A DNA stretch of 64,000 nt from Gemmatimonadaceae bacterium (lineage in GTDB: Bacteria > Gemmatimonadota > Gemmatimonadetes > Gemmatimonadales > Gemmatimonadaceae): NCBI GenBank assembly GCA_014379355.1, contig JACMLX010000183.1, forward strand, positions 1-64,000, in the 5' to 3' direction. The position numbers and the translations under genes are program-made. Of the stretch, positions 1 to 64,000 are shown in pieces (positions within the stretch are counted from its first letter, which is position 1; each line of letters starts with the position of its first letter). Below the pieces are notes generated by a model. It was not told the DNA's origin. It made no database searches and worked only from the letters and a program-made list of their open reading frames with translations.

Positions 1-857
1 TCACCGGCGCCGCCGGACAGCTCGGCTACGAATTGCAGCGCACGGCGCCGGCCGACACGCGTGTGCTCGCGGTCGACGTCGACGCGCTCGATCTCACTGA
101 CGCCGCGGCCGTCGAGCGTTTCATCGCGACGCATCGTCCCGCCGTGATCATCAACGGCGCGGCCTACACGGCCGTCGATCGCGCCGAGTCGCAGCCCGAT
201 CTCGCCGAGGCGGTGAACGTGACGGCCGCGGCGACTGTCGCGGCGTCGGCCCTGCGTCATGACGCACGTGTCATTCAGATTTCGACGGACTTCGTGTTCG
301 GCGGCGCAACGGCGCGCCCCTGGCAGCCGCACGATGCCACATCGCCCGAGTCGGTATACGGACGCACGAAACGCGATGGCGAGGAGCGTGTGCGCGACGC
401 ACTGGGACAGCGCGGGCTCGTGATTCGCACCGCGTGGCTCTATTCGGCGCACGGCGGCAACTTCGTCAAGACCATGCTCCGCCTGATGCGCGAGCGCGAC
501 GCCGTGAGCGTGATCGCGGACCAGATCGGAAGCCCGACCTGGGCGAATGCGCTGGCGCGCACGATCTGGGCTGCCGTGGCTGCGCCTCAGGTGTCGGGTA
601 CGTTGCACTGGTCCGACGCCGGTGTTGCGAGCTGGTACGACTTTGCCGTGGCAATTCAGGAAGAAGCCATCAGCCGCGGCCTGCTGTCGCGCGCAGTGCC
701 CGTGCGTGCGATCACGACCGCAGACTATCCCACACCGGCGCGCCGACCGTCATACAGCGTCCTGGACAAGTCGGCGACTGCGCACGCTCTCGGCGTCGAG
801 CCGATCCACTGGCGCGTGAATCTTCGCCACATGCTCGACGAGATGCCTCATGCATAG
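1..857 (+). CDS. rmlD: dTDP-4-dehydrorhamnose reductase (5' end outside window)
   Basis: The last enzyme of dTDP-L-rhamnose synthesis reduces dTDP-4-keto-L-rhamnose with NAD(P)H in the cytoplasm. The reading frame is already open at base 3 and reads TGAAGQLGYEL, the family's N-terminal Rossmann loop, so the true start lies just upstream of the window. The short-chain dehydrogenase features follow: a STDFVFGG segment and the YGRTK (YxxxK) active-site motif, then a C-terminal sugar-binding half ending near full family length. The stop lies inside the next gene: rmlB starts at 850, an 8-bp overlap. It is the first visible gene of a polysaccharide operon; rmlA and rmlC are not visible and may lie upstream. 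Confidence 0.93.
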   Translation, partial: TGAAGQLGYELQRTAPADTRVLAVDVDALDLTDAAAVERFIATHRPAVIINGAAYTAVDRAESQPDLAEAVNVTAAATVAASALRHDARVIQISTDFVFGGATARPWQPHDATSPESVYGRTKRDGEERVRDALGQRGLVIRTAWLYSAHGGNFVKTMLRLMRERDAVSVIADQIGSPTWANALARTIWAAVAAPQVSGTLHWSDAGVASWYDFAVAIQEEAISRGLLSRAVPVRAITTADYPTPARRPSYSVLDKSATAHALGVEPIHWRVNLRHMLDEMPHA

Positions 858-1980
858 ACTGCTTGTGACCGGCGGTGCTGGCTTCATCGGTGCCAACTTC
901 GTGCACCACTGGCTCGAATCGCACACCGAAACGTCCGTCGTGGTGCTCGATGCGCTCACGTACGCGGGAAACCTGGCCAATCTCGCGACGGTGCTGGACG
1001 ATCCGCGCCTCACCTTCGTGCAGGGCGACATCCTCTCTGCGGGCCTGGCGGCGGAGTTGCTGCGCACGCACCGACTCGACACGATCGTGCACTTCGCCGC
1101 CGAGTCGCACGTCGATCGCTCGATTCACGGCCCGGATGCCTTCGTGCAGACGAACGTCATCGGCACACACGAACTGCTGAAGGCCGCGCGGCAGGTGTGG
1201 CAGGTGGAAGGCGTCGTTGCCGGCCCGCATCGCTTTCACCATGTGTCGACGGATGAAGTGTATGGCTCGCTCGGCCCCGACGACGCGGCCTTCTCCGAGA
1301 CGACCGCCTACGCACCGAACTCGCCGTATTCGGCAAGCAAGGCCGCGTCTGACCATCTCGTGCGCGCGTATCATCACACGTTCGGGCTGCCGGTGACCAC
1401 CAGCAACTGCTCGAACAACTACGGCCCGTATCACTTCCCGGAAAAACTGATCCCGCTGCTGATCGTGAACATCCTCGAGGGGAAGCCGCTGCCGGTGTAC
1501 GGTGACGGCAGAAACGTGCGCGACTGGCTATACGTGCGCGATCATGCGCGCGCGATCGAGGCGATCCTGGCGCGCGGTCGCGTCGGCGAGGTGTACAACG
1601 TTGGCGGCAAGAACGAATGGGCGAACATCGACATCGTGCACTGCGTCTGTGCGCTGGTGAACGGAGCGGTGGCGGCGGATCCGTCGCTCGCCGACCGCTT
1701 CCCGCTCTCACCGCCGTCGCAGGGCCGGAAGGCCGAATCGCTCATCACGTACGTGACGGATCGCCCGGGCCATGATCGGCGGTATGCGATCGATCCGTCC
1801 AGGATCGAGGCTGAACTCGACTTCCGACCGGTGGAAACGTTCGAGTCCGGCATCCGGAAAACGGTCGCATGGTTCCTGGCCAACGAGGCCTGGTGGCGTG
1901 AGGTGATGGATGGCAGCTACCGGACATGGATGCAGACGAACTATCAGGGCGCTCAGCCGGCTCTCACATCGACGCGATAG
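850..1980 (+). CDS. rmlB: dTDP-glucose 4,6-dehydratase
   Basis: This enzyme converts dTDP-glucose to dTDP-4-keto-6-deoxyglucose, the second step of dTDP-rhamnose synthesis, using tightly bound NAD+. The 376-residue protein has the Rossmann loop TGGAGFIGAN (residues 7-16), the dehydratase-specific VSTDEVYG segment that carries the catalytic Asp-Glu pair, and YSASK as YxxxK. Length is slightly above the usual ~350 residues. It overlaps rmlD by 8 bp, so the two are probably translationally coupled. A 62-bp gap separates it from the methyltransferase gene. The paralogous function of a related sugar 4,6-dehydratase is possible, but the rmlD neighbour favours the dTDP-rhamnose role. Confidence 0.94.
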   Translation: MHRLLVTGGAGFIGANFVHHWLESHTETSVVVLDALTYAGNLANLATVLDDPRLTFVQGDILSAGLAAELLRTHRLDTIVHFAAESHVDRSIHGPDAFVQTNVIGTHELLKAARQVWQVEGVVAGPHRFHHVSTDEVYGSLGPDDAAFSETTAYAPNSPYSASKAASDHLVRAYHHTFGLPVTTSNCSNNYGPYHFPEKLIPLLIVNILEGKPLPVYGDGRNVRDWLYVRDHARAIEAILARGRVGEVYNVGGKNEWANIDIVHCVCALVNGAVAADPSLADRFPLSPPSQGRKAESLITYVTDRPGHDRRYAIDPSRIEAELDFRPVETFESGIRKTVAWFLANEAWWREVMDGSYRTWMQTNYQGAQPALTSTR

Positions 1981-2042
1981 TGGCCCGGAGCGTGCGATGT
2001 CAGCAGCGTGCCTGAACCATTCCACCCGTGGGGAGCAGCCTG

Positions 2043-2816
2043 ATGCAAGGCGTCATGAACGAAGAATCGACCATCTCACCCGACGCCCGCGCGGGCGGGT
2101 TTCTCGGTAGCGCGCCTGATCCCTTCCGTTACGACGGCAATCACGAGCTCGACCCGTACGAGGTGAGCGGCATGATCGCCAAGCACGTGCCAATCGGTGC
2201 CCGTGTGCTGGACGTCGGCTGCGGCACCGGGGCATTGGCGACCATGCTGCGGGATGTGCGCAAGGTGACGGTGTTCGGGGTGGAGCCGGATGCGGATCGC
2301 GCCGCGCTTGCCGCGGCACGTGGAATCGAGGTGCATCACGGCGTACTGACCCCAGCGCTCGCGGAGCGGATCGGGCAATTCGACGTCGTGATCTATGCTG
2401 ATGTGCTGGAACACCTGCCGGATCCGCTCACCGAGCTGCGCACGGCACTGCCGTTCGTCGCGCCGGGCGGGCAGATACTCGTGTCGGTGCCGAACATTGC
2501 ACATTGGTCCGTGCGCGTGGACCTGCTGCGCGGCCGCTTCCGGTATGCTGAGTACGGCATAATGGACGCCACGCATTTGCGCTGGTTCACTGAGGAGACC
2601 ACACGTCAGCTGATGGCGCAGGCCGGCATCGATGTCGCGAGCGTGCAACAGACCGCGGGCGTGATGCTGCAGTGTTATCGCGAGACGCGGCTGGCGAGCC
2701 TGCCGGAGGAGTGGCGCAGTCGTCAGGTGCGGCGTCTCTCGCGGATGCTGCCGCGACTGTTCGGATGCCAGCACATCGTGGTGGGTCGACTCCGTACGCC
2801 GTCGGGTGCGCGATGA
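2043..2816 (+). CDS. class I SAM-dependent methyltransferase
   Basis: This is a predicted S-adenosylmethionine methyltransferase, 257 residues. Motif I is VLDVGCGTGALA, followed by an acidic residue (GVEPD) that would bind the ribose of SAM, then VIYADVLEHLPDP, typical of the Methyltransf_11/UbiG-like fold. The start at ATG 2043 is chosen because a GGGGAG ribosome-binding site sits 7 bases upstream; an in-frame GTG at 2028 overlaps that site. Its position inside a polysaccharide operon suggests it methylates a sugar or caps a glycan chain. The exact substrate cannot be read from the sequence. It overlaps the next gene by 4 bp (ATGA). Confidence 0.82.
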   Translation: MQGVMNEESTISPDARAGGFLGSAPDPFRYDGNHELDPYEVSGMIAKHVPIGARVLDVGCGTGALATMLRDVRKVTVFGVEPDADRAALAAARGIEVHHGVLTPALAERIGQFDVVIYADVLEHLPDPLTELRTALPFVAPGGQILVSVPNIAHWSVRVDLLRGRFRYAEYGIMDATHLRWFTEETTRQLMAQAGIDVASVQQTAGVMLQCYRETRLASLPEEWRSRQVRRLSRMLPRLFGCQHIVVGRLRTPSGAR

Positions 2817-4009
2817 CGGCGACGGGCGAACCAGTGCACATCACGACGACCACGTCACCAGCCGTGCGCCCACGCCTCGTCGGAGTGCTGCTGCCGCAGT
2901 TTCATCCGACACCGGAGAACGACGAGTGGTGGGGGCGTGGCTTCACGGAATGGACGAACGTGACGAAGAGCGTGCCGCTCTTTCGCGGGCATGTCCAGCC
3001 GCACCTGCCGGCGGACCTTGGCTTCTACGACCTGCGGCTGCCGGAGGCCCGTGCCGCGCAGGCAGAACTCGCGCAGCGGTATGGCCTCGACGGGTTCTGC
3101 TACTATCACTACTGGTTCCACGGCAAGCGCCTGCTGCATCGTCCCATCGACGACGTGCTCGCGAGTGGCGAGCCGGATTTCCCGTTCTTCTTCTGCTGGG
3201 CGAACGAGCCGTGGAGCCGCACGTGGCTCGGCGATGAGAAGCAGCTGCTCATGGCCCAGCGCTACTCGCGCGAGGACGACGAGGTCCACGGGCGCTGGCT
3301 GGCCGCGGCGTTCGCGGACTCGCGCTACATGAAGACGGATGACGGTCGTCCGATTTTCATGATCTATCGCCCATCGCACATGGACGCGCCGGCGAAGACG
3401 ATCGAGATCTTTCGTACGACCGCACTCCGTGAAGGTGTGCCCGATCCGTACATCGTGCTCAGTGACGGACATGAAGCGGGATCGGACCTGCGCGGCAAGT
3501 ATGGCGCGGACATGACGCTGCGCTTCGAGCCGCAGCTCGGTGCGATGCGCGGGAGCACGACACCGATGTCGGCGTGGCGTCGACTGATCTCGAACTACCA
3601 GCACAGTCAAAAGCTCTCGATGCAGTTGCGCCTGTACGACTATGCACGGAGCCGCGCGCTGATGCGTGCCATCGAGTCACGCGGTCCGGCCATCCGCACG
3701 GTGCTGGTCGGATGGGACAATTCTCCGCGACGCGGCGTCGGCGGCGCGATCATGACCGGCGCGACGCCTGCCGCGTTCGGCCGCGAACTGCAGAGCGAGC
3801 TCGCACGTGACGACTGGAACAGCTCGGGCACGCGGATCCTGATGCTCAATGCGTGGAACGAATGGGCGGAAGGCAACTACCTGGAGCCCGACCAGCAGCA
3901 CGGACACGCGTACCTCGAGCAGGTGCGTGACGCACTGCACGCACACGCGCGCCGCCACGGCATGTACGCAGCGCACGACGCAACCGCGCTGGTCGAGGTC
4001 ACACCGTGA
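2813..4009 (+). CDS. WbsX-like glycosyltransferase / GH99-like protein, copy 1
   Basis: This 398-residue protein belongs to the WbsX family (glycoside-hydrolase-99-like fold), which is found in O-antigen and exopolysaccharide clusters. Diagnostic motifs are LPQFHPTPENDEWWGRGFTE near the N-terminus, GFCYYHYWF, and NAWNEWAEGNYLEP near the C-terminus. The start at ATG 2813 forms an ATGA overlap with the methyltransferase stop; the frame is open further upstream but that part is antisense-like sequence inside the methyltransferase gene. The actual reaction, transfer or hydrolysis of a mannose-type sugar, is not established for most members. A second related copy follows immediately. Confidence 0.85.
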   Translation: MTATGEPVHITTTTSPAVRPRLVGVLLPQFHPTPENDEWWGRGFTEWTNVTKSVPLFRGHVQPHLPADLGFYDLRLPEARAAQAELAQRYGLDGFCYYHYWFHGKRLLHRPIDDVLASGEPDFPFFFCWANEPWSRTWLGDEKQLLMAQRYSREDDEVHGRWLAAAFADSRYMKTDDGRPIFMIYRPSHMDAPAKTIEIFRTTALREGVPDPYIVLSDGHEAGSDLRGKYGADMTLRFEPQLGAMRGSTTPMSAWRRLISNYQHSQKLSMQLRLYDYARSRALMRAIESRGPAIRTVLVGWDNSPRRGVGGAIMTGATPAAFGRELQSELARDDWNSSGTRILMLNAWNEWAEGNYLEPDQQHGHAYLEQVRDALHAHARRHGMYAAHDATALVEVTP

Positions 4010-5151
4010 CTGGTGTGCTCGAGCGCGCGACCGACGTGGACCTGACTGCCGACCGTGACGTGATGCGGGCGCTCGCGATTTATCTGCCGCAATTTCATCC
4101 TATTCCGGAGAATGATCGGTGGTGGGGGCGCGGATTCACGGAATGGACGAATGTCGCCCGCGCCCGGCCGCTCTTCCGCGGTCACTACCAGCCGCACCTG
4201 CCGGCCGATCTCGGCTTCTGCGACCTGCGCGTACCCGAGGTGCGTGACGCGCAGGCGTCGCTGGCGCGCGAGGCCGGCATTCATGGTTTCTGCTACTATC
4301 ACTACTGGTTCACCGGCCGACGCGTGCTGGAGCGCCCGTTCCGCGAAGTGCTGGAGCGCGGTACCCCGGATTTCCCGTTCTGCCTCTGCTGGGCGAACGA
4401 GAACTGGACGCGCCGGTGGGACGGAATGGAGCAGGACGTGCTGCTCCAGCAGCACTACAGCGCCGCAGATGACGTGGCCCATATGGAGTCGTTGCTGCCG
4501 GCGTTCGCTGACCCGCGATACATTCGCGTGGGTGGGCGACCGGTGTTTCTGGTGTACCGCACCGGCCTGCTGCCCGAGCCGGCGCGGACGGCCGATCGCT
4601 GGCGCGACGTGGTGCGACGAGCGGGACTGGGTGACCTGTACCTCATTCGCGTCGAGAACTTCACGGCCGATCCGATACCGGCCGACATCGGTTTCGACGC
4701 GGCGATGCCGTTCGTGCCTGACTGGCGCGAATCGTACGAAGTGCGCCGGCCGTCCTTCGCCGCGCGCGCACTGCGACGTCTTGGCCTGCACACGCCGATG
4801 CTGGAGCGGCAACGCGTAATGTCGTACACCGATCTGGCACGGCGGTCCGTGGCGCGCAAGGCAGCGGACTATGTGCGGTTTCCCTGTGTCACGCCGATGT
4901 GGGACAATACGGCGCGCCGACAGAACAGCGGAGCGGCCATCTTCCACGACTCCACACCGGCACTGTACCAGCAGTGGCTGCACGACGAGATCGCGCGGTT
5001 CACACCGCCGTCGCCAGACGAGAATTTCATCTTCATCAACGCCTGGAACGAGTGGGCTGAAGGGAATCATCTGGAACCATGCCAGCGCTGGGGCTCGGCC
5101 TACCTCGATGCCACACGGGCCGTGATGGCGCGCACAACGGTGCGTGCGTGA
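4006..5151 (+). CDS. WbsX-like glycosyltransferase / GH99-like protein, copy 2
   Basis: A second WbsX-family protein, 381 residues, lies head-to-tail with the first. It repeats the same landmarks: LPQFHPIPENDRWWGRGFTE, GFCYYHYWF, CLCWANENWTRRWDG and NAWNEWAEGNHLEP. The middle third differs from copy 1, so the duplication is old or the two came from different sources and probably act on different acceptors. The start is GTG 4006 in a GTGA overlap with copy 1; an internal ATG at 4063 is the alternative. Its stop overlaps the next start by one base (TGATG). Confidence 0.85.
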   Translation: MTGVLERATDVDLTADRDVMRALAIYLPQFHPIPENDRWWGRGFTEWTNVARARPLFRGHYQPHLPADLGFCDLRVPEVRDAQASLAREAGIHGFCYYHYWFTGRRVLERPFREVLERGTPDFPFCLCWANENWTRRWDGMEQDVLLQQHYSAADDVAHMESLLPAFADPRYIRVGGRPVFLVYRTGLLPEPARTADRWRDVVRRAGLGDLYLIRVENFTADPIPADIGFDAAMPFVPDWRESYEVRRPSFAARALRRLGLHTPMLERQRVMSYTDLARRSVARKAADYVRFPCVTPMWDNTARRQNSGAAIFHDSTPALYQQWLHDEIARFTPPSPDENFIFINAWNEWAEGNHLEPCQRWGSAYLDATRAVMARTTVRA

Positions 5152-6122
5152 TGCGCATCTCCGTCGTCATTCCCGCGTACAATGCGGCGCGATTCCTGTC
5201 CGACACGCTGGCGAGCGTCCGGGCGCAGACGCTCGACGTTCATGAGATCGTGGTCGTGGACGACGGATCTGCGGATGACACGGCACAGGTCGCGGCGACA
5301 TTCGGTTGCCGCGTGATCCGCCAGGCGAACGGTGGGGTCTGTGCGGCGCGGAACACCGGAATCCTGGCCGCGACCGGCGACTGGATCGCGCTGCTCGATC
5401 ATGACGACGTGTGGCTCCCCCACAAGCTCGAGCGACAGAAGCTGGCAGCGGAACTCTGTCCGGACGTCGGGTCGGTCGCCACGGATTTTCTGCGCGCGCG
5501 CGCTGACGGCTCCGAGTCGTCCTGCCTCGACGACCCGCGCTACTCGTTCGACGCAATCACCTCGGAAGTCGTCGTCGGCTCGATCGTCCGACTGCCGCGC
5601 TTCGAGGAGCAGGTGCTCGACACCGGCTGGTTCCTCTTCCCCAGCTCGATGCTCATCCGTCGCGACGTCCTCATTCGTGCCGGCATGTTCCGCACCGAGC
5701 AGCGGCTATGCGAGGACGTCGACTGTTTTCTCCGCGTGCTGGCGCTGGCGCCGCTGGCGATGGTGCGGGAGTCGCTTTGGCGGTGGCGCGAGCACGCCGG
5801 CAACACCTCGCGCGACTTCACGGGCATCGCCGAAGGGTGGCTTCGCCTCGGGGCATATGTCCGGGACGAACCCTCCGCGTATCCGCCTGGCACCGGCGCG
5901 CGGCTGCAGCCGATCCTGCATGCGATGCGACGTGACCTCGTGGCGGAGTACACCTCGCGCGGTGACTTCGCCAACGCGCGGCGCGTCTCCCGCACGACGG
6001 TCGGCGGGCGTCGCACGCCGTCTGACACCGCGCTGGCAGTCGTCGTAGAATTCCCGCCGCAGTTGTGGGCCATGCTTCGTCGCGCTCGAAGCGTCTTCCG
6101 GGCACTCTCCCTTTCATCGTGA
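5151..6122 (+). CDS. family 2 glycosyltransferase
   Basis: This is a predicted GT-A-fold, nucleotide-sugar-dependent glycosyltransferase, 323 residues, acting at the cytoplasmic face of the membrane in polysaccharide assembly. The N-terminal signature is SVVIPAYNAARFL, then VVDDGSADDT (binds the nucleotide sugar) and LLDHDD (the metal-binding DxD-type motif), followed by a CEDVDCFLR segment near the acceptor site. The start at ATG 5151 overlaps the upstream stop by one base. The frame is open 24 codons upstream, inside the WbsX gene, but the family motif begins right after this ATG. Donor and acceptor are unknown. Confidence 0.88.
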   Translation: MRISVVIPAYNAARFLSDTLASVRAQTLDVHEIVVVDDGSADDTAQVAATFGCRVIRQANGGVCAARNTGILAATGDWIALLDHDDVWLPHKLERQKLAAELCPDVGSVATDFLRARADGSESSCLDDPRYSFDAITSEVVVGSIVRLPRFEEQVLDTGWFLFPSSMLIRRDVLIRAGMFRTEQRLCEDVDCFLRVLALAPLAMVRESLWRWREHAGNTSRDFTGIAEGWLRLGAYVRDEPSAYPPGTGARLQPILHAMRRDLVAEYTSRGDFANARRVSRTTVGGRRTPSDTALAVVVEFPPQLWAMLRRARSVFRALSLSS

Positions 6123-7690
6123 CGACGACCGAACCGACTGCGCTGCCGTGGTGGAAGGATCGCCTCCTGCTTGGTGTCGCCGTCGTGTTCGTGGGGTGGA
6201 GCGCACTCGCCGTCACCTTGCCGCTGTCCGGTGACGCCGGAGTCTTCGCATGGCTCGCCGATACGGCACATCGCGGCGGTGCGCCGTATGTCGATGCGTG
6301 GGATACGAAGGGTCCCGCCGCATGGCTGCCGTCGCTTCTCGTCCAGAGCATCGCCGGGCGCACCGCGTGGGCGATCCGTGTCTTCGATATCGCGATGCTC
6401 CTTGCCGCCTTGGTCGCGCTGCGCGTCGCGGCACGACGCCTCGGGCAGCCAGGTGCCGGGCGCATCGCAATTGCGCTGTACGTGCTGTGGTACACGAGCC
6501 TCGACTACTGGCAGAGTGCGCAGCCGGATGGATGGGTCGCCGCATGGCTGATCGTCGCGACGGCGCTGGCCATGGCGGGCGGACCCTTGCGCATGCTCGT
6601 CGCGGGCGCGCTCATCGGCCTCTGCACGATGGTGAAGCCGTTCTATCTCGGTTTTCTGGTGGTCTGCTCGATGATCGTGCTCGCGACGCCGGGACAGCCC
6701 GTAGCCCGTCGCGCACGTGACCTCGGAGTCATCCTGCTGGGGTTCAGCGCGGCCGTGACGCTACAGTTGCTCGCACTGCGTCAGTTCGGCGCACTCGATG
6801 GATTTTTCGAGGTGCAGCGCTGGAATCGGGATGTCTACGCCGGACTCGGCGATCCGTGGCTGACGCGCATTCCGGCAATCTTCAAGGGTTCACTCTTGAT
6901 GCCATGGGGCATCGTCGGGCCGATCGCGCTGTTCGGCGCCATTCGGCCCACGCGCGCACATCGGCGTGCGATCGCAGCCCTTACCGTCGGATTTCTCGGC
7001 GCCATTGCCGGGGTGATGCTGCAAGGCAAGGGCTGGACGTACCACTGGTTGCCAATGCTGCCGTTTCTCGCATTGCTGGCAGATATCGGCTTTGCGGCGC
7101 TGCGCACCGAGACGGCCGGCGAGATCGCAGGACGTTTCCGCTGGCTGGCGCTGCTGCTCGCGTTCGCGATCGGCGGGATCACTCCGCTGCAGCAGTTCTA
7201 CCGATTCGCGCGGTCTCGCGGGTCGATCGAGGCACGTGAGCAGTACGAGCGTCACGAGTTCCGCTACTACGGCCGTCAGGCGGGATCCGTGTATGCCATC
7301 GTCGACAGTCTCGCATCGCTTCCGCACACTGGACCCGACGCACCTGCGATTCTCGTCTGGGCGATGCAACCCGGGCCTCAGGTGTTGCGCGGTGCGCGCA
7401 TCCCGACGCGTTTTGCGGTGATCCGACCATTGTTCGACGGCGCCGGCACGGAATTTCGTGCGCGTTATCGCGCGCAATTCGAGGCCGACCTGCGCCGAGC
7501 ACCGCCGCGGTGGTGGCTGCACCCGACGCCGGAACTCCTCGCCAGTGACGATGAACTGCGCAGTCACGACATCCGCCTGTACCTGAATGCTGCCACCGTC
7601 CTGCACGATCAGTACCGCGTGGCCGGGCAGACTGCGGAATGGATGATCTACGAGCGCGTCTCAGCGGACTCGGTGTCGGCCACGCGATGA
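6119..7690 (+). CDS. polytopic membrane glycosyltransferase-like protein (GT-C / PMT_2 type)
   Basis: This 523-residue protein has many hydrophobic segments and the N-terminal loop LSGDAGVFAWL...RGGAPYVDAWDTKGP. That loop resembles the first extracytoplasmic loop of dolichyl-phosphate-mannose-type (PMT_2, ArnT-like) glycosyltransferases, where the acidic residue is catalytic. It would use a lipid-linked sugar on the periplasmic side. The C-terminal third is soluble. The start is placed at GTG 6119, which forms a GTGA overlap with the GT2 gene; an in-frame GTG at 6065 is possible. The alternative is a Wzy-like polymerase, but the loop motif argues against it. Confidence 0.7.
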   Translation: MTTTEPTALPWWKDRLLLGVAVVFVGWSALAVTLPLSGDAGVFAWLADTAHRGGAPYVDAWDTKGPAAWLPSLLVQSIAGRTAWAIRVFDIAMLLAALVALRVAARRLGQPGAGRIAIALYVLWYTSLDYWQSAQPDGWVAAWLIVATALAMAGGPLRMLVAGALIGLCTMVKPFYLGFLVVCSMIVLATPGQPVARRARDLGVILLGFSAAVTLQLLALRQFGALDGFFEVQRWNRDVYAGLGDPWLTRIPAIFKGSLLMPWGIVGPIALFGAIRPTRAHRRAIAALTVGFLGAIAGVMLQGKGWTYHWLPMLPFLALLADIGFAALRTETAGEIAGRFRWLALLLAFAIGGITPLQQFYRFARSRGSIEAREQYERHEFRYYGRQAGSVYAIVDSLASLPHTGPDAPAILVWAMQPGPQVLRGARIPTRFAVIRPLFDGAGTEFRARYRAQFEADLRRAPPRWWLHPTPELLASDDELRSHDIRLYLNAATVLHDQYRVAGQTAEWMIYERVSADSVSATR

Positions 7691-8817
7691 CTGCTTCGCG
7701 TCCATCCGCCGCCGCCGCACTCGACGGGCGGACATACGGCATCGACCTTCTGCGTGGTGTGGCATGCCTGGCCGTCGTTGCATTTCACTATCTCTCGCGA
7801 GGCCCGCGCGCCGGATTCATGCCGGTCAGCGCCCTTCCCTCGCTCGAACCATTTGCACGCTACGGCTACCTTGGCGTGCATCTGTTCTTCATGGTCAGTG
7901 GGTACGTCATCTTCCTGTCCGCGTCAGGGCAGTCACCCCGCGCATTCGTCGCCTCGCGTGCGGCGCGACTCTATCCTGCGCTGTGGATCGCAGCCACCGT
8001 CACGATGGCGTGCGTCGTCATACGCCACGACGCGCGCTTCCTCGTGTCCTGGTCAGAATATCTCTGGAATCTCACGCTGATTCCGCAATTCGTCGGCGCG
8101 CGATTCGTCGATGGTGCGTACTGGTCACTCGCGGTCGAATTCCAGTTCTATCTGCTGGTCTGGATCATGCTCCGAACCGGCCTGCTTGCGAAGGCTGAAT
8201 CGGGTCTCTGGCTGTGGCTAGGCGTTGCCGTGATCGACGGTCTTCGTCCCACCTACCTGCTCGAGCGATGGCTCATTGCGAACTGGGCGCCACTCTTCAT
8301 CTTCGGCGCGGCCACGTATCTGGTGGCGTCACGCGGCCGTACGTGGTCGCGCGTCGCCTTGATGTCGGTCGCCCTGGGCGCCGCGGTGTGGCACAGTCGG
8401 ATCGAAGTCGTGCGACTGGGTCAGATCTGGTCAGGCGAAGGGCCGGATGCACGAATTGCGGGTGCGATCATCGTTGCATCCGCGGTGCCTTTCGTGCTCT
8501 ATGGTGTTGGCACGTTGAGAATGAATCGATCCGCTCTCGCGATCGTGTCTGGACGTCTGACGTATCCGGTTTATCTGATACACCAGGTATGCGGGTACCT
8601 GCTGTACGGAATTCTCGTGCAGCAGAATGTTGCGCCCGTTGTCGCACTGGTGGTCACCACGGGCGCTGCGTTGCTGTCGGCCTGGATGATCAACGTCGCC
8701 GTGGAGCGGCCGCTCGGACCGCGGCTGCGTCGCGCGTTGGCCGGTGCACACGCACGTCGTGCCAGCGGCGGCGAAACTATCTCACCGTTGCCGTCGAGGC
8801 GCAGCGACGGCGTCTGA
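7687..8817 (+). CDS. acyltransferase 3 family protein (OafA/YrhL-like)
   Basis: An integral membrane acyltransferase, 376 residues with about ten hydrophobic segments, that probably O-acetylates a polysaccharide. It begins with the family signature GIDLLRGVACLAVVAFHY, which contains the conserved Arg and His of the acyl-transfer site, followed by YLGVHLFFMVSGYVIF. The C-terminus is VERPLGPRLRRAL. The start at ATG 7687 makes an ATGA overlap with the upstream gene. It is the last gene of the (+) polysaccharide operon and converges with mutY; the two coding regions overlap tail to tail by 36 bp. Confidence 0.87.
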   Translation: MTASRPSAAAALDGRTYGIDLLRGVACLAVVAFHYLSRGPRAGFMPVSALPSLEPFARYGYLGVHLFFMVSGYVIFLSASGQSPRAFVASRAARLYPALWIAATVTMACVVIRHDARFLVSWSEYLWNLTLIPQFVGARFVDGAYWSLAVEFQFYLLVWIMLRTGLLAKAESGLWLWLGVAVIDGLRPTYLLERWLIANWAPLFIFGAATYLVASRGRTWSRVALMSVALGAAVWHSRIEVVRLGQIWSGEGPDARIAGAIIVASAVPFVLYGVGTLRMNRSALAIVSGRLTYPVYLIHQVCGYLLYGILVQQNVAPVVALVVTTGAALLSAWMINVAVERPLGPRLRRALAGAHARRASGGETISPLPSRRSDGV

Positions 8818-9546
8818 TACAGGCGACAGCACGACCCGGCTGGCCGTGCCGCACACCACTCGAAGCGGGCACTGCCCACACCGCATCACACGCGCCGTAC
8901 AGACCAGTGCGCCGATTTCCATCAGCGCCTGATTGTGCGTCCACACCGCGCCGGATTTCAGCGGCAAGGAACGCTCGGCCAGCTCCCACAGCGCGTTTTC
9001 CGTCGCCGCCACCTTGCGTCTGGCCTTTGGCAGGAACACCCGCTGCAGCACGCGCGCCACGTTGGTGTCCACCAGTGGTGTGCGCTGCCCATACGCGAAA
9101 CTCGCCACGGCACCGGCGGTGTACCGACCGATGCCCGGCAACGTGCGCAACACCTCCGCCTTCGACGGCAGTGTCGCCGCGGCGTCTGCGCCATCCCGCG
9201 TGACGAGCCGTGCGGTGCGATGCAGGTTGCGGGCGCGTGCGTAGTAGCCGAGTCCTTCCCACGCCTCTTCCACCTGCGACACCTCCGCGCTGGCGATGGA
9301 ATGCAGGGTCGGGAACTGCGCGAGGAACTCGTGCCAGCGCGGCTCGACACGCAGCACCTGCGTCTGCTGCAGCATGAGTTCCGAGACGAGAATCGCATAC
9401 GGATCACGCGTCCGTCGCCAGGGCAGGTCGCGCGCGTTGCGCTTGTACCAGGCGCGCAGCAGGCGCCCGAACCGCCGCAGCGCGTCATCACTGACGCGTG
9501 CGGCGGGTGACTTGCGTCCCGTCGTCTTTCGTGCCGCCAGCGTCAG
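8782..9546 (-). CDS. mutY: A/G-specific adenine glycosylase, CTG start, no C-terminal MutT-like domain
   Basis: MutY-type DNA glycosylases remove adenine paired with 8-oxoguanine. Seen here: SELMLQQTQV with catalytic Glu56, helix-hairpin-helix LPGIGRYTAG, VDTNVARVL with catalytic Asp160, and four iron-sulfur cysteines in C-x6-C-x2-C-x5-C spacing (216, 223, 226, 232). The first ATG (9375) would begin after Glu56 and destroy the enzyme. The frame is open upstream and contains the conserved DLPWRRTRDPYAIL, but no ATG, GTG or TTG. A CTG at 9546 overlaps the stop of the VWA gene as CTGA, the same coupling used throughout the window, so it is chosen (254 residues). The protein ends about 22 residues after the cluster and lacks the 8-oxoG-reading domain of long MutY. 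Confidence 0.85.
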   Translation of the reverse strand: MTLAARKTTGRKSPAARVSDDALRRFGRLLRAWYKRNARDLPWRRTRDPYAILVSELMLQQTQVLRVEPRWHEFLAQFPTLHSIASAEVSQVEEAWEGLGYYARARNLHRTARLVTRDGADAAATLPSKAEVLRTLPGIGRYTAGAVASFAYGQRTPLVDTNVARVLQRVFLPKARRKVAATENALWELAERSLPLKSGAVWTHNQALMEIGALVCTARVMRCGQCPLRVVCGTASRVVLSPVSDAVAAPRRQR

Positions 9547-10823
9547 CTGACCCTTTTGGTCTTCTTGCGCAGGAAATCCATCAGCACGAACTGCCCGAGG
9601 CTCATCGTGTTGGTGAAATACGCCTTGCCGCGCGAGATCGCCGAGACACGCTTCACGAACTCGACCAGCGCGTGATCGCGTGCCAGCATGAACGTGTTGA
9701 TCGTGATGCCCGAGCGGCGACAGTCCGCCACTTCCCGCAGCGTCTGGCCGATCACGTTCATGTCCAGGCCCATACTGTTCTTGTAGATCTGGCCGTCCGG
9801 CATCGTCAGCGCGCTTGGCTTGCCGTCGGTGATCATCACGATCTGCCGCATATCCTTCTTCTGCGACATCAGGATCCGCCGCGCGAGCTTGAGCCCTTCG
9901 GCGGTGTTCGTGTGATACGGCCCGACCTGTGCGCCGGCCAGCGCGGCCAACGGGATTTCCTCGGCACTGTCATGAAACAGCACGACGCGAATCGTGTCGC
10001 CGGGGAACTGTGTCCGGATCAGGTGCGTCAGCGCCAGCGCCACCTTCTTGGCCGGAGTGAATCGATCCTCGCCATACAGGATCATCGAGTGCGACGTATC
10101 GAGCATCAGCACCGTGGCACAGCTCGAGCGATATTCGGACTGCCGCACCATCAGGTCACTGTACTCGAGATCCATCGGCACCTCGAGCGATCCCGTGCGC
10201 AGCATCGAATTCTTCAGCGTCTCGTTCACGTCGAGATTGAGCACGTCCCCGAACTCGTACGGCCTGCTCCACGCGTCGCTCTCGACGCCGGTGGCCAGAT
10301 ACGGCGTGTCGTGACTGCCGAACGTACTCTTGCCGAACGAGCCGAGAATGTTGCGCAACGACTTGTAGCCAAGGAAGTCGATGCCCTTCTGCGAGAGGTT
10401 GAATTGCACGTCCTTGCTCGCAGCGTGCGCCAACCCGCCCTTGCCGGTCACCGGCTGGTGCGAATCCATCGCCTTCGGCGGCACGTCGGTGTTGATGAAA
10501 CCATCGGCGATCAGCCGCTGCACGATCTGGTCGAGCAGCTCGCTCAGTTTCTGCTGCGAGACCTCGTCTCCCTCGCCGCGCAGGGCCTCGAGCATTTCCG
10601 GCGTGAACTGCCCACTCTCGATCAGCGCGTTGAGGATGGCTTCCTTCAGCGCACCCATCGAGCGGTCGGCCGGATCTTCGTTGTTGCCCCAGTACGGGTT
10701 GTATCCCCCCGACTCGGCGAAACCGCTCTGCAGCAGGAAGTCCGACAGCCCGTCGAGCAGCGCCTGCAGATCGACCGCGTCGGCCATCTCGGGGTTGTAC
10801 TTCGTGTAGGTGTGGAACTTCAT
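9543..10823 (-). CDS. VWA-domain protein, likely partner of a MoxR ATPase
   Basis: This 426-residue cytoplasmic-looking protein has a von Willebrand factor A domain in its C-terminal half. The metal-ion-dependent adhesion site reads LDTSHS (DxSxS, residues 242-246), with a later ITDGKPSA segment supplying the last ligand. The N-terminal half is acidic and helical and carries no signal peptide. ATG 10823 is chosen because GGGAGGGT lies just upstream; the frame is open farther but crosses the divergent gene. VWA proteins of this type usually act with MoxR AAA+ ATPases in metal insertion or protein maturation. The candidate ATPase is encoded at 15115-16566 on the same strand. mutY overlaps its stop. 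Confidence 0.82.
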
Positions 10824-10992
10824 GCACCCTCCCGGCGCCGGCATCGCAGCACGCATCATGCGCACAGCACTCTGGATCATAACAGCGAGCGGTCGGGACT
10901 TGTGCCCCGGGGCGCACGTCGAAAGCGGAGGCACGCCAAACCGTGACACGACGGCTAATTTGCGCTGATACACCCACTCTGCCCAATCGTAC

Positions 10993-12069
10993 ATGTCTCT
11001 CGTCATTCCATCCCGCGCCCGTCCGATCACGGGTCGCCCGATCCGCTTCGGTCTGGTCGGCTGCGGTCGGATCTCGGCCAACCACATCGCCGCGATCAAG
11101 GTCCACGGTGAACGCGCCGAGCTGGTGGCGGTGTGTGATGCGAATGCGGAACGACTGATGGCGGCGGCGACGGAGACTGGCGCGGCGGCCTACGACACGC
11201 TGGAGGGGCTGCTCGCCTATGAGCCGGCGGTGGACGCCGTGATTCTCGCGACACCGAGCGGACTGCACGCGTCACAGGCCATCGCCGTCGCGAAGGCGGG
11301 CCGCCATATCGTGACCGAAAAGCCGATGGCCACACGCTGGCAGGACGGCAAGGCGATGGTCGCGGCGTGCGACGCGGCGGGCGTGCATCTGTTCGTCGTG
11401 AAGCAGAATCGGCGCAATCCGACGCTGCAGCTCGTCAAGCGTGCGATGCAGAAACAGCGCTTCGGCAAGATCTACATGGTGAACGTGAATGTCTTCTGGA
11501 GTCGTCCGCAGAGTTACTACGACAGCGCGGCGTGGCGCGGTACCTGGGAATTCGACGGCGGTGCGTTCATGAACCAGGCCAGCCACTACGTCGACCTGCT
11601 GGACTGGCTGATCGGTCCCGTGGAAAGTGTGCAGGCCTACACCGCGACACTCGCCCGCGACATCCAGGTCGAGGACACCGGCGTCCTGTCGATCCGCTGG
11701 CGTACCGGCGCGCTCGGGTCGATGAGCGTGACCATGCTCACCTACCCGAAGAACCTCGAAGGTTCGATCACGATCCTCGGCGAGCACGGCACCGTGCGAC
11801 TCGGCGGCGTGGCCGTGAACAAGATCGAGCACTGGGAATTTGCCGGGACGGATCCCGACGATGATCTCGTCGCGCAGGCGAGTTACGACACGACGTCCGT
11901 GTACGGCTTCGGGCATCCACTCTATTACGACAACGTGATCAGTGCGCTCAAGGGTGAAGTCGAGCCGGAGACCGACGGTCGCGAGGGGCTGCACTCACTC
12001 GAGCTGCTGATCGCGACGTACCTCAGCGCACGGGACGGCAAGCGGGTCGCGCTGCCGCTGGAATACTGA
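10993..12069 (+). CDS. Gfo/Idh/MocA family NAD(P)-dependent sugar dehydrogenase (WlbA/WbpB-like)
   Basis: An NAD(P)-dependent oxidoreductase of 358 residues. The N-terminal Rossmann motif is [12 protein letters not shown] and the catalytic lysine lies in VTEKPMA. The C-terminal half is the usual mixed alpha/beta substrate domain. The next gene, one base downstream, is a WbpD-like acetyltransferase. In known bacteria WbpB/WlbA and WbpD/WlbB act together on UDP-GlcNAc uronic acid (3-oxidation, then, after transamination, 3-N-acetylation). That pairing is the basis for the suggested role; the aminotransferase (WbpE type) is not seen in this window. Divergent from the VWA gene, with a 169-bp gap between them. 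Confidence 0.85.
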
Positions 12070-12070
12070 G

Positions 12071-12649
12071 ATGGCCGTGACCATTCATCCGACGGCGATC
12101 GTGGACGAGGGCGCCGTGATCGGTGACGGATCCCGCGTCTGGCACTGGGCTCACATCAGCGGCGGCGCGCGGATCGGCGAGCGCTGCTCGTTCGGGCAGA
12201 ACGTGTACGTCGGCAATCGGGTCGTGATCGGTGACAATTGCAAGGTGCAGAACAACGTCTCGATCTACGACAACGTGACGCTCGAAGCCGATGTGTTCTG
12301 CGGGCCGAGCATGGTCTTCACGAACGTCTACAACCCGCGCTCCGCCGTGTCACGCAAGGACGAGTATCGCGACACCCTCGTGTGCCGTGGTGCGACACTC
12401 GGCGCGAACTGCACGATCGTCTGCGGCGCGACCATCGGTGCGTTTGCGTTCGTCGGGGCCGGCGCCGTCGTCAATCACGACGTGAAGCCATATGCGCTCA
12501 TGGTCGGTGTGCCGGCGCGCCACATCGGCTGGATGAGTGAACATGGCGAACGTCTCGCACTGCCGCTCACGGGTGATGCGGACACCACCGATCCGGTGAC
12601 GGGCCAGCGCTACGCGTTGCGCGACGGCTCGGTGTCGCTGGTCGGCTGA
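12071..12649 (+). CDS. left-handed beta-helix N-acetyltransferase (WbpD/WlbB-like)
   Basis: This 192-residue protein is built of hexapeptide repeats ([I/V]-G-x4 type) such as [15 protein letters not shown] and [13 protein letters not shown]. This is the trimeric acetyl-CoA-dependent acetyltransferase fold. The region [15 protein letters not shown] plus [10 protein letters not shown] is characteristic of the WbpD/WlbB family, which acetylates the 3-amino group of a UDP-2-acetamido-3-amino uronic acid for lipopolysaccharide. It starts one base after the dehydrogenase stop. Its 3' end overlaps the end of the convergent sensor kinase gene by 40 bp, which fixes its last 13 codons in both genes. 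Confidence 0.88.
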
Positions 12650-14946
12650 ACACCGTCCGTCCCTGACACGTCCGGGGCGAGCGCTGCAATGGTCGGGAAA
12701 TAGATCGACACGGCGGTTCCGACGTGCTGTTCGCTCTCGACACCGATGGTCCAGCCGTGTTCGGCCGCGATGCCCTGGACCGATGCCAGGCCCAGGCCGA
12801 CGCCCTGTGTCGCGTCGCGTTTCGTGGAATAGAACGGATCGAACATGTGCTGTCGCGCATCGGCGGTGAGCCCGGAGCCCGTGTCGGCAACGGTCAGCAC
12901 GATGTACGTCCCGGGTGGCGCGGCGAACACCTCGTCGGACGCCAACGGCACCTCGAGCGCAGTGGTGGCAAGCGTCAACGTGCCGCCGGTCAGCATCACA
13001 TCGCGTGCATTCGCAATGAGCACTGAGATGACGTGATGCAGCAGCGCGGGATCGGCGCTCACGTTCGCCGGTGAGGTGTTGAACAGGACTTCGAGTTGCA
13101 CACCGTCGGCGAGCGTGCCGGCCAGCGACTCCGCCGCGTCCGTGATCGTTGCGTTGAGATCCACCACGCGCGGATGAAGTGCGTCGCGCTGACCGTAGGC
13201 CTGCACGTGCCGAGCCATCGTCAGGCCACGATGCGCCAGGTCGCGAATGCGATCGATCGCGATCGCGGTGATGTCCGGGTCTTCGCCGCTGTCACGCGCA
13301 AGCGTCGTGAATCCCTCGATGCCATTCAAGAGCGCGGTGAAATCCGCCGCGACATGCCCCGCGAACGACACGAGGGAATCCGGTGCCGATCCGTCGGCAC
13401 CCGCTGCCGGCAACGACGGTTCGGGCGGTGGTGACAGCGCCGCGGCCGACGTGGGCGGTGCGGGTGGCAGGACGGTGTGACCGAGGACCGTGACGATACG
13501 GATCGCCTGGCGCGCCACGCTCGGAAACGAGACGGACACGTCGTACGCCTCGGCCGCGATGCCATCGCGACGGATGTGCACACGGCCGGTGCGCGCCGAA
13601 TGCGGCTCGGCCGCGGTGGGGATCGCGAACAGCGCAGCGCTCGCCTCGAGCAGTTCGCCATCACGCTGGCCCATCAAGCCATCCTTTTCCACGCCGAACA
13701 GCGATTCCGCCGCACGATTCGCGCGCTGTATTCGGCCGGAGCGCGCACCGCCGATGGAGGCATCCGTGATCCACATCGGCACCGGCGAGTCATCGAACAT
13801 CTGGTATGCCCGGGCCACCTCGGCCTCCAGCGCGCTGCGCTGCTGTTCCATGTCGGCCGCGAGCGAGTTGATGGCCGAGCCGAGCGCGCCGAATTCGTTG
13901 CGATTCGATACGATCAACGTCCGATGGGACAGGTCGCCGCCGACGATACGTGTCGCGTCGTCGACGAGCTTCCGCAACGTGCTGCGGACCGTCCGAGAGG
14001 CGAGCATGACGCCCACGGCGGCGATGGCCAGCGCGATCGCGGTCAGCAGCGCGGTCTCACGCATCCGCTGTCGCGGCGCAATGAAGACGCGTGGCGCAGG
14101 CAGGCCGACGAACACGCGCAACGGCAGGATCGTCGACGCCATGAAGCCGACCGCGCGCGTGACGCCGTCCGCACCCCGCACGCTCAGCGTGCCTTCGGGA
14201 AGGAGGATCGTTCCGAGCACCGCCGTGTCGCGCACGTTGGGTGCGAGCCAGCGCTCGGGCATTGCGAGATGGCCGATCGGTTCCCCCGCCGTGCCGAGCA
14301 GGACCACGGTGCCGCCGGCAGCCACGGGCTCGCTGCCGAGCAACTGGCGGATCGCGCGATCGCTGAGCACGGCGACGAGGACACCTTTCGTATCGGCGAG
14401 GCAGTTGCAGGGCGACGTCTGTCGGGGCAGTGCGCGCACCATCAGCAGCGCAATCGAATCCCGATCCGCGCGCGTGGTGCTCTCGTCCATCAGCGTCTGC
14501 GGTACCGCGACGCGGCTGCGTCGCTCCATCACCAGCGCGGTCGCAAGCATGGCCCGACGGCGTTCCGTCGGTATTTCGTCGATCCGGCTTCCATCGCCGA
14601 ACAGGAGCACCTTCCTCGCGCCGCTCGTGTCGAGGAGGGCGATCGAGAGCGCTTGGTTGAGGAGCTCAGGCACCGAATCCGTCACCGCCAGTGAGGTCGC
14701 AGGGCCGGGCGTGCGCCGCAACCGTGTCTGCGCCGAGTCAAGGAGGCGTTCGATGGCCCTCAGATGTTCGTCCACACGCCGCGTCGTGACGCGCGCGCGC
14801 CCCAGACTGGTCGCCCGGATGCCCGTATCCGGATCCTGCAGCTCGCGAATCCCGGTCAGGGCAGCGTTCAGCAGAAACGGCGTCAGCGCAGCCGCCACGA
14901 CCACGAACAGGCGGCCGCGTAGCGAGGCGAAGGGCGACACGATCAT
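12610..14946 (-). CDS. membrane sensor histidine kinase with HAMP and PAS-like regions and atypical H-box
   Basis: A 778-residue sensor: transmembrane segment at about 12-31, extracytoplasmic region to about 297, second membrane segment at 298-316, HAMP at about 317-370, a PAS-like segment from about 380 ([15 protein letters not shown]), a proline-rich linker at about 493-522, then the kinase core. ATP-binding motifs are intact: LIANARDV (N-box), DTGSGL, FDPFYST and GVGLGLASV. In the dimerisation helix, the family's usual GIAHDFNNLL is replaced by [10 protein letters not shown] (531-540). The normal phospho-acceptor His is Ala534 and the nearest His is 531, three residues earlier. No response regulator is adjacent. 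The start is ATG 14946. Confidence 0.83.
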
Positions 14947-15114
14947 GCGTCGGACGAAGCGAATGCCATGCGGTTTCGAAGGTGCCTTCGGCAGCGCGAA
15001 TGAAGGCCTGCGGGCTTGCCGTCACCCTGAGACAGGACGCCTGTCCAGACCGGGTGGGCTTGAACAGGCGTCCGTAACGTGCGCTGAAAACAGGTGCGAA
15101 GCCAGACGCCGCGC

Positions 15115-16566
15115 TCAGAAATCGTCGCTTGGCCGGCGCCGCTTCTCAGGAATGGCGCGACCATACGCGCCGGTATCACTGCGACTGATCTTCTTCCGCG
15201 CGACCAGCGCTTCGAGCACCAGCTCACATGCCGCAGCGGTCGTGCCGGCGTCCGTGGCGTCGGCGATACGCAGCGCGCGGACGATGTTGAGCAGCGTCGG
15301 CACCGTCTCGAAGGCCTTCACCATGGTGGCCGCGGCCACGTCGTCCGACACCTGCAGCGCGCCGCCCTCGTCGAACCAGATCACGATCTCGTCACTCGAG
15401 AACTCGCGCCCGATGCTCGACAGCGTCGCGTCGGCGGCGCGGCGGATCAGCTCCCGCGCGATCTTCTCGCCGCCGACCAGCTCCCCTTCGTACTCGAGTT
15501 CAATCTTGCCGGTGATCGCGGGCAGCGCCGAATACACGTCGCTCATGCGCGGCACCGCCAGGTCCTCATGCGTCTGCAACGCACGGCGCTCCGCGTTCGA
15601 CACCACATTCTCGAGCACCGAGATCGGCATGCGCTGCGACACGCCGCTGCGACGATCGATGCGCTTGTCCTCGCGGGCCTCGAATGCGATCCGCTCCACC
15701 ACTTCCGCCATGAATGACGGGACCCGGATCGCGACCGACTCGCGCGTGGTCCACGCTTCCTGCGACGTGATCGACACGCCAAGGTCAACCGTCAGGGGAT
15801 AGTGGGTCATGATCTCGCTGCCGATGCGATCCTTGAGTGGCGTGATGATCTTGCCGCGCGCGGTGTAGTCCTCGGGGTTGGCGGTGAAGCAGAGCATGAC
15901 GTCCAGCGGCAGGCGCACGGGGAAGCCTTTGATCTGGACATCGCCTTCCTGCATGATGTTGAACAGGCCGACCTGCACCTTGCCGGAGAGATCGGGCAGT
16001 TCATTCAGCGCGAAGATGCCACGATTGGCGCGCGGCAGCATGCCGAACTGGATGGTCAGCTCATCGCTCAGCATGTGTCCACCGCGAGCGGCACGGATCG
16101 GGTCCACGTCGCCGATGATGTCGGCGATCGTCACATCCGGTGTGGCCAGCTTCTCGATGTAGCGTTCGTCACGATGCACCCAGGCGATCGGCGTCTCGTC
16201 ACCGTTCTCGAGGAGGCGCGTCTTCGCATATTTCGAGATCGGTGCGAACGGGCTGTCGTTGATCTCGCTGCCTTCCACGATCGGCATCTCGTCGTCGAGC
16301 AGCGCGGTGAGCGCGCGCAGGATGCGACTCTTGGCCTGACCGCGAAGGCCGAGCAGGATGAAGTTGTGGCGACTGAGCAGTGCGTTGACGAGCTGCGGCA
16401 GGACGGTGTCCTCGTAGCCGATCACACCAGGCAGGAGCGTGTCACCGGCGCGCACGCGCGCGAGCAGGTTGGCGCGGATCTCGTCCTTGACGGACCGCTT
16501 TGCGCGGGCGGGCTCACCCCACGGTGAGCGCTTCAGCGCTCCGAGGGTGCTGGGCAACTGGGACAC
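15115..16566 (-). CDS. MoxR-type AAA+ ATPase
   Basis: A 483-residue AAA+ ATPase of the MoxR/magnesium-chelatase-subunit type. Walker A is GLRGQAKS (73-80), Walker B ends IFALNEL with Asn-Glu in place of Asp-Glu (188-189), and ANPEDYTARGK plus PLKDRIGSE supply the sensor-1 and arginine-finger regions. Such ATPases use a VWA partner as substrate adaptor, here probably the protein at 9543-10823, although 4.3 kb of other genes separate the two. Start GTG 16566 has a CGGAG site just upstream. A 168-bp gap separates it from the sensor kinase gene downstream. Confidence 0.85.
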   Translation of the reverse strand: MSQLPSTLGALKRSPWGEPARAKRSVKDEIRANLLARVRAGDTLLPGVIGYEDTVLPQLVNALLSRHNFILLGLRGQAKSRILRALTALLDDEMPIVEGSEINDSPFAPISKYAKTRLLENGDETPIAWVHRDERYIEKLATPDVTIADIIGDVDPIRAARGGHMLSDELTIQFGMLPRANRGIFALNELPDLSGKVQVGLFNIMQEGDVQIKGFPVRLPLDVMLCFTANPEDYTARGKIITPLKDRIGSEIMTHYPLTVDLGVSITSQEAWTTRESVAIRVPSFMAEVVERIAFEAREDKRIDRRSGVSQRMPISVLENVVSNAERRALQTHEDLAVPRMSDVYSALPAITGKIELEYEGELVGGEKIARELIRRAADATLSSIGREFSSDEIVIWFDEGGALQVSDDVAAATMVKAFETVPTLLNIVRALRIADATDAGTTAAACELVLEALVARKKISRSDTGAYGRAIPEKRRRPSDDF

Positions 16567-16901
16567 GAAAAACTCCGAGATCGGAAATGACGGGACTCTG
16601 CGTCGTTCAACGCCTCAGACCGGCGCGATCGTTTCAGCCATGAAATTACTCCCGACGGGAACCCTCCGTCCGCGGCGCCGCCAAGTCTTCAACGGCAACC
16701 GCGACGGCGATAGCAACAGCAACAGCAACAGCTTTATCGCAAGGGCGCCCGGGGCGCCCCCGCAGAACGGAACAGCCGCAGGACAAAACAGCCGCAATAC
16801 AGAACAGCTGCCGACCGACAACTGCTCTGACGCAAAGCCGCAAAGGCGCAAGGCGGTTCGAGCACGATATACTCGTCGTATCGCACGGCAGCCGACGCAG
16901 G

Positions 16902-16945
16902 ACTGCTGTTGGAACTGCCTTCGCGAGCGCAGTTCCAACAGCAGT
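16902..16945. repeat. perfect 17-bp stem with 10-base loop
   Basis: The arm ACTGCTGTTGGAACTGC (16902-16918) is followed by a ten-base spacer and its exact reverse complement (16929-16945). There is no T-run after either arm, so it is not an ordinary intrinsic terminator. The inner part TTGGAACTGC recurs as a palindrome at 30211-30227. Confidence 0.92.
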
Positions 16946-17086
16946 ATTTCAGATGCATGAAGGTGATCGTGGAGGCGTCACCCCTCTCGGAACGCGTGGC
17001 GCCTTTGCGCCTTTGCGTCAAGGCTTTTGCTCGTGCCGTCCTGCGGCCGTTCCATTCTGCGGCGCGCGCAGCGCGCTTGCGATAAT

Positions 17087-17130
17087 GCTGTTCGCTGTTC
17101 GCTGTTCGCTGTTCGCTGTTCGCTGTTCGC
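17087..17130. repeat. tandem heptamer GCTGTTC, six copies
   Basis: Six uninterrupted copies of GCTGTTC run from 17087 to 17128, followed by GC. The array ends about 18 bases before the last codon of the molybdopterin oxidoreductase gene. A period of seven in non-coding DNA suggests slippage-prone sequence. Confidence 0.95.
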
Positions 17131-17147
17131 GGCTGCAGGGTGGAACG

Positions 17148-19241
17148 TCAGCCGACCGGCGTCACCTCGACGAGGTTGTCGTAGAACACCGGTGCCTCAC
17201 CGAGGTCCGTCAGCCGCTGCGATGTGGTGTCGTTGGGATTGCGGTGATCGTCGGTCAGCTTCGTCCACCAGATCGATGGTGCCCAGATCACACCCGGGCG
17301 AATGCCGTCACTGATCCGTACCCGCGCCTGAAACGCGCCGCGGTCGTTCGCGATTTCCACGATCGACTCACCGGCCACCCCGCGCAGCCCCGCATCGTCG
17401 GGGTGCATCACACATTCCGGTTCCTTCGCCGCACGACGCAGCGTCGGCACATTCACGAAACTCGAGTTCAGGAATTGATGCGCCGGACTCGAGATCAGCT
17501 GCAGCGGAAAACGCGCCGCCAGCATCGGATCGCTCTCCGGTGACTCATACGGCGCGATGTACGTGGGCACGGGATCGAGCCCCAGCGCCGCCAGGCGCGG
17601 TGACACGAACTCGCACATGCCACTCGGTGTCGGAAATCCACCTTCGGCAAATGGAAGGAACGGACGCGGCACATTCAGTCGCACCCAGCCACGCTCGAGC
17701 AACGCCTCGAATGTCACGCCCGTCATGCGCGCATGCGTCGAGTCGAGCGCCGTGCGGATCAGCGTCAGGTCGTCATCGCGGAGACTGGGGTCGTCGAGCC
17801 GCATGACGGCGGCCAATCGGCGGAAGATTTCCGTGTTCGGCAGCGACTCGCCGACGGGCGCGATAGCCGGGCGATTGAGCGAGGCGTACAGATGTCCGTA
17901 TGCCGTGTGCACGTCCCAGTGCTCGAGCTGCGTGGTGGCGGGCAACACGTAGTCGGCCCAGTCGGCAGTGTCCGTCTGGAAATGTTCGAGCACCACGGTG
18001 AACAGATCCTCGCGAGCGAGGCCGCGTCGTACGGCGGTCAGATCCGGCGCGACGGCCGCCGGATTGCTGTTGTACACGATCAGCGCCTGCACCGGTGCGC
18101 CGCCGATACCCGCATCCGGCGTCGTCAGCGCGTCGCCGAGGAGACTCATGTTGATGGTGCGCGTCGTCGGCCCGAGATCCGGACGCTGAAGGCCATCCTT
18201 GTTCATCGCGAACGTGGCGCTCACCGACAGGCTGACGCCGCCACCCGCGCGCCGCCAATGTCCGGTGAGTGCGGGCAGGCAGGCGATCGTGCGCACCGCC
18301 ATGCCACCGCCGGCGTGTCGTTGCAAGCCATAATTCAGCCGGATGAACGCCGCCTTTGCGCGACCGTATGCCGCCGCCAGCGCCGTGATGCGCTCGACCG
18401 GAATTCCGGTGACATCCGCAGTTCGCTCGAGCGACCATTCGGCCGCGCGTTCGCGCAACGCATCGACACCCGTCGTGTAGCGTGCGACGTAGTCATGATC
18501 GATCCAGTCGTGCGCGAACAACTCGTGCATGATGCCCAGCGCCAGCGCCGCATCGGCACCGGGCTTGATCGCGACCCACTCGTCGCACTGCTCCGCGGTG
18601 CGGGTGCGGATCGGGTCGATGCAGATCACGCGCGTGCCTTTCTTGCGTGCATCGAGCACGAACGGCCAGAAGTGCGGATTGGACGTGAGCGTGTTGGTGC
18701 CCCAGAGCACGATCAGGTCACTGTCCGGCACACCCTCCGCATCGGCGCCGACACTCGAACCGACCGTCATCATGTAGCCGACTCGGCCCGCCTCAGCGCA
18801 AATCGTCCGATTGAGCTTGCTGGCGCCGAGGGCATGGAAGAATCGGCGATCCATGGAGCTGCCTTGCAGCTGACCCATCGTGCCGGCGTATGAATACGGA
18901 AGGATCGCTTCCGCGCCATGCGGGCCGTTCCGGATCGCGTCGAGGCGTGCGCCGATGTCCGTCAGTGCCTCATCCCACGAGCAGGCTTCGAACTGCCCGC
19001 TTCCCTTCGGACCGACCCGTCGAAGTGGCGTGGTCAACCGGTCCGGGTGGTACGTGCGCTCGAGATACCGATTGACCTTCGCACAGAGAAAGCCGCTGGT
19101 GACCGGGTGGTTGGGATCGCCCTGAATACGGATCGCACGGCCGGAGCCGTCGACGGATACCAGCGTGGCGCAGGTATCTGGACAATCATGGGGACACGCA
19201 CCCCGCACGATCGTCGTGCCAACGTCGGAGGTATTCGGCAC
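17148..19241 (-). CDS. molybdopterin-dependent oxidoreductase (DMSO-reductase family)
   Basis: A 697-residue molybdenum bis-MGD enzyme of the BisC/DMSO-reductase family. The N-terminal [4Fe-4S] motif is C16-x3-C20-x3-C24-x28-C53 (ACPHDCPDTC and GFLCAK). Motifs of the family follow: SYAGTMGQLQ, CAEAGRVGY, VLWGTNTLTSNPH, and a C-terminal molydopterin-dinucleotide-binding domain (QLISSPAHQFLNSSF). There is no twin-arginine signal, so it is probably cytoplasmic. No small electron-transfer subunit or chaperone is adjacent, so the substrate cannot be assigned. The start GTG 19241 is the only one that includes the cysteine motif with a short N-terminus. Confidence 0.86.
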   Translation of the reverse strand: MPNTSDVGTTIVRGACPHDCPDTCATLVSVDGSGRAIRIQGDPNHPVTSGFLCAKVNRYLERTYHPDRLTTPLRRVGPKGSGQFEACSWDEALTDIGARLDAIRNGPHGAEAILPYSYAGTMGQLQGSSMDRRFFHALGASKLNRTICAEAGRVGYMMTVGSSVGADAEGVPDSDLIVLWGTNTLTSNPHFWPFVLDARKKGTRVICIDPIRTRTAEQCDEWVAIKPGADAALALGIMHELFAHDWIDHDYVARYTTGVDALRERAAEWSLERTADVTGIPVERITALAAAYGRAKAAFIRLNYGLQRHAGGGMAVRTIACLPALTGHWRRAGGGVSLSVSATFAMNKDGLQRPDLGPTTRTINMSLLGDALTTPDAGIGGAPVQALIVYNSNPAAVAPDLTAVRRGLAREDLFTVVLEHFQTDTADWADYVLPATTQLEHWDVHTAYGHLYASLNRPAIAPVGESLPNTEIFRRLAAVMRLDDPSLRDDDLTLIRTALDSTHARMTGVTFEALLERGWVRLNVPRPFLPFAEGGFPTPSGMCEFVSPRLAALGLDPVPTYIAPYESPESDPMLAARFPLQLISSPAHQFLNSSFVNVPTLRRAAKEPECVMHPDDAGLRGVAGESIVEIANDRGAFQARVRISDGIRPGVIWAPSIWWTKLTDDHRNPNDTTSQRLTDLGEAPVFYDNLVEVTPVG

Positions 19242-19290
19242 AATCCGGAAGGTTTCAGGGGTAAAAGCGGTGAAATTTCAGTAAAACCAC

Positions 19291-19318
19291 TTGACAGCCC
19301 GGCTTGCTGAAATATCCT
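19291..19318 (+). promoter_or_regulatory. sigma-70-type promoter of the small lipoprotein gene
   Basis: A consensus TTGACA (19291-19296) is followed after 16 bases by TATCCT (19313-19318). Transcription would start near 19325, leaving a 5' leader of about 74 bases before ATG 19399. Confidence 0.6.
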
Positions 19319-19325
19319 TCACTCC

Positions 19326-19357
19326 GCTTCCAGCCGGCGGGCCCGCCGACCGGAAGC
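19326..19357 (+). other. stem-loop at the predicted 5' end of the lipoprotein mRNA
   Basis: GCTTCC (19326-19331) pairs with GGAAGC (19352-19357), and an inner CCGGCGGG/CCCGCCG arm pair fills the middle. The stem begins about one base after the predicted transcription start, which is typical of mRNA-stabilising 5' hairpins. It does not cover the ribosome-binding site (AGGAG at 19386-19390). Confidence 0.5.
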
Positions 19358-19398
19358 TTCAGTTTGTCACCACCTCGGATATCCCAGGAGAATTCCCA

Positions 19399-19599
19399 AT
19401 GAAGCGTATCGCCACGTTCGCCGCCATGTTCGCCCTCGCCGCGTGCGGCGCCAAGACCGAAGCCCCGAAGGTTGATTCGGCCGCAGTTGCCCCAGCCGCA
19501 GCGCCGGCTCCGGCGATGGACAGCGTGAAGGCTGACAGCGCCAAGAAGGACAGCACCGCGATGGCCGCTCCGGCCGCCGACACCGCCAAGAAGATGTAA
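19399..19599 (+). CDS. small Ala/Asp/Ser/Lys-rich lipoprotein
   Basis: A 66-residue predicted lipoprotein of unknown function. The signal peptide MKRIATFAAMFALAAC ends in a lipobox (LAAC), so the mature protein would be only about 50 residues and anchored by Cys16. The mature part is low-complexity: KVDSAAVAPAAAPAPA, then two DS-containing units (MDSVKADSAKKDS) and ADTAKKM. It has no recognisable domain and looks like a flexible tether. AGGAG lies 8 bases before the ATG. It stands alone, with its own strong promoter and an intrinsic terminator, which suggests a highly expressed monocistronic gene comparable in layout to Braun-type lipoproteins, though no sequence relation to Lpp is visible. 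Confidence 0.85.
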   Translation: MKRIATFAAMFALAACGAKTEAPKVDSAAVAPAAAPAPAMDSVKADSAKKDSTAMAAPAADTAKKM

Positions 19600-19622
19600 T
19601 TTCGCCGCTCGGCGAAATACGG

Positions 19623-19658
19623 CGGGGCTGCTCTCACGAGCAGCCCCGTTCTTCTTTT
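19623..19658 (+). terminator. Rho-independent terminator after the small lipoprotein gene
   Basis: The ten-base arm CGGGGCTGCT (19623-19632), a six-base loop and the exact complement AGCAGCCCCG (19639-19648) are followed by TTCTTCTTTT. A smaller eight-pair hairpin (19599-19618) precedes it just at the stop codon. The T-tract shows that it works in the (+) direction only. Confidence 0.9.
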
Positions 19659-19695
19659 ACGCAATCAGCGTCTCGCGCACCAATAAATCGCACGA

Positions 19696-20715
19696 TCACG
19701 CCTCATCGGCGGCGTCGAGTACGACCGCCGTTTGCTTCTCGTTCTGGATATCGAGCCACACCAGCGTCGAGCCCGTCGCCACCTCCCGCCGGAGCATCGC
19801 GATGCCGGCCGAGTTCCCGCCCTGATCGTCGGCCGTGCTGCGTGCATCGCCCACCGGAGCACCCTCCGGACCGATGAGGCTCGTTCCGATTGCAGGCACG
19901 GTCGCGCCGGGATAACTGACGCGCCGCAGCGTGCGATTCACATGGCCGCGAAAGTGCACGCGCGCCACCGTTTCCTGGCCGGTATAGCAGCCTTTCCGGT
20001 ATGAGATCGCGTGAAGCGCGTCCATGTTCGCTTCCTGCGCGAGCGTACTCTCGTCCATGTCGACACCCCATTCAGGGCGACCGGCCAGCACCCGCCGGCG
20101 ATGCCACTCCACCGCGTCACGCGCAACCGCTCCAGCGCCGATCAGCGCGTCACGCATGGCTTCGACCGACGACCGCTCCAGGTGCAGATCGAATGTGGTG
20201 GCTGCGCCCAGGTCCGGGACGCGGGCCAGGCGCACCGGCATGTTGGCGACGACGATTGCGCGATGCGTGAAATCGGGCCCTCCAGCGACTGCATCCGTCT
20301 CCGTCGCATCAGCACCGAGTGACTGAAGCAACGCAATCGCGCCAGGACCATCGAGAGACAGGCACGACGTGCTCGCCGACACGTCGAGATACTTCGCGAG
20401 TCGAGGATTCACGTACTTGCGGATCATGGCGGCGAAACCGACGCCGCCGGCGGCGTTCGCGTCGACGAGCAACGTCGTCACGACACCATCCTCGCTCGGC
20501 ATCGCGAGCACGCGCACGTCCGCGATCACGCGACCTTTCGCCGTCAGCGCGCAGGCATACAGGCCGTCGCTGCCCCGCAGTGCGAGCACATCGTTCGTGA
20601 CGAGTCCGGTCAGCGATTCTGCGGCTTTGGTACCCGTGAATTGCATTCGCAGCCGATCGCTGCGATCGAAGCACGACACGGCGTGATCAGGATCCTGCGG
20701 TACTGCGATGGTCAT
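19696..20715 (-). CDS. ygfZ: YgfZ/GcvT-like folate-binding protein
   Basis: A 339-residue member of the YgfZ/CAF17 family, related to the glycine-cleavage T protein, which helps assemble or repair Fe-S clusters in some enzymes using tetrahydrofolate. The diagnostic motif KGCYTGQE is present, followed by a C-terminal beta-barrel domain. The window encodes several Fe-S enzymes (MutY, the molybdopterin oxidoreductase, GlcF) that could be clients. The gene converges on the small lipoprotein gene. Fifteen bases separate its start at 20715 from the end of the upstream HAD-like gene. Confidence 0.87.
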   Translation of the reverse strand: MTIAVPQDPDHAVSCFDRSDRLRMQFTGTKAAESLTGLVTNDVLALRGSDGLYACALTAKGRVIADVRVLAMPSEDGVVTTLLVDANAAGGVGFAAMIRKYVNPRLAKYLDVSASTSCLSLDGPGAIALLQSLGADATETDAVAGGPDFTHRAIVVANMPVRLARVPDLGAATTFDLHLERSSVEAMRDALIGAGAVARDAVEWHRRRVLAGRPEWGVDMDESTLAQEANMDALHAISYRKGCYTGQETVARVHFRGHVNRTLRRVSYPGATVPAIGTSLIGPEGAPVGDARSTADDQGGNSAGIAMLRREVATGSTLVWLDIQNEKQTAVVLDAADEA

Positions 20716-20730
20716 GGTGGCTCGTGGAAA

Positions 20731-21357
20731 TCAGGATATGGAGAGCGGGAACGATGCGTCGAGTTGTGCGAGCGACACAAGCGCTGCGTCGTTCGCGGCC
20801 GGCGCCTCATCGATCGCGATGGTCGAGAAACCCGCGCGTCGCGCTGCGGACAGCAATGGCCGCCGTGCTACGGCGATCCAGCGGTCGGTGAACAGTGCGG
20901 CCCGAGCCTCAGCCCAGACGTCATGTTGCGCGGGCTCCGGCAGGTCACCGAGGGACCTGATGGTGCGGATGCACGCCTCGAGCCCTGACTCCTCGAGCAT
21001 GCGCTGCGCGTCAACCGTCCCGGCGCGCGTGACGACTGCGATCGGGAACTCCGCCGACAATTCCACCACGCGATCGCGCGCGATTGCATCGAAGCTCGGG
21101 GTTCCGCGATCGAGTATCGCGCGCATCGCGGTCGCGGTCCGGGTCAGCACGAGGTCGCGGGCGACCATGTCCATCGGTGCCGACGCACCCAACGCGTCGA
21201 GTGCCATGGCGGCCGTCGCACCACTATGCGCGCGACGCACGTCAGCATGCGTGACCCGTACACCCTCGAGCGTCAGCGCCAGCTGGAGCGCGTCGGTGCG
21301 CATCGTGAGTGTGTCGAACACGAGTTCCTCGATCTCGACCACCAGACCGACGGTCAT
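20731..21357 (-). CDS. HAD-like protein lacking the catalytic aspartates
   Basis: A 208-residue protein with the layout of a phosphoglycolate-phosphatase-like HAD hydrolase. In motif I, the expected DLDGTLVDT is EIEELVFDT (residues 8-16): both catalytic Asp residues are Glu and the Thr is Leu. A motif-II-like segment IAVVTRAGT and a C-terminal motif-III/IV-like segment (AARRAGFSTIAIDEAP) remain. It starts in an ATGA overlap with the stop of glcF, so it belongs to the glycolate oxidase operon. Active phosphoglycolate phosphatase would make glycolate; this copy is probably inactive as a phosphatase, or has changed function. An open frame extends 150 codons upstream but is antisense-like noise inside glcF. 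Confidence 0.7.
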   Translation of the reverse strand: MTVGLVVEIEELVFDTLTMRTDALQLALTLEGVRVTHADVRRAHSGATAAMALDALGASAPMDMVARDLVLTRTATAMRAILDRGTPSFDAIARDRVVELSAEFPIAVVTRAGTVDAQRMLEESGLEACIRTIRSLGDLPEPAQHDVWAEARAALFTDRWIAVARRPLLSAARRAGFSTIAIDEAPAANDAALVSLAQLDASFPLSIS

Positions 21358-22664
21358 GCAGACGCTGCGTTCGATGCATAGGCCGCGTCGAGCAGGTCGA
21401 TCGGATGCACGACGCGAGCGCTGCCACCGGAACGCAGCAAGCCCGCGCCGATCTGCATCAGGCACCCGGGATTCCCCGTGACGACCAGGGTCGCACCGGT
21501 CTGTGCGATGTTGCGGAGTTTCGGCGCCAGCACGGCATCGGACACTGCCGGTTCGATCAGGTTGTAGATGCCTGCCGAGCCGCAGCACTGGTCGCTGTCC
21601 TCCAGCGGCACATGGGTGAGGTTGTTGATCGCGCGCAGCACGGCGAGCGGCGGCGATGTGAGTCGCTGCGCATGCTGCAGATGGCATGGCGCATCGTACG
21701 TGATGCGCACCGGTTCGCGCAGTGACGCTGCTTTCGGGCCGGCGGCGGCAAGCAGCTCCGTGGCGTCGCGTGCACGTGCCGCGACCGCGAGTGCACGCAT
21801 GTGCCACGCCGGATCATCGAACAGCAGGTGTGCGTACTCCTTCAGCATCGCGCCGCAGCCAGCGGCGTTGACGGCGATCAGCGCGTCCGGCGTGCGTTCG
21901 AACGCCGCGATGTTGCCGCGCGCGAGTTCTCGCGCCGTGTCGAGGTCACCCGCGTGGGCGTGCAGCGCACCACAGCAGCCCTGCAGCGCGGTCTCGACGA
22001 TGTCGTAGCCGTTCACTCGCAGTGTGCGGACGGTGGCTGCATTGGTCGCCGTCTGCAGTCCCTCCATTACGCACCCGCGCAGGAGGGTGACGCGGCCACG
22101 TGTGACTGCCGTCGCGGTCGAATAGTTGCGAGTGTCGAGCACCTTCCGCGTGCTGGCGAGCATCGCCATGCCAGCGCCGAAACGGCCGGGCATGCGGGCG
22201 AGCATCATCGGCAGGCCGAGTGCCCGCACCACGCGGCCGACGAAGAGTGCGGCTCGCAGCAGGGCTCGCGATGCAAAGACGTCGAGGATCACGCGCGCGA
22301 TCCACGGCGTTTCGCGCGTGCGTCGCATCGTCGCACGCGTGGCTTCGAGCAACTGGCCGTACGGGACGCCACTCGGGCACGCCGTTTCGCAGCCGCGGCA
22401 GCCCAGACAGCGATCCATGTGCTGCTGTACCACCGGATCGCTGATCGAGACGTCGCCATCGAGCAGCCCGCGCATCAACACCAGGCGGCCACGCGGACTG
22501 TCATTCTCGTCTTCCAGCGCGAGATACGTCGGACACGCCGGCAGGCAGAAGCCGCAATGCACACACGCGTCGAGTCCCGCTGATGCCATCGCGAGCGGTG
22601 TGCCAGGCAGTGCACACGGTGTGCTGCGACTCGTCGGTTCGGCAAGCGGCAGCGCGTCACGCAT
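21354..22664 (-). CDS. glcF: glycolate oxidase iron-sulfur subunit
   Basis: The electron-transfer subunit of the membrane-associated glycolate dehydrogenase GlcDEF, 436 residues. Two [4Fe-4S] ferredoxin motifs are visible: CVHCGFCLPACP (C34, C37, C40, C44) and CLGCRGCETACPSG. Two CCG-type domains follow, with GCCGALHAHAG and QCCGSAGIYN as the cysteine-rich signatures. ATG 22664 is chosen because it overlaps the glcE stop by 8 bp and leaves a short N-terminus; the longer frame upstream is antisense-like noise. It feeds electrons from GlcD/GlcE flavin into the quinone pool. Confidence 0.9.
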   Translation of the reverse strand: MRDALPLAEPTSRSTPCALPGTPLAMASAGLDACVHCGFCLPACPTYLALEDENDSPRGRLVLMRGLLDGDVSISDPVVQQHMDRCLGCRGCETACPSGVPYGQLLEATRATMRRTRETPWIARVILDVFASRALLRAALFVGRVVRALGLPMMLARMPGRFGAGMAMLASTRKVLDTRNYSTATAVTRGRVTLLRGCVMEGLQTATNAATVRTLRVNGYDIVETALQGCCGALHAHAGDLDTARELARGNIAAFERTPDALIAVNAAGCGAMLKEYAHLLFDDPAWHMRALAVAARARDATELLAAAGPKAASLREPVRITYDAPCHLQHAQRLTSPPLAVLRAINNLTHVPLEDSDQCCGSAGIYNLIEPAVSDAVLAPKLRNIAQTGATLVVTGNPGCLMQIGAGLLRSGGSARVVHPIDLLDAAYASNAASA

Positions 22665-23847
22665 CTGCTGTCCGCCGATTGCACAGCTGCTGCGGATCGA
22701 ACGCCGCACGAATCCGACCCGAGAGTCCGATCGTGAACGGATCCGGCTCCGCTGCCCACCATCCCGCCGGCAGTCGCTCGACGATGCGTTGTTCGTCGGC
22801 CAGTCGACGTTGCAGCAGATCGCGCGCGGCACCGGCATCACCGGACACGATCACACGCACGATGCCGCGCGCAATGCTGGCATGGATGGATGCTGTCGGC
22901 GTGCTGGTCAACGATGCGCGGATGCGCGCGATCCGTGCAGGAAGCGAACTGACGGACCCGCTCAGGCGCACCACCGCGCTCGCATCCCGATCGAGCGCGG
23001 CAAGCAGTCCCCACGTGGCAGGATCGCACGGACGACAGCTGGTGATCGCATCGAGCACGGCGCGCTGACCGCGCACGAATGCATCCGTTCCTCCGATGCG
23101 CAACAGTATCACGTCTGCGCCGTCACTGACATCGAGCGCGCGGGCGGTGACGCCATCCACCCACTCGCACGCCAGCAGCGACAGTGTGTTGCGACGCAGT
23201 GCCTCGATCAGTGTCGCGAGTGGAGCAGCGTCGGAAACTTCCATGGCGATCGTGGCGTCGTGCACGGGCAACGCGCGAAGGCGCAGCGTCGCGGACGTGA
23301 TGGCGCCCAGCGTGCCCCAGCTGCCGGTGAACAGCCGCACGAGATCGAATCCTGCGACGTTCTTCACGACACGTCCTCCCGGCTTCACGACATCGCCGTA
23401 GCCGGTGACCGCATCGAGGCCGAGCACGAGATCACGTGGTGTGCCGAAGGCGTGCGCGAGTGGGCCGGCGGATGCAGTCGAGAGCGTGGCCCCGATCGTG
23501 CCCGTGCGTGCGCCGGCCGGATCGAGGCCGAGCCACTGCCCGTGCGCGGCGGTCACATGCGCCAACTCGGCCAGCGTCGTGCCGGCCCACGTCGTGATGG
23601 TGAGATCGCCGGGGACATAGGCAATGATGCCGGTCAGGCCGGCGAGTGACAGCGTGCGCGTCGCATCGACCGGCGGGCCGCCATCGCGCCACGTCTCCGC
23701 ACCGACGATACGCACGGGCTCGTTCTGCGCGATGGCGTCAGCCATCGTGCTGCGCACCCCGTCGACCGTGGTCGGCGAGGTGCGGTGTGAACCGCCGATT
23801 GCCGTCACGATGCGCGGCCGACGGGTGTCTGATGCCATTCTCGACAT
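22657..23847 (-). CDS. glcE: glycolate oxidase FAD-binding subunit
   Basis: This 396-residue FAD-binding oxidoreductase is the second flavin subunit of GlcDEF. It has the PCMH-type FAD fold: a short nucleotide-binding segment LGLDPAGARTGTIGATLSTASAGPLAH and the GDVVKPGGRVVKNVAGFD motif typical of GlcE. It sits between glcD and glcF in the expected order, overlapping glcD by 43 bp at its start and glcF by 8 bp at its end. ATG 23838 is a possible alternative start. Confidence 0.9.
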   Translation of the reverse strand: MSRMASDTRRPRIVTAIGGSHRTSPTTVDGVRSTMADAIAQNEPVRIVGAETWRDGGPPVDATRTLSLAGLTGIIAYVPGDLTITTWAGTTLAELAHVTAAHGQWLGLDPAGARTGTIGATLSTASAGPLAHAFGTPRDLVLGLDAVTGYGDVVKPGGRVVKNVAGFDLVRLFTGSWGTLGAITSATLRLRALPVHDATIAMEVSDAAPLATLIEALRRNTLSLLACEWVDGVTARALDVSDGADVILLRIGGTDAFVRGQRAVLDAITSCRPCDPATWGLLAALDRDASAVVRLSGSVSSLPARIARIRASLTSTPTASIHASIARGIVRVIVSGDAGAARDLLQRRLADEQRIVERLPAGWWAAEPDPFTIGLSGRIRAAFDPQQLCNRRTADA

Positions 23848-25229
23848 GAATGCACCGGCACGACCTTGCCACGATTGGCGCGATGCTCGGGATCGAAGAC
23901 GTCACGCAGTCGGCACATGGCGGCCAGCGTATCGCCATCGAACAGCGCCGGCATGTAGTCGATCTTGTCGAGACCGACGCCATGTTCACCGGTGATCGTC
24001 CCGCCTTCGCGTATGCATGCGTGCATGATCTCCGTCATGCAGAGATGCACGCGATGCGCCTCGTCTGCGTCTGTCCCGTCGTAGCTCACACTCGGGTGCA
24101 GGTTGCCGTCACCGGCGTGAAAGATGTTCCAGACGGCTACGCCATGCCGTGCACCGATCGCCGCGATCTGCTCGAGCACCGCCGGCAGTCGCGTGCGTGG
24201 CACGACGGCGTCCTGCAGGACGAGGTGTGACGCGGCGCGACCCATCGCGCCGAACGCCTTCTTCCGACCCTGCCAGAGCAGCATGCGCTCGGTCGCATCG
24301 GCGGCAATGCGCACCTGTCGCGCGCCGTGCTCGTGGCAGATCGCAGCCACCGCGCTCACATCTTCCGCCAGCCCATCAGCCACACCATCGAGATCGACCA
24401 GCAGCACCGCGTCGCAGTCGGCGGGATACCCCGCCGCATAGATCGATGACTCCACGATTCGCACCGCTGCGCCGTCCATCATTTCCAGCGCGGCCGGAAG
24501 AATGCCGCTGGCGATGACGGCACTCGTGGCGCGCGCCGCATCCTGCAGCGACATGAAGTCGGCCAGCAACGTGCGAACGCGTGGCGCATTCGGCAGCAGT
24601 CGGACAGTGCAATCCAGCGCGATGCCGAAACACCCCTCGGAGCCCACGAACGCCCCGAGCGTGTCGTATCCCGCCGACTCTCCAGCGCGGGAGCCGAGTG
24701 TGACGATCTCGCCGTCGGGCAGAATCACCGTGCACTCGACCGTGTGATTGAGCGTCACGCCATACTTGAGGCAGTGCGGACCGCCGGCGTTTTCCGCCAC
24801 ATTGCCACCGATGGTGCATGCCGACTGGCTCGACGGGTCGGGCGCGTAGTGCAGCCCGTGCATACCCACGGCTTTCTGCAGCGACGAGTTCACCACTCCC
24901 GGTTCCACCGTGGCGATCCGGTTCACCGGATCGATCGCGAGAATCTGCGTCAGGCGATTGAGCCCGATGAGCACTGAGCCATCGGCCAGCGCGCCGCCAC
25001 TCAATCCGGTCCCGGCACCCCGTGGCACGAACGCCATACCGTCGCGGGCCAGGAGGCGCACCACGGCGACCAGCTCCTCGCGCGTACCCGGGAAGACGGC
25101 CAGCGACGGCGTCTGATGATATCCGGGCAAGCCATCGCTCGTGTACGAGATCAACGCGCTCGGACGCTCGAGAACGCGCCGATCGCCGACGATCGCTGCC
25201 AGTGCCGGTCCCAGCATCCGAGTCGACAC
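23805..25229 (-). CDS. glcD: glycolate oxidase subunit GlcD, FAD-linked
   Basis: This catalytic flavoprotein oxidises glycolate to glyoxylate; it is 474 residues, close to the usual length. The PCMH FAD-binding motif PRGAGTGLSGGAL is at about residue 69, followed by IGGNVAENAGGPHCLKYG and the C-terminal flavin-proximal signature HAGDGNLHP and GTITGEHGVGLDK. The gene begins one base before the stop of the Lon-N-domain gene upstream and overlaps glcE. Together the three subunits allow growth on, or detoxification of, glycolate. D-lactate dehydrogenase activity is a known alternative in this family. Confidence 0.92.
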   Translation of the reverse strand: MSTRMLGPALAAIVGDRRVLERPSALISYTSDGLPGYHQTPSLAVFPGTREELVAVVRLLARDGMAFVPRGAGTGLSGGALADGSVLIGLNRLTQILAIDPVNRIATVEPGVVNSSLQKAVGMHGLHYAPDPSSQSACTIGGNVAENAGGPHCLKYGVTLNHTVECTVILPDGEIVTLGSRAGESAGYDTLGAFVGSEGCFGIALDCTVRLLPNAPRVRTLLADFMSLQDAARATSAVIASGILPAALEMMDGAAVRIVESSIYAAGYPADCDAVLLVDLDGVADGLAEDVSAVAAICHEHGARQVRIAADATERMLLWQGRKKAFGAMGRAASHLVLQDAVVPRTRLPAVLEQIAAIGARHGVAVWNIFHAGDGNLHPSVSYDGTDADEAHRVHLCMTEIMHACIREGGTITGEHGVGLDKIDYMPALFDGDTLAAMCRLRDVFDPEHRANRGKVVPVHSCREWHQTPVGRAS

Positions 25230-25904
25230 TCAGGCGGCGGGCGGCGGCGGGCCGTGATGATGGCCGTTCGTCTTCGCGCGCGCGTGCAGCTCGGCCGAGC
25301 CTTCCACCGCGTCCAGGCCGGTACGCAGTGCGGCGTCCAGGCGATGCAATCGCGCCAGCGGGCTGCGCTCGGCGAGCAGCGTGTAGAGCGTCTCGGGCTT
25401 GAGGTGCAGCAGGTGCGCCACCTGATACGAGAGGGCCGCGTCATCGATGTCGAACTCGGTCGACTCGCTGGCGACATCGTGGATCGTCATCGACGCGCGG
25501 ATGGCACGCGTCGCGAGATCGCGCAGTGCCGCGCCAGCGCGCGCCAGCTCCGTCGCATCATCAGCAGTGTCGTCATACGGCGCGATGTGGCCGATGCGAT
25601 ACGGCGTGCCGGCGTCCACATACGTCTCGAAACGAAAGCGGTCGACCCCGGCAATCATGATGTTCGCTCGGCCATCTGGCAGCATGTCCACGGCTGTCAC
25701 GAGGGCCGTACACCCGATGCGGCCTGATGGCAGCTCGGCTTCCGACGCGCCGGGCGGGAGCGTGATGAGTCCGAAGATCCGATTGCCCGCCGACACGTCG
25801 CGCAGCATCGCGCGGTAGCGAGGTTCGAAGATGTGCAGCGGGACGTCCGCGCCCGGCAGCAGGACGAGGCCGAGCGGGAAGAGCGGAATCGGTGTCGTGA
25901 TCAC
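25230..25904 (-). CDS. Lon N-terminal-domain protein (substrate-binding domain only)
   Basis: A 224-residue stand-alone version of the substrate-recognition domain of Lon protease. The family opening IPLFPLGLVLLPGADVPLHIFEPRYRAM is clear. The ATPase and protease domains of Lon are absent, as usual for this family (COG2802 type); its biochemical role is not established. It starts at GTG 25904 and ends immediately before glcD with no spacer, so it is the first gene of the glycolate operon by layout. Confidence 0.87.
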   Translation of the reverse strand: MITTPIPLFPLGLVLLPGADVPLHIFEPRYRAMLRDVSAGNRIFGLITLPPGASEAELPSGRIGCTALVTAVDMLPDGRANIMIAGVDRFRFETYVDAGTPYRIGHIAPYDDTADDATELARAGAALRDLATRAIRASMTIHDVASESTEFDIDDAALSYQVAHLLHLKPETLYTLLAERSPLARLHRLDAALRTGLDAVEGSAELHARAKTNGHHHGPPPPAA

Positions 25905-25913
25905 CCGCCAAAA

Positions 25914-26426
25914 CTACGCCAGCGCTGCGCCGCCGGCCGAGGGCTGGGTGCCGGGGGGGCGGGTGCAGTCGGCGGCGATGCGCTCGACGGCGGCGAGCAG
26001 CGAGGCGAGCTCGAACGGCTTGGACATCACCGGACAGTGCGTCCGCGCAAGGAATGCCACCGCTTCGTCGTCGCCCGTGTCGCCCGACGAAAAAATGAAA
26101 CGGCGTGCGACCGCCGCATCGATGCGTGAGACGAGATCGTGCAGCGCCATTCCGGTAAGTCGCGGCATGCGCATGTCACTGATCACGGCGTCGAAACCGC
26201 CACCGATCTCGTCACCATCGAGCAGCATCGCACGCGCCTCCTCGCCATCCTGCGCTTCCATCACGCGCCATCCTCGCCGCACGAAATACCGGCGCAAGGC
26301 CGACCGCAGCGACGCCTCGTCGTCGACCAGCAACACGCAGCGCGACAGGCCGTCGCGGGACGACGATTCGCTCGGTGATCTGGGCTCCGGCACGTGGTGA
26401 TTCGAACTGATCATCCAGTTGCTCAT
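25914..26426 (-). CDS. receiver-domain response regulator without output domain
   Basis: A 170-residue CheY-like protein. The receiver domain spans about 29-155: CVLLVDDEASL (acidic pocket), VISDMRMP (phospho-acceptor Asp), a FSSGDTG segment (conserved Ser/Thr), and MSKPFE (conserved Lys). A 28-residue Ser/Pro-rich N-terminus and a short disordered tail flank it. There is no DNA-binding domain, so it should act by protein contact. No kinase gene is adjacent; the nearest orphan kinase is at 12610-14946. Nine bases separate it from the downstream Lon-N-domain gene. Confidence 0.85.
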   Translation of the reverse strand: MSNWMISSNHHVPEPRSPSESSSRDGLSRCVLLVDDEASLRSALRRYFVRRGWRVMEAQDGEEARAMLLDGDEIGGGFDAVISDMRMPRLTGMALHDLVSRIDAAVARRFIFSSGDTGDDEAVAFLARTHCPVMSKPFELASLLAAVERIAADCTRPPGTQPSAGGAALA

Positions 26427-26510
26427 CGCAATGTGTGGACTCGGAAGCTACACGAGTCCAACGTGGCGAACAGCGGTATCGTTGGGCGAAATGATTAGCC
26501 CGGACACACA

Positions 26511-26542
26511 AACACCACGACGTCGCGAGACGCCGTGGTGTT
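26511..26542 (-). terminator. hairpin terminator downstream of the sigma factor gene
   Basis: AACACCACG (26511-26519) and CGTGGTGTT (26534-26542) pair exactly, and the interior adds further pairs, giving about 14 pairs with a TCGC loop. On the (-) strand it lies 48 bases after the sigma factor stop and is followed by TGTGTGT, a weak U-tract. Confidence 0.7.
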
Positions 26543-26590
26543 GATGAAAAGCGACTGATGAAGCGCGCTGTGATCCGCGTCAGCGCGCGA

Positions 26591-27484
26591 TCACGCCACC
26601 TGCCAGAAACCGGCCAGTGCATTGCCGTCGGCACTCTCGCGCAGCTTTTCGAACGCCCGTTCGCGGATCTGGCGAATCCGTTCGCGCGTCACGCCAAGCA
26701 GGTCGCCGATGCGCTCGAGCGTCATCGGCTCGGCCTTGTCATCGAGACCGTAGTACATGGTGAGGATCTGGCGCTCACGGATCGTGAGATGCTTCTGGAT
26801 CGCGTCCTTCACGAAGACGCGCATGAGGCGCTCGTCGGTCGCTTCCTCGATGTCACCACCATAGCTGATGGAGAACCGCTCGCCGAGCGTGCTGGCGTCC
26901 CGATCCGACTTGTCCACTGGCGCGTCGAGCGACGTCTCGCTGGTGGTCATCTGGCGCTGTGCCCGGACCGTATCGGCGTCCTCGTTGATCATCTGCCCGA
27001 GTTCGGCGTCGGTCGGCTCGCGATTCAGCTTGGTGGCGAGGATCTGCTCGGCCTTGGCCATGCGGAGCAGGGCCGAGTTCTGGTTGAGCGGGACCCGGAT
27101 ACTGCGGGTCTGCTCGGCCAGCGCCTTGAGCACGGCCTGACGGACCCACCAGACGGCGTACGAGATGAACTTCACGCCCTGGTCGGGATCGAACTTCCGT
27201 ACCGCCTTGAGGAGCCCCTCGTTGCCGATGGCGACGAGTTCTGCGAGGTCGAGTCCGTGCCCCTGGTACTTCTTCACGTAGCTGATGACGAAGCGGAGGT
27301 TGGCTGTGACGAGGCGCTCTGCGGCGGCGGCGTCACCCTCCTGTGCGAGACGAGCGAGGGCCCGTTCTTCGGCAACGCTGCCGATCAGGGGGAGTCGCTT
27401 GATGTCCGCGAGATACTGGTCGAACGTGCTGCCGCCACTGCTGCGGGTAGTCGTACGGGTGCGCGATGACGCGACCTTCGGCAT
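26591..27484 (-). CDS. RNA polymerase sigma-70 factor, short RpoD/RpoS type
   Basis: A 297-residue sigma factor without region 1.1. Region 1.2 begins at FDQYLADIKRLPLI, regions 2.1-2.4 include ERLVTANLRFVISYVKKY, DLAELVAIGNEGLLKAVRKFDP and FISYAVWWVRQAVLKAL, regions 3.0-3.2 follow, and region 4.2 has the helix-turn-helix LERIGDLLGVTRERIRQIRERA. Primary sigma factors of about 290 residues are normal in Bacteroidota and relatives, so this could be the housekeeping sigma factor; a group-2 alternative factor is equally consistent. It is monocistronic: own promoter upstream, terminator downstream. The start is ATG 27484. Confidence 0.9.
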   Translation of the reverse strand: MPKVASSRTRTTTRSSGGSTFDQYLADIKRLPLIGSVAEERALARLAQEGDAAAAERLVTANLRFVISYVKKYQGHGLDLAELVAIGNEGLLKAVRKFDPDQGVKFISYAVWWVRQAVLKALAEQTRSIRVPLNQNSALLRMAKAEQILATKLNREPTDAELGQMINEDADTVRAQRQMTTSETSLDAPVDKSDRDASTLGERFSISYGGDIEEATDERLMRVFVKDAIQKHLTIRERQILTMYYGLDDKAEPMTLERIGDLLGVTRERIRQIRERAFEKLRESADGNALAGFWQVA

Positions 27485-27566
27485 GTGGTGTCTCCCAGTG
27501 CAGGACGCCGCTCAGCGGCGCCAGCCTTTTGTGCACATCTGGTCGAGGGCTGGTCGATCAGGTGGT

Positions 27567-27590
27567 CGAAATCGGGGCATGCCGATTTCG
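27567..27590 (-). other. stem-loop at predicted 5' end of sigma factor mRNA
   Basis: CGAAATCGG (27567-27575) and CCGATTTCG (27582-27590) are exact complements around a six-base loop. The predicted transcript (start near 27592) would begin almost directly with this nine-pair hairpin, a layout that protects mRNA from 5'-end-dependent decay in known cases. Confidence 0.5.
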
Positions 27591-27598
27591 TGGCCACA

Positions 27599-27634
27599 AT
27601 AACCGTCACGGTACGTTTACATGTCAAGTGTCAA
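27599..27634 (-). promoter_or_regulatory. candidate promoter of the sigma factor gene
   Basis: On the (-) strand TTGACA (27627-27622) is followed after 17 bases by GGTTAT (27604-27599). A second TTGACA lies seven bases further upstream (27634-27629), so the -35 hexamer is duplicated in tandem. The -10 is a weak match (three of six). Confidence 0.4.
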
Positions 27635-27795
27635 CATTCATGGACACTTTCTCCGAGCGTTTGCTCGATTTCGCGTGGCCGGTCGGGCACGAGGGGTCAA
27701 CTGGTGTAAACTGCACGCATCGTCAGGAGCTGTCGTGTCCGCTTCAAGTTGTCGTGGCACAACGACTTCTGTCGGCATTCGACTACGCCTTCCGG

Positions 27796-28362
27796 TTACT
27801 TGCTCACACGGACCAGCTGGGCGTACCCGCGTCGGCGACCGAAGCGACGTGCGGCTGAACAATCCGCCATCCACACATCGATGATGGCGCCCTTGATGAC
27901 GCCGCCGGTGTCGTCCGCGAGAAAACGACCGTACTTCGTGCGCCCGAAGTACAGATCGACGTCGCGACCGAGCGGAAACAGCCGGCGATCGACGGCGATG
28001 ATGCCATCGCGCACGAGGTTGCCGCGACGCGTGCGGCCCTGAAGGCAATAGGCCGTGACGCTGACGGCGATGCGTTCGCCGGCGCGTGCCCGCTCCTCGA
28101 TGCTGCGAAAGAGTCGGCCGCGTGGCACGAGTCCGCCTGGCAGGCGACCGATCGGCGCCGGCAAGGCCGTGGTATCGCGCGCAGCATCGATGCTGTCGGT
28201 GAGGACGGAGTCGACGATTTCGTCCGGCTGCCGCACCTGCGGAAACGCGGTCGGATGCAGCACGAATCCGATGGCCGCCGCGCCAACCGCCAGCTCGATC
28301 GCGATGCGGATGCGTTGGCGGCGTCGCCGCTTCTGTCGCAGCGTCGGCGGTGGCGACGTCAC
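27796..28362 (-). CDS. membrane-anchored 3D-domain protein
   Basis: This 188-residue protein has one hydrophobic segment at about 22-40 and then a periplasmic 3D (three-aspartate) domain. The domain reads VTAYCLQGRT..., IIAVDRRLFPLG, FLADDTGGVIKGAIIDVWM, which is the double-psi-barrel active-site pattern shared with MltA and Bacillus stationary-phase cell-wall hydrolases. It probably acts on peptidoglycan. The start is GTG 28362 in a GTGA overlap with the aroB stop. The first 20 residues are strongly basic (RQKRRRRQRIR), consistent with an inner-membrane topogenic signal. Confidence 0.8.
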   Translation of the reverse strand: MTSPPPTLRQKRRRRQRIRIAIELAVGAAAIGFVLHPTAFPQVRQPDEIVDSVLTDSIDAARDTTALPAPIGRLPGGLVPRGRLFRSIEERARAGERIAVSVTAYCLQGRTRRGNLVRDGIIAVDRRLFPLGRDVDLYFGRTKYGRFLADDTGGVIKGAIIDVWMADCSAARRFGRRRGYAQLVRVSK

Positions 28363-29426
28363 GCCTGCTGCAGCGCGTGAATCACGATGTCGCGTGGCAC
28401 TGGAATGCCATAACCGAGGTCGGCACCGGCCATCGCACCAAGGCGCGCCGGCAGTGCGTATTCCACGACGCCGCCGCGCGATTTCTTGTCGCCGGAGGTG
28501 GCACTGACGATGACGTCGGCGGTCAGCACGGCGGGCATGTCGGCCGGCAGCCCGACGTGGCTGAGTGCCCGGAGAATCGTGCCGGCAAGCGATGGATCGC
28601 AGATGCCGAGTGCGATCGCGATGCGCGCCTCGACGAGCATGCCGTAGGCGACGCAGGCGCCGTGCGGTACGGTGAACGCCATCAGCTGTTCGACGGCGTG
28701 ACCGATGGTGTGCCCGAAGTTCAGCACCTTGCGCAGGCCGTGCTCGCGCTCGTCTTCCGCCACGATACGCGTCTTGATGTCCACACTGCCGGTGACGATG
28801 GCGTGCCAGTCGGCCTGCGTGATCTCGGTGCGGGCGACGGTCGCGAAATACGCCGCATCACAGATCACGCCATGCTTGAGTGCTTCCGCGAGGCCATTGA
28901 CGCGCTCCAGCACGGGCAGCGTCGTCACCACGTCGAGATCGGCGACGACTGCCGCCGGCGCGTGAAAGGCACCGACCAGGTTCTTGCCGTGCGCCGTATC
29001 GACGCCAGTCTTGCCGCCGATCGATGCGTCGATCATGGCGAGCAGCGTGGTCGGGACCTGCAGGAACGGAATCCCGCGGAGGTAGGTGGCCGCGACGAAG
29101 CCCGTCAGGTCACCGATCACGCCACCCCCGAGCGCGATGAGGAGGCTGTCGCGGCCGAATTGTGCGTCGAGCAGTGCGTCAGTGATCTGCGCCCACGTCG
29201 CGCGCGACTTCTGCGCTTCACCGGGCGGAATTGAAATCAGGATGCAACGATCCTCGCCCAGACTGGCGGCGATGCGATCGGCGTAGAGTGGACCGACGGT
29301 GTCGTCGGTGACCACGGCGATTCGATGTGCGCGACCGAGCTCGGGGACGAGCGACGGCAGCGACGCGAGCAGTCCGTGTCCGACGTGCACCGGATACGGC
29401 AGCCTGCGGCACGTCGTCACGGTCAC
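28359..29426 (-). CDS. aroB: 3-dehydroquinate synthase
   Basis: Second step of the shikimate pathway: DAHP to 3-dehydroquinate, using NAD+ and a divalent metal. The 355-residue protein has the family's LIALGGGVIGDLTGFVAATY, RGIPFLQVPTTLLAMIDASIGGKTGV and LAEALKHGVI, and a histidine-rich metal site (LNFGHTIGHAVE). Start GTG 29426. It is co-directional with the adenosyltransferase gene 10 bp upstream and overlaps the 3D-domain gene by 4 bp. Confidence 0.95.
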   Translation of the reverse strand: MTVTTCRRLPYPVHVGHGLLASLPSLVPELGRAHRIAVVTDDTVGPLYADRIAASLGEDRCILISIPPGEAQKSRATWAQITDALLDAQFGRDSLLIALGGGVIGDLTGFVAATYLRGIPFLQVPTTLLAMIDASIGGKTGVDTAHGKNLVGAFHAPAAVVADLDVVTTLPVLERVNGLAEALKHGVICDAAYFATVARTEITQADWHAIVTGSVDIKTRIVAEDEREHGLRKVLNFGHTIGHAVEQLMAFTVPHGACVAYGMLVEARIAIALGICDPSLAGTILRALSHVGLPADMPAVLTADVIVSATSGDKKSRGGVVEYALPARLGAMAGADLGYGIPVPRDIVIHALQQA

Positions 29427-29436
29427 GTGGGCAGCC

Positions 29437-29988
29437 CTACCAGGTCACTTCACCGGCGCCGGCGCGCTTGTTCGCGACACGTGCGAGCGTGAACAGCAGA
29501 TCGGAGAGACGGTTGAGGTAGATGACCACGAGCTCAGGGACGTCGGCATCGTGCTGCAGGGTGACGACGCGTCGCTCGGCGCGCCGGCAGACGGTGCGCG
29601 CCACGTGCAGCGCGGCGGCCTTCGGCGTGCCGCCAGGCATGATGAAGCTCTTCAGCGGCTCGAGCTCGGCGTCGCCCGCATCGATGGCGCGCTCGAGCTG
29701 TTCGATGCGCTCCTCGTCGATGCGGGCCTTGCTCAACTGCTCGGCCATTCGCTCGCGGTCAGGCGTCGCGAGAATGGCGCCGATCGAAAAGAGGTCGCGC
29801 TGCACCGGCACCAGCACTTCATCGATGCGCGGCATCAGCTCCACCGCGCGGGCCATGCCGATGACCGCGTTCAGCTCATCGACATCCCCATACGCCTCGA
29901 CGCGTGGATTGTCCTTGGCGACCCGTCCGCCCCCGAAGAGGCCCGTGTCACCCTTGTCGCCCGTGCGGGTGTAGATCTTGAAAGACAT
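29437..29988 (-). CDS. PduO-type cob(I)alamin adenosyltransferase
   Basis: A 183-residue ATP:corrinoid adenosyltransferase that makes adenosylcobalamin. The family signature is at the N-terminus (IYTRTGDKGDTGLFGGGRVAKDN), with VEAYGDVDELNA and the C-terminal RRAERRVV plus YLNRLSDLLFTLAR. The start is ATG 29988. No cobalamin riboswitch is visible upstream. Adenosylcobalamin-using enzymes are not encoded in this window. Confidence 0.92.
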   Translation of the reverse strand: MSFKIYTRTGDKGDTGLFGGGRVAKDNPRVEAYGDVDELNAVIGMARAVELMPRIDEVLVPVQRDLFSIGAILATPDRERMAEQLSKARIDEERIEQLERAIDAGDAELEPLKSFIMPGGTPKAAALHVARTVCRRAERRVVTLQHDADVPELVVIYLNRLSDLLFTLARVANKRAGAGEVTW

Positions 29989-30062
29989 GTGCGCAAACTA
30001 GCAGCGCTCGCGGTCGAGGGGTCAGCGCACGTGTTCGCCGGCATCGCGAACTGCATGGGAGT

Positions 30063-30287
30063 CGGAGCGCACCGAGCTCACGGAGTGCGTCGCTTGCCAG
30101 CCTCCTCGGCGTGCGCGGCATCGCTGACTTTTTGGGGGGATAGCACGGGGAGGCCGGAGAGTGCGACGGTTGCAACGATCGTCGCCCTGCGCGACGCTGC
30201 TGACTCCTTGTTGGAACTGCAGTTCCACCAATATCGGACGGCGCGCGATGGGCAGAGCGTGGCAACGCTCACACTCGGTGCGCTCCG
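30063..30287. repeat. 14-bp inverted repeat overlapping the MITE-like segment
   Basis: CGGAGCGCACCGAG (30063-30076) recurs exactly in reverse complement at 30274-30287. Its centre does not coincide with that of the 30139-30365 repeat, so the interval looks like a mosaic of nested or shuffled inverted blocks. Confidence 0.75.
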
Positions 30288-30365
30288 CCCCCAAAACTGT
30301 TCTCGATCGTTCGCGAAGAGCGAAAGCCCGAGCGCGACACACTCTCCGGCCTCCCCGGCCTATCG
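30139..30365. repeat. MITE-like segment with ~25-bp inverted ends
   Basis: The left end GATAGCACGGGGAGGC... (30139-30163) and the right end (30340-30365) are inverted copies: an exact 18-bp block, CGGGGAGGCCGGAGAGTG at 30146-30163 against 30340-30357, is flanked on both sides by GATAG/CTATC with a two-base difference between. The interior (about 176 bases) is non-coding and contains the TTGGAACTGC palindrome. No transposase and no clear target-site duplication are visible. Confidence 0.65.
30208..30231. repeat. palindrome sharing a core with the 16.9-kb repeat
   Basis: TGGAACTGCAGTTCCA (30212-30227) is a perfect 16-bp palindrome; allowing one mismatch it extends to 24 bp (30208-30231). The arm TTGGAACTGC is identical to the inner arm of the stem at 16902-16945. 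Confidence 0.9.
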
Positions 30366-30477
30366 CCACACCAGCAGTTCACGATGCCTCGCTTGCTGTA
30401 GGACTTCGAGTCGCAATCGCGCGTCTCGCTCGTCCGGGGTTTCGGCGCGGCCCTGGAGTCGTGAGTTTTGACGGATC

Positions 30478-31500
30478 ATGACCAACGAACTGAAGGACAT
30501 CACGATCATCGGCGCCGGGCCGACGGGTCTCTATGCGCTGTTCTATGCCGGCATGCGTGGCGTGTCGGCGCAGGTGATCGATGCCTTGCCGCAGGCGGGC
30601 GGACAGCTGGCTGCGCTCTATCCCGAGAAACTGATCTTCGACGTCGCCGGCTTCCCACGCGTGCTCGCGAAGGACCTGGTGACCGGCCTGCGAGATCAGG
30701 CGGGGCAATTCGGGAATCCGCTGCACCTGAACCGGACCGTGAACGGACTGGATGAGGTGGACGGGCACTTCGTGGTCCGCACCACGGACGGAGATTTCCC
30801 GACGCGTTCCGTCGTGATCGCGGGTGGTATCGGCGCCTTCTCACCCCGCAAGCTGCCGCAACCCGCCACGCACGCGTGGTACGGCCGAGGCATCGACGAC
30901 GTGGTGCTCGACCCGACGATCTACACGAACAAGCGCGTGCTGATCGTCGGAGGCGGCGACAGCGCCTTCGACTGGGCGCAGCAGCTTCGCCCGCGCGCGG
31001 CGCATATCACGCTCATCCATCGGAGCGATCGGTTCCGGGCGCATCAGGCGACGGTCGACGACGTGCTCGCCGCCGCGGCGCGGGGCGACAAGACCGAGGT
31101 GCTCACCTTTCACGAACTCCACGACATCGAATCGCAGGACGGCGAACGCCTCTCAGGCGCCGTGGTGCGCGCGACGAAGGACAAGACGACGCGCTTGATC
31201 CAGATCGATACCGTTCTGCCGATGCTCGGGTTCGTGAGCGATATGGGCACGCTGGCGGAGTGGGGGTTGCATGTCGAGAAGGACGAGATCCTCGTCACGC
31301 CGCAGATGGAGACGGGCCGCGCCGGCATTTATGCCGCCGGAGACATCACCACCTATGCCGGCAAGCTGAAGCTGATCTCGGTCGGATTCGGCGAAGCGGC
31401 GACCGCGGTCAACCAGGCCGTGCATTGGGTGCATCCCGAAAAAAAGGTCAATCCGGGGCATTCCTCGAACCTCGCGATCTTCGGGCAGCCGGCAGAGTAA
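30478..31500 (+). CDS. thioredoxin-reductase-like ferredoxin-NADP reductase
   Basis: A 340-residue FAD/NAD(P)H flavoprotein. FAD-binding motif GAGPTGLYALFYAGMRG, then the NAD(P)H-binding loop VLIVGGGDSAFDWA and the C-terminal FAD motif GIYAAGDITTY. The CxxC redox pair of thioredoxin reductase is absent, and the AAGDITTYAGKLKLISVGFGEAATA region with a C-terminal extension is typical of YumC-type ferredoxin (flavodoxin)-NADP+ reductases. It would exchange electrons between NADPH and ferredoxin. Start ATG 30478. It converges with the protein kinase gene, 21 bp apart. Confidence 0.9.
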   Translation: MTNELKDITIIGAGPTGLYALFYAGMRGVSAQVIDALPQAGGQLAALYPEKLIFDVAGFPRVLAKDLVTGLRDQAGQFGNPLHLNRTVNGLDEVDGHFVVRTTDGDFPTRSVVIAGGIGAFSPRKLPQPATHAWYGRGIDDVVLDPTIYTNKRVLIVGGGDSAFDWAQQLRPRAAHITLIHRSDRFRAHQATVDDVLAAAARGDKTEVLTFHELHDIESQDGERLSGAVVRATKDKTTRLIQIDTVLPMLGFVSDMGTLAEWGLHVEKDEILVTPQMETGRAGIYAAGDITTYAGKLKLISVGFGEAATAVNQAVHWVHPEKKVNPGHSSNLAIFGQPAE

Positions 31501-31521
31501 GCGCGCAACTCCGACAGCGGG

Positions 31522-33147
31522 TCAACGCTTCGTTTCGAGGGCGTCGACACGCGTGCGGAGGAGGTCGACGTCGGCGGCGAGCGATGTCAGTGTCGGAGAC
31601 GAATTCGCGATGCCGGCGGCCGTCTTTCCTCGCGCACCCGGCGCGGTGGCGCGCGATGAATCGGTGGGTCGCGTTGGCGCGTCGGCGCTCCCCGCTGCGG
31701 CGTTGCGCTCGCGTCCGCCGAGGAGTGCAAGCAGTCGTGCGCCATTCGCGCCAAGCCAGATGCGACGAAAGACGACTTCACCAAGTCGCCGACGGAAGGG
31801 ACTGCTGATCAGCACTGTCGTGGCGATGGCTGCGCCAAGAAGCGCGCCGAAGAAGGTCACGATCGCGACCGGACTCTTGAGCGCGGCTTCACCGCTGCTG
31901 GTTGCCCCGCGCACCATGTTGATGAGGACGGCTCCCTGTGCGAGCAGCAACGCGCCGGCGATGAGAACGCGCTTCCGTCGCCTCGCGACCAGCAGAGGAT
32001 CGGCCTTGCGACGGCCGCGCTCATCATCACGCTCGGCCTGGACGACGCCAAGCAGACGTTGGAGTTCCGACACGGTGTACCCGTTCTTTCGCAGCCGTCG
32101 CACTTCCTGCGCCGCTGCCATGCCGCTCACCCACGCCATCGCAGACGCAATGAGCCCGAGCGAAAACACGTTGCCGTTCCCGAAATAGCGCATCCCGTAC
32201 ATGCCGTACGCGATCATCAGGATCGCGGCCAGCGTGCGCATGGCGACCGCAGTCAGGTCCGGCGCGAGCAAGCGCACCGCAACCGGCACATCGGGCGTTG
32301 CAAGCTGGGTGGCCTCGAGCGCCTCGACCAGCGCTTCGGCGGTCGCGTATCGATCGTCAGCCTCCTTGTTGCAGCATGTGTCGACCACCTCGGCGAGTGA
32401 CGCCGGCAGGTCTGCGCGCACCGACGACAGCGAGGGAATGGCCTCGGTGAGCTGCTTGACGAGGATGCGCTGCGTCGATTCGCCGGTGACGGCGGTGCGA
32501 CCGGCCATCGCGAACCAGGCGACCAGGCCCAGCGAATACAGATCTGCTCTTCCGTCCACTGCGTCGCCGGCCGCCTGCTCCGGGCTCATGTACTCGGGCG
32601 TTCCCACGACCTCGCCGACCCGGGTGAGTCCCGGCTTGTCGCTGACCGGTGTGATGGCGCGCGCGATGCCGAAGTCCATCACCAGCGCGCGACCCGTCGC
32701 GCGCTCGATCATGATGTTGTCCGGCTTGATGTCGCGATGCACCACGCCGCGGCCATGCGCGTACGCCAGTGCGTAGCCGACATCCTGCAGCAATCGCACG
32801 GCGTCGCGCTGCTGCATGGGTCCATTCACAGTCACGCGCGACGCCAGCGACTCCCCTTCCACGAACCCCATCGCGAACGCGAGCACGTCCTCGGTGTCCT
32901 CGATCGCGAATACCGGCACGATGTTCGGATGCGAGAAACCCGCGGCCATGCGCGTCTCGCGAAGGAAGCGTTCACGCAGATCGGGATCGGCTGCGTACTC
33001 CGCCGGCAGCACCTTCAACGCGACCGGTCGGTCGAGCCGGCGATCGCGTGCCAGATACACCGTCCCCATCCCGCCACGGCCCAGCTCCCGCACGATCAGG
33101 TAGCGCTCACCCAGCGACTGGCTGAGCGCCGTGAGGTCGTTCGTCAT
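31522..33147 (-). CDS. serine/threonine protein kinase with membrane-spanning C-terminus
   Basis: A 541-residue Hanks-type (PknB-like) kinase. Kinase domain about 16-285: glycine loop ELGRGGMGTVY, Lys45 in VALKVL, catalytic loop HRDIKPDN with Asp139, DFG at 158-160, and GTPEYMSPEQ (APE equivalent). C-terminal to this are four or so hydrophobic segments (about 305-345, 400-450) and a short coiled-coil at the very C-terminus (LTSLAADVDLLRTRVDALE). No sensor PASTA domain is attached; a separate PASTA protein is encoded at 55652-56440. GGAG lies about 9 bases before ATG 33147. Confidence 0.9.
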   Translation of the reverse strand: MTNDLTALSQSLGERYLIVRELGRGGMGTVYLARDRRLDRPVALKVLPAEYAADPDLRERFLRETRMAAGFSHPNIVPVFAIEDTEDVLAFAMGFVEGESLASRVTVNGPMQQRDAVRLLQDVGYALAYAHGRGVVHRDIKPDNIMIERATGRALVMDFGIARAITPVSDKPGLTRVGEVVGTPEYMSPEQAAGDAVDGRADLYSLGLVAWFAMAGRTAVTGESTQRILVKQLTEAIPSLSSVRADLPASLAEVVDTCCNKEADDRYATAEALVEALEATQLATPDVPVAVRLLAPDLTAVAMRTLAAILMIAYGMYGMRYFGNGNVFSLGLIASAMAWVSGMAAAQEVRRLRKNGYTVSELQRLLGVVQAERDDERGRRKADPLLVARRRKRVLIAGALLLAQGAVLINMVRGATSSGEAALKSPVAIVTFFGALLGAAIATTVLISSPFRRRLGEVVFRRIWLGANGARLLALLGGRERNAAAGSADAPTRPTDSSRATAPGARGKTAAGIANSSPTLTSLAADVDLLRTRVDALETKR

Positions 33148-33191
33148 GGCGGCGGGATCTCCACGTGAGGACAGGTCGACGCGTGCAACGA

Positions 33192-34103
33192 CTACGAAAC
33201 GCGCGGGTCGCTGCGCTTGTACGCCATGTCGGTGAGCAGATTCACGAGCACGAACACCACACTGAGAAACAGCACCGTGCCCTGGATGGCGGGGAGGTCA
33301 CGTCGCGCGATGGCGTTCACGACGTACCGGCCAAGCCCTGGCCAGCCGAACACGGTCTCCGTCAGGATACTGCCGGTCAGGTAGCTGCCGACATCCAGGC
33401 CAAGCACCGTCACGACGGGGATCAACGCGGTCCGAAGTCCGTGGCGCAGCACGACCGACGCGTTCGACAATCCCTTCGCGCGCGCGGTCCGCACGTGATC
33501 GCTGCTCATCGCATCGAGCATGCTGCTACGCGTGACACGCGCCAGGTATGCGATGCTGCGGGAGCCAAGCGTGAGCGCCGGCAGAATAAGGACCAGGCCG
33601 CCACCATACCCACTCGGCGGCAGCCACTTGAGCGTCAGCGCGAACAGCAGGATGAGCAGGAGCCCGACCCAGAACACCGGAAAGCTGATGCCGAGATACG
33701 TCGCGCCCATCAGCAGCTTGTCGAAGGCGCCGGCCGGCTTCAGTGCCGCGAGCACCCCGATGCCGATGCCCAGGACGATCGCAATGGTCATCGCGGCCAG
33801 TGCGAGCTGTGCGGTTTTCGGGAATCGCTCACGGATGTCCTGCGTGATCGGCCGTCCGGTGATGTAGCTCCGACCAAGGTCACCGCGCAGCACACCGCCG
33901 GCGTAACTCGCGAATTGCACCGGCAGCGATTCATCGAGCTTCAGCTCCGCGCGAAGACGCGCGATTGTCACGCTGTCGGCGCGTTCACCAACCATCTGCT
34001 GCACCGGATCACCGGGTGCCACGTACAGCAACAGGAACACCGCGATCAGCACGCCGGCCAGCGTCGGAATGGCCAGGAGCAACCGGCGTGCGAGAAATGT
34101 CAC
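33192..34103 (-). CDS. ABC transporter permease, dipeptide/oligopeptide type (DppB-like)
   Basis: A 303-residue inner-membrane permease of the DppB/OppB family. N-terminal RRLLLAIPTLAGVLIAVFLLLYVAPGDPV is the family opening; six hydrophobic segments and the ATPase-docking EAA-like loop (DHVRTARAKGLSNASVVLRHGLRTAL) are present. The start at GTG 34103 gives a GTGA overlap with the binding-protein gene. The longer frame upstream is antisense-like noise. The usual second permease (DppC) and ATPases (DppD/F) are not adjacent: the next gene is a protein kinase on the same strand. Confidence 0.88.
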   Translation of the reverse strand: MTFLARRLLLAIPTLAGVLIAVFLLLYVAPGDPVQQMVGERADSVTIARLRAELKLDESLPVQFASYAGGVLRGDLGRSYITGRPITQDIRERFPKTAQLALAAMTIAIVLGIGIGVLAALKPAGAFDKLLMGATYLGISFPVFWVGLLLILLFALTLKWLPPSGYGGGLVLILPALTLGSRSIAYLARVTRSSMLDAMSSDHVRTARAKGLSNASVVLRHGLRTALIPVVTVLGLDVGSYLTGSILTETVFGWPGLGRYVVNAIARRDLPAIQGTVLFLSVVFVLVNLLTDMAYKRSDPRVS

Positions 34104-35674
34104 GGGGTACTGTGGTCGATCCGCGCGCCGATCATCCGCTGCCCGTTGAAGATCGTGGGCGCGGACCAGTTCTTCAGCCACGGCTGCACGGCATACAACT
34201 CGTTGTAGAACCACAGGAACACCATCGGCGCCTGTGCAAACGCCATGCTGTCGGCACGCACGTAGAGCGCGGTGCGCTTCGTGATATCGGTCTCACGGCG
34301 CGATGCGGTGACGACTGAATCGAAGGCCGCATTCCTGAAGAAGCTCACGTTGCCGCCGACGCCGGCATTGGCGGAGTGCAGCAGGGGATACAGGAAATTC
34401 TCTGCATCCGGATAGTCGGCGTACCAATCCTTCAGCACCAGATCCGCATCACCCTTGCGCGCGGCCTCGCGCATGCTGGCGCTCTCGCGCTGCACGAGCT
34501 CCGCGGTGATACCGGCCTCCTTCAGATAACCCTGAATCGCCTGTGCGACGCGCGATTGTGTGGCATCCTGCGAACACCAGAGCTTGACGGTGAGACCGCC
34601 TGGAAACCCGGCCTCCGTCAGCAGCTGCTTCGCCTTCGCGACATCGTGCGCGTACGGCGCCCGAGTGGTGTCGGAGCCGTCGAGCGCGGGAGGAATGATG
34701 CCGGCTGCCAGTCGCCCACGTCCGCCGAGGAGCTGCGTGAGGATCGCCCTCGTGTCGATCGCGTGATTGATGGCCCGACGCACGCGCACATCGGCCAGGG
34801 GTCCGCGTGTGGTGTTCAGCGCGACATACCAGAGACGAAGCACCGGCGCGGCCTGCAGCAGCGCCTTCTTCTCCTCGGTCTGTTCCCACTGCCGCGTTTC
34901 CGCCTCCGGTATGTAGAGAATGTCGACGTTCCCGGACTCGAACTCGGCCACCGCAGTGCTCGGCTCCGGAATGATGCGCGCGACGAGCGAGTCCTCGAGC
35001 GGCTTGGTGCCCCAATAGGTCTCGTTGCGTATGAAGCGCACGAAGTCGTCGTGTTTCCATTCGACCATCTTCCACGGGCCGGTACCGATCGGCTTCTCGC
35101 CGAAATCGGCGCCGATGGTGGTGGGGACGATCGACGCCACCGGCATGGCCAGCAGTTTCGGGAAGATCGCGAACGGTTCCGTGAGCGTGACGACGACGAT
35201 GCTGTCGTTCTCGACTTTCAGGCCGCTGATCGATGCGGCCTTGCCAGCGGCGAAATCGTTGGCACCGGCGATCGGGAACAACGGCCATCCGCGACCGCCG
35301 CGCGTCTTCGGGTCGAGCACGCGTGTGAAGCTCGACACGACATGTTGTGCGGTGAAGGCGCTGCCGTCATGGAACTTCACGTTCTGTCGCAGGGTGAATC
35401 GCCAGATGCGGCCATCCGGAGACACCGTCCACGACGAGGCGAGCGCCGGCTCCACCTGTGCGTCCGGGGAGAATCGCGTCAAGCCTTCGAACACGTATCC
35501 GACGGCGCGCCCGGTCGGCACGTCCGTCGAAAGCGCGGGATCGAAGGAGCGCGGATCATACGTGTCCCGGCTGTCGACGATGGCACCGCGCTTCGGTGTC
35601 GTGTCGCTGCCGCCGCACGCCGTGAGCACGGTCAGCGCGACAAGGGTCACAGTGTGGGCGCGAAAGCGGAACAT
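34100..35674 (-). CDS. peptide ABC transporter substrate-binding lipoprotein
   Basis: A 524-residue family-5 extracellular solute-binding protein (DppA/OppA type). A lipoprotein signal peptide ends LTVLTAC (Cys20), tethering the protein to a membrane. Family motifs: DPALSTDVPTGRAVGYVFEGL, LASSWTVSPDGRIWRFTLRQNVKFHDG (the family signature), PIGTGPWK and YADYPDAENFLYPL. The substrate is probably oligopeptides, but nickel and other ligands are known in the family. It precedes and overlaps the permease gene; divergent from tamA. Confidence 0.9.
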   Translation of the reverse strand: MFRFRAHTVTLVALTVLTACGGSDTTPKRGAIVDSRDTYDPRSFDPALSTDVPTGRAVGYVFEGLTRFSPDAQVEPALASSWTVSPDGRIWRFTLRQNVKFHDGSAFTAQHVVSSFTRVLDPKTRGGRGWPLFPIAGANDFAAGKAASISGLKVENDSIVVVTLTEPFAIFPKLLAMPVASIVPTTIGADFGEKPIGTGPWKMVEWKHDDFVRFIRNETYWGTKPLEDSLVARIIPEPSTAVAEFESGNVDILYIPEAETRQWEQTEEKKALLQAAPVLRLWYVALNTTRGPLADVRVRRAINHAIDTRAILTQLLGGRGRLAAGIIPPALDGSDTTRAPYAHDVAKAKQLLTEAGFPGGLTVKLWCSQDATQSRVAQAIQGYLKEAGITAELVQRESASMREAARKGDADLVLKDWYADYPDAENFLYPLLHSANAGVGGNVSFFRNAAFDSVVTASRRETDITKRTALYVRADSMAFAQAPMVFLWFYNELYAVQPWLKNWSAPTIFNGQRMIGARIDHSTP

Positions 35675-35807
35675 CGCTGCGAGGCTGGAGGTTGCGGACG
35701 ACCATCCGATGGACAGCGCGCGACATGAGCTAACCCGTTGTCAGGAAAGCGTGTACGTCGTTGACACCGGGGTGCTTGCGCGTGAACTTACGGCCCGTTC
35801 ATACAGG

Positions 35808-38252
35808 GTGCCAACCGTTTCCGTCGGGCGCAGTCGCGCGACACCGTCAATCGTTCCCTCGGTCAGCACACTGCCGCGTCAATCTTCCATCGTTTCCCAC
35901 TGGTTCCGGAGCGCAGATCGCCCCATCGGGCACTGGCTCCGTGTCGTCGCGGTGTGTCTCGCGTGTCCTGGACCACTCGCCCTCCACGCGCAGCGTGCGT
36001 GTGATCCCGCCGAGGCGGAAGTGCGGTCGCTGGTGTTCGTCGGCAACAAGGCATTCGCCAGCAGTCAGCTGGCCGGCGTGATCGCGCTCACCGCGAGTGA
36101 TGCCGCGCGCCGCGTGGCGCTGATCGGCGACGTCCTCGGTGCCGTCGTACGCTGCGGCAATCCGGCGCTGGTCTCGATCGATCGGGCACGCCTCGTGATC
36201 TACTACCGTCGTCGCGGCTTTCCCGATGTGCAGGTCGACACGCTGGTGCAGCGCGCCGCGCGAACGATGGACCTGAAATTCGTCATCCGCGAAGGTCGCG
36301 CGACCACCATCGACACCCTGCGTGTCGTCGGTGTGGAGCGCATCGCGGAGCGCGACCGGATCGTCCGCGGCCTGCCGATCGCGCGCGGGCAGCCCTTCGA
36401 TCAATACCTGCTGGAGCAGAGTCGCGACACATTGCGGCGCCGACTTGCCGATGTCGGATTTCCCTTCGCGCAGGTGCTCCTGGCCACGGATGTGATGGCC
36501 GGCACGGCGCCGGACACTACGCGACGCACGGCCGTGGTGGAATTTTCGGTGCGACCAGGGCCGCTGGTCACGATCGACAAGGTGCTGGTGCAGGTCGTGC
36601 CGCGTGAGGGACGCGCGCAGGAGATTCCGTCGGACGTGGTTCGCAGCCTGATCGGCCTGACACCGGGCCAGCGATTTCAGCAGAGTGATGTCGAGCGCGC
36701 GACGCGGGCGCTCTACCTCACGGATGCCTATCAACAGGTCCGCATCGAACCGCGCTTGCGTGACTCCGTCTCCTCGCTCGCCGACTCGGCGCGCGTGGAC
36801 GTGATGGTCAACATCGCCGAGCGGTTCATGCACAGTCGCACACTGAGTGCGGGGTTCGGCACACTCGACTGCTTTCGCACGCAGCTGCAGTACACCGATC
36901 GCAATCTGCTGAGCCGTGCGCGACGTCTCGAGGTGACCGGTCGCCTGAGCAAGATCGGCATCGGGCGACCAGTGGACTTCGAGGGGGCCGACGGGTTGTG
37001 CAGTGCAGTGGCCAACGGCAAGGACCCCTACAGCGACCGGCTGAACTATTACGTCGGCGCGACGCTGCGACCGCCAGTCGGCCCGGGCGGGCTGCGCATT
37101 CCGGAGTTCACGCTGTATTCCGAAGTGCGCGGCGAGTATCAGGCGTATCGTCGCACGACGTCGATCGGCGCCATCGCCAGCGTCACGCTGCAGGCGGCGC
37201 GTCGATTGCCGGTGACCCTCGCGTACGACCTGAGCTTCGGTCGCACGGAGGCGCAACCGGCGCTCTTCTGCTCCGTGCTCAATCGGTGTGCGCCCGAGGA
37301 TCGTCGCGTGTTCGAGACGACGCGACGCCTCGCAGTGCTGGGTGCGAACTTCAGCCGTGATCGAACCGATGATCCGATCAATCCGCGAAACGGCTCGTTC
37401 ACGCGACTGGCGATCCGTCACGCCTCGTCGCTGACACTCTCGGATTCCGCGTTCAAGTTCAGCAGTGCCGTCCTCGACGCGAGCAAGTTCTGGGGGCTGG
37501 CGTTCGGTGCGACGCTGGCGGTGCGTCTGCAGCTCGGCGCGGTGTTCGGCAGCAGCGATCGACTCGTGCCGCCGCAAGAACGCCTGTACGCCGGTGGCCC
37601 GACCACGGTGCGCGGGTTCCGGCAGAATGAACTGGGCCCTGTCGCATACGTCGTCAGTCCCGACACGACCGTCATCGCGCAGCCGTTCATCCGGCGCGCG
37701 TTGCCCGGCGATTCGATCTTCACGTATGAAGTGAATCCGGCGGTGCAACCGTTTCGCGTCGTGCCGGTGGGCGGAAACACGGTGGCGGTGGGCAACGTGG
37801 AGCTGCGGTTGCGCAGTCCGTTCCTGCCGAACCTGCTGCAGTGGAATCTCTTCGCCGACTTCGGCCAGGTGTGGAGTCGAGGCGGGAACGATGCCAGCTT
37901 GCGCAACAGTACGTTGCGCACGACGCCGGGCGTCGGTGCACGCATCTACTCGCCGATCGGCGTGATCCGGCTCGACGTCGGCTACAACAACTACGCGCCG
38001 CGTGCCGGCGCCGCATACTTCAACGAGCTGCCGCGTGCCAACGGTGACCAGGCGCTGCTCTGTGTGAGCCCGGGCAACACGATCGTCGCGCGTGAGATCA
38101 CCGAGACGGTGCAGGACGGGAACACGACGCGAACGATCACGCGCATCGTGCAGGACGCGTACGGCAGCTGTCGCGGCTCGTACTCCCCCAACCGGAATCG
38201 CGGCGCGCTCGGGCCGTTCACGTTCTTCTTCGCGATCGGGCAGGCGTTCTGA
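35808..38252 (+). CDS. tamA: Omp85-family outer-membrane protein, TamA-like
   Basis: An outer-membrane beta-barrel protein of about 814 residues for insertion or assembly of outer-membrane proteins. A signal peptide (HWLRVVAVCLACPGPLALHAQ) is followed by about three POTRA-like domains (VRSLVFVGNKAF..., TIDTLRVVGVERI..., VTIDKVLVQVVPR...) and a 16-strand-type barrel with GGPTTVRGFRQNELG, the VRGF motif of the Omp85 barrel interior. It ends FFFAIGQAF, with the terminal aromatic recognised by the Bam complex. The start is uncertain: GTG 35808 leaves a long n-region; ATG 35709 is an alternative. A TTGACA at 35761-35766 may be its -35. tamB follows. Confidence 0.85.
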   Translation: MPTVSVGRSRATPSIVPSVSTLPRQSSIVSHWFRSADRPIGHWLRVVAVCLACPGPLALHAQRACDPAEAEVRSLVFVGNKAFASSQLAGVIALTASDAARRVALIGDVLGAVVRCGNPALVSIDRARLVIYYRRRGFPDVQVDTLVQRAARTMDLKFVIREGRATTIDTLRVVGVERIAERDRIVRGLPIARGQPFDQYLLEQSRDTLRRRLADVGFPFAQVLLATDVMAGTAPDTTRRTAVVEFSVRPGPLVTIDKVLVQVVPREGRAQEIPSDVVRSLIGLTPGQRFQQSDVERATRALYLTDAYQQVRIEPRLRDSVSSLADSARVDVMVNIAERFMHSRTLSAGFGTLDCFRTQLQYTDRNLLSRARRLEVTGRLSKIGIGRPVDFEGADGLCSAVANGKDPYSDRLNYYVGATLRPPVGPGGLRIPEFTLYSEVRGEYQAYRRTTSIGAIASVTLQAARRLPVTLAYDLSFGRTEAQPALFCSVLNRCAPEDRRVFETTRRLAVLGANFSRDRTDDPINPRNGSFTRLAIRHASSLTLSDSAFKFSSAVLDASKFWGLAFGATLAVRLQLGAVFGSSDRLVPPQERLYAGGPTTVRGFRQNELGPVAYVVSPDTTVIAQPFIRRALPGDSIFTYEVNPAVQPFRVVPVGGNTVAVGNVELRLRSPFLPNLLQWNLFADFGQVWSRGGNDASLRNSTLRTTPGVGARIYSPIGVIRLDVGYNNYAPRAGAAYFNELPRANGDQALLCVSPGNTIVAREITETVQDGNTTRTITRIVQDAYGSCRGSYSPNRNRGALGPFTFFFAIGQAF

Positions 38253-38256
38253 CCAC

Positions 38257-41200
38257 ATGATCCGTCGCCGCCGACTCGTGCTCGTTGCGGGCCTCATCTC
38301 CGTGCTGCTGATGATGATCGGCGCGGTAGGCAGCGTGCTGTTCGTGACCGGCACCGAGACGGGCCGCGGCTGGGTGCGCGACTTCGTCGTCAGCAGGTTG
38401 GGGCCCGCGGTCAAGGGGCGGCTGTTTCTCGGGCGCATCAGCGGACCGATCCTGACGGGACTGACGGTCGATTCGCTCGAGATTGCCGACAGTGCCGGTG
38501 TGGTCATGATCGCCGCCGGCAAGACGACGATGCGCTGGGACCCGCGAGACTTCCTCGATCGGCGCATCTTCGTCAAGCGATTGATCACCGACAACACCTT
38601 CATCCAGATCGTCAAGTACAAGGACGGTGACTGGAACTACAAGCACATCTTCCCGTCGGGGCCGAAGGGCGTCCCGAAGGCCAAGGGCAGCTTTGGCGAC
38701 TTCATCGTGCTCGATTCGGTGTCGCTCACGCGCGGTCGCTTCCTGCTCACGATGCCGTGGAGCCCTGCGGATTCGCTGAAGGGTGTGCGACGCGACAGCT
38801 CGATCGCATTCAATCTGGCGCGCACGAACGCCCAGATCCGTCGGCTGCCGCGCGGACTCGTCCGAAGCTGGCGCTGGGAGGATGGACACGTCGACTTTTC
38901 GCATGTCCGCCTGTCACATCCCGATTCCGCGGGCCGCCTGTTTCAGGTGTCGGATCTGGGCATGACCGAGTTCGATCCCCCGTTCCGTTTCGACAAGCTG
39001 CGCGGGGATTTCCGCTGGCAGGGTGACTCGATCTGGCTGAAGATTCCGCACTTCCAGTTGCCGGGGTCGGCGGGCGATGCAGTGGGCAAGATCACCTGGG
39101 GCAGCGACCTGCCGGTGCGCTACGACATCGCAGTCCATGGCGAGAAGGTCGCCATGCGCGACATCGCGTGGCTGACGACGACGTTTCCGACGGCCGGCGG
39201 CGGCACGATGGATCTGCAGATCCGCAACGATCCGTCGAACCTGAACGTGCTGAAGTACGCGATCTCGAACCTGGATGCGCGCAGCCTCGATTCGCGGCTG
39301 CGCGGACGCATGACGTGGGGCGTTGGTGGTCCGGTCGTGACACTCACCGACGTCGACATGCGCGCGGATCCACTCGACTTCGCCCTCCTGCGCCAGTTCA
39401 ACGGCATTCCGTTTCCGTTTCCGTGGCGCGGACAGTTCACCGGCACCGTCAAGGCGAAAGGCGGACCGCTGCATCGCTTCGACGTCGATGACCTGCGATT
39501 CACCTTCCGCGACGCCAACGTCCCCGGCGCCATCAGTGCGGGTCGCGGGCGCGGCCAGGTCGACATTCTCTATCCGGCGTTCACGCGGTTCCGCGGATTC
39601 TCCTTCGCACTCGAGAGTGCCGACCTGCGCACGCCGCGATTCCTGAACAAGGAGTTCGCGCGGCTGAACGGTGTGGTGCGCGGGAGCGCGCAGCTCGATT
39701 CGCTCTGGTACGACGTGCGCGTGAGCGCGCTCGATGCGTGGCACGACGACGGCACCAGCGCCACGCCGTCGCATGTGACAGGCGGCGGTCGCATCACGCT
39801 CGATCCGAAGTACGTCTTCTATGACATGCAGCTGAACGCGGAGCCGTTGTCGTTCACGATGCTCGGCAATTCGTATGCGATGATGCCGCTCCGTGGAACG
39901 ATGACCGGTCCGATCACGGTGAAGGGCACGATCGCCGCGCTCGAAGTCTCCGGCCAGCTCACGGGAGATGCAGGGGGCCTGTCCGGCAGCGGTGTGGTGG
40001 ACATCGAACCGTCCGGGTACGCGCTCAAGGCTCAGGCGGCGTTCGATCGCATCGACCTGCGCACGTTGCTGCAGCGGCAGACGGCGCCCGTCACACAACT
40101 GAACGGCCGTGCCGATGTCGACATGCGCGGCGATTCACTGCCGAACCTCGATGGCCGCATGACCCTGGCGTTCGATCGATCGCGGCTCGACCAGTTGCGG
40201 ATCGACGAGGGCGTTGCTCGTTTCTCGTTTCGCGACGGCATTGCGATGGTCGATTCGCTGAGCATTCTCTCGCCGTCGCTGATTGCCACGGCCAGTGGTG
40301 GTCTCGGCCTGCGAAGTGACCGCACGGATTCGCTGCGCTTCCGCATCACTGCCGACTCGCTGGGCGGACTGCGTTCGTGGCTCAGCACTGCGGCGAAGGA
40401 TTCCCCCGATTCACTGGGTGGTACCGTCGCCTTTCGCGGCCAGCTCTCCGGCTGGATCGATTCACTCGGCGTCTCCACCACGCTCTCCGGACGCGACATC
40501 GCTTATGGCACGCTGGCGTCGGCCGTGACAGACCTGACCGCCACCGGGACGTGGGTGCGTGGCGTGCCGAGTGGTGTGCTGCAGCTGGCGGCGGACAGTG
40601 TGACGGCCGGACCGGTGCGACTGAACGCGGTCGCCGCCACCGGTCGCTTCACGTCGGCCAGTGACGGGTCGATCTCGGTCACGGCGCGCGCGGACAGCGG
40701 CGTCAGCATGGGCCTCGAGGCGCGACTGCGTGGCGCCGGCGACACGGTGATCACGACGCTTGCGTCGATGTTCGCGACCGGCCCGAACACGCGCTGGGCG
40801 CTGCTCTCCCCGGCGACGATCACGAAGTCACCGACGCTGCTGGCGATCGACTCGCTCGTCGTCGGCGACACCGGCGTCGCGCGAGTGCGCGTGTCGGCGA
40901 ACATCCCGTCGCGCGACAGCATCTCGGCGATCTTCGACGCGTCACAGATTCCGCTGCGCGATGTCGGCTGGCTCACACGACGCGAACGCCCGCTGACCGG
41001 CGTCATGGAAGCGCAGCTGCAACTGCGCGGCACGCGTGATGCGCCGACCGGTCGACTCACGGCGCGGGCAAATGCTGTCACGGTCGGTGTCACGGCGCTC
41101 GGTGATGCGAGCGTCGAAGGCGTGTATGCGGACAATCACTTCCGCGCCGACGTCTCGCTCAGCGAGCACAATCGTGCCACGTCGCTGCTCACGGCGCGAC

Positions 41201-42786
41201 TGACGTTGCCGGTGACCGCCTCGCTCGACGCCTTTCCCACGATGCAGCGGGACGCACCGCTGAGCGGCTCACTGGCGCTGCACAACACGCCACTGGCCCT
41301 GTTCGAAGCCGCGACCCCCGCGATCTCGGACGCAAGTGGCTCACTCAGTGGTGAACTGCAATTGCGCGGTTCGTTGCGCGAACCGCGCATGGACGGCACG
41401 GTCACGATGGCCAACGGTGCAAGCTTCCTCGCGCCGCTCGGCGTGCGACTGGTGGGCATGGACGGCGAGTTGCGTTTCAGCGGCGACAATCTGTCATTGC
41501 CCCGGCTGACCGTGAGCGGATCCGGACCGCGCGGCGGGTCGGCGATCCTGAGCGGTCGCATCGGCTTCGCGTCGCTCGAGGATCCGTCGTTCGACCTCGG
41601 CATCCAGGCCAGCAATCTTCGCATCCTCGATCGTCCGCGCATCGCGACGCTGCAGGTGTCCACCGACGCCGGCGGGCTCCAGATTCGCGGTACGCAGCGC
41701 GGTGCCGTGCTCACGGGCAGCGTCACGATCCCGACGGGCGACATCACGATTCCGGAACTCGGTGTCGCGAAGAGCCTGGTCTCCATCGACGACCCTGAGT
41801 TCTTCACGCTCATCGACACGACCACCACGCAGGGGCGCTCACTGCTCGCCGCCGCGCCGTCGCCGCTGCTGCGCAATCTCGAAGTGCGGGATGTGCGCCT
41901 GTTCATGGGCAACAACGTGTGGCTGCGATCGGCGGAAGCGAACATCAAGCTCGCCGGTGATGTCGGCGTGACGCTTGGTCGTGCACGGCAGGACTCGACG
42001 CGTGTCCAGCTCGCGCTGGACGGCACACTGCTCGCCGAACGCGGCACGTATCGCCTGAACCTCGGGTTCGGCGCAGTGCAGCGCACCTTCGACGTCGAGC
42101 GCGGCACGCTGCGGTTCTTCGGTGAACCGGAGCTGAACCCGACACTCGACATCCAGGCCACCAACATCGTCCGGCAGTACACGCGCCAGGACCGCGACAT
42201 TCCCGTCCGGATCACGATCGGCGGCACGCTGGTGGCACCGACACTGAAACTGGGCAGCGCCGATCCGAGTCTCGCGCTCTCAGAGTCGGATGCCATCAGC
42301 TACCTGTTCACCGGACGTCCGAGCTTCGCCGTGACGACCGCCGCCGATCAATCCTCGTCGCAAGCGGTCAACGTGCTGCTGCCGACACTTGGCAATGCGC
42401 TCGGCGATCGTGTCGCGCGCGCACTGGGTATCGATCAATTCCAGATCGAGACGGCCGGTGGTGTGAGTGGCCAGCAGTTCGGAGCCAGCTCGGTGCTCGC
42501 GAGTACGCGACTCGGAGGCAGCGTGCAGCTCGGCAGTCGCACGTTCGTGCGCGCCACGGTCGGCCTCTGCCAGCTCTTCGGCACCAGCCAGATCAGCAGT
42601 AACACACCGATCAGGAACTCGATCGGTGCGAAGCTCGAGTATCGATTCAGCCAGTGGATCTCGGCATCGGTCGGCCTCGAACCACCGACCAGCGTGCTGC
42701 AATGCAACAACAATGTGAACGCGCGCAACTTCGTGCCGACGCCGCAGCAGTTCGGTCTCGACATCACGCGCAAGTGGGAGTACTGA
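38257..42786 (+). CDS. tamB: TamB-like translocation and assembly module protein
   Basis: A 1509-residue protein with one N-terminal transmembrane segment (about 6-31, LVLVAGLISVLLMMIGAVGS) and a very long beta-rich periplasmic body, typical of the AsmA-like/TamB lipid-bridge family. The C-terminal DUF490 domain includes SDPSLALSESDAISYLFTG, diagnostic of TamB, and the chain ends with barrel-like strands (LDITRKWEY). It would span the periplasm between inner membrane and TamA. ATG 38257 lies four bases after the tamA stop. Length is above the ~1260 residues of E. coli TamB. Confidence 0.88.
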   Translation: MIRRRRLVLVAGLISVLLMMIGAVGSVLFVTGTETGRGWVRDFVVSRLGPAVKGRLFLGRISGPILTGLTVDSLEIADSAGVVMIAAGKTTMRWDPRDFLDRRIFVKRLITDNTFIQIVKYKDGDWNYKHIFPSGPKGVPKAKGSFGDFIVLDSVSLTRGRFLLTMPWSPADSLKGVRRDSSIAFNLARTNAQIRRLPRGLVRSWRWEDGHVDFSHVRLSHPDSAGRLFQVSDLGMTEFDPPFRFDKLRGDFRWQGDSIWLKIPHFQLPGSAGDAVGKITWGSDLPVRYDIAVHGEKVAMRDIAWLTTTFPTAGGGTMDLQIRNDPSNLNVLKYAISNLDARSLDSRLRGRMTWGVGGPVVTLTDVDMRADPLDFALLRQFNGIPFPFPWRGQFTGTVKAKGGPLHRFDVDDLRFTFRDANVPGAISAGRGRGQVDILYPAFTRFRGFSFALESADLRTPRFLNKEFARLNGVVRGSAQLDSLWYDVRVSALDAWHDDGTSATPSHVTGGGRITLDPKYVFYDMQLNAEPLSFTMLGNSYAMMPLRGTMTGPITVKGTIAALEVSGQLTGDAGGLSGSGVVDIEPSGYALKAQAAFDRIDLRTLLQRQTAPVTQLNGRADVDMRGDSLPNLDGRMTLAFDRSRLDQLRIDEGVARFSFRDGIAMVDSLSILSPSLIATASGGLGLRSDRTDSLRFRITADSLGGLRSWLSTAAKDSPDSLGGTVAFRGQLSGWIDSLGVSTTLSGRDIAYGTLASAVTDLTATGTWVRGVPSGVLQLAADSVTAGPVRLNAVAATGRFTSASDGSISVTARADSGVSMGLEARLRGAGDTVITTLASMFATGPNTRWALLSPATITKSPTLLAIDSLVVGDTGVARVRVSANIPSRDSISAIFDASQIPLRDVGWLTRRERPLTGVMEAQLQLRGTRDAPTGRLTARANAVTVGVTALGDASVEGVYADNHFRADVSLSEHNRATSLLTARLTLPVTASLDAFPTMQRDAPLSGSLALHNTPLALFEAATPAISDASGSLSGELQLRGSLREPRMDGTVTMANGASFLAPLGVRLVGMDGELRFSGDNLSLPRLTVSGSGPRGGSAILSGRIGFASLEDPSFDLGIQASNLRILDRPRIATLQVSTDAGGLQIRGTQRGAVLTGSVTIPTGDITIPELGVAKSLVSIDDPEFFTLIDTTTTQGRSLLAAAPSPLLRNLEVRDVRLFMGNNVWLRSAEANIKLAGDVGVTLGRARQDSTRVQLALDGTLLAERGTYRLNLGFGAVQRTFDVERGTLRFFGEPELNPTLDIQATNIVRQYTRQDRDIPVRITIGGTLVAPTLKLGSADPSLALSESDAISYLFTGRPSFAVTTAADQSSSQAVNVLLPTLGNALGDRVARALGIDQFQIETAGGVSGQQFGASSVLASTRLGGSVQLGSRTFVRATVGLCQLFGTSQISSNTPIRNSIGAKLEYRFSQWISASVGLEPPTSVLQCNNNVNARNFVPTPQQFGLDITRKWEY

Positions 42787-42790
42787 GCAG

Positions 42791-43648
42791 GTGCTGACGG
42801 ATGTCCCGCTGCCGCTGGTGGGCGTCAGCATCACCATGCGCGCCCTTGCCGCCCGTGCCGAGGACTTGCGTCGTGATGTCACGCGTCCCGTGCTCGTCGT
42901 CGGGGCACGCGGTCTCGGTAAACAATTCCTTGCGCAACGCATTCACGCCGGATCAACACTCTCGGCACAGCCGCTGCGCGTGTTCGATGCACGGCGCGAC
43001 TCGCTCTCGGAGCTGAGGCAGCATCTGGACGAAGCGCGGGGCGCGTCGCTGCTGATCCGGCACATCGACCGGCTTCCGCTGGCGGCGCAATCGATGCTCG
43101 ATCAACGATCCGGCGAACAGAGCGGGCTCGTGCGGCTGCTCGCGACGACCACCGGTGATGTCGTCGCGCGTGTGACCGCGGGCGAGTTTCTCGAATCGCT
43201 GTACTATCGGCTGCACGCATGGCCGATGCTCGTGCCGGCGTTGGCGGACCGCGATGAGGCCGACCTGCTCACGCTGGCCGTCGCGGTGCTGACGCAAACG
43301 GCCGATGCGGACGCGGACCTGCCCACGTCGCTCGATGATGCAGCCGCGGCATTGCTCGTCGCGCACCAGTGGCCGGACAACTTGCGCGAGTTGGAAGCCA
43401 CGCTCGCCCTCGCGCAGTTGCGCGCCCGTTCGTCGCCGGCGATCGGCGCGATGCACCTGTCATTGCGAGCGGGGGACGACATGGCGCCGACCGCTGAAAT
43501 GTCGCTTGCCGACGTGGAACGATGGCACATGCTCCGTGCCGTCGTGGCACACCAGGGCAATCGCACCCACGCCGCACGCAGCCTCGGCATCAGCCGCATG
43601 ACACTCATCGGAAAGCTCAAGCTCTACGGCGACGACGTGGTATCATGA
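42791..43648 (+). CDS. reduced NtrC-like AAA+ protein with Fis-type HTH
   Basis: A 285-residue protein that resembles the AAA+ and DNA-binding parts of sigma-54 activators. Walker A is GARGLGK (38-44). The expected FLDEIGDL Walker B is LLIRHIDRLP, so the Asp-Glu pair is not conserved. The segment between these normally contains the GAFTGA sigma-54-contact loop; here it is much shorter and no such loop exists. Later motifs remain: FLESLYYRLHAWPMLVPAL, HQWPDNLRELEATL, and the C-terminal Fis-like helix-turn-helix (NRTHAARSLGISRMTLIGKLK). It may bind DNA without activating sigma-54. Start GTG 42791, four bases after tamB. Confidence 0.7.
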   Translation: MLTDVPLPLVGVSITMRALAARAEDLRRDVTRPVLVVGARGLGKQFLAQRIHAGSTLSAQPLRVFDARRDSLSELRQHLDEARGASLLIRHIDRLPLAAQSMLDQRSGEQSGLVRLLATTTGDVVARVTAGEFLESLYYRLHAWPMLVPALADRDEADLLTLAVAVLTQTADADADLPTSLDDAAAALLVAHQWPDNLRELEATLALAQLRARSSPAIGAMHLSLRAGDDMAPTAEMSLADVERWHMLRAVVAHQGNRTHAARSLGISRMTLIGKLKLYGDDVVS

Positions 43649-43685
43649 ACGTCGCTCGAACAATCGCTTCTGGAGTCCGCCCCAC

Positions 43686-44483
43686 ATGACGAGCCCGATC
43701 ATTGGCCACGCCTTCGTTCGCAGTGCCATCGCGCCGATGTTCGCCGAGGGCCGCGTGTCGTCGTCGCAGGTGTCGCAGCAGCTGGCCGGTCATCCGTTGT
43801 ACGTGCTCGAGTCGCGCGACGATCACTGGCATCGCGTTCGCGGCATGGACGAATACGAAGGATGGATGCACGACGGCTACTTCATGCGCATGGTGGACGA
43901 GGCGCCCGTCGTCGTGACCACGTCCGCCGATTTCGCGCTGACGTACGTGCCTCGCGTGTCGATGGGTGTCATCGCGCGCAGCGAGCGCCATGGCGTGCGC
44001 GCACTGCCGCTCAACGCGTGGCTCGACCTCGATGAGGAAATCGTGGACGGCGAGACGGTTCCGCTGAATGAGATGGAGGAACACTTTGCGGTTGCGCCCG
44101 ATGCCATCGCACAGTCGGCGGTGGAGTGGTTCGAGGGCACATCGTACCAATGGGGTGGCGTGACGCCGTGGGGAGCGGACTGCAGCGGCTTCGTGCAGAC
44201 GATCTTCGGCGTGCACGGCGTGCCCCTGCCTCGTGACGCGCACCTGCAGGCGCTGAGCGGCGAGGAAGTGTCGCGTTCGACCCTGCAGCCGGCGGATCTG
44301 CTGTTCTTCTCGGATCGTGACGATCGACGCATCACGCACGTCGGTGTGGCACTGGCCGGCGATCGCCTCGCCCACATTGCGCTGGGACGCGGTGGTTTCG
44401 CCCTGGAATGGCTTGGCGACAGCGACGATGCCTACATCGCAGCGCTCAATTCCCGTTTCGTGACGGCGCGGCGCGTGGTGTGA
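43686..44483 (+). CDS. NlpC/P60 (C40) cell-wall hydrolase with SH3-like domain
   Basis: A 265-residue predicted gamma-D-glutamyl peptidoglycan endopeptidase. The N-terminal ~130 residues look like paired SH3-type domains (PLYVLESRDDHWHRVRGMDEYEGWM). The C-terminal NlpC/P60 domain has TPWGADCSGFVQ with Cys166, ITHVGVAL with His218, and RLAHIALG with His230 as the catalytic triad. No signal peptide is visible at ATG 43686, which is unusual for a wall enzyme; it could act in the cytoplasm on muropeptides or be exported another way. It is 37 bases downstream of the AAA+ gene and convergent with the glycosidase-like gene. Confidence 0.85.
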   Translation: MTSPIIGHAFVRSAIAPMFAEGRVSSSQVSQQLAGHPLYVLESRDDHWHRVRGMDEYEGWMHDGYFMRMVDEAPVVVTTSADFALTYVPRVSMGVIARSERHGVRALPLNAWLDLDEEIVDGETVPLNEMEEHFAVAPDAIAQSAVEWFEGTSYQWGGVTPWGADCSGFVQTIFGVHGVPLPRDAHLQALSGEEVSRSTLQPADLLFFSDRDDRRITHVGVALAGDRLAHIALGRGGFALEWLGDSDDAYIAALNSRFVTARRVV

Positions 44484-44495
44484 CGAGGCGCGGGA

Positions 44496-45578
44496 TCAAG
44501 GCGTGCGGAGCCAGGTCGTTGCCGTACGCACCGCATCCCATGACGGCCGTGGCGACCCATCGGCCTTCCGCAGGCCGAGCGAGCAGAGAAACTCGATGAA
44601 CTGCGGCTGGTTGGGCAGGTTGTAGTAGACGCCGAAATCCGAGCACTGCTGTGGCGTGAAGTCGTGCAGGAGAAACAGGCTCACGAACGGCATCGCCGTG
44701 CTGCCGCGAGCACGCCATTGCCCGATGGCATCGGTGAAGAACGCCGCCTGCGCCAATTCCGAACTGCGATTGACCGACGAGGCCGGATACCCCAACTCCT
44801 GCAGCACCACCGGCTTGCCACCCGCAATCACGATCATGTTGTCGAACAGGACACCAGTGATCGTGGCCGGTGCCACGTTGAAGCTGTCGAGAAGGAAGGG
44901 GTAGAGGGTGTAGATCGCGACATCGCTGACCGCGATGAGCGCCCGTGCGGCCGTGGTGTTGATCGCCGCGCCGGAATATTCCATGGTCGCACCGACCTTG
45001 ATGCCCGGCACACGCCGATGCAGGGAGGCGACTGCCTGGCCCACGAACGTCGTATATGCCGGCCACTCGCTGCGCGTGCGCAGGTAATCGGCGACTTCAT
45101 TGCCGATCGAGAAGTACGTCACGTCGCCAAGAATCGGCTGCAGTGCATCGAGCAGCCGGTCGAAGCGGCGCTGCACACGCGGATCCGTCCAGGCAAGCGC
45201 AGCGATGTCGGCGGGCATCTCGCGCTTCACGGTGTTGATCACCTGGATGCCGAGGAAGATCTGAAGGCCCCGGCTGCGCGAGTAGCGAAAGTCGTCGATC
45301 ACGCGCTGCACGTCGAGCCGAGCACTGTCAGGCTCGAGTTCGCGCCACGTGTACGTCTGTACGATGCCCTTCGCACCGACGGCGAGGCTCGAATCGAGCG
45401 CCGCCACGAAATCCGCAGCCTGCGGTGCTGGAATCGGGCGGGGATTGGCGGCGATGGCCAGGGTCGGGCGCAGCACTCCTTCGGGTGGCGTGCCCGGACC
45501 TTCGGTCGGGTCGGTCGCGCAGGCCGCCGCACTCACAGTGAGCGCGGCCACGACGATGAACCGACGAGGATGGATCAC
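44496..45578 (-). CDS. glycosidase-like (clan GH-A type) lipoprotein
   Basis: A 360-residue predicted lipoprotein (signal peptide with lipobox SAAAC, Cys20). The mature protein reads like a TIM-barrel glycoside hydrolase of clan GH-A: FSIGNEVADY supplies the Asn-Glu acid/base pair after strand 4, and PVVLQELGYP supplies the strand-7 nucleophile Glu. The family within the clan (GH5, GH39, GH53 or an unclassified one) cannot be settled by eye. It would act on a beta-linked polysaccharide at the cell surface or in the periplasm. It starts in an ATGA overlap with the DUF6941-like gene. Confidence 0.72.
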   Translation of the reverse strand: MIHPRRFIVVAALTVSAAACATDPTEGPGTPPEGVLRPTLAIAANPRPIPAPQAADFVAALDSSLAVGAKGIVQTYTWRELEPDSARLDVQRVIDDFRYSRSRGLQIFLGIQVINTVKREMPADIAALAWTDPRVQRRFDRLLDALQPILGDVTYFSIGNEVADYLRTRSEWPAYTTFVGQAVASLHRRVPGIKVGATMEYSGAAINTTAARALIAVSDVAIYTLYPFLLDSFNVAPATITGVLFDNMIVIAGGKPVVLQELGYPASSVNRSSELAQAAFFTDAIGQWRARGSTAMPFVSLFLLHDFTPQQCSDFGVYYNLPNQPQFIEFLCSLGLRKADGSPRPSWDAVRTATTWLRTP

Positions 45579-46015
45579 GAGACGAGACCTGCCGGCGCAG
45601 CAGGCGCCAGCGGTAGATGTGTTTCCAGCCTCTGATTGACATGCAGCGACGTGCGGACCGCCTCGGTATCGTCGACTCCCACGATCATCGTGTAGATACC
45701 GGGCACATCCAGCGGGAGGTCCACCACCGCCAGGAGCGGCACGTCGATGCCGTCGCCGCCTTCCGGCGCCGAGCCGACGAGCAACTCACCCCGACTCGAC
45801 CACAGCAGCTCGCCAACGGCGTTCACCCACTCGAGGCTGACGCCGTGAGGACCCTCATCCTCAGCCACCGCCTTCAAGCGCACGACGAATGTCGCGCGCG
45901 GGTGCACCGTCGGCAGCTGCCCCACATGGAGCGCATCGAAGACGCCGAGAATGTTGAGCTTGCCTTCCTGCGACACATTGGCCGCGTCGGCGAAGAGCGC
46001 GAATTGAACATGCAT
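45575..46015 (-). CDS. DUF6941-like conserved protein
   Basis: A 146-residue cytoplasmic-looking protein beginning MHVQFALFADAANVSQEGKL. The composition is beta-rich and the order of segments (NILGVFDALHV, FVVRLKAV, IDVPLLAVVDLPLDVPG, YTMIVGVDD) is that of the widely distributed DUF6941 family, recognised here by memory of its N-terminal signature. Its function is unknown. It overlaps the glycosidase-like gene by 4 bp and is divergent from the EamA gene across a 64-bp gap. Confidence 0.65.
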   Translation of the reverse strand: MHVQFALFADAANVSQEGKLNILGVFDALHVGQLPTVHPRATFVVRLKAVAEDEGPHGVSLEWVNAVGELLWSSRGELLVGSAPEGGDGIDVPLLAVVDLPLDVPGIYTMIVGVDDTEAVRTSLHVNQRLETHLPLAPAAPAGLVS

Positions 46016-46079
46016 GGTCGCATCCTACCCACCGCCCCGGTACGCGGGAAGCCATCCCGGGGGGCACTAGATTCGAGGA

Positions 46080-47036
46080 ATGTCCGCTCCCGCCGCGCCC
46101 GTCGCACCCGTGCTCCCGCCGTTGGTCACGCCGGTTCAGGTCGGCGTACCGCCTGCACAGCCGGGCTTCGGCACGATCGACGTGCTGCTCATCCTGATGG
46201 CCACGCTCTGGGGCGCGAACTTCTTCGCCGTCCAGTACGGCACGGCGCACATGCCAGGATTGGCCTTCAATACCTCGCGCATGGCCGTCGGTGCCATCGT
46301 GATGCTCGTGGCCGCCTTGCTCACCGTACGTGAGCCGTGGCCGTCGCGCGCCGATACCGTGCGGCTGATGGCCTATGGCCTGATCGGCAACGGCATATAT
46401 CAGTATTTCTTCGTGCAGGGTCTCTCGCGCGCACGTGGCGGATCGGCGTCACTGATTCTCGCCGCCTCGCCGGCCGCGCTGGCGCTGCTCGGCTGGGCGA
46501 CGCGTACCGAGAAGATGACACGATTCCTCATCGCGGGCGTGGCACTGTCGGTCGTGGGTGTCGCGATGGTCATGCTGGGCGACAACATCGCGCCCGCCAC
46601 CACCGGCACGCGACTCGGCACCGTCTACCTCACGCTCGCGATGCTGACGTGGGCCGTGTACGCGACGCTGCTTCGACCACTCACGCAGCGCGTGAACGGC
46701 CTGCATCTCACCCTGCTGACTCTCCTGGGTGGGCTCATTCCGCTGGTCGCCCTCACCGGTCGCGATCTGCTCGCAACGGCATGGACCACGCTCACCTGGC
46801 GCACCTGGGCCGCGATGGCATACGCAGGAATAGGTGCCATCGTGATCGCCTACCTGATCTACTACCACGGCCTGAAGAAGATCGGCGCCACGCGCACCTC
46901 GCTGTACTCGAACCTGCAGCCGTTCGTCGCCATTCTCGTCGCGTGGCAGTTTCAGAATGATCGCCCCACCATCTGGCAACTCATGGGTTTTCTCTGCATC
47001 ACGGGCGGCTTGCTGCTCGCACGGCGTCCGGCATGA
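46080..47036 (+). CDS. EamA-family drug/metabolite transporter
   Basis: A 318-residue inner-membrane protein with about ten hydrophobic segments arranged as two five-helix EamA repeats. The family opening LLILMATLWGANFFAVQYG and the second-repeat motif TWAVYATLLRPL are visible; the end is LMGFLCITGGLLLARR. An unusual N-terminal 30 residues rich in Ala/Pro precedes the first helix. Substrate unknown (amino acids or metabolites in characterised members). The start ATG 46080 follows GAGG closely. Its stop overlaps the HAD gene by 4 bp (ATGA). Confidence 0.87.
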   Translation: MSAPAAPVAPVLPPLVTPVQVGVPPAQPGFGTIDVLLILMATLWGANFFAVQYGTAHMPGLAFNTSRMAVGAIVMLVAALLTVREPWPSRADTVRLMAYGLIGNGIYQYFFVQGLSRARGGSASLILAASPAALALLGWATRTEKMTRFLIAGVALSVVGVAMVMLGDNIAPATTGTRLGTVYLTLAMLTWAVYATLLRPLTQRVNGLHLTLLTLLGGLIPLVALTGRDLLATAWTTLTWRTWAAMAYAGIGAIVIAYLIYYHGLKKIGATRTSLYSNLQPFVAILVAWQFQNDRPTIWQLMGFLCITGGLLLARRPA

Positions 47037-47746
47037 CGGTGCTCGTCCTCTTCGACATCGACGGCACACTGCTGCTCGCGCACGGTGCCGGTCGGCGCGC
47101 CGTGCATCGCGCCATGGTGGACGTGTTCGGCGTGACCGGTCCAGAACTGCATCCGTTCGATGGCAAGACGGATCCGCAGATCGTGCGTGAGCTGGGGGCG
47201 CTGGCCGGTGTCACCGAAGACGTGATCCACGAGCGCATGTCGCCCGCGCTCGATCGGTATTTCGGCTACCTCGAGGCCGACATCACGGGCTCACCACACG
47301 CCGTGGAACTGCTGCCAGGTGTGCACGATCTGCTCGATGCGCTCGAGGCGCGCCATGACGTGATGCTCGGACTGCTGACGGGCAACATCGAGTCGGGCGC
47401 GTCACTCAAGTTGCGCGCCGTGAACATCGCGCCGGAGCGTTTCGTCGTCGGCGCGTACGGATCCGATGCACCCGTGCGGCCGGCACTGCCTGCCATCGCA
47501 CAGTCGCGAGCCACGCGCCATCTGGGGGCACACCTGCCGGGATCCCGCATCGTGATCGTGGGGGACACGCCACACGACCTGACATGCGGCAACGAGATCG
47601 GCGCACGCGCCATCGGCGTCGAAACGGGGCGCTTTCGCGCGGCAGACCTGCACCCGCACAATCCGCTCGCCGTTTTCGCCGATCTGCGTGACACCGCCGC
47701 CGTGGTTGCCGCGATCACCAGTGTCGCCGCCGAGCGCGCCGCGTGA
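47033..47746 (+). CDS. HAD-family hydrolase (phosphoglycolate phosphatase-like)
   Basis: A 237-residue phosphatase with intact HAD motifs: motif I LFDIDGTLL (nucleophile Asp8), motif II LGLLTGN, motif III lysine-region RPALP, and motif IV VIVGDTPHDL with the metal-binding Asp. The cap domain spans about 16-90. It may dephosphorylate 2-phosphoglycolate or a related small phosphate, which would complement the catalytically altered HAD protein in the glycolate operon at 20731-21357. Overlaps flanking genes by 4 bp each. Confidence 0.87.
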   Translation: MTVLVLFDIDGTLLLAHGAGRRAVHRAMVDVFGVTGPELHPFDGKTDPQIVRELGALAGVTEDVIHERMSPALDRYFGYLEADITGSPHAVELLPGVHDLLDALEARHDVMLGLLTGNIESGASLKLRAVNIAPERFVVGAYGSDAPVRPALPAIAQSRATRHLGAHLPGSRIVIVGDTPHDLTCGNEIGARAIGVETGRFRAADLHPHNPLAVFADLRDTAAVVAAITSVAAERAA

Positions 47747-48516
47747 CGCCGCCGGGCGAAGGGGTACTGTCCGCGCGCCTGCACGGCGCATGGCTGGATC
47801 GCTCGCTGGACTACGACGCGCAGGTTCGCCTCGATGCGGATACGCTGCGCATCAGCTACGACTCGGGTGCGAGCATCGAGCTGCCGGTCAGGGAGCTGCG
47901 AGGCACCACCCTTCGCGATGGCACGCTGACCGTTCATGCGAAGGATGGAGTCACAGTGTCACTATCCGAGTCGACGCACCTCGATGGGCTGCGGAATCGC
48001 GTCGAGGCGGCGGTGTGCGTCTTCCCGGCGCAGACACTGTCGCTGCGCGGCTTCGGCAGTGAACGAAGCGCCCCCGGGTCTGATCACGATGCCTGGTTCG
48101 AGGCGCTGCTGACGGCGCGGCGTGTGGCTGAGGAGAGCCGCACCGTCGAAACGCAGCGGCGCGCCTTCGAGCCGACGCGCCTGGAGCGCCACGCGCAGGT
48201 GACACGTGAGGCGTGGGCCAGCACGCGCTTCACGGACGCCGCAGACCGGCGCGCGCTCGAGGCGGAGCTGGAGGACATAGCACGGCCGTATTCGCTCGCA
48301 TTGCGCCAGCTGGAGCATGCATCGTTGCGGCTGCGCCAGGCACCGGATGACCGTCGGTTCGAGACCTGGCACCGCTGGACGGGCACCGTGCAGCGTGCGT
48401 TCCGCGCCGCTGACGATGTGTGGGGGCTGACCGTGCCTGCGCTCTGCGATTCACGCGGTGCCAAGGGTGCCCTCTGGCGCAGGTTGCTTCGCCGCGGCGG
48501 CAAGGGCAGGTCGTGA
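47743..48516 (+). CDS. protein of unknown function
   Basis: A 257-residue protein that I do not recognise. The N-terminal ~90 residues alternate short beta-strands (VRLDADTLRISYDS, ASIELPVRELRGTTLRDGTLTVHAKDGVTVSLS) and could form a small PH-like or beta-sandwich fold. The rest is helical and rich in Arg, Glu and Ala (AFEPTRLERHAQVTREAW), ending in a basic tail (LWRRLLRRGGKGRS). No signal peptide or membrane segment. It starts at GTG 47743 and ends in a GTGA overlap with acpS, so it is co-translated with the HAD hydrolase and AcpS genes. Confidence 0.72.
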   Translation: MTPPGEGVLSARLHGAWLDRSLDYDAQVRLDADTLRISYDSGASIELPVRELRGTTLRDGTLTVHAKDGVTVSLSESTHLDGLRNRVEAAVCVFPAQTLSLRGFGSERSAPGSDHDAWFEALLTARRVAEESRTVETQRRAFEPTRLERHAQVTREAWASTRFTDAADRRALEAELEDIARPYSLALRQLEHASLRLRQAPDDRRFETWHRWTGTVQRAFRAADDVWGLTVPALCDSRGAKGALWRRLLRRGGKGRS

Positions 48517-48905
48517 TCCGTGGCATCGGACTCGATCTGGCGGACATCGACCGGATCGAGCGTCTGCTCGGCCGCCATCCGGAGCGAGCCCGGCTGCGTC
48601 TCTTCACCGCAGGCGAGCGCGAGTACTGCGATCGGCGCGCCCGGCCCGCCCGGCACTTCGCCGCCCGCTTTGCCGCCAAGGAGGCCGCCTACAAGGCGCT
48701 CTCGGGTACGGAGGAGGCGCGCCACATCCACTGGCAGGACATCGAGGTCGCCAGTGAGCCGATGGACGGGCGCCCGACGTTGCTTCTGCATGGTCTGGCT
48801 GCGAAACGTGCGGCTGAGCTGGGCGTCTCCTCCATACATCTGACGCTCACCCACTCGGACCTGGTGGCGGCGGCAATGGTGGTGCTGGAGTCGTCCGGAG
48901 TCTGA
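48513..48905 (+). CDS. acpS: holo-[acyl-carrier-protein] synthase
   Basis: AcpS transfers 4'-phosphopantetheine from CoA to acyl carrier protein. The 130-residue protein has the two conserved motifs: IGLDLADIDRIERL (Mg-binding Asp) at the N-terminus and FAARFAAKEAAYKAL. Start GTG 48513 forms a GTGA overlap with the unknown gene and directly precedes the first motif; the frame extends 31 codons upstream without homology. It is followed by the iron-regulated feo operon on the same strand. Confidence 0.92.
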   Translation: MIRGIGLDLADIDRIERLLGRHPERARLRLFTAGEREYCDRRARPARHFAARFAAKEAAYKALSGTEEARHIHWQDIEVASEPMDGRPTLLLHGLAAKRAAELGVSSIHLTLTHSDLVAAAMVVLESSGV

Positions 48906-48970
48906 TCGCGGAAAGCCAAGCGAAGCACTCGGCATTCCGAACTCTTGCTCTAGCCGAGTTCGGAGGAGTG

Positions 48971-49007
48971 TTGTATTGTTCTTCTGTGCTTCTGAGAATC
49001 ATTCTCA
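48971..49007 (+). promoter_or_regulatory. feo promoter with perfect Fur-type operator
   Basis: TGAGAATCATTCTCA (48993-49007) is a perfect 7-1-7 inverted repeat matching the Fur box pattern TGATAATnATTATCA at 13 of 15 positions. It overlaps the -10 of a candidate promoter: TTGTAT (48971-48976), 17 bases, GAGAAT (48994-48999). Iron-loaded Fur bound here would block feoAB transcription. Confidence 0.8.
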
Positions 49008-49020
49008 ACTAGACCGAACT

Positions 49021-49305
49021 GTGACGACTGTCGCCCTGCCGATCGCCGATTCGCTTCTGCCGAGTGCCCTCATGGCGCCGACGGCGTGTCGTCTTGGCGA
49101 CTGCGTGGCCGGTGCCCGCGCCACGGTCGTGTCGCTCGGCTGCGGCGAGAATGAAGCGTGCCGGCTCCGCGAGCTCGGCCTGATGGAAGGAGCCAGCATC
49201 AACATCGTCGATGCGAGACACTGCATGTTGCTGGACGTGCGCGGTTCGCGGTTCGCATTGAGCCCAGCGATCACCGCCGGCATCACCGTACTGCCGTCGC
49301 GTTGA
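49021..49305 (+). CDS. feoA: FeoA-type ferrous iron transport regulator
   Basis: A small SH3-like cytoplasmic protein that supports the ferrous iron transporter FeoB. The FeoA domain starts at CRLGDCVAGARATVVSLG and continues with RLRELGLMEGASINIV, the family signature. GTG 49021 gives 94 residues with an unusual 17-residue lead; ATG 49072 gives 77 residues and starts right at the domain, so it is an equally good choice. It carries several Cys residues (CRLGDC, GCGENEAC, HC), more than usual for FeoA. Controlled by the Fur-type site just upstream. Confidence 0.87.
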   Translation: MTTVALPIADSLLPSALMAPTACRLGDCVAGARATVVSLGCGENEACRLRELGLMEGASINIVDARHCMLLDVRGSRFALSPAITAGITVLPSR

Positions 49306-49337
49306 GCGCGGCGCGGTTCACGCCGCACTGACAACCG

Positions 49338-51506
49338 GTGTCCACGTCATTCGCTCCCACCTCCACCATCGGAGCGTCGGTCGAGCCTCATCAGCGACGG
49401 ATTCGTGTCGTGCTGGTCGGAAATCCCAACACGGGAAAGAGCACGCTGTTCAATGCCCTGACCGGCATGCGCCAACGTGTGGGCAATTTTGCCGGAGTGA
49501 CGGTGGAGCGCGTCGAGGGCGCGATGCGTGGACCGAACGGCGAGAAGGTGACGATCGTCGATGTGCCCGGATGCTACGGCCTGTCCCCGGCAAGCCCTGA
49601 CGAGGAGATCGCACTCGGTGTGATGCGCGGCACGCGCGGCGAGCCGATGCCCGATGTCGTGATCGTCGTGGCCGACGCGCTCCATCTCGAGCGCAACCTG
49701 TATCTCGTCAGTCAGGTGCTCGAACTCGGCATTCCGACACTGGTCGCACTGAACCAGATCGACGCCGCCGCGGATGCCGGCGTCGAAGTGGATGCCATCT
49801 CGCTCATTCACGAACTGGGCGCGCCGGTGATTCCCACCATCGCGACACGCGGCGAAGGCCTCGATGTGTTGCGCAAGGCAATGGTGACGGTGCTCGACCT
49901 GCCGAAGCCGGTGCGTCCGTTCGCCCTGTCGGCCGAGGTGATCGAAGCGCTTGGTCCCCTGAGCGATCTGCTCGTCGCGACCGGTGCCTCGGCGGCATTT
50001 GCTGCACACGATGCGCTGCGGTTGCTGGCGGTGCCGAAGCTCGAGTCGTGGTATGGCAGGTCGCGTGAATCGATCGCACCGATGGTGGACGAAGCACGCA
50101 TCGCGGTGGCGGCAGCGGGGCTCAATCCGCGCAGTCTCGAAGCGGAGTTGCGCTACGGCTGGAGCAGCGGTGTCGTATCGCGCACCGTCATCGATCACAA
50201 CGCCGGCGCACGAACGACCAGTGACAGGATCGATGCGGTGGTGCTGCATCGCCTGTGGGGACCGGTCTTGTTCATCGCCGTGATGGCGCTCGTGTTCCAG
50301 GGAATCTTCACGTGGGCGCAGCCGCTCATGACGGGCGTCGAATGGAGCGTGTCGCAGCTGGGTGACGCCGTTGGTGCCTTGCTGCCGGAAGGCGACCTGC
50401 GCGGCCTGCTGGTGGATGGTGTCATCGGCGGCGTGGGCAGCGTGCTGGTGTTCCTGCCGCAGATCGCGATGCTGTTCCTGTTCATCGGCATTCTCGAAGA
50501 CAGCGGCTACATGGCGCGCGCTGCCTACCTCATGGATCGGCTGATGCGACGCGTCGGGCTGCACGGCAAGAGCTTCATCCCGATGCTCAGCGGGTACGCC
50601 TGTGCGGTGCCGGCCATCATGGCCACGCGCACCATCGAGGAGCCGAAGGACCGACTCGCCACGATCATGGTCGTGCCGCTCATGAGCTGCTCGGCCCGAC
50701 TCCCGGTGTACACGCTGCTGATCGGCGCATTCGTGCCACCGGTGGCGGTGCTGGGAGGCCTGTTCAGCCTGCAGGGCGTGACGATGCTGCTCATGTACTC
50801 ACTGGGAACGGTGACGGCGTTGATGGTCGCCGCGGTCTTCAAGCGCACGCTGTTGCGCGGCCCGGTGCGCCCGATGATCCTCGAGATGCCGGCCTATCGC
50901 CTGCCGAACCTGCGCACACTGCTCCAGAACGTGTGGCACCGCGCGCAGATGTTCCTGCGCCGCGCCGGTACGGTCATCCTGAGCTGCAGCGTGGTGTTGT
51001 GGGCCATGGCGACCTATCCGAAAACGACGGTGCCGGCTGGCGTTGCGCCGGATCGTGCGCATGAAATACAGCTCGAGAACTCGGCACTCGGCCACGTCGG
51101 CAAGGTGATCGAGCCGCTCGTGAGGCCACTCGGCTACGACTGGAAGATCGGCGTGTCGATCGCCGCCAGTTTCGCCGCCCGCGAAGTGTTCGTCAGCACG
51201 ATGGGCACGATCTACGGTGTGGGCGAGGCCGACGAGACGTCGATTGCGCTTCGACAGCGGCTGCGCGACGAAGTGAATCCGACCACCAGTACCCTGCAGT
51301 ACACGCCACTGGTGGCGCTCGGCCTGATGGTGTTCTACGTGTATGCGTTGATGTGCATCAGCACGGTCGCGGTCACGGTGCGTGAGGCGGGTGGCGGACG
51401 GATTGGCTGGACGTGGGCGGTCATCCAGTTCGGCTACATGCTCGGCCTGGCGTACTTCGCCGGACTGGCGGTGTATCAGGGCGGACGACTGCTGGGTTAT
51501 CAGTGA
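49338..51506 (+). CDS. feoB: ferrous iron transporter FeoB
   Basis: The 722-residue inner-membrane Fe(II) permease. The N-terminal G-protein domain has G1 GNPNTGKST (28-36), the G2/G3 region ending VDVPGCYGL, and G4 NQID. The membrane domain has about eight hydrophobic segments with the Gate motifs ARAAYLMDRLMRRVGLHGKSFIP and a second related one (CAVPAIMATRTI). Start GTG 49338. The gene follows feoA by 32 bp and is followed by a small Cys-rich membrane protein gene. Confidence 0.95.
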   Translation: MSTSFAPTSTIGASVEPHQRRIRVVLVGNPNTGKSTLFNALTGMRQRVGNFAGVTVERVEGAMRGPNGEKVTIVDVPGCYGLSPASPDEEIALGVMRGTRGEPMPDVVIVVADALHLERNLYLVSQVLELGIPTLVALNQIDAAADAGVEVDAISLIHELGAPVIPTIATRGEGLDVLRKAMVTVLDLPKPVRPFALSAEVIEALGPLSDLLVATGASAAFAAHDALRLLAVPKLESWYGRSRESIAPMVDEARIAVAAAGLNPRSLEAELRYGWSSGVVSRTVIDHNAGARTTSDRIDAVVLHRLWGPVLFIAVMALVFQGIFTWAQPLMTGVEWSVSQLGDAVGALLPEGDLRGLLVDGVIGGVGSVLVFLPQIAMLFLFIGILEDSGYMARAAYLMDRLMRRVGLHGKSFIPMLSGYACAVPAIMATRTIEEPKDRLATIMVVPLMSCSARLPVYTLLIGAFVPPVAVLGGLFSLQGVTMLLMYSLGTVTALMVAAVFKRTLLRGPVRPMILEMPAYRLPNLRTLLQNVWHRAQMFLRRAGTVILSCSVVLWAMATYPKTTVPAGVAPDRAHEIQLENSALGHVGKVIEPLVRPLGYDWKIGVSIAASFAAREVFVSTMGTIYGVGEADETSIALRQRLRDEVNPTTSTLQYTPLVALGLMVFYVYALMCISTVAVTVREAGGGRIGWTWAVIQFGYMLGLAYFAGLAVYQGGRLLGYQ

Positions 51507-51523
51507 CAACGGCCGAGGCATAC

Positions 51524-51697
51524 ATGGGGCAACAACTGATCGTGGGCCTGATCGTGCTGGGCGCGGTGGTCTTCATCGCGCGCCGCATGTGGAACGTGAT
51601 CGCCTCCGCGCGCGCATCGAAGCAGGCCGGGTGTGATTCGGGTTGTGGCTGTGCACCGGCCGCAAGTCCGCAGGCTGACACATCGCTGCGGAGCTGA
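51524..51697 (+). CDS. FeoB-associated Cys-rich membrane protein
   Basis: A 57-residue protein: one transmembrane helix (about 4-20, LIVGLIVLGAVVFIARRM) followed by a short basic region and CDSGCGCAPA. This is the layout of the small FeoB-associated Cys-rich proteins often encoded after feoB, thought to assist iron uptake or sense iron. GCCGAGG lies 6 bases before ATG 51524. An alternative start, GTG 51503, overlaps the feoB stop as GTGA and would add seven residues. Confidence 0.78.
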   Translation: MGQQLIVGLIVLGAVVFIARRMWNVIASARASKQAGCDSGCGCAPAASPQADTSLRS

Positions 51698-51754
51698 TCC
51701 CGCTGTAGCGGGCCGCCGTCGCATCGGATCGCGAGGCAGCCGGTGCACGACTGG

Positions 51755-52519
51755 TCAGCGCATGCGCGTCCAGACCAGCAGCGAGCAATCCTCACGATAG
51801 CCGGTGTACTGCGCCGGCGTGTTCGCCATATAAAGCTCGAATGCACCGATATCCTGCGCCGGGATCGTCGCGAGCGCGAAGCGATAGTCGGCGTTCGGGC
51901 TGGTCACATGCTGCCCATCGATCCAGAGCCCGAGACGAAGGCATCGCGGCACGTTGATATCGTTGCCGGCACCGCCGCCAGTGCGCACACCGGGCAACCC
52001 GGCGAACCAGTCATCGATCGTGTTCGGCATGCGGCTGGCGAAGTTCGAGATATCGCGGAACTGTCCGCCACCGCGCTTCTTGCGTTGCTCGAACGCCTTG
52101 CGCCACGGTTCGGCCGGCAGATCCTCGCGAACTTCCACTTCGGCGAGCTTCTGTGAGGCGTCACCGAGTTCGACGCGCACGGCAAAGCCGGCTGCCCGTC
52201 CGACCTTGAATCGTGCCTGTCGCTGCTCGAGACCAATCTTGCGGACCGCGATGTCGATGACGGAGTCCGCCTTGATGGAAATGCGCGCGAAGCCGGACGA
52301 ATCGGTGCGCACGGAGTCGCGTGTGAGGAAGAACGACACCTGTGCGTCGGCAATCGGCTTGCCGGCCTTGTCCACCACTTCGATACGAATGTCGCGCGCG
52401 GTGACTTGCGCCTTTGCCGCGCTGATGGCCAGGAACGGAAGGAGGAGCACGATGAGGTACGTCAACCGTGCATGTGTCGCACGAAACATTGGCAGACCGG
52501 GAAGAAGGACCTGTGTCAT
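51755..52519 (-). CDS. secreted carboxypeptidase-regulatory/plug-like protein, copy B
   Basis: A 254-residue exported protein. After a signal peptide (YLIVLLLPFLAISAAKAQ) comes a carboxypeptidase-regulatory-like beta-sandwich (IRIEVVDKAGKPIADAQVSFFL...DSSGFARISI), then a plug-like segment (FASRMPNTIDDWFAGLPGVRTGG, CLRLGLWIDGQHVT, IPAQDIGAFELYM) like that at the start of TonB-dependent receptors. The chain stops where the beta-barrel would begin. It ends EDCSLLVWTRMR; the upstream paralogue ends EDCSLLVWTRSR. ATG 52519 overlaps the upstream stop as ATGA; ATG 52489 is an alternative. Function unknown. Confidence 0.75.
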   Translation of the reverse strand: MTQVLLPGLPMFRATHARLTYLIVLLLPFLAISAAKAQVTARDIRIEVVDKAGKPIADAQVSFFLTRDSVRTDSSGFARISIKADSVIDIAVRKIGLEQRQARFKVGRAAGFAVRVELGDASQKLAEVEVREDLPAEPWRKAFEQRKKRGGGQFRDISNFASRMPNTIDDWFAGLPGVRTGGGAGNDINVPRCLRLGLWIDGQHVTSPNADYRFALATIPAQDIGAFELYMANTPAQYTGYREDCSLLVWTRMR

Positions 52520-53289
52520 CGGGATCGCGTCCATACGAGCAGGGAGCAATCCTCGAGATTGGGATCACTGAACTGCGATTGCTGCTGGGCCATGCGGAAG
52601 AGTTCGAGCGCGGCGATGTCGGTGGCCGTGAGCTGCTGGAGGGCCAGGCTGGCGGGCAGGCCCGGCCCCGTGACATGCATGCCATCGATCCAGACGCCAA
52701 GACGCGGGCAACGCATGATGCGCAAACCACGGGAGGTCATCACCACGCCGGGCATGCTGTTGAACCAGTCGTCGAGCGTCAACGGTACGCGCCCGGCAAA
52801 GTAGCTGCGGTCGCGAAACGAGCCACTGCTCCTCTTGCGCCGTTCCTCGAAGCCTCGCCGCCACGGTTCGCCGGGATACTCCGCCGTGACGGATACTTCG
52901 GGCAGCCGCACTCCGAGCTCCCCCAGCGTGACGCGCACCACGAATGCAGGCGCGGCGCCGATCGGAAACCGTGCGGCGCGTGGCTCGAAACCGATCTTCC
53001 GGACGCTGATCGTGAGGGTGCTTTCGGCCTCGATCGTCGCGAGCGCGATGCCCGACGAATCAGTGATGGCCGAATCCGCCCGCGGCAGAAATTCGACACG
53101 GGCGTCGGAGAGCATGCGCCCGGAACGATCGCGCACCTCGACGCGGACGGCCCGCGGCGATGGCTGTGCCGCGATCACACCCGCGCTGGACACGAGACAC
53201 AGCAGCAGCGCCGCGCCCCAGTGGCAGGCGCGGCGAACCGGTCCGACGTCGCGCAGGTTCGGAAGCGATGAAGCCATGATGGGAAACAT
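52516..53289 (-). CDS. secreted carboxypeptidase-regulatory/plug-like protein, copy A
   Basis: A 257-residue paralogue of the next gene with the same order: signal peptide (WGAALLLCLVSSAGVIAAQ), a regulatory-like beta-sandwich (VRVEVRDRSGRMLSDARVEFLP...DSSGIALATI), the RKIGFEPRAARF segment shared with copy B (RKIGLEQRQARF), and a plug-like half (RVPLTLDDWFNSMPGV, CPRLGVWIDGMHVTG, LTATDIAALELFRM). No barrel follows. The two conserved Cys of the plug-like half (MRCPR and LEDCS) are in both copies and could form a disulfide. Both are probably co-translated. Confidence 0.75.
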   Translation of the reverse strand: MFPIMASSLPNLRDVGPVRRACHWGAALLLCLVSSAGVIAAQPSPRAVRVEVRDRSGRMLSDARVEFLPRADSAITDSSGIALATIEAESTLTISVRKIGFEPRAARFPIGAAPAFVVRVTLGELGVRLPEVSVTAEYPGEPWRRGFEERRKRSSGSFRDRSYFAGRVPLTLDDWFNSMPGVVMTSRGLRIMRCPRLGVWIDGMHVTGPGLPASLALQQLTATDIAALELFRMAQQQSQFSDPNLEDCSLLVWTRSR

Positions 53290-53328
53290 GTGAGACGGAC
53301 CGGTGGGTGGCCATCTCGATGACTGCGC

Positions 53329-54366
53329 TCAACGCCGGATCATTCCCGGTATCGGTACTCCCGACGAGGCGGGGAGGTCGAGCCGCGCCCACTCCGCACG
53401 CTCCGCGCGAAACAACCCGGCGCGCGCGATCATCGCTGCGTTGTCCGTGGCCATGCGCGGCGAGGGGGCAAAAACCGACACGGCCGTGCCGACCCGAACT
53501 GACACAGCGTCCACGAGCGCCCGGTTACAGGCGACACCGCCACCGAGCACGACGCGTCGAGTCCGGCTCGCGCGCACAGCGCGAGCAACTTTTTCCGAAA
53601 GTGTTTCCGTCAGTGCGTCCTGAAAACCGCGTGCGATTGAACTCGCGTCTTCCACGATATTTTTGCTGTTCCGTACCGCCAGCATCACGGCAGTTTTAAG
53701 CCCGCTGAACGACAGATCGTAAAAATCGCCGTCGCCGATCTTCTGGTCGCGACGCAGCATCGGTCGAGTGAACTTGAAGCGGCTGGGGTCGCCGGATCGG
53801 GCGAGTCTCTCGAGGTGGGGACCACCGGGATAGGGCAAGCCGAGCAGCTTCGCGGCCTTGTCGAACGCCTCGCCGGCCGCATCATCGCGAGTGGCGCCGA
53901 GCAGTTCGTACCGGCCCCATGCCGGCACGTCGATGAGCATCGTGTGTCCACCGCTGACGAGGAGCGCCGTGAACGGTGGCACGGCGTCGGGATGCTCGAG
54001 GCTGGTCGCAAACAAGTGTCCTTCGAGATGATGTACGCCGATCAGGGGGATGCCGGTCGTGAGCGACAGACCCTTGGCGGCGGCGACACCGACGAGCAGC
54101 GCCCCGACGAGGCCTGGCGCGTGCGTCACCGCAATCGCATCGATATTGGTCAGGACAACGCCCGCATCGTGCAACGCCTGGTCGATGACGGGAAGGATCG
54201 AGGTCAGGTGCTGTCGACTCGCAATTTCTGGCACGACGCCGCCGAAGATGCGGTGAACGTCCTGCGAGAGGATGACGAGCGACTCGAGCGCGACGTCGTT
54301 TCCGACACCGCTGAGCACTGCGGCGGACGTCTCGTCGCAGCTGGTTTCGATACCGAGGATACGCAT
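53329..54366 (-). CDS. tsaD: tRNA N6-threonylcarbamoyladenosine transferase TsaD
   Basis: TsaD makes the t6A37 modification of ANN-decoding tRNAs, an essential step in most bacteria, with TsaB and TsaE. The 345-residue protein has the ASKHA-fold opening MRILGIETSCDETSAA, the metal-binding HHLEGH (His113, His117), and LLVSGGHTMLI; near the C-terminus, VLGGGVACNRALVD. It is the last gene of the long (-) operon that starts with tgt. TsaB and TsaE are not encoded in the window. Confidence 0.95.
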   Translation of the reverse strand: MRILGIETSCDETSAAVLSGVGNDVALESLVILSQDVHRIFGGVVPEIASRQHLTSILPVIDQALHDAGVVLTNIDAIAVTHAPGLVGALLVGVAAAKGLSLTTGIPLIGVHHLEGHLFATSLEHPDAVPPFTALLVSGGHTMLIDVPAWGRYELLGATRDDAAGEAFDKAAKLLGLPYPGGPHLERLARSGDPSRFKFTRPMLRRDQKIGDGDFYDLSFSGLKTAVMLAVRNSKNIVEDASSIARGFQDALTETLSEKVARAVRASRTRRVVLGGGVACNRALVDAVSVRVGTAVSVFAPSPRMATDNAAMIARAGLFRAERAEWARLDLPASSGVPIPGMIRR

Positions 54367-54384
54367 GCGAATTCGAACGCGGCG

Positions 54385-54936
54385 TTATGCGCCGGCATCC
54401 TTGAGCAGCTGCGTGATCAGCGCGCGATTCGGTACGGAGTTCCAGTCGGATGCCGCGATCACTTTCTTCCGGATCGTGCCGTCGGCTGCGATGATGAACG
54501 TCTCGGGGACACCCGTGGTCTGGTACGCCTGCTGAATCGCCTGCGTCGAGTCGTGAAGGATCTCGAACGTCAGGCCGAAGTCCTTCGCGAACTTGCGGAT
54601 GTCGTCGGCCTTGCCCGGATCATCGATGCTGACGGCGACGACGTGCAGTCCGTTCGGTCCAAGCGCCTTGTGGAGCGCCTCGATGCTTGGCATTTCGGTG
54701 CGACAGGGGCCGCACCAGGTGGCCCAGACGTTCAGCAGCACGACCTGACCCTTGTAGTCGGCCAGTGACTTCGCCTTCCGGGGTCCTGCGATTGTCGCAC
54801 CGGCAAACATCGGCGCGACCGAGCCGACATCGACGCCAACCAGTTCATCCTTGAGCTGGTATGAGCCGAACCAGAGCGCGCCTCCGAGTACGGTGACGAT
54901 GGCGCCGACGACGCTCCACTGCTGACCTGAGGTCAC
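54385..54936 (-). CDS. membrane-anchored thioredoxin-like protein (TlpA/ResA type)
   Basis: A 183-residue periplasmic thiol-disulfide oxidoreductase. One N-terminal membrane segment (VVGAIVTVLGGALWFG) is followed by a thioredoxin fold with WATWCGPCRTEMP as the CxxC active site, VVAVSIDDPGKADDI, and the cis-proline loop TGVPETFII. It may maintain cytochrome c or reduce substrate disulfides in the periplasm. The start is GTG 54936 in a GTGA overlap with the rpe stop; the open frame upstream is antisense-like. Confidence 0.9.
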   Translation of the reverse strand: MTSGQQWSVVGAIVTVLGGALWFGSYQLKDELVGVDVGSVAPMFAGATIAGPRKAKSLADYKGQVVLLNVWATWCGPCRTEMPSIEALHKALGPNGLHVVAVSIDDPGKADDIRKFAKDFGLTFEILHDSTQAIQQAYQTTGVPETFIIAADGTIRKKVIAASDWNSVPNRALITQLLKDAGA

Positions 54937-55601
54937 GCCGGCTCCAGCACGCAGCGATTGCGCAGCGCGGTGATTTCGGCGGCCGGATCGGCAGCGCTGA
55001 AGATGGCGTTGCCGGCGACGAACGTATCCGCGCCAGCCTCGTGGCACTGACGGATCGTGTCGCGTGAGATGCCGCCGTCGACCTCGAGCATCGCATTGCT
55101 GCGCGCCGCGTCGAGGAGCTGTCGTGCGCGGCGGATCTTGTCGATGGCGTGCCCGATGAACTGCTGACCACCAAAGCCGGGATTGACGGACATGATGAGC
55201 AGCAGATCCAGATCACCAGCCACCTCGCGCACCGATTCGAGTGACGTGGACGGATTCATCGTCGCACCGGCGACGCAGCCGAGTTCCTTGATGCGCATCA
55301 GCTGTCGATGCAGGTGCGGCGCGGTCTCGACGTGAATCGTGAGGCCGTTGGCACCCGCCTTGGCGAAGCTGTCGAAATATTTCTCCGGCTCGACGGTCAT
55401 CAGGTGCACGTCGAGCGGCAGTGTGGTGAGCGTCCGCACCGTCTCGATGACCTTCACGCCGAAGCTCAGGTTGGGCACGAAGACGCCGTCCATGACATCG
55501 ACGTGCAACCAGTCGGCGCCGGCGGCTTCGATCATGGCGAGTTCGTCGGCCATCCGGGCGAAATCAACCGACAGCAGTGATGGGGCGATACGCACAGTCA
55601 T
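54933..55601 (-). CDS. rpe: ribulose-phosphate 3-epimerase
   Basis: Interconverts ribulose-5-phosphate and xylulose-5-phosphate in the pentose phosphate pathway. The 222-residue TIM barrel has RIAPSLLSVDFARM, HVDVMDGVFVPNLSFG (catalytic Asp and metal-binding His) and MSVNPGFGGQQFI plus EVDGGIS near the C-terminus, as in known epimerases. The start is ATG 55601; 50 bases separate it from the PASTA gene upstream, and its stop overlaps the tlpA-like start. Confidence 0.95.
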   Translation of the reverse strand: MTVRIAPSLLSVDFARMADELAMIEAAGADWLHVDVMDGVFVPNLSFGVKVIETVRTLTTLPLDVHLMTVEPEKYFDSFAKAGANGLTIHVETAPHLHRQLMRIKELGCVAGATMNPSTSLESVREVAGDLDLLLIMSVNPGFGGQQFIGHAIDKIRRARQLLDAARSNAMLEVDGGISRDTIRQCHEAGADTFVAGNAIFSAADPAAEITALRNRCVLEPA

Positions 55602-55651
55602 ACGCCAAAGATACCACGCCAGCCTGATTCGGCGGACCGGTACGGCCTGAC

Positions 55652-56440
55652 CTACGGCGTCGCGGAGTCGCGCGGCGCACGCGGATGCGAGACGGTCAGC
55701 GTCACCGTGCTGCCAGGCGCCGCTGGTGTGTTGGCGGCTGGCCGCTGGTTGCTGACGATCCCCTCCGGCTGCGAGCCGGTGGAGTCGCTGCGCGGTTCAC
55801 CGGCGAAGAGTCCGAGCTGGCCGAGCAGCGCCAGCGCATCGTCAACCGGCATGCCGACGAGGGACGGCACACCGACCGCGTCGGGTCCCGCGCTGATCGT
55901 CAGGCGCACGGACGCGGGCTGCGTGACCGTGCTGCCGATGCGTGGCGTCGTCGCCAGCACTTCGCCTCGGGGATGCTGATCGAGTCGCTCGGTGTAGTCG
56001 TCGGAGACTTCGAAACCGGCCGCCTCGAGCGCCTTCACCGCTTCGTCGCGCGGCATGCCGACGACATTCGGCACCGTGCCACGTTTTGCGCCGAGTGAGA
56101 CATCGAGGATGACGTCGTTGCCCTTGAGCGCCTTGATCCCCGGTGCCGGAGATTGCCCGAGCACCGAGTTCTTCGGCGCCGTGGCGTGGTTCAGCGATTC
56201 GCCGGTTTTCGCCTTGAATCCGGCCGCGTTCAAGCGCGCCGCCGCATCGGCATAGAGCAGACCGACCACATTGGGCACCGCCGATTCGCTCTTCATGAAC
56301 GCGCCCGGCACCAGCACCGCCGCGACGATCAGGAACCCCAGCACGAACCCACCGATCGCCGTGCTCAGAATCGGGCGTTTCGTCACGAGCTCGCGCAGGC
56401 GGCGCAACCGCGTCGATTCAGCGAGCACCGTCGGTGTCAT
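55652..56440 (-). CDS. membrane-anchored protein with three PASTA domains
   Basis: A 262-residue protein: N-terminal cytoplasmic ~25 residues, one membrane segment (about 26-48), then three PASTA repeats, each opening with the canonical motif VPNVVGLLYADAAARLNAAG, VPNVVGMPRDEAVKALEAAG and VPSLVGMPVDDALALLGQLG. PASTA domains bind peptidoglycan fragments and are usually fused to Ser/Thr kinases; here the kinase is missing, so it may act as a wall sensor for a separate kinase such as that at 31522-33147 or have a structural role. It overlaps rsmB by 4 bp (ATGA). Confidence 0.9.
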   Translation of the reverse strand: MTPTVLAESTRLRRLRELVTKRPILSTAIGGFVLGFLIVAAVLVPGAFMKSESAVPNVVGLLYADAAARLNAAGFKAKTGESLNHATAPKNSVLGQSPAPGIKALKGNDVILDVSLGAKRGTVPNVVGMPRDEAVKALEAAGFEVSDDYTERLDQHPRGEVLATTPRIGSTVTQPASVRLTISAGPDAVGVPSLVGMPVDDALALLGQLGLFAGEPRSDSTGSQPEGIVSNQRPAANTPAAPGSTVTLTVSHPRAPRDSATP

Positions 56441-57837
56441 CGAATGCGGCGGAGCCGTGCCGCGAAGGCACCATCGACCCCGTGATCCTGGGGCAACACG
56501 CGCAACATGCCGTGATCGAGCACTGCGTCCGGTACGACACCGGCCGGCGGTGGCTCGAGCACGAACGCGTCATCGTCAGCGAGAAATTCGTTCACGACCG
56601 CGTCGTTCTCCTCGCGTTCGAGAGAGCAGGTACTGTAGATCAGCAGCCCGCCTGGTTTCACGCAGCTGCTCGCCGCGGCGAGAATGTCGCGCTGCAGCAC
56701 AGGCAGCAACGCGATGTCACTGACGCGAAGCCGCCATCGCGCGTCCGGATGACGACGGAACGTCCCGGTGCCGGTGCACGGGACATCGACGAGAATGGCG
56801 TCCACCTGTTCGAGCGTCGGCGCCGTTGCGTCCATCTCGCGCACATCGACGCTTGTGACCTGCATCCGTTCCAGGTTGGCGTGCAGGCGCTGCAGGCGCG
56901 CGGACGAACGATCGCTGGCGATCACGCGCGCGCCAGCCTGCACCAGCGCCAGTGTCTTCCCACCCGGCGCCGCACACAGATCGGCCGCCACATCACCACT
57001 CGGCACATGCCCGTACTGCACCACCAGTGCGCTGCCGGAGTCCTGCACGTACAACTGGCCGCGCTGGAATGCCCCGAGTTGCGTCAGCGCAACACCGGGT
57101 GGCAGCTGCAGTCCGTCGGCCAGCAACGGCGTCGGGATCGTCTCGACACCACGTTCGTGCAGGATCGCATGCAACTCGTCGCGCGTGATGCCGAACGGGC
57201 GCACGATGATCGGTGCTTCACCGTTGTTGTGCGCCGTGAGGCGATCCGTGGCGTCCTTGCCCCACGCGCCGATCCAGCGCTCGAGCAACCAGCGCGGATG
57301 ACTTGTGCGAACGGCCATGCGTTCGGTGTGATCATGATTGCGATCGAGTGCGGCAGCGGCACCGGCGGGTGTCGCCACCGCCGGAAGCTCGCGTTCGCGA
57401 TCGATGCGACGCAACACGGCGTTCACCAGCTTGCTGGCGCCGATGCCGTGCCGCCGCTTGGCCAGTTCGACCGTCTGCGCGATGGCGGCGTACGCGGGCA
57501 CGCTGCCCATCGACAGCAGCTGGTAGGCGCCGAGGCGCAGCAGGTCACCGAGATCCGCGTCGAGGCGTGCGAGGCCACCGGTGATGCGTGGCGCGAGAAT
57601 CGAATCGATCCACCCGCGTGAGCGCAGCAGACCATAGACGAGTTCCTGCACCCAGCGACGATCGCGCGGATCGAGTGCCGTGGTGACACGTTCAAACGCA
57701 CCATCGAGCAGCGTGCCGCCACGCAGCGCCGCGAGAACCTCCGCGGCGGCGATGCGTGACTCGGTGATGAGCGCACCACGCGCAGCGGGCGCCGCAGCGA
57801 GCGTCACAGGAGCCTCAGCGGCGGAATCCCTCGTCAT
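56437..57837 (-). CDS. rsmB: 16S rRNA (cytosine-C5) methyltransferase RsmB
   Basis: A 466-residue SAM-dependent enzyme that methylates C967 of 16S rRNA (family NOL1/NOP2/Sun). The N-terminal NusB-like RNA-binding domain (about 1-140) includes RRWVQELVYGLLRSRGWID; the catalytic domain has DLCAAPGGKTLAL (SAM site), VDVPCTGTGTFRRHPD with the conserved TCS partner LIYSTCSLEREENDAVV (catalytic cysteines). ATG 57837 is chosen over the TTG three codons earlier. Overlaps the ThiE/TenI-like gene by 23 bp and the PASTA gene by 4 bp. Confidence 0.93.
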   Translation of the reverse strand: MTRDSAAEAPVTLAAAPAARGALITESRIAAAEVLAALRGGTLLDGAFERVTTALDPRDRRWVQELVYGLLRSRGWIDSILAPRITGGLARLDADLGDLLRLGAYQLLSMGSVPAYAAIAQTVELAKRRHGIGASKLVNAVLRRIDRERELPAVATPAGAAAALDRNHDHTERMAVRTSHPRWLLERWIGAWGKDATDRLTAHNNGEAPIIVRPFGITRDELHAILHERGVETIPTPLLADGLQLPPGVALTQLGAFQRGQLYVQDSGSALVVQYGHVPSGDVAADLCAAPGGKTLALVQAGARVIASDRSSARLQRLHANLERMQVTSVDVREMDATAPTLEQVDAILVDVPCTGTGTFRRHPDARWRLRVSDIALLPVLQRDILAAASSCVKPGGLLIYSTCSLEREENDAVVNEFLADDDAFVLEPPPAGVVPDAVLDHGMLRVLPQDHGVDGAFAARLRRIR

Positions 57838-58447
57838 ATGCGGCAAGATAGCGACGGGTGGCGGTCACGGCATCGTCGCGCCAGATGCCTCGCACGGCGG
57901 CCATGCCGACTGCGCCCGCGCGTACGACCTCGTGCACACGCTCGGGCGTCATGCCGCCGACTGCAATGACAGGGCACCCGTCGGCTGCCTCGACCACGTC
58001 CGACACGAATTGCATCGGATCGACATGCGCGGCACTCTCGTCACCCGATGGACCGGCGACGAGGAACGTCGCGCCACTCTGTGCAGTGATCCACGCATCG
58101 GCGGTCGCGTGCACGCTGGCACCGATCACCATCGACGGCGCGATGCGACGTGCGTCGGCGATCGACAATGATCGCGAGGTCAGCTGCGCACCGGTGACAC
58201 CGGCGATCATCGCGATGTCGACGCGGTCATTCACCAATACCCAGCTGCCGGTCTGCTCACTGACGACGCGCAACTCGAGCGCGAGATCGAGCATCCTGTA
58301 GGCCGATGTCTCCGATGCCCGCAGGTGAATCGCGACGCGCGCGCGACAGGCGTGCATCACCGCCGTGGCCGCCGTCACGAAACCGGGATCGGCCAGCACG
58401 AGGTCGTTCGTCAACGCGTGCAACACCGGGATCGTGCCGTGCATCAC
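57815..58447 (-). CDS. ThiE/TenI-like thiamine-phosphate synthase family protein
   Basis: A 210-residue TIM-barrel protein of the thiamine-phosphate synthase family. It has the phosphate- and pyrimidine-binding landmarks WVLVNDRVDIAMIAGVTGAQL and VIAVGGMTPERV. True ThiE condenses pyrimidine and thiazole moieties; TenI, its paralogue, aromatises the thiazole. Which of these applies here is not clear, because the usual ThiE PxxxS/T-K-rich pyrophosphate site (HLGQEDL-like segment) is altered to LTSRSLS. No TPP riboswitch is present. It starts at GTG 58447 (ATG 58444 also possible), overlapping the fmt stop. Confidence 0.8.
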   Translation of the reverse strand: MMHGTIPVLHALTNDLVLADPGFVTAATAVMHACRARVAIHLRASETSAYRMLDLALELRVVSEQTGSWVLVNDRVDIAMIAGVTGAQLTSRSLSIADARRIAPSMVIGASVHATADAWITAQSGATFLVAGPSGDESAAHVDPMQFVSDVVEAADGCPVIAVGGMTPERVHEVVRAGAVGMAAVRGIWRDDAVTATRRYLAAYDEGFRR

Positions 58448-59397
58448 GTGCGGACGGGGGGTGCTTCACCGAGGATGTCGTCGATGGCGATGCCACGTCC
58501 CGCGAGCCACTCCTGCACGCGCTGCCGACGCTTGCCCGCGGGATGGACATCGCTGATGCGCACTGTGCCCTCCCCGCATGCCACGAGCATGCCGTCGGCA
58601 TCGATGGCGATGACGGTGCCGGGCGCATCGACATGTGTGTGCATGTGCGACGCACGAACGCCGAAACACTTGACGTCGACGCCGTGCAGCGTGGTGAATG
58701 CACCGGGGCGGGGATCATACGCGCGAATGGCGTTCGCGACGTCCGGCGCCGGCGCACGCCAGTCGATGCGCGCATGTTCGCGATCGATCTTCGGTGCGAT
58801 GGTGGCACGCGCGTGATCCTGTTCGAGTTCCGGCAGCAGCCCGACATCCAGGAGCGCGAGGGCCTCGATCAGCGCCTGCGCGCCGACCTCGGACAACCGG
58901 TTGCGCAATTCGCCGCCGGTTTCATCGGCGAGAATCGGCACGCGTGCGACGTGCAGGATCGGTCCCGCATCCATGGCCAGCACCATGCGCATGATGGTGA
59001 CGCCGGACTCGGTGAAGCCACGCCGGATGGCGGTTTCGATCGGGGCGGCGCCGCGCAGTTCCGGCAGGATCGAGGCGTGGATGTTGATGGTACCGAGTCG
59101 CGTGGACTCGATGACGGCGGTCGACAGGATGTGCCCGTAAGCAACGACGACGTTGAGATCGGCGCCGAGTGCCGTCAGTTCAGCGAGAAATGGCTCGCCG
59201 CGCGGTCGGTCGGGCTGCAGCACGGGGAGGCCTTCGCGGAGCGCGACTTCCTTGACGGGCGGCGGCGTGAGCACGCGCGTGCGGCCGACGGGACGATCGG
59301 GTTGCGTGACGACGCCGACGACATCGAAGCCCTCGCCCAACAGCGCTTGGAGCGGCGGGACGGCAAACTCCGGGGTGCCCCAGAACAGGATGCGCAC
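58444..59397 (-). CDS. fmt: methionyl-tRNA formyltransferase
   Basis: Formylates initiator Met-tRNA. The 317-residue protein has the N-terminal Rossmann core MRILFWGTPEFAVPPL, the substrate loop TQPDRPVGR, and the catalytic signature NIHASILPELRGAAPIETAI (Asn/His of the formyltransferase fold). A C-terminal OB-like domain of about 100 residues is present. It follows def in the usual def-fmt order, 15 bp downstream of the def stop. Confidence 0.95.
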   Translation of the reverse strand: MRILFWGTPEFAVPPLQALLGEGFDVVGVVTQPDRPVGRTRVLTPPPVKEVALREGLPVLQPDRPRGEPFLAELTALGADLNVVVAYGHILSTAVIESTRLGTINIHASILPELRGAAPIETAIRRGFTESGVTIMRMVLAMDAGPILHVARVPILADETGGELRNRLSEVGAQALIEALALLDVGLLPELEQDHARATIAPKIDREHARIDWRAPAPDVANAIRAYDPRPGAFTTLHGVDVKCFGVRASHMHTHVDAPGTVIAIDADGMLVACGEGTVRISDVHPAGKRRQRVQEWLAGRGIAIDDILGEAPPVRT

Positions 59398-59412
59398 GGC
59401 GTCAGCGGCTGA

Positions 59413-60009
59413 TCAGCGCACGTCGGTGCGATGGTGCGCCGGCGCGTCGTCATCGAGTTCGTCGTCTTCCGCCTGCAGGCGCGCGATGACCTCGGGTGTC
59501 AGGCGGCGCAGCAGGTCGGGAAAGTCGTCCTTCTGTTCATCCCATTCCCGCATCGCCTGGCGACGCTTGAGAATCGAGAGGTGATCGAGAAACAGCCTGC
59601 CGTGCAGGTGATCGATCTCATGCTGCAGGCAGGTGCCGAACAGGTCCGCGCCGTCGAACGTGATCGGATTCATGTCGACATCGCGCGCTTCGACCACGAC
59701 CTTCGCCGCACGCTCCACTTCGAAGTGGATGTCGGGAATTGAGAGACACCCTTCCTCGCGCTTGCTCCTGCCGCTCCGCATCGTGATGACGGGATTGATG
59801 AGCGTGATCGGGCTTTTTTCGAGATCGATGACCGCGATGCGTTCCGAGCGCCCGACCTGCGGTGCCGCGAGGCCGATGCCCTTGGCGGCGTACATCGTGT
59901 CGAACATGTCGGTGACGAGCTGGCGCAGCTCCGACGTCATCTGCAGCACCGGCTCCGTCTCGCGCCGGAGAATCGGCGCGCCGAGCACGGAGATGTCGAG
60001 CAGCGCCAT
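59413..60009 (-). CDS. def: peptide deformylase
   Basis: Removes the N-formyl group from nascent proteins using Fe2+/Zn2+. The 198-residue protein has all three family motifs: GIGLAAPQVG (44-53), EEGCLSIP with metal ligand Cys88, and QHEIDHL with His130, Glu131 and His134. An acidic C-terminal tail (EDDELDDDAPAH) extends past the usual end. Its start overlaps the stop of yajC by one base (TGATG). Confidence 0.96.
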   Translation of the reverse strand: MALLDISVLGAPILRRETEPVLQMTSELRQLVTDMFDTMYAAKGIGLAAPQVGRSERIAVIDLEKSPITLINPVITMRSGRSKREEGCLSIPDIHFEVERAAKVVVEARDVDMNPITFDGADLFGTCLQHEIDHLHGRLFLDHLSILKRRQAMREWDEQKDDFPDLLRRLTPEVIARLQAEDDELDDDAPAHHRTDVR

Positions 60010-60371
60010 CAGGCGACCTTGTCCGCGCTCGTCGTGGTGCCGTTGGTGGCGAAGATCTTGGCGACGCGACCCCGCTCTACGATCAAGCGTGCGTCGCCGC
60101 TCTTGATCGTGACTTCATCATCGGCACTCGGTGTCGCGGCGGCCTTGATGTGCTGGACTTCGCCGATGAGGCCACCGGCGGTGACGATGCGATCGCCCTT
60201 CTTGAGCTGCAGAATCGCGGATTCGTGCTTCTTGCGCTGCTGCTGCTGCGGGCGAATGAGCAGGAAATAGAAGATCGCGAAGATGCCGCCGTACATGAGC
60301 AGCGGCGCCACCATGGCGTTGCCTGCGGGAAACTGCAGGAGGGCGAGCGAGGCGAGCGGCATGGAAGTCAT
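60009..60371 (-). CDS. yajC: preprotein translocase subunit YajC
   Basis: A 120-residue auxiliary component of the Sec translocon. It has one transmembrane helix (about 20-42, MVAPLLMYGGIFAIFYFLLIRPQ...) followed by the hallmark RPQQQQRKKHES and the soluble KKGDRIVTAGGLIGEV domain. ATG 60371 forms an ATGA overlap with the tgt stop and is preferred over the ATG at 60362. It precedes def in the operon, a common bacterial order after tgt. Confidence 0.93.
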   Translation of the reverse strand: MTSMPLASLALLQFPAGNAMVAPLLMYGGIFAIFYFLLIRPQQQQRKKHESAILQLKKGDRIVTAGGLIGEVQHIKAAATPSADDEVTIKSGDARLIVERGRVAKIFATNGTTTSADKVA

Positions 60372-61585
60372 TCTGGACTCTTGGCGTGATAGCGCGCGAG
60401 CCAGTTCAGGCTCCACGCATCGAAGGTTCCGTCGCGGAGCGCCGTACGCGCGTCACGCATCAGGGTGATGAGGAAAGATACGTTGTGCAGGGAGAGGAGC
60501 CGCAGGCCGAGCATTTCCTCGCTCACGAAGAGATGCCGGAGGTAGGCGCGGTCGTACCGGGTGCAGCAGGGGCAGGGGCAGCCGTCGACGAGTGGACGGC
60601 GGTCGGTGCGGAAGCTGCTCTTGCGGACCTGCACCTTCCCGTCGTGGGTGAAACCGGTGCCGTTCCGCCCCATGCGCGTCGGGGCGACGCAGTCGAAGAG
60701 GTCGACCCCGCGCCGCACCGCCTCGACCAGATCATCGGGGAATCCGACGCCCATCATGTAGCGGGGGACGGTGCGCGGGATGACCGGGTCGACGACGTCG
60801 AGGGTGGCGTACATGTCGGGCTTGGATTCGCCGACGGAGAGGCCACCGATGGCGATGCCGTGCCAGTCGCCGCGATCGAGGATGCCGCGGGCGGAGGCGA
60901 CGCGGAGGGCGGGGTGGATGCCACCCTGGATGATGGGGAAGAGGGTCTGGCGCGGGGGAATGATGTCGGTGGCGGGATCGTGCGTTGCCAGGGGCGGGGC
61001 GCCGGGCGGAACTTCGAACTGGGGGGGGGCCCCCCGACCTTCACGCGTGATCCGGTCGAACTCGACCCGACACCGATCCAGCCACCGCAGGCTCCGCTCC
61101 ATCGCCGCCTGGCTCGCTGAAAACTCCGCCTGCCCGGCGATGAGCTCATCGAGCTGCATGATCACGTCCGCGCCGATGTTCCGCTCGATCCGCATCACGC
61201 TTTCCGGCGTGTAATCATGCTTCGAGCCATCGATGTGGCTCTGAAAGATCACGCCCTCCTCGCTCACCTTGCGCAGGCTCGAGAGTGAAAACACCTGGAA
61301 TCCGCCGGAGTCCGTGAGCATCGGCCCGTTCCAGCGCGTGAACGCGTGCAGTCCGCCAAGTGCGCGGACCATCATGTCACCGGGGCGGAGGTAGAGGTGA
61401 TACGCGTTCGAGAGGATCATCTGTCCGCCCGCCGCTGCCACCTCCTCGACGCTGAGTCCCTTGATCGTGCCGTGGGTGCCGACGGGCATGAAGGCCGGCG
61501 TTTCCACGGTGCCGTGCGGCGTGGTGAACCAGCCGAGTCGCGCGCTGTCGGCGTCGTGGGAGGTGCGGAACGAGAAGTCGGACAT
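60368..61585 (-). CDS. tgt: tRNA-guanine transglycosylase with internal insertion
   Basis: Tgt replaces guanine-34 with preQ1 in queuosine biosynthesis. The 405-residue protein has GTHGTIKGL, TDSGGFQVFSL (Asp92), the catalytic Asp298 in VDLFDCVAPTR, and zinc ligands C336-P-C338-x2-C341. ATG 61585 begins right at the domain; the frame continues upstream without homology. Between residues 178 and 212 it has about 30 residues (GRGAPPQFEVPPGAPPLATH...) not found in typical bacterial Tgt, which place a G9C6 tract in the coding sequence. First gene of the housekeeping operon. Confidence 0.93.
   Translation of the reverse strand: MSDFSFRTSHDADSARLGWFTTPHGTVETPAFMPVGTHGTIKGLSVEEVAAAGGQMILSNAYHLYLRPGDMMVRALGGLHAFTRWNGPMLTDSGGFQVFSLSSLRKVSEEGVIFQSHIDGSKHDYTPESVMRIERNIGADVIMQLDELIAGQAEFSASQAAMERSLRWLDRCRVEFDRITREGRGAPPQFEVPPGAPPLATHDPATDIIPPRQTLFPIIQGGIHPALRVASARGILDRGDWHGIAIGGLSVGESKPDMYATLDVVDPVIPRTVPRYMMGVGFPDDLVEAVRRGVDLFDCVAPTRMGRNGTGFTHDGKVQVRKSSFRTDRRPLVDGCPCPCCTRYDRAYLRHLFVSEEMLGLRLLSLHNVSFLITLMRDARTALRDGTFDAWSLNWLARYHAKSPE
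61021..61035. repeat. G9C6 homopolymer tract inside tgt
   Basis: Nine G followed directly by six C (forward strand) encode Gly-Arg-Gly-Ala-Pro-Pro-Gln in the atypical insertion of tgt. Such runs are prone to slippage, and any one-base change would truncate Tgt. Confidence 0.9.
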
Positions 61586-61778
61586 CCGAAGGTTTGGCCA
61601 TCGCTGGGTGTCTCGCGCTCGGCGGCTCCGACGCGACAAACATGGAAACCTATCCCTGCCGGACCCGTCATGCGGCATCCTTTTCTGCGGGCGCCCTGTC
61701 GAACCGTCCGCGCCACTGCGGCGTAGTCTGACATCGATGCGCACTGCGCGAAAACGCTCATCTCCGGAGGTCACCGCC

Positions 61779-62795
61779 ATGCTGCCGATGCTCTTGTCCT
61801 CGATCGTCGTTCCTGCGGTGCTTGCCGCGGCCAGCGGCACGATCGTCGCGTCGAACATGGAGGCGCATTCCGTCAGCATCGTGGATGTCGCGAGCGGCAC
61901 GACGGTCGCCACGATCCCGACCGGTGACGGTCCGCACGAGGTCGCGATTTCACACGATGGTGCCAGCGCGGTCGTGTCCATCTACGGTACACGCGCAGCG
62001 GCCGGCAGCGCCTTGCTCGTGATCAACCTGCGTGAGCCGACTGCGACTCCTCGCACGATCGAGCTGGGCGCAGGCAATCAACGGCCGCACGGGCTCGCAT
62101 TCCTGCCGGGTGATCAACGGTTGCTCGTGACCGGGGAACGCGCGCAGCGAGTGCTGATCGTCGACGTAGCGAGCGGCGCCATCGATTCGTCGATGAGTAC
62201 GAAGCAGGCCACGACACACATGGTCGCCACGTCGCGCGACGGCATGTCGGCGTTCACCACGAACCTGGCGGCGATGAGCGTCAGTGCGATCGACGTTCCG
62301 TCTCGCACGGTACGCGCGACGTATCCGGTGGGAGCCCGCATCGAGGGATTGGCCGTCACACCGGATTCGCGCGAGGTGTGGGTCGGCGGCAACGAGTCGC
62401 ACACCGTGTATGTGCTGGACGGAGCGACGGGCAGGGTGATCACGACGATCGAGGGGTTCGGCATGCCGTATCGCATCGGCATCACGCCGGATGCGAAGAC
62501 CGCCATCGTGAGTGACCCGGGCGGCGAGAAGATTCACATCGTCGATGTGCCGACGCACACCGTACGACATGTGATCGATGTTCCCGCGATCTCGCCGTCC
62601 GAGGGCGCCACGGCGGTGCCTGCGTCACCACAGGGTGTCACGATCGCTCGCGACGGTCGCACCGCGTTCGTGACTCTGAAGGCGGTCGGCCGCGTCGCCG
62701 TGGTCGACATCGAGACCGGCAGCATCCGCACCACGCTACGCGTCGGCGCAGGCTCCGACGGCGTCGGCTACTCGCCACTCGTGCTGGTGAAGTGA
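61779..62795 (+). CDS. secreted YncE-like beta-propeller protein
   Basis: A 338-residue exported protein: signal peptide MLPMLLSSIVVPAVLAAASG, then about seven repeats of a YVTN-type beta-propeller (VSIVDVASGTTVATIPTGDGPHEVAISHDGA, VLIVDVASGAI, VSAIDVPSRTVRA, VYVLDGATGRVITTIEG, IHIVDVPTHTVRHVI, VAVVDIETGSIRTTL). Propellers of this kind bind other proteins or ligands; no enzymatic motif is visible. GGAGG 8 bases before ATG 61779 decides the start over ATG 61737. Divergent from tgt across a 193-bp gap. Confidence 0.85.
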   Translation: MLPMLLSSIVVPAVLAAASGTIVASNMEAHSVSIVDVASGTTVATIPTGDGPHEVAISHDGASAVVSIYGTRAAAGSALLVINLREPTATPRTIELGAGNQRPHGLAFLPGDQRLLVTGERAQRVLIVDVASGAIDSSMSTKQATTHMVATSRDGMSAFTTNLAAMSVSAIDVPSRTVRATYPVGARIEGLAVTPDSREVWVGGNESHTVYVLDGATGRVITTIEGFGMPYRIGITPDAKTAIVSDPGGEKIHIVDVPTHTVRHVIDVPAISPSEGATAVPASPQGVTIARDGRTAFVTLKAVGRVAVVDIETGSIRTTLRVGAGSDGVGYSPLVLVK

Positions 62796-62865
62796 CGTCG
62801 CAGGCCGAGCCGTCGGTGCACGCGGTCGTTTCACACTGTGTGGCGCAGCGACACGCCGCAGTGAT

Positions 62866-63312
62866 TCAGGAAATCACCATGCAGGCATAGCGGCAGCCTC
62901 CCTTGCTGCCCGGCACGCACCTCGATCCCGCCTCGAGAAAGCAGATGAGGTCGCCCATGACCACTACAGGCACGCAGACGCAGGGGCCGCTCGGCGAGCC
63001 GCGCTGTTGAAGGCTCACCGATTCCAACCGTTCCGCTTCGGTGACCGGACGACTCTCCAGGAAGGCCAGGTCGGTGCGACCGGTGCGCAGCTGCCACGCC
63101 TTGACGTCGGCCTTGAGTGCCTCCAGCCTCCGCGCATGAGCAGGCGTCGTGCTACCAGTGGCGAGCACACTTGCCTTGAGCTCCTGCGCCCGACGCACCA
63201 GTACCGAACGTTCGGCGTCGGCACTCGCCGGCGCGGCGATACGATCGGCGCAACCCGCCATGACTGTTACCATCGCCGATGCCACTACGACCATCATTCG
63301 CGAGCGTGTCAT
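62866..63312 (-). CDS. six-cysteine lipoprotein, copy 2
   Basis: A 148-residue lipoprotein of unknown function. The signal peptide MTRSRMMVVVASAMVTVMAGC has a lipobox with Cys21. Residues about 30-85 form a likely helical hairpin ending KAWQLRTGRTDLAFLE. The C-terminal 38 residues hold six Cys in the pattern C-x1-C-x10-C-x7-C-x7-C-x3-C, with ICFLEAG around the third. Downstream of copy 1 by 45 bases on the same strand. Whether the cysteines bind a metal or form disulfides cannot be told. Confidence 0.72.
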   Translation of the reverse strand: MTRSRMMVVVASAMVTVMAGCADRIAAPASADAERSVLVRRAQELKASVLATGSTTPAHARRLEALKADVKAWQLRTGRTDLAFLESRPVTEAERLESVSLQQRGSPSGPCVCVPVVVMGDLICFLEAGSRCVPGSKGGCRYACMVIS

Positions 63313-63357
63313 TGATTGAGTCCTCTCTGATACGTGACGGTGATGCTGGGCAGCGGG

Positions 63358-63849
63358 TCAGCCGCGCCTGATGGGTGGGTTGCCCGGGCTCACCGTGATG
63401 CAGACGTAGACGCAGGTGTGCAGCGTCAGGCCGCGAAGCACGTCGCACTCGTCGCCGTCGACCAGGAAACAGATTCGGTTTCCACTGGTCGTGACCAGTT
63501 GGCAGGGTGTGCATGGAGCTGGGCCGGACGGCACCACGGCCACGGCGGCGGAAAGACCGTGCGCTGGTGCGGTCGCCGCGCCGGCCATGCGTGTCGTGGA
63601 CACGGCGATGTCGTCATGGCCAGTTCGGGCGTTCCAATCGCGAATTTCGGCGGTGAGCTGGCGGAGAGCGGCGCGGGTCTCCGGTGAGAGACTCTTCGTT
63701 TCGGCGATACCGCGCTGCAGCTCCATCGCGCGCGCCTGCAGCGCGTGCATTTCAGCCGTCTCGGTCTGCGGGGACGACGCCAACTCCGTGCATGCTGCTG
63801 CGCCAACGGCCAGCGTGCTGACCAGCGCGCCGATCAGTGCCCACTTCAT
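63358..63849 (-). CDS. six-cysteine lipoprotein, copy 1
   Basis: A 163-residue lipoprotein related to the gene downstream. Lipobox GAAAC gives Cys20. A helical hairpin follows (residues about 37-85), ending RDWNARTGHDDIAVS, equivalent to the KAWQLRTGRTDLAF segment of copy 2. The C-terminal domain has C-x2-C-x10-C-x7-C-x10-C-x3-C with RICFLVDG around the third cysteine. GAGGAG lies just upstream of ATG 63849, which decides this start over the longer frame from 63954. No family is recognised. Confidence 0.75.
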   Translation of the reverse strand: MKWALIGALVSTLAVGAAACTELASSPQTETAEMHALQARAMELQRGIAETKSLSPETRAALRQLTAEIRDWNARTGHDDIAVSTTRMAGAATAPAHGLSAAVAVVPSGPAPCTPCQLVTTSGNRICFLVDGDECDVLRGLTLHTCVYVCITVSPGNPPIRRG

Positions 63850-64000
63850 CGGCCTGCTCCTCGACTCGGGTAAGGGACGGAACCGGAGCTGTCGCGCTGC
63901 CGGATCAGGCGCTGTGGTCGTGTTGACCTGGCCCGACGAGAAGAGCGTGATCACGCGGCGAAAGCCGCCACGACACCTGGATGACCGGCAACGGCACGCC
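63850..64000. other. upstream region of the lipoprotein pair, to window end
   Basis: These 151 bases hold the ribosome-binding site GAGGAG of the first lipoprotein gene and probably its promoter, but I see no convincing -35/-10 pair and no further gene start. Confidence 0.5.

Follow-up and report, generated by a model that had tools for sequence, protein, structure and literature searches.

Predicted lipoproteins with a helical hairpin and a six-cysteine module form a small, rare family shared by Gemmatimonadaceae and one other family of the order

The stretch of DNA analysed here (the window) comprises positions 1 to 64,000 of contig JACMLX010000183.1 from a Gemmatimonadaceae bacterium (assembly GCA_014379355.1) and carries, close to its end, two adjacent genes on the minus strand: gene A (62866–63312), encoding a six-cysteine lipoprotein of 148 amino acids, and, at a distance of 45 bp, gene B (63358–63849), encoding a protein of 163 amino acids. 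The original prediction had described the pair as neighbouring lipoproteins of common design, and both open reading frames were recovered at this position and on this strand. Purine-rich sequences resembling a Shine–Dalgarno element precede A (agagagga) and B (gaggagcagg), and such an element lies ahead of the start codon in all seven members of the family described below, most of which also display an elevated third-position GC content; sigma-70-like promoters were looked for and none was found. Homologues of A occur in four genomes. The alignment of A with B spans most of both lengths at 32% identity (E = 5e-16), which at the sequence level identifies the two as paralogues and rules out a chance resemblance.

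Both proteins begin with a signal peptide and a lipobox, as judged by eye, which ends at Cys21 in A (VMAG-C; 63250–63312, minus strand) and at Cys20 in B, where it is weaker (AAA-C; 63790–63849, minus strand). The lipobox cysteine is invariant in the seven members, as it is in bacterial lipoproteins, the substrates of signal peptidase II, and the canonical leucine at position −3 is present in five of them (L-[AP]-[AG]-C), the corresponding sequences of A and B being MAGC and AAAC. With an N-terminal signal and a lipobox cysteine, the features by which a bacterial lipoprotein is recognized, A and B are probably membrane-anchored. No family member has an aspartate at position +2. The lipoprotein class is defined by its anchor alone, whereas the combination of hairpin and six-cysteine module found here matches no library family searched.

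In the AlphaFold2 models, which were computed from shallow alignments of three sequences drawn from the window and from L022, A (mean pLDDT of 72) displays a helical hairpin composed of helices 29–52 and 57–77, with a pLDDT of about 90 in both, which ends in WQLRTGRTDLA and is followed by a strand at residues 82–89; hairpin and strand together occupy 63046–63228 (minus strand). The model of B is similar but poorer, module included, and places the equivalent hairpin, ending in WNARTGHDDIA, at 63622–63777 (minus strand). Outside the module, the lipobox cysteine, Ala33, Leu38, Arg41, Leu45, Leu63, Trp73 and Asp81 (A numbering) are invariant in the seven members. A poorly conserved and often glycine-rich linker connects the hairpin to the C-terminal module, for which the model of A predicts three short β-strands, with pLDDT values of 79–88 in parts and of 61 around the fourth cysteine. 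Structure prediction, proposed as a check of the original prediction, thus yielded a confident hairpin and a three-stranded module of moderate confidence.

The module extends from Cys111 to Cys144 in A (62881–62982, minus strand) and from Cys113 to Cys150 in B (63400–63513, minus strand), with spacings of C-x1-C-x10-C-x7-C-x7-C-x3-C and C-x2-C-x10-C-x7-C-x10-C-x3-C, respectively, and the motif ICFL at the third module cysteine of both proteins. Both spacings and the motif had been predicted and were reproduced exactly; none of 200,000 shuffled mature sequences of A reproduced its spacing, and the same result was obtained for B. Each protein contains exactly seven cysteines: that of the lipobox and the six of the module. 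All seven members fit the form C-x(1,3)-C-x(10,12)-C-F-[LI]-x(4,5)-C-x(6,12)-C-x-Y-x-C, in which all six cysteines are kept. Conservation extends beyond these mainly to one phenylalanine, one tyrosine and a small number of further positions, a pattern of conservation as expected for a disulfide scaffold with variable loops; no conserved histidine was found in the module among the seven members.

The original prediction had further held that identity outside the cysteines is low and that selection acts on their spacing. The second part gains from the five further relatives, which keep the frame of the module, but neither part describes the hairpin well: A and B align over most of their length, and among the seven members the mean pairwise identity of the hairpin (37%) equals that of the module (36%, or 26% when the shared cysteines are left aside) and exceeds that of the linker (20%). 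On these values the hairpin is not free to drift and is conserved as well as the module.

The family as known consists of A, B and five relatives, all from draft genomes. A third copy, unlinked to A and B, is present in the same genome (C11:4233–4694), so that the term `pair', while correct for the locus, undersells the family, whose other members are single or tandem. Genome G093 contains a tandem pair and G376 a single gene, and one copy, in the Gemmatimonadaceae MAG ES-bin-29, evidently G447, was among the matches listed in a scan of genome contigs with short exact peptide patterns of A, a type of search beyond which remote members may exist elsewhere. Carriers amount to four of the 288 genomes of the order that were searched, and no certain member was found outside it in samples of 395 genomes of the phylum and 394 of the class. 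The in-depth searches covered the phylum, and the weak candidates inspected individually were those named below, the remaining weak matches having E values near 0.001–0.01. Hairpin and module always occur together in certain members, as assessed by searches with the module only (the order and 346 genomes of the phylum) and with the hairpin only (99 relatives). By these counts the family is small and rare, and its carriers belong to Gemmatimonadaceae and to one other family of the order. Several candidates were rejected: the N-terminus of a coiled-coil protein with a signal peptide and no cysteine module (G324/L028), a match in a short frame that overlaps a different gene and is devoid of the six-cysteine pattern (G319/L032), a shadow frame of an aminotransferase-like gene (G193/L112) and three weak matches at which there was no member reading frame (G054/L010, G062/L012 and G250/L034).

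The tandem copies of G093 are 65% identical, and their dN of 0.22 against a dS of 0.61 argues for purifying selection on the family genes; dS values of the remaining member pairs are near saturation and were left out. In a tree of the seven sequences A and B are not sisters, although the support of the separating branches is modest (0.72–0.88), and for this reason they do not appear to be the product of a recent duplication. The G093 pair, unlike the pair in the window, is a recent duplication.

In the two other genomes compared from this genus, tgt comes directly after queA, the intervals between them being about 340 and 250 bp. The gap in the genome of the window, between tgt (60368–61585, minus strand) and queA (64063–65115, just past the window end), measures 2,477 bp and is occupied by the lipoprotein pair and, convergent with A, a gene for a YVTN-type β-propeller (61779–62795, plus strand), which is of interest here as context only. 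A propeller gene 69% identical to it is found in genome G023, far from its queA. The simplest reading is that the pair and the propeller gene were gained between queA and tgt in this lineage; loss in both sister genomes could also account for the arrangement. Repeats in the gap are weak and imperfect, with no clear signature of a mobile element. The neighbouring genes are unrelated between member loci and differ at every one of them, which suggests that the protein acts without a fixed genetic partner. At the locus of the third copy, a Kelch-like propeller lipoprotein is encoded upstream, and just downstream lies a possible very short lipoprotein of about 55 amino acids (L008, 3962–4130, minus strand) with the lipobox LTGC and no cysteine module.

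The original prediction knew of no family with this pattern, and the database comparisons bear it out. Profiles of Pfam, NCBIfam, PHROGs and PADLOC gave only chance-level matches, each involving one or two members, with E values no better than 0.0075; PDB chains, including a profile search of PDB sequences, gave no convincing match, tblastn with A against plasmids and phages gave none, and no relative was found in viral contigs. Foldseek searches of the PDB with A and with B, and of viral structures with A, returned nothing with an E value below 0.1, and no description of the family was found in the literature. A well defined architecture that is unrecorded in the libraries searched is therefore supported at the sequence level. 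The module resembles knottin-like, EGF-like and Kazal domains in having six cysteines in about 35–40 residues and few other residues kept, and its predicted short β-strands recall small disulfide-rich extracellular domains; it differs from them in that neither Pfam nor the PDB-sequence profile search recovered it as such a domain.

Of the two possibilities raised in the original prediction, metal binding and disulfide bonding, the second is better supported, and three disulfides are the most likely state of the module: the number of conserved cysteines is even, the module lacks a conserved histidine, the protein is predicted to be exported as a lipoprotein and the host has a VKOR/DsbA-type system. 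The host genome has one VKOR match and several DSBA-family matches over the cut-off; matches to both, adjoining on one contig, are also found in G093 and in G376, while G447, which is 74% complete, has DSBA matches only. In M. tuberculosis, likewise a VKOR/DsbA organism, numerous exported proteins have an even cysteine count, and this has been taken to indicate disulfides (PMC12421883). Were the six cysteines instead to bind zinc, copper or an iron–sulfur centre, the protein could sense or buffer metal in the envelope or carry electrons there. The module does open with CxC or CxxC and close with CxYxC, spacings of the kind found in thiolate sites, and the hairpin, on its own, gave weak fold matches (E above 5) to the periplasmic metal sensor CnrX, which has a helical hairpin of similar length. 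CnrX is not known to contain a six-cysteine module, however; a match to its fold over the whole domain was not obtained, and no cnr-type gene was recognized around the members in the lists of open reading frames. With no conserved acidic ligand in the module either, no metal-resistance gene recognized beside any member in the same lists and oxidation proteins present in the host, metal binding is improbable.

Since a fixed frame of cysteine, phenylalanine and tyrosine carries variable loops, a tip that would bind a partner is, on the conservation pattern, the most likely reading of the module. The full proposal, to which we give an even chance of being right, is that A and B are stalks anchored in the outer membrane, each with a binding tip that is locked by disulfides and variable in its loops. 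After export the proteins would be cleaved and would receive a lipid on the N-terminal cysteine, as the lipobox suggests, and, with no aspartate at +2, would be destined for the outer membrane if the Escherichia coli rule holds in this phylum. The predicted hairpin would serve as a short stalk, the C-terminal module would fold as a small three-stranded unit with three disulfides formed by the VKOR/DsbA-type pathway of the host, and the loops of the tip would bind an envelope or extracellular partner, in which duplicated copies might conceivably diverge. Structural envelope lipoproteins with no specific ligand, in which the module just stabilizes the C-terminus, would fit the lack of a recognizable enzyme or transport context and of a fold match, but the rare and patchy distribution is better suited to an accessory trait than to a structural need, which makes this alternative rather unlikely. 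That same patchiness, together with fast divergence, varying copy number and a poorly conserved, often glycine-rich linker, could also point to a secreted peptide, for which the hairpin would be the carrier and cleavage of the linker would free a disulfide-rich toxin or signal; yet all members retain the lipobox and the hairpin, which is their best-conserved part, there is no conserved cleavage motif, and no dedicated transporter, protease or immunity gene was recognized nearby in the lists of open reading frames, so that this possibility appears highly improbable. As for the displayed binding tip, it would be a bold and quite improbable extension to regard the module as a new six-cysteine fold on the outer membrane, borne by sporadically acquired and duplicated lipoproteins whose loops are selected for a specific partner, such as a molecule of a phage, predator or competitor.

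The family belongs to an ordinary kind of object, the small lipoproteins; its architecture is well defined and unrecorded, and its occurrence is rare and patchy. Small orphan families are common across many phyla and the result is for this reason modest by itself; it adds an unrecorded lipoprotein family with a clear six-cysteine signature to a poorly studied phylum, offers annotators a pattern with which to find further members, and would matter more if the fold of the module were new or if the module were a specific binding tip. Elsewhere in the window, at about 51755–53289 (L007, 1756–3290), lie two other adjacent exported paralogues of about 260 amino acids each, which have in common an N-terminal repeat (IRIEVVDKAGKPIADAQVSFF and VRVEVRDRSGRMLSDARVEFL) resembling a carboxypeptidase-regulatory-like domain.
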